28,772 nucleotides of DNA from Candidatus Omnitrophota bacterium (lineage in GTDB: Bacteria; Hinthialibacterota; Hinthialibacteria; Hinthialibacterales; JAKPRU01), in the NCBI GenBank assembly GCA_029570205.1, contig JAKQSI010000074.1, forward strand, positions 1 to 28,772, in the 5' to 3' direction. The notes beneath the pieces are model-generated. The model made no database searches and was not told the DNA's origin. It saw only the letters and a program-made list of their open reading frames with translations. Both the position numbers and the translations under genes were made by a program. Every line of letters starts with the position of its first letter. Positions within the stretch are counted from its first letter, which is position 1. Positions 1 to 28,772 of the stretch are shown here, in pieces.

Positions 1-481
1 CTGAAGGGATAACCCGCATTTCTCACAAGCCTGTCAGAAGAGGGGTGAGACCCGTTGCATAACGCGAGAATAATCGCGGCGAGTGGTTTCTTGAAGAGAT
101 GAGACCATGCAAGTCAGGATAAACAGAGAAACCCGCACCCCAAACCGTCGCTCCAGCAAATCCCGAACCGCCTCCCGTGTCCACAGCACAAACGGAAGTT
201 TCAACTGATCGGGACCGATCCGTGATCGTTCGCACCACCTGCGCGGCCTGCCACCCTTTCAGACGGCTCGGAGACCTCGGACGGCCTTTCGGACGCGATC
301 GCAACGCCTTCCAGCCTCCCGCCCGGTACTGCTTCATCCACTTGCAAAACGCCGCACGCGAAACCTGGAACACCCGGACCGCCTCCGTCTGTTTCATTCC
401 GTCGACCACCGCGTGGACCACGCGTATCCGGAGGTCTTCTTGACTCTCTTGACTCAAGGAACGTGCATCCGGTTTTGTCAT
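1..481 (-). pseudogene. Remnant of an IS630-family transposase (N-terminal half, frameshifted)
   Basis: The first 90 residues from the ATG at 481 form the helix-turn-helix region typical of IS630-type transposases, with the segments MKQTEAVRVFQVSRAAFCKW and GRPRSPSRLKGWQAAQVV. Near 205-222 the frame breaks. The expected continuation, PDQLKLPFVLWTREAVRDLL then ERRFGVRVSL, is present in another frame, consistent with a loss of about two bases. Further decay follows before the window edge: SLQETTRRDYSR recalls the family's TPQKPLRRAYER, and another frame change is then needed. The DDE catalytic half is missing or lies outside the window, so no active transposase can be made from what is seen. 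The AT-richer stretch just upstream (about 490-545) may contain the element's end, but I could not find both inverted repeats. Confidence 0.8.
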
Positions 482-671
482 AATGACGCGTTTTATCCCA
501 CTCCGTTCGTTAGTCAGGCCAAGTGCCTACTATTTAATGGGCGGATTAGTAAGTCGTTATTCGAATAAGCCGCTTGGGCCCAACTGAATCCCGCCTGGCT
601 TGCCCAGTGCAGATTTCCACCAAGAGAGGCAGGGTCCATCGTTGTTGCGCAGCCTGTCTTATTCTCCCTGG

Positions 672-691
672 GTTCCGGCTTTCGCCGGAAT
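672..691. repeat. Short REP-like palindrome (TTCCGGC-tttc-GCCGGAA)
   Basis: A seven-base stem with a four-base loop lies just beyond the rdgB stop codon. The same unit, in the other orientation, occurs at 27479-27498, where it reads ATTCCGGC-gaaa-GCCGGAAT with the same flanks (cgtc before, ccagg after). It is a dispersed intergenic palindrome. Here it may also act as the 3' hairpin of the rdgB transcript, although no T-tract follows it. Confidence 0.7.
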
Positions 692-697
692 GAGGGC

Positions 698-1345
698 TCA
701 ACGCTGGCGGTTGTCCTCTGATGGCAAATCCACAATCCTCAATCCGCAATCCCCCATCAAAAACCTCCTCACTTCCGCCAGCGCCTTCCCCCGATGGCTG
801 ACTGCATGTTTCCGCTCGATGGGAACCTCCGCGAATGTTGCCCCGAAAGGAGGATAAAAAAACAACGGATCATAACCGAATCCACCTGTCCCACGAGGCT
901 CGCATGTAATCAGACCGTGCACCGTTTGCTCGGTTTCAAACAGAACCTTACCTTCGGAGGCGATCGCCGCCGCGCAGATGAACCGGCCCGTTCGCTTTTC
1001 CGGCGGAACCCCCTCCATTTCGCGGAGCAGACGCAGCCGGTTTTCTTCATCCGTATTCGGTTTTCCCTCGGCGGCGGCATACCGCGCCGAATACACTCCC
1101 GGCGCTCCACCCAACGCATCCACCGCCAGGCCGGAATCATCCGCGAGCGCCAGGGTATGAGTGAACAAAGAAGTCTCAACAGCCTTCTTCCGCGCATTCT
1201 CAAGAAAGGTTGCCCCGTCCTCGACTACATCGGGAGCATCCGGGAAATCCGCCAGGCAGCGGACCTCCCACCCAAGACCGGCCAGTAGATCAACCAGCTC
1301 CTTTTCCTTTTTTCGATTACGTGTGGCGAGAACCAGTGTTTTCAT
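698..1345 (-). CDS. rdgB: RdgB/HAM1 non-canonical purine NTP pyrophosphatase
   Basis: The enzyme hydrolyses dITP, XTP and similar nucleotides to monophosphates, keeping deaminated purines out of DNA and RNA in the cytosol. The 215-residue product shows the family signatures in order: LATRNRKKEKEL at 6-17 (nucleotide loop), DDSGLAVDALGGAPGVYSAR at 69-88 (catalytic acidic residues and substrate loop), GFGYDPLFF at 155-163 and SHRGKAL at 183-189. The ATG at 1345 is chosen because the family motif begins at residue 6 and an AAAGGT-type site precedes it; the longer reading adds 34 unrelated residues. Family members normally end soon after SHRGKAL. Here about 18 more residues follow, encoded by a tandem heptamer repeat and stopping just before a REP palindrome, so the tail looks acquired. 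It is divergent from the regulator at 1550. Confidence 0.93.
   Translation of the reverse strand: MKTLVLATRNRKKEKELVDLLAGLGWEVRCLADFPDAPDVVEDGATFLENARKKAVETSLFTHTLALADDSGLAVDALGGAPGVYSARYAAAEGKPNTDEENRLRLLREMEGVPPEKRTGRFICAAAIASEGKVLFETEQTVHGLITCEPRGTGGFGYDPLFFYPPFGATFAEVPIERKHAVSHRGKALAEVRRFLMGDCGLRIVDLPSEDNRQR
727..754. repeat. Tandem heptamer AATCCNC x4 inside the rdgB 3' end
   Basis: Four consecutive seven-base units differ only at one position: AATCCAC, AATCCTC, AATCCGC, AATCCCC. Because seven is not a multiple of three, gain or loss of one unit would change the reading frame of the last residues of RdgB. The conserved enzyme core lies upstream and would be untouched. Confidence 0.8.
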
Positions 1346-1453
1346 CAGAGGACCTTTGAGCGAGATTTCTGCTGTCTCTGTCATGTCCTGACAGGATTGC
1401 CGGGTAAGCAAACAATTTACCAGGATTTTCCGCCAAATGCCTCCCATTCATTC

Positions 1454-1482
1454 TTGCTGGAATGCCGCGCTGTTGATATTCT
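1454..1482 (+). promoter_or_regulatory. Possible sigma-70-type promoter for the Lrp-aminotransferase pair
   Basis: TTGCTG at 1454-1459 and TATTCT at 1477-1482 are 17 bases apart, leaving about 60 nt of leader to the ATG at 1550. The matches to consensus are moderate, and the overlapping TATAAA at 1482-1487 has no good -35 partner. Confidence 0.35.
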
Positions 1483-1549
1483 ATAAAGTTTGATGTGGCA
1501 GGTATCATCACAGGATGAGCGAGCGATTCTTTTACAAGGAACCGGAATT

Positions 1550-2041
1550 ATGCTGAACAAAGATTTTGAAATCCTGGAAATCCTGGAGCGCGATGCGCGA
1601 ATCTCCCCCGAGGACGTTGCGGCGATGCTCGGCGCCGAACCCGCTGAGGTGCGTAAACGGATCGCCGATCTGGAGGCGAACGGAACCATTCTGGGATATA
1701 AGGCCATTGTCAATCAGGAACGGGTCCACACGGACCGTATCTCCTGTGTTATCGAGGTCTGTGTCACGCCTGAACGGGGCTATGGATTCGACCGAGTCGC
1801 CGAACGGATTTACCGATTCCCCGAAGTTCGTGCGGTATACCTCATGTCGGGCAGTTATGATCTCCTGGTGATTATCGAAGGAAAAACCATGAAAGAGATC
1901 GCCCAGTTTGTGATCGACAAGCTGGCGACCCTGGAGAATGTCCGAGGCACCGCAACGCGCTTTATGTTGAAAAAATACAAAGAGCTGGGAGTCTTGCTGG
2001 AGGGAGAGGAGAAAGTCCATAGAATGCCGGTGACGCCATGA
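1550..2041 (+). CDS. Lrp/AsnC-family transcriptional regulator
   Basis: A 163-residue protein with the two-domain Lrp/AsnC layout. The N-terminal winged helix-turn-helix runs from about residue 4 to 55 (LEILERDARISPEDVAAMLG, then VRKRIADLEANGTILGYKAI). The C-terminal alpha-beta RAM domain follows (about 60-150) and includes the conserved turn VYLMSGSYDLLVII. Such proteins bind amino acids or related ligands in the RAM domain and regulate amino-acid metabolism genes as dimers or octamers. The start is set by AAGGA nine bases upstream of the ATG; an upstream in-frame start gives 20 unrelated residues. Its stop overlaps the start of the aminotransferase (ATGA), so the two are co-translated. A role in controlling that enzyme, or itself, is inferred from position. 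The ligand cannot be read from the sequence. Confidence 0.9.
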   Translation: MLNKDFEILEILERDARISPEDVAAMLGAEPAEVRKRIADLEANGTILGYKAIVNQERVHTDRISCVIEVCVTPERGYGFDRVAERIYRFPEVRAVYLMSGSYDLLVIIEGKTMKEIAQFVIDKLATLENVRGTATRFMLKKYKELGVLLEGEEKVHRMPVTP

Positions 2042-3234
2042 GTACACAGCCGATTCTTTATACTCAAAACCTGGAAAAGCGGCGGGTTGCTCAAAAAGTG
2101 CAAGACCTGCCTCCTTCGGGAATCCGGAGATTTTTCGATATTGTTGCCGAGACACCCGGTGTGATTTCCCTGGGTGTAGGCGAACCGGATTTTGTCACAC
2201 CCTGGCATATTTGTGAGGCCGGCATCCACGCTCTGGAAACCGGATGGACCTCCTATACAGCCAATCAGGGAATGACCCCTCTGCGGAAAGCGATCAGCAA
2301 GTTTATGCGGCAGCAATTCGGGGTCGAGTACAACCCGCAAAGCGAAATCCTGGTGACGGTGGGCGGGAGCGAGGCGATTGACCTCGCCTGCCGGGCGGTG
2401 CTGGAGCCGGGCGACGAGGCCATTGTGCTGCAACCGTCCTTTGTTTCCTATGCGCCCATGGTGACCATGGCAGGCGGTGTGCCGGTTCCGGTCTATTGCT
2501 ACGCGGCGAACCGGTTCCTTCCCACTCAATCGGCCATCGAATCTGCCGTCACTCCCCGCACCAAAATGCTGATGATCAATTTCCCGAACAACCCGACCGG
2601 TGTGGCTCTGGACCGATCGACATTCGACAAAATTGTGAATGTCGTGCTCGAATATGATCTGCTGCTGGTTTCGGACGAGGTTTATGTTCCTCTGAGTTAT
2701 GATGAGGAACCTCTTTCTTTCTGCACGGCTTCGGAAATCCGGGATCGCCTCATTCTGCTTCATGGATTTTCGAAAGCGTGGGCGATGACCGGCTGGCGGC
2801 TGGGATTTGCCCTCGCGCCCGCAGATATTATCGCGGCCATGAATAAAATCCATCAGTACAGCATTATGTGTACATCCACTATCGCCCAGCTGGCCGCCAT
2901 CGAGGCCCTGGAACACGGGGAGGAAGCAGCCCTTGCCATGAAACGGGAATATGACCGGCGTCGAAGGTATGTGACCCACGCCCTCAACGAGATGGGCCTT
3001 CCCACCGTGGAACCGAAAGGGGCATTTTATGTTTTTCCGGACATTCGCGGGACTGGCCTTACCTCGGAGGAATTCGCATTGGGCTTGCTCAAAGAGGAAA
3101 AAGTGGCCGTTGTTCCGGGAACGGCTTTCGGAGAGTGCGGCGAGGGTCATATCCGATGCTCCTATGCCAGCTCGATGGAAGCCCTGCGCAAGGCCATGGA
3201 GAGAATAAAATCCTTTGTGGGACGCCATTCCTGA
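2038..3234 (+). CDS. PLP-dependent class I/II aminotransferase
   Basis: A 398-residue fold-type I aminotransferase, close to the usual 380-400. Visible active-site elements are the YTANQGMTPLRKAI substrate loop (73-86), NNPTG at 184-188, the cofactor-ring aspartate in SDEVY (D213), the Schiff-base lysine K246 in HGFSKAWAMTGWRLG, and the carboxylate-binding arginine R373 in GHIRCSYA. The motif spacing resembles the aspartate/aromatic/alanine aminotransferase subgroup (AspC, PatA, AlaT types). The amino donor and keto acid cannot be decided from sequence. It is cytosolic, with no signal peptide. Its start overlaps the Lrp-type gene by four bases, which suggests that amino-acid supply controls its expression. 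Confidence 0.92.
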   Translation: MSTQPILYTQNLEKRRVAQKVQDLPPSGIRRFFDIVAETPGVISLGVGEPDFVTPWHICEAGIHALETGWTSYTANQGMTPLRKAISKFMRQQFGVEYNPQSEILVTVGGSEAIDLACRAVLEPGDEAIVLQPSFVSYAPMVTMAGGVPVPVYCYAANRFLPTQSAIESAVTPRTKMLMINFPNNPTGVALDRSTFDKIVNVVLEYDLLLVSDEVYVPLSYDEEPLSFCTASEIRDRLILLHGFSKAWAMTGWRLGFALAPADIIAAMNKIHQYSIMCTSTIAQLAAIEALEHGEEAALAMKREYDRRRRYVTHALNEMGLPTVEPKGAFYVFPDIRGTGLTSEEFALGLLKEEKVAVVPGTAFGECGEGHIRCSYASSMEALRKAMERIKSFVGRHS

Positions 3235-3263
3235 CCTGAAAAGGAAGGTCGATCCCGCTCAGA

Positions 3264-3290
3264 GGATAGGGTTCGCTGTGCGGCCTATCC
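3264..3290. terminator. Weak inverted repeat after the aminotransferase gene
   Basis: GGATAGG at 3264-3270 and CCTATCC at 3284-3290 can pair over a 13-base loop. No T-run follows, so this may be a processing or regulatory hairpin, or chance, rather than an intrinsic terminator. Confidence 0.25.
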
Positions 3291-3354
3291 GGTCATACCA
3301 TAGAGGGTGAGTCCTGAATAGAAAATAATCGGCGTATTGCGGAAGGAATAGAGC

Positions 3355-5007
3355 ATGAAAGAGAAACGGTCGGATTCGGTTTCAAAGCAATTGCGAAGAT
3401 CCTTTCTCAAGAGCAGCGCCGGTGTGGCCGCCGCAATAGGGCTGGCCGGTTCCACAACAGGGTGCGCCGGATCGGAGAAAATCGCTGCGGAATCGTCTGG
3501 CGCGAAACAAATCGCGTTGGCAGCTGCCGCAAAGCCTCCGGTCACCCTCGTGTCGTCCTCAGGGGGAGACTTGAACTGGATCAAACAGGGTTGGGATCCC
3601 CAGCGGCCGTTTCTGCTGTGGGGACGCCCGCTGCGCGTACAGCCTATCCTGATGTATGCAACGCCACAGCCCCAGAAACAAACCTCGTGGAAATCGTGGG
3701 GAGGCGTGCTGACCGAAGAGTCCGCGACTGAGGAAATTGGCCGCATCACAGAGGAGCTTCGCGCGCTGGCCTCCCAGGCGGAGTTTCCGGTGGAGTTCCT
3801 TCCTGCACAGAAAGTGAAAACCCCCGAAGAGGCCGAATCTGTCCGCAAAGGCAACTACGATATCGTGCTGGTTTATCCCGCCGCCGGATCAGGCCGACTT
3901 CTTGCGGCTTGTGTCCCAACAGATGGAAATGCGATCCTTTTTGCGCGGCATCGTTCCGGTCCAACCTATTACTGGTACGAGGCGCTCAGTGTGGCCTACC
4001 TTGCGACGGATGATCCGGAAAAAGCCGGGGGTGAACCGCCCCGACTCGGTAAGACCCATGTTGACGACGTGGTGATTGACGATTATCGGGAAGTCTTATG
4101 GCGGCTTCGCGCGTGGTATGGCGTCAAGAATATGACGGGTGCGCGGATCGTCGCGCTGGGCAGCGCAGAAGGTAAATATGCCGGGGATGCCCCCAAAATT
4201 GCCCGCGAAAAGTTCAAATTCGAGATTATTGAAATCTCCTATGAGGCCGCGGAACCTCGTATTCGCGCCGCCGTCAAGGATCCGAAACGAATCGCCCGCG
4301 CCGAGAAGTGGACGGAAACTTACCTGTCCATGCCCAATACGCTTCTCAAGACCGACCGGCCATTCGTTGTAAATGCCTTCATTCTGTACGAGTTATTCAA
4401 GGAATTCATGCACGAAAACAACGCACCGGCGTTCACAATCCGCAGCTGCATGGGAACCATCATGCCCATGTCGGAAACCACGGCGTGCCTGACACTGGGC
4501 CTGCTGAATGATGAGGGACTGATTGCGTTCTGCGAATCCGATTTTGTGATCATTCCGGCGGGGATTCTTCTTCGTCATATCACCGGAAAACCCGTGTTCC
4601 TCCACAATTCCACCTTCCCGCATCAGGGGGTGGTGACCTGTGCGCACTGCTCGGCTCCTCGGCGAATGGACGCGGTCAACTACGATCCCGTAACGATCCT
4701 TACTCACGAGGAATCCGATTACGGCGCGGCTCCGAAAGTAGACATTCCCATCGGACAGGAGGTCACGTTCATTGATCCCGAATACACAAAGGGACGGTGG
4801 GTTGGAATACGTGGGAATGTCGAAGGGAATCCGTTCTATCCGATCTGCCGTTCTCAGCAGGATGTCCGCATCCAGGGCAAATGGCGCGAGCTGCTCAATG
4901 AAGCCCGCGATTCCCACTGGATGATGGCCTACGGCGATTACCTGAAAGAAATCGGCTACGCCGCCCGCAAACTGGATTTGCGCTGGGAAAACGTATCGGA
5001 TGTGTGA
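3355..5007 (+). CDS. Tat-exported protein, possibly sugar-isomerase-like (FucI/AraA-like fold)
   Basis: A 550-residue protein. Residues 1-37 form a twin-arginine signal (LRRSFLKSSAG with RR at 14-15, a hydrophobic stretch, then STTGC). The cysteine at 37 might be lipidated, though the lipobox is poor. The body has a Rossmann-like first part (ITEELRALASQAEF, then NYDIVLVYPAAGSGRL) and a later part with the features SCMGTIMPMSETTACLTLGL, HNSTFPHQGVVTCAHCSAP and GRWVGIRGNVEGNP, which recall the L-fucose/L-arabinose isomerase superfamily. True isomerases of that group act in the cytosol; export via Tat suggests a cofactor- or metal-loaded periplasmic protein. The ATG has AAGGA seven bases upstream. 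It lies 120 bases after the aminotransferase on the same strand and may share its transcript. The fold assignment is tentative and no substrate is claimed. Confidence 0.6.
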   Translation: MKEKRSDSVSKQLRRSFLKSSAGVAAAIGLAGSTTGCAGSEKIAAESSGAKQIALAAAAKPPVTLVSSSGGDLNWIKQGWDPQRPFLLWGRPLRVQPILMYATPQPQKQTSWKSWGGVLTEESATEEIGRITEELRALASQAEFPVEFLPAQKVKTPEEAESVRKGNYDIVLVYPAAGSGRLLAACVPTDGNAILFARHRSGPTYYWYEALSVAYLATDDPEKAGGEPPRLGKTHVDDVVIDDYREVLWRLRAWYGVKNMTGARIVALGSAEGKYAGDAPKIAREKFKFEIIEISYEAAEPRIRAAVKDPKRIARAEKWTETYLSMPNTLLKTDRPFVVNAFILYELFKEFMHENNAPAFTIRSCMGTIMPMSETTACLTLGLLNDEGLIAFCESDFVIIPAGILLRHITGKPVFLHNSTFPHQGVVTCAHCSAPRRMDAVNYDPVTILTHEESDYGAAPKVDIPIGQEVTFIDPEYTKGRWVGIRGNVEGNPFYPICRSQQDVRIQGKWRELLNEARDSHWMMAYGDYLKEIGYAARKLDLRWENVSDV

Positions 5008-5019
5008 TGAAGGCAAGGG

Positions 5020-5057
5020 AATCCGACCCCTTTCCAAAACCGGGAAGGGCCCGGATT
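5020..5057. terminator. Candidate bidirectional terminator hairpin between convergent genes
   Basis: AATCCG (5020-5025) pairs with CGGATT (5052-5057), and inside it CCCTTTCC pairs with GGGAAGGG with one wobble. The hairpin lies in the 71-base gap between the converging genes that end at 5007 and 5079. There is no clear T-run on either side, so the call rests on stem strength and location. Confidence 0.4.
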
Positions 5058-5078
5058 GTGTCCTTGACAAGCCGTCTC

Positions 5079-6308
5079 TCAGCTCCCCGACGGCAGAGGC
5101 GACTCCACAAAGATCCGGTTGAAGCGTTGCAGGGGAGCCAAGCCACGAGCATCCATTGTGCCCTTTGCAGATACCCCGGGTTGCGTGCGAATCACAATCG
5201 GTACCACCGTACACAATTCCAGCGGCTGCGAGAGATCCTCTTTTTGCCCCGGGCGCGGCGCGTCAATTTCAACACGAACCATCAGACGAATCAGACCGTC
5301 CTTTGCCTGATTTAAATTGAAGGAGATCTGTTTCGGGTCTACACCTTTCTCGTTGTTCTCTGTAGATCCCAGAAGATAATCGGCGAAATTCTCTTTGGCT
5401 GTAGTCAGTTTCCGAACATTCCCGTCCTTATCCGTGGAAGACAGATATCCGACTTCCTGGTCGCCGAGAAGTTCGAAAGTCACCTTGGCATTGCGGTCGG
5501 CCGCCTCATCGGAACTTATCGCACTTCCGTCCCGATTCTTCAGTTCAAAAGTGAGATCATAGGAACGTGTTCCGGTCGAACCGGGAGTAATATACACAAT
5601 CGGCGGATTCACAGTAATACGGAAAGATTCCGTATCCAGCCCGCTCGCCGGCCTCGGAGTCGGGGTAGCGTTCGGATCAACAGACTCGGTTGTCCCCAGG
5701 CCGGAAGGCGGACGAACCTGTTCCGGATTCACGGTCGGTGTGGGTTCGACCTCTTCACCGTTTCCCCCGGAAGCCGTACACGTAAGACTGATATCATCAA
5801 GCAGAATCCGCCTCGTGATCCCCTTCACCTGAAAGGCAAGCGTGCGGTCTCCCAGTACCTTAAAATCATCGTCCATGAAGGATATCTCCACCTTACCCGG
5901 ATTGGCGGCATTGTTTCGATATTGATCGACATCAAATACTCGCCCGGCGAAACTCAGGAACAGCCCGGTATCGGACCCTACCGGTGGAGCATTCAGAATC
6001 TGAAAACTGATATAGAAATTGCCCCTGCCCTGCGCAAGGAGTTCGGCTACCTTAGACAGAGGGATCACCTGCGCCAGAACACCCGCCGGGCCGACAACCT
6101 CCCCGGCATACTCCCCGTTGACAAACACACGTCGGCCTCCCTCCCACCCCAGCGCCCTGTTCGGGGAAGACGGATCGGCAGCGGTAAACTCTCCGTTGGT
6201 GATCACGTTATCCCCCCCAACCTGGGCGGCCGTGTCCTGGGGGATCATCAGACAAAGTCCTGCTATTGCGATACACGCTGCAAGGATTGACATTTTCATC
6301 GTGGTCAT
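5079..6308 (-). CDS. Secreted two-domain protein, last gene of the pseudopilin operon
   Basis: A 409-residue protein not assigned to a known family. Residues 1-29 form a Sec signal peptide ending DTAAQ. The N-terminal domain (about 33-180, starting DNVITNGEF and ending RILLDDISLTC) looks like a jelly-roll carbohydrate-binding or galactose-binding module: the NGEF start, the mention of a surface-exposed GWEGG and the closing LLDDISL strand are typical of such folds. A Pro/Thr-rich linker (about 183-220) connects it to a C-terminal beta-rich domain (FRITVNPPIVYITPGSTG onward) that I do not recognise. The ATG at 6308 has AGGAG eight bases upstream; the longer reading lacks a signal peptide at its start. 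It follows the GspK-like gene by about 200 bases on the same strand. A role as client or partner of the pseudopilin tip is an inference from position. Confidence 0.75.
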   Translation of the reverse strand: MTTMKMSILAACIAIAGLCLMIPQDTAAQVGGDNVITNGEFTAADPSSPNRALGWEGGRRVFVNGEYAGEVVGPAGVLAQVIPLSKVAELLAQGRGNFYISFQILNAPPVGSDTGLFLSFAGRVFDVDQYRNNAANPGKVEISFMDDDFKVLGDRTLAFQVKGITRRILLDDISLTCTASGGNGEEVEPTPTVNPEQVRPPSGLGTTESVDPNATPTPRPASGLDTESFRITVNPPIVYITPGSTGTRSYDLTFELKNRDGSAISSDEAADRNAKVTFELLGDQEVGYLSSTDKDGNVRKLTTAKENFADYLLGSTENNEKGVDPKQISFNLNQAKDGLIRLMVRVEIDAPRPGQKEDLSQPLELCTVVPIVIRTQPGVSAKGTMDARGLAPLQRFNRIFVESPLPSGS

Positions 6309-6390
6309 TAGAACATCTCCTTGGGAGCGTTCCGTCTTTCCGGCTCCCGAACTGGTTGCTGATCCGCCGTTCACCCGTTCTACCGCCATT

Positions 6391-6467
6391 GGTGGGGTAC
6401 GGGAATCTTGAGAATGCCCCTCGTCTGTCTGCGTGAGTTTGGGCAATCTGTGATTCCCGCCCCCACC
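6391..6467. other. Imperfect inverted repeat between the GspK-like gene and the secreted protein gene
   Basis: GGTGGGG-tac-GGGAATC at 6391-6407 is nearly complementary to GATTCCC-gcc-CCCACC at 6452-6467, with a 44-base loop. It could be an mRNA processing or stability structure that sets the ratio of the two cistrons. There is no T-run. Confidence 0.3.
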
Positions 6468-6506
6468 GAGTTCACTCGTAACTCAACACAGGGCAGACGA
6501 TCTCCA

Positions 6507-9500
6507 TCACCTCCGATATACACTCTTATACCGTCGCGAAGCCGCAACTTCCCCTTCACCGGCAATCGCTTTACCGCCCGTCACCACGTGGAACACACGC
6601 GAACTGACCGTGGTCATTGCGGACAGGCGGTGCATCATCTCCTCCATATCGCGCGGGGTCAGCGTATTCTCCCCGCTCAGGTTCAATCGTTTGTTGAGAC
6701 GCTCGCGCAAATCCCCCACACCGTCCGTAACACCATCCCCGGTCCGATCCAGATCGCGCCGGACAGCGGCAGCCATCCGGTCCCTCCGTTTCAAATGAAC
6801 CAGATCGGACAGGAAACGGCTGATATCCTCGTACGGCCCATCATCCGGCAGCGAAACCTCTGTGGAAGCATAAACCTCCTGCACACTCGAGCGACGATCC
6901 TGGACATCCTTCATCCCAATCGCATCATCCGAAAGGATTTTCTCGATGGAGGGAACATTCGACCATTTGGACGTGGAAGAAAACTCCCTGAGAAAAGCCT
7001 TGCTCCGGCCCACGCTGGGCAGCTTGTATTCGACACTGTCATCCAGGGTTCCCCGGCTGGACACATCATCGTCGATTTCAGCCACTCCCATTTGTTGATC
7101 CCGTCCCAGTGGATTTCGTCCCTCGATAATGTAATCGGCCACCATCGAGTTGATCGTAAACCGTTCCTCAAGGTCCCGGATCCGCGAAGGATCATCGCGA
7201 ATCGGCGGTGCGGCAGGCAGCGCGGCCAGTACTTCTCGAATCGCCGTGTTCACATTCACCAATCCGGGTGTGACCGGCGAATCGCTGGTGGTAACCATGC
7301 TGTAAAGAAGCGAGTATTGATTCTCCATCTGGTCAAGGCGTTCTCTCTGGGCAAGAATCAACCGGTCGGAGTCATTTTCATCGCTGGGAATGAGACGCTG
7401 GCCTAATTCGGCGTTGGAGTCGATCTGGTTCCGGTAGATTGCCTTGTCTTCCAGCCGTTGCGGGATAATCGGACCGCAAACTGTCTCAAATCGGCCGCCG
7501 GTCAAGATTCGCGAAATTTCGCCGGGCGTGGCCAATAGTCCGTTCTTGACAAACGGCGTGTTGTCGACAATATCGAAACGGTCCCGTTGCGACGGTGTAT
7601 CGATCAACCGACGACGCCTGGGATACGCGGGCACATAACCGGCGTTCGCCCGACCCGGCGTCCCCGCAATCAACGCCATCCGCGCATTCTCGTTCGCACT
7701 GTCGGAGTTCCCGCTCAGGCGACCTCTTCCACACAGTTCAATTCCGTAAAAGTAGTAATTGTCATCCAGCGTATTCATAATGTCCGGAGTGGTTTTCCGC
7801 ATAATCATTCGCAGAACAATCAGCGGTTCCTGTTTTTCGGAGCTATCCAGATCCTGATACAGGTCCTGGAAACTCTTCCGAAGATCGACTGTGAACGCGG
7901 TGTCTCCATCCCGCAGTTTCGTGAACACGTCCAACCCAAGAGGATTGAGTGAATTAGCCTCCAGCTCCGGTTGGTTGTAGGCTCCGTCTTCGCGCTCTTT
8001 TCCCGGATCGACCACGGTCCAGATGGGATTGGTCAGGACTTCGCCGACAATGGCCGGGAAAGAACCAAGTTCCTGGCACTTTCCGCGAACACGGACAGTC
8101 AGATGGTCATCGACATCCGGATCGAATCCGGCCCGGATCAATTCGCGCAACCCCAACGTCCACGTATAGCGAACCAGGTCGCCCGGATATGCTCGCCCGC
8201 TCGACGGAAGGTCCAGAGGACTGACCAGAATATTTGTGTAATTCTCAAACCCGCCCGCCATCTGTTTAAACAAAGTACCGCCGCCGAACTCTGGACAACG
8301 TGCCGGACCGCCCCACGAATTCCCATCGGGGTCAAATCCTGTCGCGCCCGGATCCGGCGCGTCACCGACGAAATCCCACCCGCCCTGATAACGGCGGTCA
8401 TCCAGGTCTGTTGCAGGATTCTCCGAAACAACCAGGGAGGGATTTGCGCTCAGGGACCGATTCCCATACAGCGTTACCGTGAGAGGATTTCTCCCCTCTT
8501 CCCCCGGCTGCACGGCAAATGTCTCAACAGCGGCCTCTCGTGCCAACAGCCGCATTGTCGGCGTGAATCGCTGTGTATCCTGGTTTCGATCCGGTCGCTT
8601 CTCCGTTACAACCTGGGTCGGATCGCTTCGCTCGAAAGTCTCCATACCCCGGTACCCCGGCAAGGCAATCACGTCCAACGACGCAATCTCGTAAAGCGGC
8701 TTCGAGGGATCCTGCACCGGCAGTCGAAATACATTGCCGGGAATATCCACCACCAGGTTGTTGAAGGTGGTCTTGTATTCGAGACGATCGACCTCATTCC
8801 CTGCCGGATCGGTCAACGTAACCGTTTTCAAATCGTAATTGTCCGTCAGGATATCGTTCTCCCGATCGACCAGTTTGAAGGTTGTCAACTCATCCACCGG
8901 ATTGTGAGCGGGGGAAAGCGCTCCCGATGCAACCGGCGCCAGTACCGTCACATTCTCATCGAATGCGGGATAATTCGCTTTCGCCCATGTCAGGAATCCA
9001 TCGCGATCATGGACCAGCAACAGATAGTTATTGTCCATTCGGATATCGTCCTGCGTTCGGGTCCTTCCGGCCAATCCCCCACGCTCCGTGGGATAAGCCG
9101 CACGATCCCAGGGACGTCCCGGAAGAGGAATCCCGTTATCCAGAGCGGTCTCTCGACCGTCATCCTCTTCAAACAGCGGTTTGATTCGCGGAATAATTGG
9201 TCGTACGCCGTTTACCGTCTGCAGAATGTATTTCCCGTAAGGCGTGTTGATCGTCCATCCGGTTAAGTCAATGTCGTCGGGTGTCAGGTTCACTAATTCC
9301 AGGTATTGGGCCGACAGGTTCATCAGCTCAATCCGGTCGAATGTAGTCATGTAATACCCGACCGCGGGCGGATTGGCTTTAATCTGGACCGTCAGACGAC
9401 CATCTGAATCTACTGTTGCCCGGAAACTGGTATTTCTCGGATATAAACGATACGGCAGGCGAAGCATCGAGGTTGCCACCAGATTACTCGGATTTTGACC

Positions 9501-12500
9501 TTCTGATGGAGCCACAAATGTGCCGCTTATCGGATTCATAAGAAACTGATAGTTATACGCCTGCGCCAACCGCAACTCCGGCGAGGAAGCCAGGTAAAGC
9601 GCCCACTTGTTGTAAAAATCATTGCCCAATCCACGAATGCCCGGAATCACATTCGCGTTGAGGTATCGGACATAAGCCGGAGGCATCTTGGGTGTGTAAT
9701 GCAGATACCCGTTTAGGGCAAAACCCGCCTTTCCGCCATATTCCAGCGGCAGGATAGGCATGAGTCCATCGACCGCTTCCTGGTTATCCGGATCCTGATA
9801 GAAGAAATCCGACCGCATTAAAACTCGTTCCGAATTGATATAATACTCTACTTCCCCCCGAAGAAAATCCAACGGATCCAGGTACAGAACCACGTCGTAC
9901 ACTCCGGGCGGGACATTCTCGAAAATCCAGGTTGCCATTTCGGCTTCCGAACCGACTCCGCTGCCGCCACCACCGCCGGTTCCGCCACCTTCCGATCCTT
10001 CCCCGCCCTGGGCCGTTACCACCTGCGTATTCGTAACGGCAAACACAATACTCGGCGCCATGGAATCATAGAGTCCGGCCGCTGTCAGGGAGGAATACGG
10101 CAATACCGTGTTCTGAAATCCACGGGGGCGGACAAGGATCGAATTGCTCCAATTGGTATCCTTGATATTTGTCCCGCCGACGGATCCATACACACCGTCA
10201 TCATCGGAACCGCTGCCCACAACGAACCGGCCATTCGGGCCGTTGGTAGTCCAGACATAGCCGCCTTGCCCGTCGTCCTGCAACGAGGTCAGCGTCTGTT
10301 CCGCTTCCAGACGGATCATCGGTTTCACCAGCGCCTCATTGATCCGAACCCCTTCCACACCGCGATAGGTCACCCGATTTGTAACCTCCGGCGGATTGGG
10401 AAGAAGCAATTCTATCTCGTTCTCCAGTAACGCCTTCTGCTGACGATTCGGTCCGGAAAGAAGCTGGGGATTGAATTCAAAAGCACGCTGACGAGTTGAG
10501 GTAATTCCCCTCTCGAAAGTGAAAACTGTGGGAGGATCCACCAAAACCAGGTCTTCCGGTTGCAAGCCCAGTACCGCCTGCACATCCGGGTCGCCCGAAA
10601 CAGGCATCGGAAATGGCTGGTCAATATAATCCGCCATATTCAGAATGAACTGAAACTCCGGCGGGTCTTCATCCATCCGCCCGTCTTCATCATCATCCCA
10701 CGCGGCGACATACCGCTCGCCGAGTTCATCAACCTCGCCGTCTCCGTCGTTGTCTACCAAGTCTCCATCCGCGCGGTACATCGCCGCGATCACCTGGGGA
10801 TCACGAAAATCGGCATATCCATCGCCGTCATCGTCCGAAAAACTGGTCAGTCGATCGTTGGTATTTTGAGTGCGCAGTTTTGTGCTCTGACGCTCCTCTG
10901 CCAGATCTCCCGCCGCAGTCCCTTCGGGAGCCTTAGTAGACACTCCGATTCCGGGATACCCATCGTCATTGGCATCTCCCGACGGATCTTCATTCAGATG
11001 CCATTCCGGATCGTAACTGATCATCCAATCGCCGTTGGAATCGCCGGTATCGTCGATCACGCCGTCGCCATCGTCATCCACACCGTTGCCCTCCTGGACC
11101 ATTCCGGCGAGCAGGTCGCCCCGATTGCTTTCCTCGCGCGGACGGTCGTCATCCCCCACCTCGCGCAGACGATGATCCTCCCGATCCTCTGAGTTCTTGC
11201 CTTCGTCCGTCTGCCCGTCCCGGTCGTCATCCATACTATTCCCGATATAATACGGAGCGCCGACATCCGGTTCTCCATAGCGATCGAAATCGGCGCTGGG
11301 ATACCCGTTTCGATCCCAGTCATCGCCGGGTTCGTCGATCAATCCGTCACCGTCATCATCCTTTTGATTGATTCCATCACCGATCTTGTCGTCCGTTAGG
11401 CCATCGCCGCGTTCGTCGATTCCGTTCCCCGGACCTTCTCCGATCGCCTGCCAATCCCCGTCGTTATCCACCTGCATGGCAAAGAAATCACGAACAGTCA
11501 GCTTCGGTCCGTATTGGAATTGCGATGCAACCTCCTGCGTGTCCGTCGTGGTCCAATTCGAAAGCAAATTCGGATTCAGTTTCAGGAACTCGATTCCTTC
11601 GGCGCTCAGCGACTGGGAAATCTCATCCGCCTCGGAATATACGGTGGCGAAGTTATCGATTTTCGTTAATGTCAACGGTCCGATCTGGGAAAGCATGTCG
11701 ATTTCATCCAGCGTGGCAAACGGGTGATCGTCTCCGCGCGGGGAGTTCGGAGTGAATTCATCCGGCTCGTCGATTCCCTCATCCGGTTCATCGATCACTC
11801 CGTCGCCATCGTTATCGATCCGGTCGCCCAGACGGAACGCCAGGACTTCACTCTGGCTCAGTTCTCCGGCCTGGGGAATACGATGTCTCGGTTGTCCGTC
11901 GGCTTCATCTGAAGCCCCGATATATCGTTCATCCTCTTCGTCAACCAGGCCGTCACCGTCATCATCCTTCCCATTGCCTGCCAGGACATGGAGGACATAT
12001 TCGGGTTGCCGGTTCACATTCTCGAACACTTCGTGCAGCGGACGAACCTCCTGAATATCTTTACTGTTGTCCCCATCATCATCCCCGGACTTACCGGGAG
12101 CGGCATAGCTGGAACCTCCGCCGTTCACGTTCCCTTGCCGATAATTGACAATTCGCTTGGCGATCTCATCCGCCTGCTGAATCATCCGCCCGTGCAGGAA
12201 GACCGCCAGATCGATCTCAAAAGGCGTTGCTCCCTGGCCGTAGGAGTAGCTGTTGCCGTCTCCACTGGTGTTCCCGGCATAGTTGATGTTGATCTTCCCG
12301 GATTCGTCAAAAACTCCCTGGGCATCGCCATCTGCATCAAACCCCGTTCCCTGTGGGAAGAAGCGCCCATCCCGGCGAAGATCTAACCCATCCTCATCCA
12401 CCTGTCCGTCTTCGTCATCATCGTAAGGCTCGCCGTTGTCGATAGTTCCATCCAGGTTGTCGTCAACACCTGCAAATCCGGGGAATCCATCCGCTGTCAT

Positions 12501-12998
12501 AATGCCCCGCGTATTAGTCGGACCCGTGGTATCTCCCGGGGGATCTTCATCAATTCCCAGCGGCGCCGCGATCGGTAAAGAAGTCCCGCGTCGCACGGCT
12601 GTCGACCAGGGATTGTACCGGGCGCTGCGCGCGTCGAAACTCGTATCGTTCGACAGGAATCCGGCTACGCCGACCTTCAACGAGGCATCATTCTGAGAGA
12701 TATATCGAGGCTGTCTTTTCCCCAACACGTACTTGCCGTTCGTGGCCGCCAATTCCGTATCCACCAGGGACAGACTGCCCCCTATTCCCGCTTCAGCGGC
12801 CTCTGTCACCTTGGAGGTCTCGGTATAACTCAACACCGTGAGTTCCTCCATACGCAGAGAATAACTGAAGCCAAGCAGAATCAGGCCGAACACAGTCAGA
12901 AGCGCCAGCACGGTCAGCAAGGCGATCCCTTGCTGGTTATACCGAGCCGCGCTCTCCGTGATCGGGTAATGATGGCAACCTCGTCTGGAATTGTTCAT
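6507..12998 (-). CDS. gspK: Giant GspK-like minor pseudopilin with acidic repeats, carbohydrate-binding-like and lamin-tail modules
   Basis: The product is 2163 residues; GspK proteins are usually about 300-350. GspK hallmarks: a prepilin segment cut after Gly24 (QQG then IALLTVLALLTVFGLILL) with Thr instead of Glu at mature position 5; FDESGKININ near residue 230; HPFATLDEIDMLSQIGPLTL, the usual second helical segment, near 405; VNVNTAIREVLAALP near 1915; and the C-terminal SSRVFHVVTGG with final VYRR. Inserted between them are about a dozen acidic DxDxDGxxDE units (residues about 175-780), a region starting MIRLEAEQ (about 890-1070, CBM6/35-like) with a Gly-rich segment, and a lamin-tail domain (QYLELVNLTPDDIDLTGWTI, about 1225-1260 onward). 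In known systems GspK caps the pseudopilus with GspI and GspJ and binds calcium. ATG 12998 is preferred over TTG 13022: GAGG lies six bases upstream. Confidence 0.8.
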   Translation of the reverse strand: MNNSRRGCHHYPITESAARYNQQGIALLTVLALLTVFGLILLGFSYSLRMEELTVLSYTETSKVTEAAEAGIGGSLSLVDTELAATNGKYVLGKRQPRYISQNDASLKVGVAGFLSNDTSFDARSARYNPWSTAVRRGTSLPIAAPLGIDEDPPGDTTGPTNTRGIMTADGFPGFAGVDDNLDGTIDNGEPYDDDEDGQVDEDGLDLRRDGRFFPQGTGFDADGDAQGVFDESGKININYAGNTSGDGNSYSYGQGATPFEIDLAVFLHGRMIQQADEIAKRIVNYRQGNVNGGGSSYAAPGKSGDDDGDNSKDIQEVRPLHEVFENVNRQPEYVLHVLAGNGKDDDGDGLVDEEDERYIGASDEADGQPRHRIPQAGELSQSEVLAFRLGDRIDNDGDGVIDEPDEGIDEPDEFTPNSPRGDDHPFATLDEIDMLSQIGPLTLTKIDNFATVYSEADEISQSLSAEGIEFLKLNPNLLSNWTTTDTQEVASQFQYGPKLTVRDFFAMQVDNDGDWQAIGEGPGNGIDERGDGLTDDKIGDGINQKDDDGDGLIDEPGDDWDRNGYPSADFDRYGEPDVGAPYYIGNSMDDDRDGQTDEGKNSEDREDHRLREVGDDDRPREESNRGDLLAGMVQEGNGVDDDGDGVIDDTGDSNGDWMISYDPEWHLNEDPSGDANDDGYPGIGVSTKAPEGTAAGDLAEERQSTKLRTQNTNDRLTSFSDDDGDGYADFRDPQVIAAMYRADGDLVDNDGDGEVDELGERYVAAWDDDEDGRMDEDPPEFQFILNMADYIDQPFPMPVSGDPDVQAVLGLQPEDLVLVDPPTVFTFERGITSTRQRAFEFNPQLLSGPNRQQKALLENEIELLLPNPPEVTNRVTYRGVEGVRINEALVKPMIRLEAEQTLTSLQDDGQGGYVWTTNGPNGRFVVGSGSDDDGVYGSVGGTNIKDTNWSNSILVRPRGFQNTVLPYSSLTAAGLYDSMAPSIVFAVTNTQVVTAQGGEGSEGGGTGGGGGSGVGSEAEMATWIFENVPPGVYDVVLYLDPLDFLRGEVEYYINSERVLMRSDFFYQDPDNQEAVDGLMPILPLEYGGKAGFALNGYLHYTPKMPPAYVRYLNANVIPGIRGLGNDFYNKWALYLASSPELRLAQAYNYQFLMNPISGTFVAPSEGQNPSNLVATSMLRLPYRLYPRNTSFRATVDSDGRLTVQIKANPPAVGYYMTTFDRIELMNLSAQYLELVNLTPDDIDLTGWTINTPYGKYILQTVNGVRPIIPRIKPLFEEDDGRETALDNGIPLPGRPWDRAAYPTERGGLAGRTRTQDDIRMDNNYLLLVHDRDGFLTWAKANYPAFDENVTVLAPVASGALSPAHNPVDELTTFKLVDRENDILTDNYDLKTVTLTDPAGNEVDRLEYKTTFNNLVVDIPGNVFRLPVQDPSKPLYEIASLDVIALPGYRGMETFERSDPTQVVTEKRPDRNQDTQRFTPTMRLLAREAAVETFAVQPGEEGRNPLTVTLYGNRSLSANPSLVVSENPATDLDDRRYQGGWDFVGDAPDPGATGFDPDGNSWGGPARCPEFGGGTLFKQMAGGFENYTNILVSPLDLPSSGRAYPGDLVRYTWTLGLRELIRAGFDPDVDDHLTVRVRGKCQELGSFPAIVGEVLTNPIWTVVDPGKEREDGAYNQPELEANSLNPLGLDVFTKLRDGDTAFTVDLRKSFQDLYQDLDSSEKQEPLIVLRMIMRKTTPDIMNTLDDNYYFYGIELCGRGRLSGNSDSANENARMALIAGTPGRANAGYVPAYPRRRRLIDTPSQRDRFDIVDNTPFVKNGLLATPGEISRILTGGRFETVCGPIIPQRLEDKAIYRNQIDSNAELGQRLIPSDENDSDRLILAQRERLDQMENQYSLLYSMVTTSDSPVTPGLVNVNTAIREVLAALPAAPPIRDDPSRIRDLEERFTINSMVADYIIEGRNPLGRDQQMGVAEIDDDVSSRGTLDDSVEYKLPSVGRSKAFLREFSSTSKWSNVPSIEKILSDDAIGMKDVQDRRSSVQEVYASTEVSLPDDGPYEDISRFLSDLVHLKRRDRMAAAVRRDLDRTGDGVTDGVGDLRERLNKRLNLSGENTLTPRDMEEMMHRLSAMTTVSSRVFHVVTGGKAIAGEGEVAASRRYKSVYRR
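10665..12471 (-). repeat. Acidic DxDxDGxxDE repeat block in the GspK-like protein
   Basis: Irregularly spaced units such as VDDNLDGTIDN, DDDEDGQVDED, KDDDGDGLVDEED, RIDNDGDGVIDEPDE, SMDDDRDGQTDEG, NGVDDDGDGVIDD and LVDNDGDGEVDELGE recur over about 600 residues. They match the 12-residue calcium loop pattern shared by thrombospondin type 3, dockerin and MopE-like motifs. In the DNA they appear as recurrent gtcatcatc and ccgtcgccatcgtc runs, so they may be sites for expansion by recombination. Confidence 0.75.
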
Positions 12999-13043
12999 TT
13001 TCGTCCTCGTCCTGTTCGGCAAAAGCGCCCTGTTCTCGGTCCC

Positions 13044-14432
13044 TTACGATGTTACACCGCCTGGTTTCTGTATCGGGGGAACGTTGTTGTTGGGCAAGAA
13101 AACCCGTGTACTGAACCTCTGCGGCGGCTGACTGTGATCGCGATCCTGCACATAAATCTCGATTTCAACCACATTCGGCAGACCGTCCGTTGTGGCGTTG
13201 ATCTGGTTCACCAACGCGCTGTATTTCTGATTGGAAAGCAGCTGGCCGACCCCCGGATTCTGCACTGTGCCCCGCAAATCTGCCAGGATTTGTCCCAGGG
13301 GGTCCCTCGGGAAAGCATCCAACGATTCATTGGCGACCGGCGTTGTGTATCGGCTGGGATCGTTTGTGGCCACGTCCGCAGAAAAAGCGGTGATATTCCC
13401 ATCGAATACCCGCACAACCCTGTCGAACAAAAGCGTCTCACGGGCCGAATCCCATTCCCGCGTAACCCGCCAGGAATCCTGATTGTAATCATAATACCAA
13501 AACCGGAACCGCAATCCGCGAATATCGTAAGCCAGAATCTCAAACTCGCTGATCTGACGATCATTCGAACTCCCGTTCAGCACATCGTCCGCATATCGAT
13601 CCCAGATATCCCATATCAGTCCGACAACCCGGGGTTGATATCCCACGTTGACCCGCACAAGACCATCCGCGCTTCGTGTGGCCAACGGAGCCGGAAGGAA
13701 TCGCTCGCCGGACGGCTGGTTGCGGTTTACCAGGAACTGTCCCACATAAAGAGCGTCCACCTCCGTCTCCGCTTTCCGAGATCGTCGGAGCAATCGCGTC
13801 CCGATACTGTTCAACCCGTAGGAAACCTCGTTCAGGATCAACGGGCCGCCGGGAGAATCCTGTTGCACAGTCACAAAATGGAGCAAATCGCTGGGGAACA
13901 TCCCGATGTCTTCATCCGTGCGGCTGTCCACCCAGTCCGCGGAATAGAACCACGGCATGTTCTGAGAAGGGCTGCGATGATCGCTGTCCAGCCCATCCAG
14001 CCACTCTTCGTCGATCTTCCCGTCTCCATCCTCGTCTTCTCCCGCGCCGGGGGTCCATTGCGACGTGGAGGTGATACTGCCGGGCTTGCGGGTCACCGCG
14101 CGGTCACGGTGTATCCCGGCAAATCGGAGGCGCGGCGCGCTCTCCTGTCCCGCCATCACCGGAGCCACACTCTCCGGAGTGAGATACGCAGACTGGATTT
14201 CCTCCGCGAGAAAGTTCAGCGTCGTGCGGGCATTCTCCGCCAACTCCATTTTCAGAACCGCTTTCTCCCGAGTATCCAACGTGACTCGGAATGTAGCGGC
14301 CGCGATGGTCGCCAAAATGCCCAAGATTCCCATCGAGACCAGGAGTTCCACCAGGGTGAAACCCCGTGCCCGATTCTCTGGAATAATCCTGCGCCTTCTC
14401 ATGATCGATCCTCGATTCTTTTGTCTCTCCAT
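13044..14432 (-). CDS. gspJ: GspJ/PilW-like minor pseudopilin
   Basis: A 462-residue protein, about twice the usual GspJ length. A basic leader ends in RARG, followed by FTLVELLVSMGILGILATI. This gives Phe1, Glu5 and a hydrophobic helix, the signature for cleavage and N-methylation by prepilin peptidase. Downstream, AENARTTLNFLAEEIQSAYL is the usual GspJ/PilW helix, and the C-terminal VEIEIYVQDRD with STRVFLPN is the typical closing strands. A single acidic unit, EDEDGDGKIDEEW (about residue 130-142), links it to its neighbours. In T2SS, GspJ joins GspI and GspK in the tip complex of the periplasmic pseudopilus. Two starts are possible: ATG 14432 with AAAGGA nine bases upstream, or ATG 14402 with GAGG seven bases upstream, which gives a shorter and more usual leader. 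It lies 13 bases after the I-type gene. Confidence 0.8.
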   Translation of the reverse strand: MERQKNRGSIMRRRRIIPENRARGFTLVELLVSMGILGILATIAAATFRVTLDTREKAVLKMELAENARTTLNFLAEEIQSAYLTPESVAPVMAGQESAPRLRFAGIHRDRAVTRKPGSITSTSQWTPGAGEDEDGDGKIDEEWLDGLDSDHRSPSQNMPWFYSADWVDSRTDEDIGMFPSDLLHFVTVQQDSPGGPLILNEVSYGLNSIGTRLLRRSRKAETEVDALYVGQFLVNRNQPSGERFLPAPLATRSADGLVRVNVGYQPRVVGLIWDIWDRYADDVLNGSSNDRQISEFEILAYDIRGLRFRFWYYDYNQDSWRVTREWDSARETLLFDRVVRVFDGNITAFSADVATNDPSRYTTPVANESLDAFPRDPLGQILADLRGTVQNPGVGQLLSNQKYSALVNQINATTDGLPNVVEIEIYVQDRDHSQPPQRFSTRVFLPNNNVPPIQKPGGVTS

Positions 14433-14445
14433 GGTCCGATATCCT

Positions 14446-15912
14446 TTACGGTCCCATGTAGCTCATAACCATCCGGTTACGCGAACTTTCATCACTCGAC
14501 TTGATCGGCAGATATCCGACCAGCTTGTAGGAGAATTCATAACAATCTTCGTCGATTACGCCATCCAGATCGTTGTCGGCTCCGTCGCGTGCTTCTTCAT
14601 CAATCCCCCACGAAATCGCGCCGTACCGCAACGGGGTCTGGCCCGCACGGGGGACAATCGCCAGCCGCTTCGGATGAACCGATGCCTGGTCGCCATCGTT
14701 ATCCTCTCCGTCCCCACCCCAGCTGATGACTATCTCCACGCGCAACACACCGGGAACCGAAGAGGCAATACAATCCTCATCCACCAACCCGTCCCCGTCA
14801 TCGTCCAACCCATTTCGGATCTCTTCATCCATCTTTCCATCTCCGTCATTGTCCACTCCATCACCCAAATCCCCCATGAGAGATCGCAACGCCAATGCGC
14901 TGCCTTCAGGAACCTTCGGAATGTCCACATCGGGAACCACCCCGACGAACACCTGCCAGGCGAATAGATCGTCCGGCGGACCGAATCGAGCCGGGGACCA
15001 CGGGAATCGCGCCAGACTGCAATCCTCATCGATTAGTCCGTCCCCGATACCTCCCTTGCCCGATGAGTTCACCGTGGCCCGATCCTGATAATCAAAAACT
15101 TCTTCATCCACCTGGCCGTCCCCATCGTTGTCTTTTCCATCTCCGGCAAGAATCGGGCGAAATCCTTTTCCCTGAACGAAACACGACCCCAGACGGCAGT
15201 CTTCATCAATCAGTCCATCCCGATCATCATCAATTCCGTTGCAGATTTCTTCGTCGATATATGGCTCCGGATCGTATCCGAAATTCCCGTCCTGAAGCAT
15301 CACCACGTTCAGCGCGTATCCCAGGGACCTGGCTCCTGCCGGAAGAAAATTAGCCGGAAACACCCCATCACCGGTATCATCCACAATCCCGTCGCCATCG
15401 TCATCTACCCCGTTGCCCAACAAATAGGTCGGTTCACCGAACCCATCAAAGTCGATATCCGGTTTCCCGTTTCCATTGAGATCGACTGACATCCGACGCT
15501 GCGGATTGTTGAAATTGTAATGCCAATCCCCGTCATCATCGAACCCGTTCCCCGGAATCGGGATGGGGCAGGAAACAAGTATCTCATTCCCCGCCGCGTC
15601 ATATCCGGTCACCGTCACTACCGGAAAATCGGTGTCATCCGCTTTCAGCCCCTCGTAAATCATTTTTGCCAGCAGGGATGCCCGGGTAAAATCCTCCGAC
15701 CGCTGCGCCGCCGCCAATCCCACGGGAAACACCCGCACAATCGCCAGCAGCCCCAGGCCCAGAATGGCCGCCGCCACGACAACCTCCAGGAGCGTAAACG
15801 CACCCCTGCGTTCCGGCTGTCTTCGTTTCAATGTCTGTTTGTCGCGATTGTTGCTTATCATGGTCGCTCTATCGCTCCTCGGAGTCTGTCGTGGATTACG
15901 GTTCTTCATCAT
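14446..15912 (-). CDS. gspI: GspI/PilV-like minor pseudopilin with MopE-like acidic repeats
   Basis: The product is 488 residues, whereas GspI is normally about 120-150. A basic leader ends ERRG, then AFTLLEVVVAAAILGLGLLA, the GspI/PilV prepilin signature with Glu at mature position 6. The rest is dominated by about ten acidic units, among them NGVDDDGDGIVDD, NGIDDDRDGLIDEDC, DGKDNDGDGQVDEE, DGVDNDGDGKMDEE, NGLDDDGDGLVDEDC and DGADNDLDGVIDEDC. Several end in DEDC and one begins EICNG, which matches the MopE-type metal-binding motif more closely than the units in the K protein do. Cysteines around the units could form disulfides after export. The start at 15912 has AGGAG six bases upstream; ATG 15861 would give a shorter leader but a weaker site. 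It is the second gene of the operon, between H and J. Confidence 0.8.
   Translation of the reverse strand: MMKNRNPRQTPRSDRATMISNNRDKQTLKRRQPERRGAFTLLEVVVAAAILGLGLLAIVRVFPVGLAAAQRSEDFTRASLLAKMIYEGLKADDTDFPVVTVTGYDAAGNEILVSCPIPIPGNGFDDDGDWHYNFNNPQRRMSVDLNGNGKPDIDFDGFGEPTYLLGNGVDDDGDGIVDDTGDGVFPANFLPAGARSLGYALNVVMLQDGNFGYDPEPYIDEEICNGIDDDRDGLIDEDCRLGSCFVQGKGFRPILAGDGKDNDGDGQVDEEVFDYQDRATVNSSGKGGIGDGLIDEDCSLARFPWSPARFGPPDDLFAWQVFVGVVPDVDIPKVPEGSALALRSLMGDLGDGVDNDGDGKMDEEIRNGLDDDGDGLVDEDCIASSVPGVLRVEIVISWGGDGEDNDGDQASVHPKRLAIVPRAGQTPLRYGAISWGIDEEARDGADNDLDGVIDEDCYEFSYKLVGYLPIKSSDESSRNRMVMSYMGP
14548..15552 (-). repeat. Acidic MopE-like repeat block in the GspI-like protein
   Basis: About ten units of the form NGxDDDGDGxxDED occur, four of them directly followed by Cys. 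They are separated by 5-60 residues of ordinary sequence, so the block is interspersed rather than strictly tandem. The unit consensus is shared with the K-type protein, which suggests common origin or convergent recruitment of the same metal-binding loop. Confidence 0.75.
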
Positions 15913-15971
15913 TCAGACTCCTGTCCCTGATTCGACTTCCTTCTTCTTTCCATCCGACTTCCACATCGGCC

Positions 15972-16619
15972 TTATCCTCGATATTCCGTTGTGGGGAACG
16001 GGGCCCCATATCCATAATCATAAACACGCACACGTCCGGTCAAACGCAAAACCTCAATGGAATTCGCCAGAGTTCTCTGATCTTCCTTTTTCGGGTCCAC
16101 ATTGTCCCCAACGCGAGCCAAATGGATATACAGGCTTATGGATTCTGCTGTGGCATCCGAACTGAAATAACATTTTGTCATCTGACCCCGATAATTGAAC
16201 TCGGCATAATAGACCGTTGAGTTGGTTCCGCTGCCCGGCTCGTGCCCGTTGAACGATGTAATGGCGGCCCCGCTGGGAAGTCGCTTCGGATCGCTCACCG
16301 GAACCCATTTCCCATTCTCCAGCTTCTCAATCCAAACCTCCTGGGGAAGAGGAGCTTCCTCCTGCAAGGAACCCTGCTGTGGCACATTGAATACAACACG
16401 ATGCGAAATGCGGGTGGCAATCGCAAGCTGCCGGGCCTGGCGAAGGGTAGAAGCGGTGATATCGGTCGCCGAACCCAGCCTTGCCCGGTTGATGAAGCTC
16501 GTATAACTCATCGTCCCGATGGTCGCGAGAATTCCGATGATCGAGAAAACCACCATCATCTCAATCAGGGAAAACCCACTCCGGCTCCGGTCGCCATATT
16601 TTTGTATGCGAATTCGCAT
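15972..16619 (-). CDS. gspH: GspH/FimT-like minor pseudopilin
   Basis: A 215-residue protein, a normal size for this family. The leader MRIRIQKYGDRSRSG precedes FSLIEMMVVFSIIGILATIG, so prepilin peptidase would cut before Phe with Glu at position 5. The helix continues through INRARLGSATDITASTLRQA and RQLAIATRISHRVVFNV, a GspH/FimT pattern where the soluble domain begins. The C-terminal part is beta-rich (AEFNYRGQMTKCYF, SIEVLRLTGRVRVYDYG). Unlike its neighbours it has no acidic repeats. GGAGG lies eight bases upstream of the ATG. It is the first cistron of the H-I-J-K operon, following a leader of about 200 nt. Whether it serves a T2SS or another pseudopilus cannot be decided, because no secretin or ATPase is in the window. 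Confidence 0.82.
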   Translation of the reverse strand: MRIRIQKYGDRSRSGFSLIEMMVVFSIIGILATIGTMSYTSFINRARLGSATDITASTLRQARQLAIATRISHRVVFNVPQQGSLQEEAPLPQEVWIEKLENGKWVPVSDPKRLPSGAAITSFNGHEPGSGTNSTVYYAEFNYRGQMTKCYFSSDATAESISLYIHLARVGDNVDPKKEDQRTLANSIEVLRLTGRVRVYDYGYGAPFPTTEYRG

Positions 16620-16671
16620 CCATTCAACCTCCGATGTCCGAGATCCAAAATGGAATAATCGGACTCACCTT

Positions 16672-16782
16672 TTGAAAAAAAAATTTCCGCGAGGTCGGAA
16701 TACAGACCTCGTACCTCACACTCTCGGTTTCCCTCAAGCGAAAACCGGCGCATGTCGAATTTCCTAAATCACTGAATCGACA
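16672..16782 (-). promoter_or_regulatory. Structured leader of the pseudopilin operon, with a terminator-like hairpin
   Basis: In the transcript's order, three inverted repeats follow each other: GTCGA/TCGAC (16782-16754), CGGTTT/AAACCG (16747-16725) and the perfect seven-base CGAGGTC/GACCTCG with an eight-base loop (16711-16690). The last is followed, after about seven bases, by a run of nine T (from about 16683 down). This resembles an attenuator in the 5' UTR between the promoter at 16824-16852 and the gspH ATG at 16619. I do not recognise any known riboswitch class. The gap between stem and T-run would make termination inefficient. Confidence 0.45.
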
Positions 16783-16823
16783 GGACTTGTAATCCAGCCG
16801 ACTCCCTCTCGCTGATCGACCTG

Positions 16824-16852
16824 AGTATATCACAGCCGCTTGCGACCATCAA
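16824..16852 (-). promoter_or_regulatory. Extended -10 promoter for the pseudopilin operon
   Basis: Reading on the minus strand, TTGATG (16852-16847) and TATACT (16829-16824) are separated by exactly 17 bases, and TG precedes the -10 as in extended -10 promoters (TGaTATACT). Transcription would start near 16817, leaving about 200 nt of leader before gspH. Confidence 0.6.
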
Positions 16853-16882
16853 CAAAAAAATAACGGAGTATTGCGGCGTATT

Positions 16883-18166
16883 TTACGGTTGTGAGGGTTC
16901 CGCATCCCGAGCAGTACGAAATCCGTAGCTGCCATGACGGTCTTGAGGGGAACGGGGATAGCGATGGCTGGCCCTGGCGTAATAATCGTTGAATGTCCAG
17001 GAGCCGCCCCGCAAGACACGCAGGTTTTCTGAATACTTTTCTAATATCGTAGCGGTATTCGGATAGGGCTGAAACCGGTCCGCCACCCATTCGGCCACAT
17101 TTCCCGCCATATCCAGCGCGTGATATGGGCTTTCCCCCTCCGGAAAAGACCCCACCGACGCAGTTCCGCGAATCCCGCTTTCCCAAGTATTACAGCGCGT
17201 CGAGTCAAAATAATCTCCCCACGGATAGATCCGCCCATCCGTTCCGCGTGCGGCCTTTTCCCACTCCCGTTCTGTCGGCAATCTGGCCTCCGACCACTTC
17301 GCGTAGGCCGTTGCATCTTCCCAATTTACCCAGGCAACCGGATGATCCTCCAGCCCTGAAGGAATAACTCCCCGTTCCCAGTGCATCGGTGTCCGATAAC
17401 CCGTCGCGTCCGTAAAACGCTTATACGCAGCATTTGTAACTTCCGTTTTATCAATATAAAACGACGGAATATCGATTGTCGCACAGGGCGACTCGCAAGG
17501 GTCGCCATTGTCCGATCCGAATACAAACTTTCCACCGGGAACATACACCATACCCGGATACTTGTTCAAAATCTCATCGGGAATCTTCGGTGTCGGTGTG
17601 TCTGTGGGCCGTAGTTCGGGAAACGGAGTGGGGGTGGAGAACTTTTCAAGAGGGATCGAGAATAACTCCGAAATAATGGAACGACCCCATTCCCCGATCA
17701 GATCTTCCACTGCGCACGGAGATTTTTCTCGAAACAGGTCCAGAAGAAAATCCTCCGAGGCGCAATCGATCAGCCGGACAGTCACCCCCACCTTCTCACC
17801 CTGCCGGTCCACATGCCCCGCAAGCACCCGATCCGCACCCAGAAGCCGCCCCATCGCCACAAACTCACGAAGCTCAAAACAGGGCCAGGGAAATCGGTGC
17901 GCCTGAAGAATGGAATACATGGACTGCTTGTCAATAACACGATACAACCCGCTTCGTGTGACTTCCCTGCGGATAAATTCGCTGAACGCAGCCGCCTCGG
18001 CAGCGGCGGCTTCTCCCTGCGATTTGAGGTCGGTAATAACCAGGAGCGGAGGTGGAGTCGGATAGGCCGACTGCCCATAAACAGATGGGATAAACCAGGC
18101 TGATAAAAGAAAAATCCAGAAAAAACAGGGAGTTGCGACACGGAATACCCCGCCCGGATTACGCAT
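16883..18166 (-). CDS. Exported protein with CsgG-like domain fused to FGE-sulfatase-like (SUMF1) domain
   Basis: A 427-residue protein. Residues 1-31 form a signal peptide ending SVYGQ. Residues 40-170 (PPPLLVITDLKSQG, RSGLYRVIDKQSMYSILQ, MGRLLGADRVLAGHVDR) resemble the CsgG/TolB-like domain that begins many envelope lipoproteins. A Pro/Thr linker follows (177-195). Residues 205-421 are a formylglycine-generating-enzyme fold: MVYVPGGKFVFGS, FYIDKTEVTNAAYKRF, HPVAWVNWEDATAYAKW, RLPTEREWEKAARG, NVAEWVADRF, LRVLRGGSW, YGFRTARD. True FGE uses paired cysteines in the C-terminal core; none is present there, so enzymatic activity is unlikely and ligand binding more plausible. ATG 18166 is chosen for its signal peptide and its two-base gap from the upstream stop. 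A longer reading starts at 18184. It is co-transcribed with the TPR gene. Confidence 0.82.
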   Translation of the reverse strand: MRNPGGVFRVATPCFFWIFLLSAWFIPSVYGQSAYPTPPPLLVITDLKSQGEAAAAEAAAFSEFIRREVTRSGLYRVIDKQSMYSILQAHRFPWPCFELREFVAMGRLLGADRVLAGHVDRQGEKVGVTVRLIDCASEDFLLDLFREKSPCAVEDLIGEWGRSIISELFSIPLEKFSTPTPFPELRPTDTPTPKIPDEILNKYPGMVYVPGGKFVFGSDNGDPCESPCATIDIPSFYIDKTEVTNAAYKRFTDATGYRTPMHWERGVIPSGLEDHPVAWVNWEDATAYAKWSEARLPTEREWEKAARGTDGRIYPWGDYFDSTRCNTWESGIRGTASVGSFPEGESPYHALDMAGNVAEWVADRFQPYPNTATILEKYSENLRVLRGGSWTFNDYYARASHRYPRSPQDRHGSYGFRTARDAEPSQP

Positions 18167-18168
18167 AG

Positions 18169-18930
18169 TTAAATTCCAAACCATCGCCCTGAATGCTGAC
18201 GTTCAATCAGTGCGAGAAGCTGTTGGCGAGCCTGTGAATGATTGGGATTCAACTCCAGTGCCCGCTCGTACTCCTGACGGGCCAATTCCCACTGGCGCTG
18301 GTCCTGATGAATCCTTCCCAAAACATAGTAAATCTCTGCACTTTGAGGATTTAACGCTTCCGCTTTCGCCAGTTCCTCAATCGCTCCTTCATCCCAACAG
18401 TGGTCATAATACTCGAATGCAATGCGCGTGTACGTATTGCACATCTCATCGACAACCTGCTTGGCCAGTTCGTCGTTCGGGTTCTCGGCCAGAACGGCTT
18501 GGAATGCCTCAAGGGCTTTACGGTAATCCTGTTGCGCAATCAGTTGTCGCGCGGTCAGAACGCCTTCCTCCCAGCGTTTTTGCTTGTGACGAAGGTTGAT
18601 CGACTCAATGCGCCGGTTCGCCTCGACATTCTGAGGATTCCGTTTGAGCGCCTGAAGATACTCCAGAACAGCCTGTTCATCCGCCGCTTTCTTCTCGTAA
18701 TGTTCACCGCGAAGGAGATAAAAGTCTGATTCCTCTCCCTTTATGACTTCCTTAATGTTCGATTTCCGCAGGCCGACAAAGTCTCCGGTGACAGTTTCGA
18801 CAACCAGAAGCGTCCCGGTATCCTCGATAATTCGGCACGGCAGAACCCCGGTTTCGGTGCGAACCTGGTCCGGTACGGCCCAAACAAACGTGATCGGCAA
18901 GAAAATAAGAAAAAGTGTAATTTTTTTCAT
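18169..18930 (-). CDS. Exported tetratricopeptide-repeat protein
   Basis: A 253-residue protein. The ATG at 18930 starts MKKITLFLIFLPITFVWA, a classic signal peptide, with GAGGAA eight bases upstream; the longer reading adds 13 odd residues. Residues 20-60 (TGVLPCRIIEDTGTLLVVET and DFVGLRKSNIKEVIKGEES) form a small beta-rich domain of the kind that precedes TPRs in envelope proteins. Residues 70-250 hold about four TPR units, for example AVLEYLQALKRNPQNVEANR, KALEAFQAVLAENPNDELAK, AIEELAKAEALNPQSAEIYY and ARQEYERALELNPNHSQARQ. TPRs are protein-binding scaffolds. Its stop is two bases before the start of the SUMF1-like gene, so the two proteins are probably made together and may interact in the periplasm. 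The partner is unknown. Confidence 0.85.
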   Translation of the reverse strand: MKKITLFLIFLPITFVWAVPDQVRTETGVLPCRIIEDTGTLLVVETVTGDFVGLRKSNIKEVIKGEESDFYLLRGEHYEKKAADEQAVLEYLQALKRNPQNVEANRRIESINLRHKQKRWEEGVLTARQLIAQQDYRKALEAFQAVLAENPNDELAKQVVDEMCNTYTRIAFEYYDHCWDEGAIEELAKAEALNPQSAEIYYVLGRIHQDQRQWELARQEYERALELNPNHSQARQQLLALIERQHSGRWFGI

Positions 18931-18977
18931 GGCAAGTTCCTCATATCCATAAGGAATGGGTACTCTCACACTTTATT

Positions 18978-19005
18978 ATTATAGAATATACATTGTTAAT
19001 GTCAA
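18978..19005 (-). promoter_or_regulatory. Near-consensus sigma-70 promoter of the TPR-SUMF1 operon
   Basis: On the minus strand, TTGACA (19005-19000) and TATAAT (18983-18978) are perfect consensus hexamers separated by 16 bases. The surrounding DNA is AT-rich, and the start of transcription would lie about 40 bases before the TPR ATG. Strong constitutive expression is expected. Confidence 0.8.
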
Positions 19006-19079
19006 CTATCTTTCGCCAAAAAATTGCATTTTTTCAGTTCCCCCGCGATTTCCTAACCCGCAATTGTTCCAGGTTCATG

Positions 19080-19108
19080 TTGACTGGGGGAGACACCAAC
19101 CCTATGGT
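19080..19108 (+). promoter_or_regulatory. Likely promoter of the ABC-F gene
   Basis: TTGACT (19080-19085) and TATGGT (19103-19108) are separated by 17 bases. This puts the transcription start near 19115, about 73 bases before the ATG and inside the first hairpin of the leader. Confidence 0.5.
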
Positions 19109-19109
19109 A

Positions 19110-19161
19110 TTTTCGCTTCTGCGAAAAGGCTGCGAATCGCGCCTTCAGGTGGCAGTTTTTT
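19110..19161 (+). promoter_or_regulatory. Hairpin-rich leader of the ABC-F gene, possible attenuator
   Basis: A perfect seven-base hairpin TTTTCGC-ttct-GCGAAAA (19110-19127) is followed by an imperfect stem (CTGC 19130-19133 with GCAG 19152-19155, and CGCC 19140-19143 with GGTG 19148-19151). That stem runs straight into six T at 19156-19161. This is terminator-like and lies just before the ribosome-binding site. Several ABC-F genes in other bacteria are controlled by ribosome-mediated attenuation, so the arrangement is suggestive. The lower stem has a six-base bulge, so it may be weak. Confidence 0.35.
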
Positions 19162-19187
19162 CCCTTTTGATTCATACGGAGGTTTCA

Positions 19188-20801
19188 ATGCTTGCCCTGG
19201 CGGGTGTCACGTTGGCCTATGGCGACCGGAAAATCCTGGATAATGTCAATTGGAATATCGGGGATGGCGACCGGGTGGCGCTGGTGGGTCCGAACGGCGA
19301 AGGCAAAAGCACGCTGTTGAAGGTTGCCTGCGGGGTCCTTCTGCCCTCCGAAGGAGAAATCATCAAGCCGAAAAACCAGACCGTGGGTTATCTCCCGCAA
19401 AACGTAATGCAAACCAGGGGGGAGCGGCTGTGGGATCATGTACTCAGCGGACATGAGGAAATCCTGGCTGCCGGGGAGGAACTCCACGCGCTCGAAGACA
19501 GACTGGCCTTTCCCGTTAACGACAAAGACAAAATGGCCCGGTTGCTTCGCCGATATGGGGACCTTCAGGAGAATTTCGCGCGTATCGGCGGGTACGACCT
19601 GGAGACGGAAGCCGCACGGATTCTCTCCGGTTTGGGCTTTTCCAAAGGACGATGGCATGACCTGACCGACATCTGGAGCGGCGGCTGGCAGGTGCGTATC
19701 GAGCTGGCCCGTCTTCTGCTCCGCCGTCCCGATACCCTTCTGCTTGATGAACCGACCAATTATCTCGACTTGGAAAATATCGAGTGGCTGGAATCGTTTC
19801 TCCTGAATTATCCGGGGGCGGTTGTGCTGGTTTGCCATGACCGTGTGTTTCTGGACCGGGTGGCTCTGCGCACAACCGAGATCGAGCGGGGCCAGCTGAT
19901 CGAATACAGAGGAAACTATTCCTTTTATGAGCGTGAGAAAGACCTGCGTCGGGAACAGCTGGAGGCCACGGCCAAACATCAGGAGAAAAGGATCGAACTG
20001 GTCGAGCGGTTTATCAACCGATACCGCGCGGACAAGAAGCGGGCCAAGCAGGTTCAGAGCCGGATCAAGATGCTGGAGAAGATGGAGACCGTCGATGTCC
20101 CCGTGTACCGTCGCCGTCTGCAAGTCCGATTTCCTCAGCCGCCGCGAAGTGGAAAGGATGTTCTTCGGGTTCGGAATCTCAGCAAGGCTTATGGTTCCAA
20201 TGTCGTGTTCTCGAATGCGCAATTCACGATTCAGCGCGGGGATCGTGTTGCGCTCGTCGGGCTGAACGGCGCGGGAAAATCGACCATGATGCGGATTCTG
20301 AACCAGCGGGAAGAGCCGACAACGGGCACCGTGGAAATCGGGTACAACGTCTTTCCGGCATACATGGCACAGGACCATGCAGACAACCTCGTGGGTCGTC
20401 AAACCATCCTGGAGGAGATGGAAGACGGATCATCACCGGAGACCCGCGCGAATCTGCGGGGACTTCTGGGAGCATTCCTGTTTTCCGGGGATGAGGTACT
20501 CAAGCCGGTCCGTGTCCTTTCCGGCGGAGAGAAAACCCGTCTTGGATTAGCGAAACTTCTGTGCAGCGAGTTCAACCTGCTTCTACTGGATGAGCCGACC
20601 AACCATCTGGATCTGATCTCCAAGGAAGTTCTGTCGGAAGCCATGGAGGCTTATACCGGCACGGTGGTGTTTGTATCGCACGACCGGCGGTTTCTGAGAC
20701 GGGTGGCAACGAAAGTGATCGAGATAAAGGACGGTGTGGTAACCGAGTACCCGTGGCCATACGAAGACTACGAATGGTATGTACACCATGAAGGAAAATA
20801 A
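19188..20801 (+). CDS. ABC-F family ATPase (translation factor type)
   Basis: A 537-residue protein with two ABC cassettes and no membrane segments, the layout of ABC-F proteins that bind the ribosomal E site and rescue stalled or antibiotic-bound ribosomes. First cassette: Walker A GPNGEGKS (34-41), signature WSGGWQ (163-168), Walker B LLLDEPTN (184-191). Second: GLNGAGKS (358-365), LSGGEKTR (444-451), LLLLDEPTN (464-472). Between them lies a charged coiled-coil linker (about 245-320, RREQLEATAKHQEKRIELVE onward), the P-site tRNA interaction motif of this family. The SGGW form of the first signature is seen in the YheS/Uup-like branch. GGAGG lies five bases before the ATG, so the longer reading starting at 18993 is rejected. 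Antibiotic resistance cannot be inferred from sequence. It is convergent with the ferredoxin and shares its terminator. Confidence 0.93.
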   Translation: MLALAGVTLAYGDRKILDNVNWNIGDGDRVALVGPNGEGKSTLLKVACGVLLPSEGEIIKPKNQTVGYLPQNVMQTRGERLWDHVLSGHEEILAAGEELHALEDRLAFPVNDKDKMARLLRRYGDLQENFARIGGYDLETEAARILSGLGFSKGRWHDLTDIWSGGWQVRIELARLLLRRPDTLLLDEPTNYLDLENIEWLESFLLNYPGAVVLVCHDRVFLDRVALRTTEIERGQLIEYRGNYSFYEREKDLRREQLEATAKHQEKRIELVERFINRYRADKKRAKQVQSRIKMLEKMETVDVPVYRRRLQVRFPQPPRSGKDVLRVRNLSKAYGSNVVFSNAQFTIQRGDRVALVGLNGAGKSTMMRILNQREEPTTGTVEIGYNVFPAYMAQDHADNLVGRQTILEEMEDGSSPETRANLRGLLGAFLFSGDEVLKPVRVLSGGEKTRLGLAKLLCSEFNLLLLDEPTNHLDLISKEVLSEAMEAYTGTVVFVSHDRRFLRRVATKVIEIKDGVVTEYPWPYEDYEWYVHHEGK

Positions 20802-20838
20802 AAATCGGGGAACAGCCTCGCGGATATTCCCCGATTTT
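20801..20838. terminator. Bidirectional intrinsic terminator between abc-F and ferredoxin genes
   Basis: A perfect 12-base inverted repeat, AAAATCGGGGAA (20801-20812) and TTCCCCGATTTT (20827-20838), has a 14-base loop. It starts at the last base of the ABC-F stop codon. The ends of the stem give T-runs on both strands, so it can stop transcription from both convergent genes. Confidence 0.85.
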
Positions 20839-20872
20839 CCCTCGGTGAAAGGTACGTTTTCTGTTATTACTT

Positions 20873-21046
20873 CTACTTCATGGAAATCGCCTGGTTGGGA
20901 CAAGTGTCCACACAGACTTCACAGTCCGAGCACTCGTCGGCATCCACTTTCGCTTTTCCATCAGTGACTGAGATCGCTCCCGTGGGGCAGGAGTCCACGC
21001 AGTCTTCACATCCATCGCATTTCGCCACATCAACAAATGCCGGCAT
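20873..21046 (-). CDS. Small 2[4Fe-4S] ferredoxin
   Basis: A 57-residue electron carrier. It has two complete cluster motifs, Cx2Cx2Cx3CP at C10-C13-C16-C20 and C39-C42-C45-C49, as in bacterial clostridial-type ferredoxins (about 55-60 residues). Four cysteines of each motif ligate a 4Fe-4S cluster, with the fourth cysteine of one motif usually serving the other cluster. The product is acidic (many Asp and Glu, few Lys) and has no signal peptide, so it is cytosolic. A near-perfect AAGGAGG lies seven bases before the ATG. It stands alone, with no partner oxidoreductase beside it, so its redox partner is unknown. It suggests low-potential or anaerobic metabolism but does not prove it. Confidence 0.95.
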   Translation of the reverse strand: MPAFVDVAKCDGCEDCVDSCPTGAISVTDGKAKVDADECSDCEVCVDTCPNQAISMK

Positions 21047-21088
21047 AACTGATCCTCCTTGGATACAATTCGTACAGAGATTCTTGTG

Positions 21089-21116
21089 TTCTGTAACTGA
21101 ATGGCCTTTTACAGAA
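21089..21116. promoter_or_regulatory. Perfect inverted repeat upstream of the ferredoxin gene (operator-like)
   Basis: TTCTGTAA (21089-21096) and TTACAGAA (21109-21116) are exact inverted copies 12 bases apart, 43-70 bases upstream of the ferredoxin ATG. The symmetry and location suit a dimeric regulator, but the binding protein is unknown. It also abuts the palindromic element at 21120, so it may be part of that insertion. Confidence 0.35.
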
Positions 21117-21119
21117 TCA

Positions 21120-21333
21120 CGTCATCGCGAGGAGCGAAGCGACGTGGCGATCTCAGGCTTGCGCGTTCAAACCATGAAATGGCCATGCTCCGCTCCTGAG
21201 AAAGCTCGCTCTTCGACAGGCAGAGACGCCTGTCCCACCAGTAGGCCAGGCGTCTCTGCCTGGCAAATAAGGGTGGGAAGCGCGTTTCCTTCATCCAATC
21301 ACCGGCCCCGCCGGAGGGAGGCTCGCAATGACG
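21120..21333. repeat. Palindromic intergenic repeat element A (about 214 bp)
   Basis: The ends are imperfect inverted copies: CGTCATCGCGAG on the left and CTCGCAATGACG on the right (one mismatch). Internally it shares acgtggcgatctcaggct followed by a g-c-rich tail and gttcaaacca with the element at 23572-23685 (read on the opposite strand). It has no coding capacity and fits a small non-autonomous mobile or REP-type element. A second inverted repeat sits in its middle. Confidence 0.7.
21217..21262. repeat. 16-bp perfect inverted repeat inside element A
   Basis: CAGGCAGAGACGCCTG at 21217-21232 and CAGGCGTCTCTGCCTG at 21247-21262 are exact inverted copies separated by 14 bases. The two arms also contain shorter internal palindromes. 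This strong stem could be a nested insertion within the larger repeat. Confidence 0.75.
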
Positions 21334-21409
21334 GCATGTGTTAAGACTATTCATTTACATTACACCAGCATATTGCCATTTTGGAGTAACAGCGGCAAGA
21401 TCGCGGGCG

Positions 21410-23473
21410 CTACAGATCCAGTCTGGCAAACTGGGAGGGGTCCAGCCCAGTTCCGGAGAATATCGGGATCCATTCGCCTCGCTGTCCGGTAACCCCATCC
21501 ATTCGAGTGACATTGATCCGCCAGTCTGTGCGAGGAGGGGCTTCCTGGATCATCCCTGCCAGCGGAATTGCCACCTCCACAGTCCACCCTGTCTCATTGA
21601 TTGAGGTCATCGCAATGGCATCGCTGTTCCAAGTGAGGTCGCTTCCACGCATATCCAGAATGTCCCCCGTGGCGGCAACGAAAAACTGATAGAAGCGCAG
21701 GCCGTTCCAGATATAGACAGCGATATTCTCCACGCGGTCCATTCGCTCATAGTCCGGACTGGTTTCTTCCAGGTCCTGGAGCCGCGCAGGGTCCTGTTCC
21801 ACGTGCGCTCCGATGAAAAGTTTCTCCTCATTTGTCATAAACAAAACCTGACTTTTCTTCTCCTGAAAAGCGGTTCCTTCATCGACAAGGAAGCGGTCCA
21901 CCATCGGTGCCTTGCTCCAGTCTTTTTCATCCAAACGTGCGTCGATTACCGGCGCATGACGAATCCGCTTCGGCTTGAGCTCTTCCTCCAGGGCAACTTT
22001 GAGTGGGTGAACCCAGAGGCTTCGATTGCGAAATCCCACATTCTTCACGGTCGGCGCAACATTTACCACCAGGTCTAAAGTCGGCAGGGGATAGACATTC
22101 TCCCGTTCTGCCTGTGCTGTGCAGCGCAAATCAAGGTCTTGCCCAGGCTCTAAGGGGAGGCGGAATTCCGCTGGATTGATCTTCCACAAGTTTCCCCCCA
22201 GCCATCGCCCAACAACGACAATCGGAACCTGAAACTGCGTTTTGGTTTGCAGATGTACCTCTGTCTCCCGGCCGCGGCGACCGACCAGAACGGGGAATAT
22301 CTCATCGGCGGCTTGACGCAGGTCGCGATCCAACACGAGTGATTCATAGGATACATACTCTTCAGGCGACACCAGGGATTGCTTGTCCAGAATGAATGAA
22401 TCAATGCCTTTCCCTTCGATGTCGATTACCCGCCCGACAATGCGGTCCCCACCGACATCCAGCACAACGAAATGATGGCAGGATCTCTGGAATGCGGAAT
22501 ACGGCCGGCCCACAACCGGGTAAAGCGGAGCGCCTCCACCGCCTGTTGTGATATGCATCACCCCGCGCTGCGGCTCCCGCAGAACCGCCCCGATTGGATA
22601 AGTCCGGTGATAATGGTGATCGTGACCCGACACCGCCAGATCCACACCGTACTCCTGGAAAAGGCTTTGCCAAGTCCATTTGAAATCCGGCATGGGCCGC
22701 GTGGGATGCACATTAAATAACGGATGATGAAACAGCACGATGGTCCATTCCTGTCGATTCTTCTGAATATCCTGAACCAGCCATTTGTACTGTTCGCTGT
22801 CTTCCCCTCCCGGCAGGCAACTATCCAAACCGATGATATGCACATTCGCATAATCCGTGGACCACCACATCTCGTTTCCCGGAAGAGAAACGTAGTTGTA
22901 GTAATTCTCCGATTCCTGCTCGTGATTTCCGGGAACTGTGAACCAGGTCGTTGAAGCCGCAAAAGGAGAAATGGGGTCGAAAAACTCACGTTTCCATTGT
23001 TCCCGCACCATTCCGCTGGTGACCAGATCGCCCGCATGAAGGACCAGGTCCGGGGATTCGCGCGCGATCAATGTGGCAATCCGCTTATGGACATCCCGGT
23101 TAGTGCGGGAATCGCCGTACAGAACAATCCGACATTGCCGGGTTCCCTCTGCCGGGGCGGTCTGGAATTGTGCCGATGGGGAAAGCTGGTCTTCCCAGGA
23201 ACACCGATACCGATAGGCGGACCCCGGCTTCAGGTCGGTCAAGGTGACTTCATGGATTATCCGAGGTTGTGTCTCCGCCGCGGCCATGGAAAGTTCATCT
23301 TCTCCATAGACCACTTTCCCGACACTGGGAGATAAGGTCTCCCACATGATGGTGACGCCATCCGATTTGATATTCTGCAGGTATGGTCCCAGAACCGGCT
23401 GGGAGAAACCGGAGATTGCCGACGAAAGCAGGATCGTCAATACGACACATAGATGTGTTCGAGCCTCTCTCAT
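21410..23473 (-). CDS. Secreted purple-acid-phosphatase-like metallophosphoesterase with C-terminal CBM9-like domain
   Basis: A 687-residue protein. Residues 1-25 form a signal peptide ending SGFSQ. Residues 26-105 are a fibronectin-III-like module (GPYLQNIKSDGVTIMWETLS, YRYRC) as in purple acid phosphatases. The metallophosphoesterase core (about 114-345) has YGDSR (D121), AGDLVTSG (D149), GNHE (N183, H184), FHHP (H249) and SGHDHHYHR (H284, H286), which supply a complete two-metal site. Residues about 515-687 (HAPVIDARLDEKDWSKAP, SDAIAMTSINETGWTVEVAI, RINVTRMDG) match CBM9/DOMON-like modules. The enzyme would hydrolyse phosphate esters outside the cytoplasm while bound to polysaccharide or surface; the substrate is inferred only from family. 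The start at 23473 is supported by AAAGGAG and the signal peptide. It is monocistronic, with repeats on both sides. Confidence 0.9.
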   Translation of the reverse strand: MREARTHLCVVLTILLSSAISGFSQPVLGPYLQNIKSDGVTIMWETLSPSVGKVVYGEDELSMAAAETQPRIIHEVTLTDLKPGSAYRYRCSWEDQLSPSAQFQTAPAEGTRQCRIVLYGDSRTNRDVHKRIATLIARESPDLVLHAGDLVTSGMVREQWKREFFDPISPFAASTTWFTVPGNHEQESENYYNYVSLPGNEMWWSTDYANVHIIGLDSCLPGGEDSEQYKWLVQDIQKNRQEWTIVLFHHPLFNVHPTRPMPDFKWTWQSLFQEYGVDLAVSGHDHHYHRTYPIGAVLREPQRGVMHITTGGGGAPLYPVVGRPYSAFQRSCHHFVVLDVGGDRIVGRVIDIEGKGIDSFILDKQSLVSPEEYVSYESLVLDRDLRQAADEIFPVLVGRRGRETEVHLQTKTQFQVPIVVVGRWLGGNLWKINPAEFRLPLEPGQDLDLRCTAQAERENVYPLPTLDLVVNVAPTVKNVGFRNRSLWVHPLKVALEEELKPKRIRHAPVIDARLDEKDWSKAPMVDRFLVDEGTAFQEKKSQVLFMTNEEKLFIGAHVEQDPARLQDLEETSPDYERMDRVENIAVYIWNGLRFYQFFVAATGDILDMRGSDLTWNSDAIAMTSINETGWTVEVAIPLAGMIQEAPPRTDWRINVTRMDGVTGQRGEWIPIFSGTGLDPSQFARLDL

Positions 23474-23571
23474 GAGAACGCTCTCCTTTCCGGAATGCAC
23501 TACCCTTCTGTTTCCGGTTAGCATAATGTCAAATCCGGTCAGTGGCGAGAGGGACAGCACTTTGCTCGCGC

Positions 23572-23685
23572 CCGTCATTCCGAGGAGCGATGCGACGTGG
23601 GAATCTCGTGGTTCGAACGTGCGAGCCTGAGATCGCCACGTTTCGGCTCCTTCGCAGACTCAGGAGCCGAAACTCGCGATGACGG
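23572..23685. repeat. Palindromic intergenic repeat element B (about 114 bp)
   Basis: It is related to element A: inverted ends CCGTCATTCCGAG on the left and CTCGCGATGACGG on the right, plus the shared internal stretch read on the opposite strand. It has its own perfect 11-base stem, TTTCGGCTCCT (23641-23651) and AGGAGCCGAAA (23662-23672). A further partial end, ggctcgcgatgatggg, follows at about 23702. It sits between the start of the phosphatase gene and the glycosyltransferase gene. Confidence 0.7.
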
Positions 23686-23741
23686 GATGGACACGGTTTG
23701 CGGCTCGCGATGATGGGACGGGAAAGAATACCTGCGCACGG

Positions 23742-25589
23742 ATGAACATGAACTGGATTCCCCTGTCCACATTCCCCACAAACCTCCTGGATTTGAATCT
23801 GAGTATGTTGCGGAATGTCTTTCCACAGACAGCGGAGGCTGTTGAGACCGCACACCTGGACGATATGGAAATCCTGCCGCTGGAACGCGGCCTTTTTGCG
23901 TTTCGGGATCACGGAATGATGATCCACCCGCCGCAACAACCGGATCGGGAGATCCTGGAGAATCTGAATCGGATTCGTTCAACATACCGACAAGGCTGTT
24001 CGCTGGTTGTGCTGCTCGGTGTCGGTCTTGGATACACGGCAATGGAGGCCGCGAAATATCTCGATGAATCGTATCCGGGCCAGGCGAAAGGATTATTGTG
24101 TATTGAGAAGAACCCGGCCTGTTTGCGCGCAGCGTTCAGTGTGTACGACTGGCGGCAAGTCTTTGAAAGGGGTCGAATCCTCTGGGCAACGGAACCGGAC
24201 CTGGAACGTGAGATCGTGAATCTCCTCCGAACTCACGACCTGGCAATCCTTGAATCCTCACAGATTGCCTTTGAACCGGGCCGCCCCATTCCCGGTCCGG
24301 CTGAAAAGGAGTTTTACCCGCGCCTGGTCCCATTCATCCGCAATATCCTCACACAAAACCGACGGTTGATTCACAAAGAAAAAAAGGCTGCCGCAGCGAA
24401 GTACCGACAAGCGCTGAAGGAAATCCGCTCCGTCTGGTCTCATGGTTCAACCAATTCCGTATGGGGGTGGATTACTCAGGATTCCATCCGGGGATTTGCG
24501 GAGCTCGGGCTGGAATCCTCCATGCTGGTGATGAATGACCGTCTGTTCACTCGCTGGTTCCGTGCCCAGGCGGAGTTTTACCGGAGACGTCCCGATGCGT
24601 TGTTCTTCTTGAACCATTCCTCACGATACCTGGCGGCATTCTGCGAGGAATTCCGCCTGCCCCGCTTGATCTGGTATGTCGATGATCCCTCCACCAGTGT
24701 CGCGGTTCCGCATCATCCCGACGATATCCTATTCTGCGTGACCCCCGTGTTTCACGATTCATTGAAGAACCTCGGTGGAACTCTCCTGGGAGATATTCCG
24801 ATCGGCGGAAATCCACGAGAGTCCGAACCGGAAATACAGGAACGTTTCCGATCCGAGATCAGCTATGTCGGTTCGGTGCGGGATACCTCCAAAGCGCGCA
24901 CAGCATTCCCGGCAGTCTGGAATGAATGGCTTGAAACGCTGGTGAAAGAGTGGCTGGAGCAACCACAGCAATCCGCGCGGGCAATCATGGAGACTTTACC
25001 TCCTCCGAGGGAAAGCACGGAGAGCGTGCTGCGTGAAATCATCGCGCTGATTCCGAAAGCTTTGTACATGCCGGAAAGACAGCAGATCGAATACTTTGCT
25101 TATATCGAGGCCAATTCCCAAAGAAGAGTGCGATTTATGAAATCGCTGGCCCACACGAATCTGGCGATTTACGGTCCCGAAGACTGGCTGCGTCTCCTGC
25201 CGGATGAAATGCGCAAATGTTATCGTGGTCCCATCCTTTCGCGGGAAGATTTGGCCTCGCTGTATCGCTCCAGCAGTATTTCTCTCAATATCAACGCATT
25301 GCAGGGGTTTTCTTTTATGAACATGCGCAATTTTGAAGCGCCGCTTTGCGGGGGATTCCTGTTGTCGGAACAGGTTCCGGGTGTGGAGGATTTTTTCGTT
25401 CCCGATAAGGAAATTGCCTTATATGAAGGCATTGACGATCTTGTTGCCAAGACCCGGCATTATCTGGATCATCCATCCGAGCGGGAGCAATTGACTGCAA
25501 ATGCTCGACACCGCATCCTTCAGGAACATACGTATAAACACCGAATGAAAAACTTTCTGGATGCGTATTCTGATTTTCTGGAGCGTTGA
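23742..25589 (+). CDS. Two-domain glycosyltransferase (Rossmann N-domain plus CgeB-like GT)
   Basis: A 615-residue protein. The N-terminal part has a nucleotide-fold loop, VVLLGVGLGYTAMEAAKYL (about 89-107), with LCIEKNPACLRAAFSVYDW following, resembling the MptE-like (DUF115) domain found beside motility-glycosylation proteins. The C-terminal part (about residue 290 onward) looks like a CgeB/GT4-type glycosyltransferase: LPRLIWYVDDPSTSVAV, ISYVGSVRD, LASLYRSSSISLNIN, MRNFEAPLCGGFLLSE and TANARHRILQEHTYKHRM. The acceptor and donor are unknown; cell-surface or pilin/flagellin glycosylation is plausible. There is no signal peptide. The start is uncertain: the ATG at 23742 or 23748 is chosen because the reading before it runs into the repeat, but no clear ribosome-binding site is visible. 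The permease genes follow after seven bases. Confidence 0.8.
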   Translation: MNMNWIPLSTFPTNLLDLNLSMLRNVFPQTAEAVETAHLDDMEILPLERGLFAFRDHGMMIHPPQQPDREILENLNRIRSTYRQGCSLVVLLGVGLGYTAMEAAKYLDESYPGQAKGLLCIEKNPACLRAAFSVYDWRQVFERGRILWATEPDLEREIVNLLRTHDLAILESSQIAFEPGRPIPGPAEKEFYPRLVPFIRNILTQNRRLIHKEKKAAAAKYRQALKEIRSVWSHGSTNSVWGWITQDSIRGFAELGLESSMLVMNDRLFTRWFRAQAEFYRRRPDALFFLNHSSRYLAAFCEEFRLPRLIWYVDDPSTSVAVPHHPDDILFCVTPVFHDSLKNLGGTLLGDIPIGGNPRESEPEIQERFRSEISYVGSVRDTSKARTAFPAVWNEWLETLVKEWLEQPQQSARAIMETLPPPRESTESVLREIIALIPKALYMPERQQIEYFAYIEANSQRRVRFMKSLAHTNLAIYGPEDWLRLLPDEMRKCYRGPILSREDLASLYRSSSISLNINALQGFSFMNMRNFEAPLCGGFLLSEQVPGVEDFFVPDKEIALYEGIDDLVAKTRHYLDHPSEREQLTANARHRILQEHTYKHRMKNFLDAYSDFLER

Positions 25590-25595
25590 TTCGCG

Positions 25596-26522
25596 ATGAC
25601 AGCCTATATTTTGCGCAGGCTGATCCACGCCGTGCCGGTGCTGATCGGGGTAACCTCAATCACCTTCCTGCTCATTTATGTGGTTCCGGGTGATCCGGCG
25701 CGTTTGATGATGGGCGTACGCGCCGATCTGGCGACAATCGAGTCGATGCGTCAGGAGCTCGGATTGAACGATCCCCTGTATGTGCAGTATGGGCGGTTCC
25801 TATGGAATGCGCTGCATGGAGATTTGGGACGGTCGTTTGCAACAAACCGGGATGTCTTGGATTCGATTCTGGAACGTCTTCCGGCAACCGCGCTGCTGGC
25901 ATTCGCGAGTATCCTGGTGGCAGTTCTGATCGGGATTCCATTGGGAGTGCTCTCGGCGTTGCGTCGGAACTCCGCGATGGATTTCATCTCCATGCTGTGT
26001 GCGCTGGCGGGGATATCCATTCCGGTTTTCTTTCTGGGGATTCTGTTCGCATGGATTGTGGGATTTTGGTTGCGCTGGCTGCCGGTAACAGGATACATCG
26101 ACGAGCGGGGCCTTGCGGCGTTGATTCTTCCGGCATTAACCCTCGGAACCCGCCCGCTGGCGCTGGTAGCCCGGCTGATGCGTTCCAGCATGTTGGAGGT
26201 TCTCCGTCGGGAGTTCATTTGCGCGGCGCGGGCACGTGGCGCGTCGGAATGGCTGGTGGTTCTGAAACATGCGCTGATTAACGCGCTCAATCCGGTCCTC
26301 ACAGCAATCAGCGGCTCGCTGGCGGATTTGCTGGCCGGGGCGTTTTTTGTGGAGTTTATTTTCCAGTGGCCGGGGATGGGGCTGCTGGCAATCCGCGCCA
26401 TTCGGACGCTGGATATTACGCTGATTCAGGGAACCGTGCTGGTGGCCGCCGTCATCTTTGTTCTCGTGAACCTTCTCACCGATCTGTTTTACAAACTACT
26501 CGATCCGAGGGTGGAACTATGA
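25596..26522 (+). CDS. dppB: DppB/OppB-type peptide ABC transporter permease
   Basis: A 308-residue inner-membrane permease of the usual size. Features in order: MTAYILRRLIHAVPVLIGVT with the first membrane helix, the periplasmic loop starting VVPGDPARLMMG and containing HGDLGRSF, several membrane segments (LLAFASILVAVLIGIPLGVL, SIPVFFLGILFAWIVGFW), the cytosolic coupling EAA loop (EFICAARARGASEWLVVLKH, about 206-225) and the LLDPRVEL end typical of DppB-like proteins. Family substrates are di- and oligopeptides and sometimes nickel or other solutes. It begins seven bases after the glycosyltransferase and overlaps DppC by four bases. The substrate-binding protein and the two ATPases are not in this window. 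Confidence 0.92.
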   Translation: MTAYILRRLIHAVPVLIGVTSITFLLIYVVPGDPARLMMGVRADLATIESMRQELGLNDPLYVQYGRFLWNALHGDLGRSFATNRDVLDSILERLPATALLAFASILVAVLIGIPLGVLSALRRNSAMDFISMLCALAGISIPVFFLGILFAWIVGFWLRWLPVTGYIDERGLAALILPALTLGTRPLALVARLMRSSMLEVLRREFICAARARGASEWLVVLKHALINALNPVLTAISGSLADLLAGAFFVEFIFQWPGMGLLAIRAIRTLDITLIQGTVLVAAVIFVLVNLLTDLFYKLLDPRVEL

Positions 26523-27388
26523 GTGAACCGTTGGAACGAGGAGCGCTGTTTCGCCGGATTCGTGAAGAGAAAATGACGATGTTCGGCCTGGTTCTTATCG
26601 GGGTCCTGCTGGCCTTGGCGATTGCGGCTCCATGGGTGTCGCGTCATCCGTATGATCGACAGGTCCTGGAAGACAAAGTCAGCCCGCCATCGTCCACATA
26701 TTGGATGGGGACAGACCGTTTCGGGCGGGATGTTTTTGCGCGGGTGATGTATGGGGCGCGGGTGTCGCTGTTTGTGGGATTTGTGTCGCAGGGAATCGCC
26801 GTGCTGATCGGGTTGCCGTTGGGTGCGCTGGGGGGATATTTTCGGGGAAGGGTAGATGATGCGGTGGTCTGGTTAATCAGTGTGTTTTGGTCGTTTCCGC
26901 CGTTTCTTCTCATCATGGCGGTGAGCCTTTCGCTGCCGGAGCATGTTCCGGGGATTGTGCGGGTTTTCATGGCAGTGGGGATAGTGAGCTGGGTAAGTGT
27001 GGCTCGCATTGTGCGGGGGCAGTTCATTTCGGAAAAAGAGAATGAGTACGTGGAGGCAGCGCGCGCTTTGGGCTACAGCCCGCTTCGGATTATCTTTCGG
27101 CATATCTTACCGAATACGTTTCCGCCGCTGCTGGTTGTGGTGACCCTGGGGTTCGCCGGGGCAATTCTTTCCGAGGCCGGATTGAGCTTTCTGGGTTTGG
27201 GGGTCCAGCCGCCGACTCCCAGCTGGGGCCAGATGATCCGGGATGGGTACGGCTATGTAGTGATCGGAACCGGCTGGTGGATGTCGGTGTTTCCGGGATT
27301 GGCGATCATGCTGGCCGTGCTGGCGTTTAATTTCGTGGGCGACGGATTGCGGGATATGCTGGATCCCAGGCTGCGGGGAGGAAGGTAG
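26519..27388 (+). CDS. dppC: DppC/OppC-type peptide ABC transporter permease
   Basis: A 289-residue partner permease. It has the cytosolic N-terminus and first helix (FGLVLIGVLLALAIAAPWVS), the OppC family block HPYDRQVLEDK then YWMGTDRFGRDVFARVMYGA, the coupling loop EYVEAARALGYSPLRIIFRH, and the conserved LSEAGLSFLGLGVQPPTPSW and FNFVGDGLRDMLDPRLRGGR at the C-terminus. With DppB it forms the membrane channel of an importer. The start at 26519 overlaps the DppB stop (ATGA) and has GAGG eight bases upstream; the longer reading lies in the DppB coding sequence and is rejected. No nearby gene completes the transporter. Confidence 0.93.
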   Translation: MSEPLERGALFRRIREEKMTMFGLVLIGVLLALAIAAPWVSRHPYDRQVLEDKVSPPSSTYWMGTDRFGRDVFARVMYGARVSLFVGFVSQGIAVLIGLPLGALGGYFRGRVDDAVVWLISVFWSFPPFLLIMAVSLSLPEHVPGIVRVFMAVGIVSWVSVARIVRGQFISEKENEYVEAARALGYSPLRIIFRHILPNTFPPLLVVVTLGFAGAILSEAGLSFLGLGVQPPTPSWGQMIRDGYGYVVIGTGWWMSVFPGLAIMLAVLAFNFVGDGLRDMLDPRLRGGR

Positions 27389-27431
27389 TCCGTTCCCTCA
27401 CCCAACCTTCTCTCGTGAATATCAAAAAACC

Positions 27432-27463
27432 CCCTCCCCGACTCTCCCCGCAAACGGGGAGGG
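27432..27463. repeat. GC-rich hairpin after dppC
   Basis: CCCTCCCCG (27432-27440) and CGGGGAGGG (27455-27463) are inverted copies; an inner alternative pairs CTCCCCG-caaa-CGGGGAG. It resembles the common ccctcaccc/ctctccc type of intergenic repeat and lies about 45 bases after the dppC stop, so it may end that transcript. Confidence 0.6.
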
Positions 27464-27478
27464 AGCGTCATAAGCGTC

Positions 27479-27498
27479 ATTCCGGCGAAAGCCGGAAT
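27479..27498. repeat. REP-like palindrome, second copy
   Basis: ATTCCGGC-gaaa-GCCGGAAT, eight-base perfect stem. It is the same unit as at 672-691 and is flanked by the same gcgtc and ccagg edges. Confidence 0.75.
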
Positions 27499-27576
27499 CC
27501 AGGCAAGATCCATTGGGCAGGCACTGTGGCTTGGCCACGACGGAGCAGAACAGGGACATATCCGCACCCATCATAT

Positions 27577-27613
27577 CAATTCGTAGGGGCAATCCCCCCT
27601 GGTTGCCCAATTG
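27577..27613. repeat. Palindromic unit of the tcgtaggggc type
   Basis: CAATT (27577-27581) with AATTG (27609-27613), and inside them GGGCAA (27587-27592) with TTGCCC (27603-27608). Units with the same ttcgtagggg core are common intergenic palindromes in many bacteria. Confidence 0.6.
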
Positions 27614-27635
27614 TTGGCTTTCTTTAAAAGAACGA

Positions 27636-27670
27636 CGCTCAAGAACCTGGCCGGCGCTGATTCTTGAGCG
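27636..27670 (-). terminator. Candidate terminator of the gene ending at 27704
   Basis: CGCTCAAGAA (27636-27645) and TTCTTGAGCG (27661-27670) are perfect 10-base inverted copies with a 15-base loop. On the minus strand it is followed by tcgttctttt. It begins 34 bases past the stop codon. Confidence 0.5.
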
Positions 27671-27703
27671 TACCTGTCCTGAGAACGCCGAAAAACTGAG
27701 GGA

Positions 27704-28633
27704 TTATTCAGTCTTTTCCGGCTTTATCGGCTTATGCCTATCGGGCAACGGAAGAGTGTATTTGCTTTCAACGTAAACAATGGCGCTGGCCGGGTCCTTT
27801 GCATACCAACCGTAGAAATTCGAGATATGATCGAGATCCACGCGGTACTGCCACGCCATCTGCCCGGCGCCGGTTGTTGCAGTATCGCCCTTTAGACCTG
27901 CGATGGCCGCGACTATACGCGATGCCTGCGCTTCCGACACATGGCCCGCTGTATCCAGTTCACTCAAAACCGCGATGGCTTTCATTACTCGGTATGATTC
28001 ACGTCCGAGGAGATCCAGTTCCGTTTCCTGTTTCGACTCAAGATATTCAATAACTGGCTCCACACTCTTCGGACCTAATGCTAGAAGCATCTCCAACACC
28101 GGCTGGTTGTGTATTTCTATCAGCCGCAGAATCGATCGGCCATCAACCTCCAGCTGGTGGTGAGTACTTAAGATACGCATTTCGCGGCCAAGCCGGTCAG
28201 GATTCAGTTGAAAGTCAAGGAATGGAATGAGTGTGGGAAGCAGCTCGGTAACATTGTAATCTCGAACGATCCACACAATAGCCGCCAGGCGTACCGAAGG
28301 ATGATCCGCCGGAAATGGATGGCCCTCGTGTTCGTCGTAACAGTTCCCGTGCCGCGTGAACTTCTCAGGCAAACCTGCAATCGCAAAATCGAGAAGCGAT
28401 GCAAGTTGAGTTTTTGCTTCATCCGAGATTACGCGGGGACCTGAGTCAGGTTTGTTCAATCCAACTTCCTGGAGAATGGCATCATAGGCCTGCTCGACAG
28501 ACGCATCCACCGAAGACTTAACGTACTTGTTCCAGATGAATTCGTCGCTCATTTCGGCCTTATCGGTCTGAGCGAGACTCAATCCCTGAAAAAGGATCAA
28601 GACCATTCCGATACTCGTTAGTGTCACGATCAT
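27704..28633 (-). CDS. Exported protein of unknown function, helical-repeat-like
   Basis: A 309-residue protein. Residues 1-22 (MIVTLTSIGMVLILFQGLSL, then AQ) form a signal peptide. The mature part is helical and rich in Leu, Glu and Asp, with segments such as SVRLAAIVWIVRDYNVTELL, LPTLIPFLDF and SVEPVIEYLESKQETEL that recall HEAT-like repeats, plus a Cys/His-containing stretch HGNCYDEHEGHPFPADHP. I do not assign a family. The start is unsure: no good ribosome-binding site lies near the ATG at 28633 (AAAGGAA is about 20 bases away), and a GTG start at 28726 would add 31 residues and bury the signal. It is encoded alone, convergent to the permease pair across a repeat-filled gap. Confidence 0.65.
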   Translation of the reverse strand: MIVTLTSIGMVLILFQGLSLAQTDKAEMSDEFIWNKYVKSSVDASVEQAYDAILQEVGLNKPDSGPRVISDEAKTQLASLLDFAIAGLPEKFTRHGNCYDEHEGHPFPADHPSVRLAAIVWIVRDYNVTELLPTLIPFLDFQLNPDRLGREMRILSTHHQLEVDGRSILRLIEIHNQPVLEMLLALGPKSVEPVIEYLESKQETELDLLGRESYRVMKAIAVLSELDTAGHVSEAQASRIVAAIAGLKGDTATTGAGQMAWQYRVDLDHISNFYGWYAKDPASAIVYVESKYTLPLPDRHKPIKPEKTE

Positions 28634-28772
28634 TGTTCGTCGCGTGGGTGTATTCCTTTCTTCCCTTGATTGAATCTCGGACTTCGCAGTTGAAATCCTA
28701 TTCCACAAATCCCGTAGCGCAATCACTCAATCCGCAGAATCAAGATCATTAGGGCATCGGGGCATAGTCCAA

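What the first reader, a model, noticed from the sequence alone, without database searches (positions are those of the whole stretch)
6507..12998. Giant GspK-like pseudopilin (2163 residues) with inserted domains
The prepilin signal without Glu5, FDESGKININ, VNVNTAIREVLAALP and the VYRR C-terminus are all GspK features, but the protein is about six times the normal length. The extra mass consists of a 600-residue acidic-repeat stretch, a CBM-like region and a lamin-tail domain placed between conserved GspK segments. In the known T2SS tip, GspK is the cap that limits and presents the pseudopilus. A cap this large could reach outside the cell or act as an adhesin or a client-recognition platform. 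I know of no described GspK with this architecture, but I cannot search for one.
Basis: partly seen in the sequence, partly recalled or inferred. Interest (0 to 1): 0.7.

Follow-up and report, generated by a model that had tools for sequence, protein, structure and literature searches.

The report
Giant tip subunit of bacterial pilus
A 2,163-residue protein found in every sequenced member of a little-known bacterial phylum is an outsized relative of the cap subunit GspK, swollen by a large insertion, and it most likely forms a built-in sticky tip on a retractable surface hair (type IV pilus) rather than a part of a secretion pump.

Summary
The ORF is real: window 6507-12998, minus strand, 2163 aa. 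It is a GspK-family minor pilin by its first ~300 residues (HMM-HMM E 1.6e-11) and last ~345 (E 6.8e-8), colinear; the middle ~1360 residues do not match GspK. The insertion holds a lamin-tail domain (LTD), itself split by ~350 residues of CBM-like sequence (CBM identity unproven). Ten DxDxDGxxD calcium-type loops lie in the N-terminal third (shuffled mean 0.07). It is last in an H-I-J-K pilin cassette; K is found in all 14 held genomes of the phylum.

The T2SS reading is not favoured. The genome has three T2SS loci, each with its own ordinary GspK. Smaller LTD-GspK proteins in unrelated genomes lie in PilT-containing type IV pilus clusters. The window's H, I, J and K mostly score higher against those cassettes than against their own T2SS sets. 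Best reading: a K-position minor pilin with a built-in PilY1-like tip adhesin. Precedents are ComZ, modular pilins and probably Verru_Chthon cassette protein A, so this is a new variant of a known kind. AlphaFold failed (pLDDT 25 and 36); the fold is untested.

The parts
6507..12998 (-). Giant K-position minor pilin (GspK family), 2163 aa
   Evidence: Single open frame; colinear HMM-HMM match of both ends to GspK; present in 14/14 genomes of the phylum
12855..12998 (-). Class III (prepilin) signal and transmembrane helix, G|IALLT, no Glu5
   Evidence: Translation; signal position check
12126..12998 (-). GspK N-terminal part, including first NxN motif FDESGKININ (12282-12311) and the start of the alpha-domain
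   Evidence: hhalign E 1.6e-11 to GspK of the same phylum
10662..12464 (-). Region with ten DxDxDGxxD calcium-type loops, interleaved with the GspK alpha-domain and the first part of the insertion
   Evidence: 10 loops versus shuffled mean 0.07; many loop Asp nearly invariant in the family
11631..11735 (-). GspK-like PFATLDEIDMLSQIG..FATVYS segment, last GspK-like segment before the insertion
   Evidence: Second hhalign hit of the N-terminal half, E 2.8e-5; motif conserved in family consensus
10317..10349 (-). First strand of the lamin-tail domain (VRINEALVKP), separated from the rest
   Evidence: LTD profile hits begin at position 17-23 in every member; I.INEV lies 130-350 aa upstream in most members
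9321..10316 (-). ~330-residue CBM6/35-like (galactose-binding-like) segment nested in the lamin-tail domain; identity unproven
   Evidence: Pattern RLEAE...W.FE..P.G.YDVVLY...FDRIEL conserved; Pfam and PDB searches do not confirm
8616..9314 (-). Main part of the lamin-tail domain (QYLELVNLTPDDIDLTGWTI...)
   Evidence: PF00932 E 2.5e-4 here; hit in 11/11 members, best 1.3e-6
7551..8543 (-). Further inserted region of unknown fold (GGFENY...DDHLTVRVRG...)
   Evidence: Conserved in the family; no family or GspK match
6510..7547 (-). GspK C-terminal part: KNGPLATPGEIS, second NxN motif VNVNTAIREVLAALP (7215-7259), TVSSRVFHV..VYRR
   Evidence: hhalign E 6.8e-8, colinear; NCBIfam GspK stretch 1923-1944; weak PF03934 hit at 7215-7259
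13044..14432 (-). J-position minor pilin, 462 aa, one calcium-type loop
   Evidence: N_methyl PF07963 E 1.3e-8; conserved cassette; loop
14446..15912 (-). I-position minor pilin, 488 aa, seven calcium-type loops, FPVGL motif
   Evidence: Best NCBIfam hit PilV TIGR02523 E 2.1e-5; loops; conserved cassette
15972..16619 (-). H-position minor pilin, 215 aa
   Evidence: GspH/XpsH-type NCBIfam hits E 9e-9 to 3e-8; conserved cassette
5079..6446 (-). Secreted two-part protein downstream of K: signal peptide, NGdF..GW domain, PTPTP linker, Ig-like-looking C-terminal part; candidate tip partner
   Evidence: Directly after K in the order's genomes whose contig covers this side; no Pfam match

Best explanation
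It is the K-position (GspK/PilX-position, Glu5-less) minor pilin of an H-I-J-K priming set. Its alpha-domain has received about 1360 residues: part of the calcium-type loops, a lamin-tail domain split by a CBM-like segment, and a further region of unknown fold. Shown here: GspK homology of both ends, the insertion, the calcium-type loops, and conservation of the H-I-J-K cassette across the phylum. Inferred: the set primes a PilB/PilT-driven type IV pilus, not one of the three T2SSs. Also inferred: K, having no Glu5, caps the filament so that the inserted domains form the outermost, calcium-stabilised tip that binds a surface or glycan. It would thus build into one pilin what other T4aP get from a separate PilY1. 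The secreted protein encoded next to it (5079-6446) may be a tip partner.
For: (1) HMM-HMM matches of the N and C ends to GspK are colinear (E 1.6e-11 and 6.8e-8), with no match in the middle. (2) Shorter LTD-GspK relatives in other families are clear GspKs: E 7e-22 (1049 aa), 5.5e-19 (769 aa), 4.6e-15 (1012 aa). (3) H-I-J-K order is conserved across the phylum; K is found in 14/14 genomes. (4) The own genome has three separate T2SS loci with their own GspH/I/J/K, GspE and secretin. (5) In G241 the run is PilB-PilT-PilB-PilC-G-G-H-I-J-giant K. In G264 it is PilB-PilT-PilB-PilC-regulators-G-G-H-I-J-giant K. In G184 and G322 giant K is followed by PilM and a secretin. (6) The own genome carries PilB-PilT-PilB-PilC in that same order on contig C89, without pilins nearby. 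(7) Window H, I and J each score higher against the cassettes of other lineages (T4P-linked G241, G264, G127, and G088) than against the genome's own T2SS H, I, J; so does K's N-terminus for three of the four, G241 being at noise level. (8) The concatenated HIJK tree separates the T2SS sets from the rest, UFBoot 80. (9) G040 has an LTD-GspK, one PilT and one extension ATPase, and no secretin found at 92% completeness. (10) The K subunit without Glu5 sits at the tip, and PilY1 uses the same Dx[DN]xDGxxD motif (PMC10191384, PMC7541494, PMC8833165).
Against: In the window itself no T4P machinery is adjacent, so linkage is borrowed from distant relatives. Tree support is modest (UFBoot 80), and minor pilin N-termini are short. 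The lamin-tail match of this protein is below the curated cut-off, and the CBM label is unconfirmed. I did not test whether the genome also has PilY1; if it does, the 'replaces PilY1' step weakens. A 2163-residue tip would have to pass a secretin. There is no structural model.
Confidence: 0.66

Rival explanations
1. It is the pseudopilus tip of a T2SS: an orphan HIJK set used by one of the three T2SSs, the large K recognising clients or reaching out through the secretin.
For: GspK homology; T2SS machinery is plentiful in the genome; HIJK sets of T4aP and T2SS can be interchangeable for piliation (PMC10191384).
Against: Each T2SS already has its own HIJK. H, I and J are closer to cassettes of other lineages, three of them T4P-linked, than to the own T2SS sets. 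Relatives lie with PilT or PilM/secretin genes. G040 has an LTD-GspK but no secretin was found.
Confidence: 0.18
2. It is a DNA receptor at the tip of a competence pilus, like ComZ of Thermus (a large domain inserted in a GspK-like pilin).
For: ComZ is the best structural precedent and binds DNA (PMC6561018). Several relatives carry ComEA-type helix-hairpin-helix (TIGR00426, E 4e-19 and 4e-17), matching solved ComEA.
Against: The window protein itself has no helix-hairpin-helix hit and is strongly acidic (17% D+E, 9% K+R). The helix-hairpin-helix lies in the ordinary GspK alpha-domain rather than in the insertion.
Confidence: 0.08
3. It only looks like a pilin: an anchored giant cell-surface or S-layer-like protein that reused a prepilin signal and GspK pieces and never enters a filament.
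For: Most of the mass is non-pilin; no direct evidence of assembly is available.
Against: Both GspK halves and the H-I-J-K gene order are conserved through the phylum and in other families. The N-terminal helix without Glu5 fits the capping subunit.
Confidence: 0.08

Closest known systems
GspK, minor pseudopilin of T2SS (PF03934/PF21687, NCBIfam NF037980)
   Same: Prepilin signal without Glu5, NxN motif 1, alpha-domain segments, NxN motif 2 and C-terminal TVxSxxF segment, in order; encoded after H, I, J
   Different: About 1360 extra residues in the alpha-domain; curated cut-offs not reached by this protein; relatives are linked to PilT-type pilus genes rather than to T2SS
PilX/PilK of type IVa pili, with PilY1
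   Same: Fourth gene of an HIJK (FimU-PilV-PilW-PilX) set, no Glu5; calcium motif Dx[DN]xDGxxD as in PilY1 (PMC8833165); I-gene best named hit is PilV
   Different: Adhesin-like mass is part of the pilin instead of a separate beta-propeller PilY1; only one relative (G241) hits PilX_N, E 8e-5
ComZ of Thermus thermophilus
   Same: Large beta domain inserted into a GspK-like pilin, proposed tip location (PMC6561018)
   Different: ComZ has a ~380-residue beta-solenoid inserted between the last two strands; here ~1360 residues including a split lamin-tail domain enter the alpha-domain; no sequence hit between them
Verru_Chthon cassette protein A (TIGR02600, 1296 positions)
   Same: Long protein of a four-gene pilin-like cassette; its model matches LTD-GspK relatives at the N-terminal helix, the first NxN motif and the C-terminus
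   Different: Far below its cut-off (332 bits); no match in the inserted middle; the window protein itself does not match
Modular pilins (Streptococcus sanguinis PilB/PilC and >1,200 database proteins)
   Same: Functional module carried by a tip pilin (PMC8179133)
   Different: Those are mostly C-terminal fusions, the most extreme multi-domain case named there being 860 aa; here 2163 aa with nested insertions in a K-type pilin

Membership tests
GspK superfamily (K-position minor pilin) | Prepilin signal, hydrophobic N-helix, no Glu5 | tested here: met
   G|IALLTVLALLTVFG, Thr at position 5
GspK superfamily (K-position minor pilin) | Colinear N- and C-terminal GspK sequence segments | tested here: met
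   hhalign E 1.6e-11 and 6.8e-8, correct order
GspK superfamily (K-position minor pilin) | Curated HMM cut-off (PF03934 24.2 bits; NF037980 130 bits) | tested here: inconclusive
   Not reached by this protein (13.4 and 19.4 bits). The phylum's own T2SS GspKs miss the NF037980 cut-off too (best 92.3). The 769-aa relative G040 passes PF03934 and PF21687
GspK superfamily (K-position minor pilin) | Encoded last in an H-I-J-K set | tested here: met
   Conserved operon
GspK superfamily (K-position minor pilin) | GspK fold (pilin beta-sheet with inserted alpha-domain) | tested here: inconclusive
   Two AlphaFold runs on parts of the protein failed for lack of an admissible alignment: pLDDT 25.5 and 35.8
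T2SS GspK (functional) | Linked to T2SS genes (GspC-F, GspL/M, secretin) | tested here: not met
   None in the window; the three T2SS loci have their own K
T4aP minor pilin set | Linked to PilB/PilT/PilC or PilM-Q | tested here: inconclusive
   Not adjacent in this genome; met in G241, G264, G184, G322
T4aP minor pilin set | HIJK more similar to T4P-linked sets than to own T2SS sets | tested here: met
   Scores for H, I and J; K for G264 and G127 but not G241; tree bipartition UFBoot 80
T4aP minor pilin set | Present at the tip of pili | not testable with these tools
   Needs experiment
Lamin tail domain (PF00932) | Profile match | tested here: inconclusive
   E 2.5e-4, below cut-off here; 11/11 members, best 1.3e-6; above cut-off in G264 and G088 (38.4 and 36.2 bits)
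CBM6/35-like domain | Profile or fold match | tested here: inconclusive
   Pattern only; Pfam and PDB negative

The most novel reading that the evidence does not exclude
A previously undescribed class of 'all-in-one' type IV pilus tip in several bacterial lineages: a K-type minor pilin that holds a lamin-tail domain, itself split by a carbohydrate-binding-like domain, inside its GspK alpha-domain, with arrays of calcium loops in both K and I. It would serve as capping subunit and PilY1-like adhesin in one chain.
Probability: 0.45. Interest if true: 0.66.

Novelty: new variant of a known kind. Interest (0 to 1): 0.52.

Why it matters
It would show that the K position of type 4 filaments accepts an insertion several times the size of the pilin and that lineages apparently relying on this design may not need a separate PilY1-type adhesin. 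It also gives unstudied bacteria (a phylum of which 14 species genomes are held here) a concrete surface-attachment candidate. The two-sided test (pilus tip or T2SS tip) is direct in any culturable carrier of the smaller LTD-GspK proteins.

Tried and rejected
Chance ORF or assembly fusion: rejected, full-length homologues at 44-46% identity in other genera. Structure of the insertion and of the C-terminal part by AlphaFold2: useless models, pLDDT 25.5 and 35.8, because only the window's own and three near-identical sequences were admissible; no fold search was run on them. PDB sequence search with the family profile: no relevant hit. CBM identity by Pfam and PDB: not confirmed. Viral contigs: no relative. 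Literature: no listed paper holds 'lamin tail domain' together with GspK or pilin, and no listed paper mentions the Verru_Chthon cassette. Verru_Chthon A as a direct family assignment: rejected, the window protein does not reach E 0.1 and relatives are far below cut-off.

Full report
What is there. Residue numbers marked P are those of protein P0001, which starts 14 residues before the Met. The prepilin signal is ..NQQG|IALLTVLALLTVFG, with Thr rather than Glu at mature position 5. The gene follows H (215 aa), I (488 aa) and J (462 aa) minor pilin genes on the same strand and is followed by a gene for a 455-residue secreted protein.

Origin. A near-identical gene lies in genomes titled Candidatus Omnitrophota. 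The window's phylum in the held genome set has only 14 species genomes, in 12 genera, and all 14 carry the giant K. In the other genera of the order (G003-G008) it is about 2200-2275 aa where complete; in other families of the class it is about 1773-1808 aa where complete.

GspK membership. Single-sequence family searches give only weak hits for this protein. Profile-profile comparison with 29 GspK sequences of the same phylum's T2SSs (one present twice) is clear. The N-terminal part, through the first NxN motif, matches at E 1.6e-11. The C-terminal part (KNGPLAT.., GLINVNTAxREVLxALP, TVxSRxF) matches at 6.8e-8. The order is preserved, and P-residues 560-1800 do not match. Smaller proteins of the same architecture are unequivocal GspKs: G369, 1049 aa, E 7e-22; G040, 769 aa, E 5.5e-19; G241, 1012 aa, E 4.6e-15. 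The insertion therefore lies inside the GspK alpha-domain, after the FATVYS segment (P~470) and before KNGPLAT (P~1832).

The insertion. In 19 giant or medium K proteins from several lineages the order of landmarks is broadly the same: helix, NxN 1, alpha-domain, I.INEV, a variable gap, Y[VI]ELVN..GW, then NxN 2; some landmarks escape the search patterns in individual proteins. PF00932 hits start at profile position 17-23, so I.INEV looks like the missing first strand of a lamin-tail domain. By eye, the gap is about 30 residues in the 799-aa protein of G275 (a nearly unsplit lamin-tail domain) and a charged, helix-like stretch in G040. It is 131-139 residues in G369, G241 and G088, and 270-350 in the window's order. 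In the larger ones it reads like a CBM6/35-type jelly roll (RLEAE..., GxYDVVLY, FDRIEL), but Pfam and PDB searches did not confirm this. The nested-domain model is an inference from sequence.

Calcium loops. K has 10 strict DxDxDGxxD loops, I has 7, J has 1; shuffled sequences give 0.07, 0.06 and 0. I proteins of the phylum have 7-9 such loops, I proteins of other lineages and of the own T2SSs have none, and ordinary T2SS GspKs of this genome have one each (slightly looser pattern). PilY1 uses the same Dx[DN]xDGxxD motif (PMC8833165). That these loops bind calcium here is inferred.

T2SS or type IV pilus. The genome has three T2SS loci (contigs C1, C38, C59) with their own H, I, J, K, ATPase and secretin, so this cassette is an orphan. 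Outside the phylum, 24 of 372 broadly sampled genomes match the family profile at E 1e-8 or better, although several of those matches cover only the N-terminal helix region of ordinary-size proteins. Among the large ones, G241 shows PilB-PilT-PilB-PilC-G-G-H-I-J-K in one run. G264 shows the same run with two regulators inserted. G184 and G322 have K followed by a secreted protein, PilM, a further gene and a secretin. The window's genome has the PilB-PilT-PilB-PilC block on contig C89 without pilins nearby. Window H, I and J score higher against the cassettes of G241, G264, G127 and G088 than against the own T2SS sets (H was not scored for G088 and T2SS C38, whose signals the script missed). 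K's N-terminus does so for G264, G127 and G088 but is at noise level for G241. A concatenated HIJK tree separates the three T2SS sets with UFBoot 80, which is modest. G040 has an LTD-GspK, one PilT, one extension ATPase and no secretin found at 92% completeness. Together these favour a PilT-driven pilus.

Mechanism. In type 4 filaments the HIJK set primes assembly and is capped by the subunit lacking Glu5; in T4aP, PilC/PilY1 sits on top (PMC10191384, PMC7541494). ComZ shows that a large domain can be inserted in a GspK-like pilin and is thought to force a tip position (PMC6561018). The likeliest reading is that giant K is both the cap and the adhesin. Shown: homology, insertion, gene order, conservation. 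Inferred: pilus type, tip position, ligand binding, calcium dependence. I did not test for PilY1 in this genome.

Novelty. TIGR02600, a 1296-position model of a four-gene pilin-like cassette (the cassette composition is from my own knowledge of the model's name), matches the relatives at the N-terminal helix, the first NxN motif and the C-terminus, so it is probably another large GspK-like group already named. With ComZ and modular pilins (PMC8179133) this makes the find a new variant of a known kind.

Limits. AlphaFold was restricted to sequences of the window and of related-loci loci, which are nearly identical; both models failed. The K fold is thus unproven.

Noticed in passing
window 14446-15912 (-): The I-position minor pilin is 488 aa with seven DxDxDGxxD loops, about three times the usual size; in the phylum I proteins have 7-9 loops, elsewhere none.
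   Followed up: partly
window 5079-6446 (-): Secreted protein with an NGdF..GW domain, PTPTP linker and a further domain, encoded after K in the order; no Pfam match; candidate non-pilin tip partner.
   Followed up: partly
window 16883-18184 (-): TolB_N-like domain fused to an FGE-sulfatase (formylglycine-enzyme-like) domain, next to a TPR protein; of the held loci only the same-genus one shows this pair beside the cassette.
   Followed up: no
window 23-481 (-): Short ORF that looks like the N-terminal helix-turn-helix part of a transposase, apparently truncated; judged by eye.
   Followed up: no
own genome G000: About 87 prepilin N-methylation motif hits in one 4.4 Mb genome, most in small stand-alone ORFs.
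   Followed up: no
G012:C6:191920-192411: A secretin-domain hit lies in a 3549-residue open frame, very large for a secretin.
   Followed up: no
L201:8361-10997 and L202:11914-14277 (-): In G184 and G322 a large uncharacterised protein (879 and 788 aa) lies between giant K and PilM.
   Followed up: no
L098 (G011), L093/L094 (G006), L095/L096 (G007), L062/L063 (G002 genus): Giant K is split over two overlapping frames in G011 and over two contigs in three other genomes, so the gene is prone to assembly breaks.
   Followed up: no
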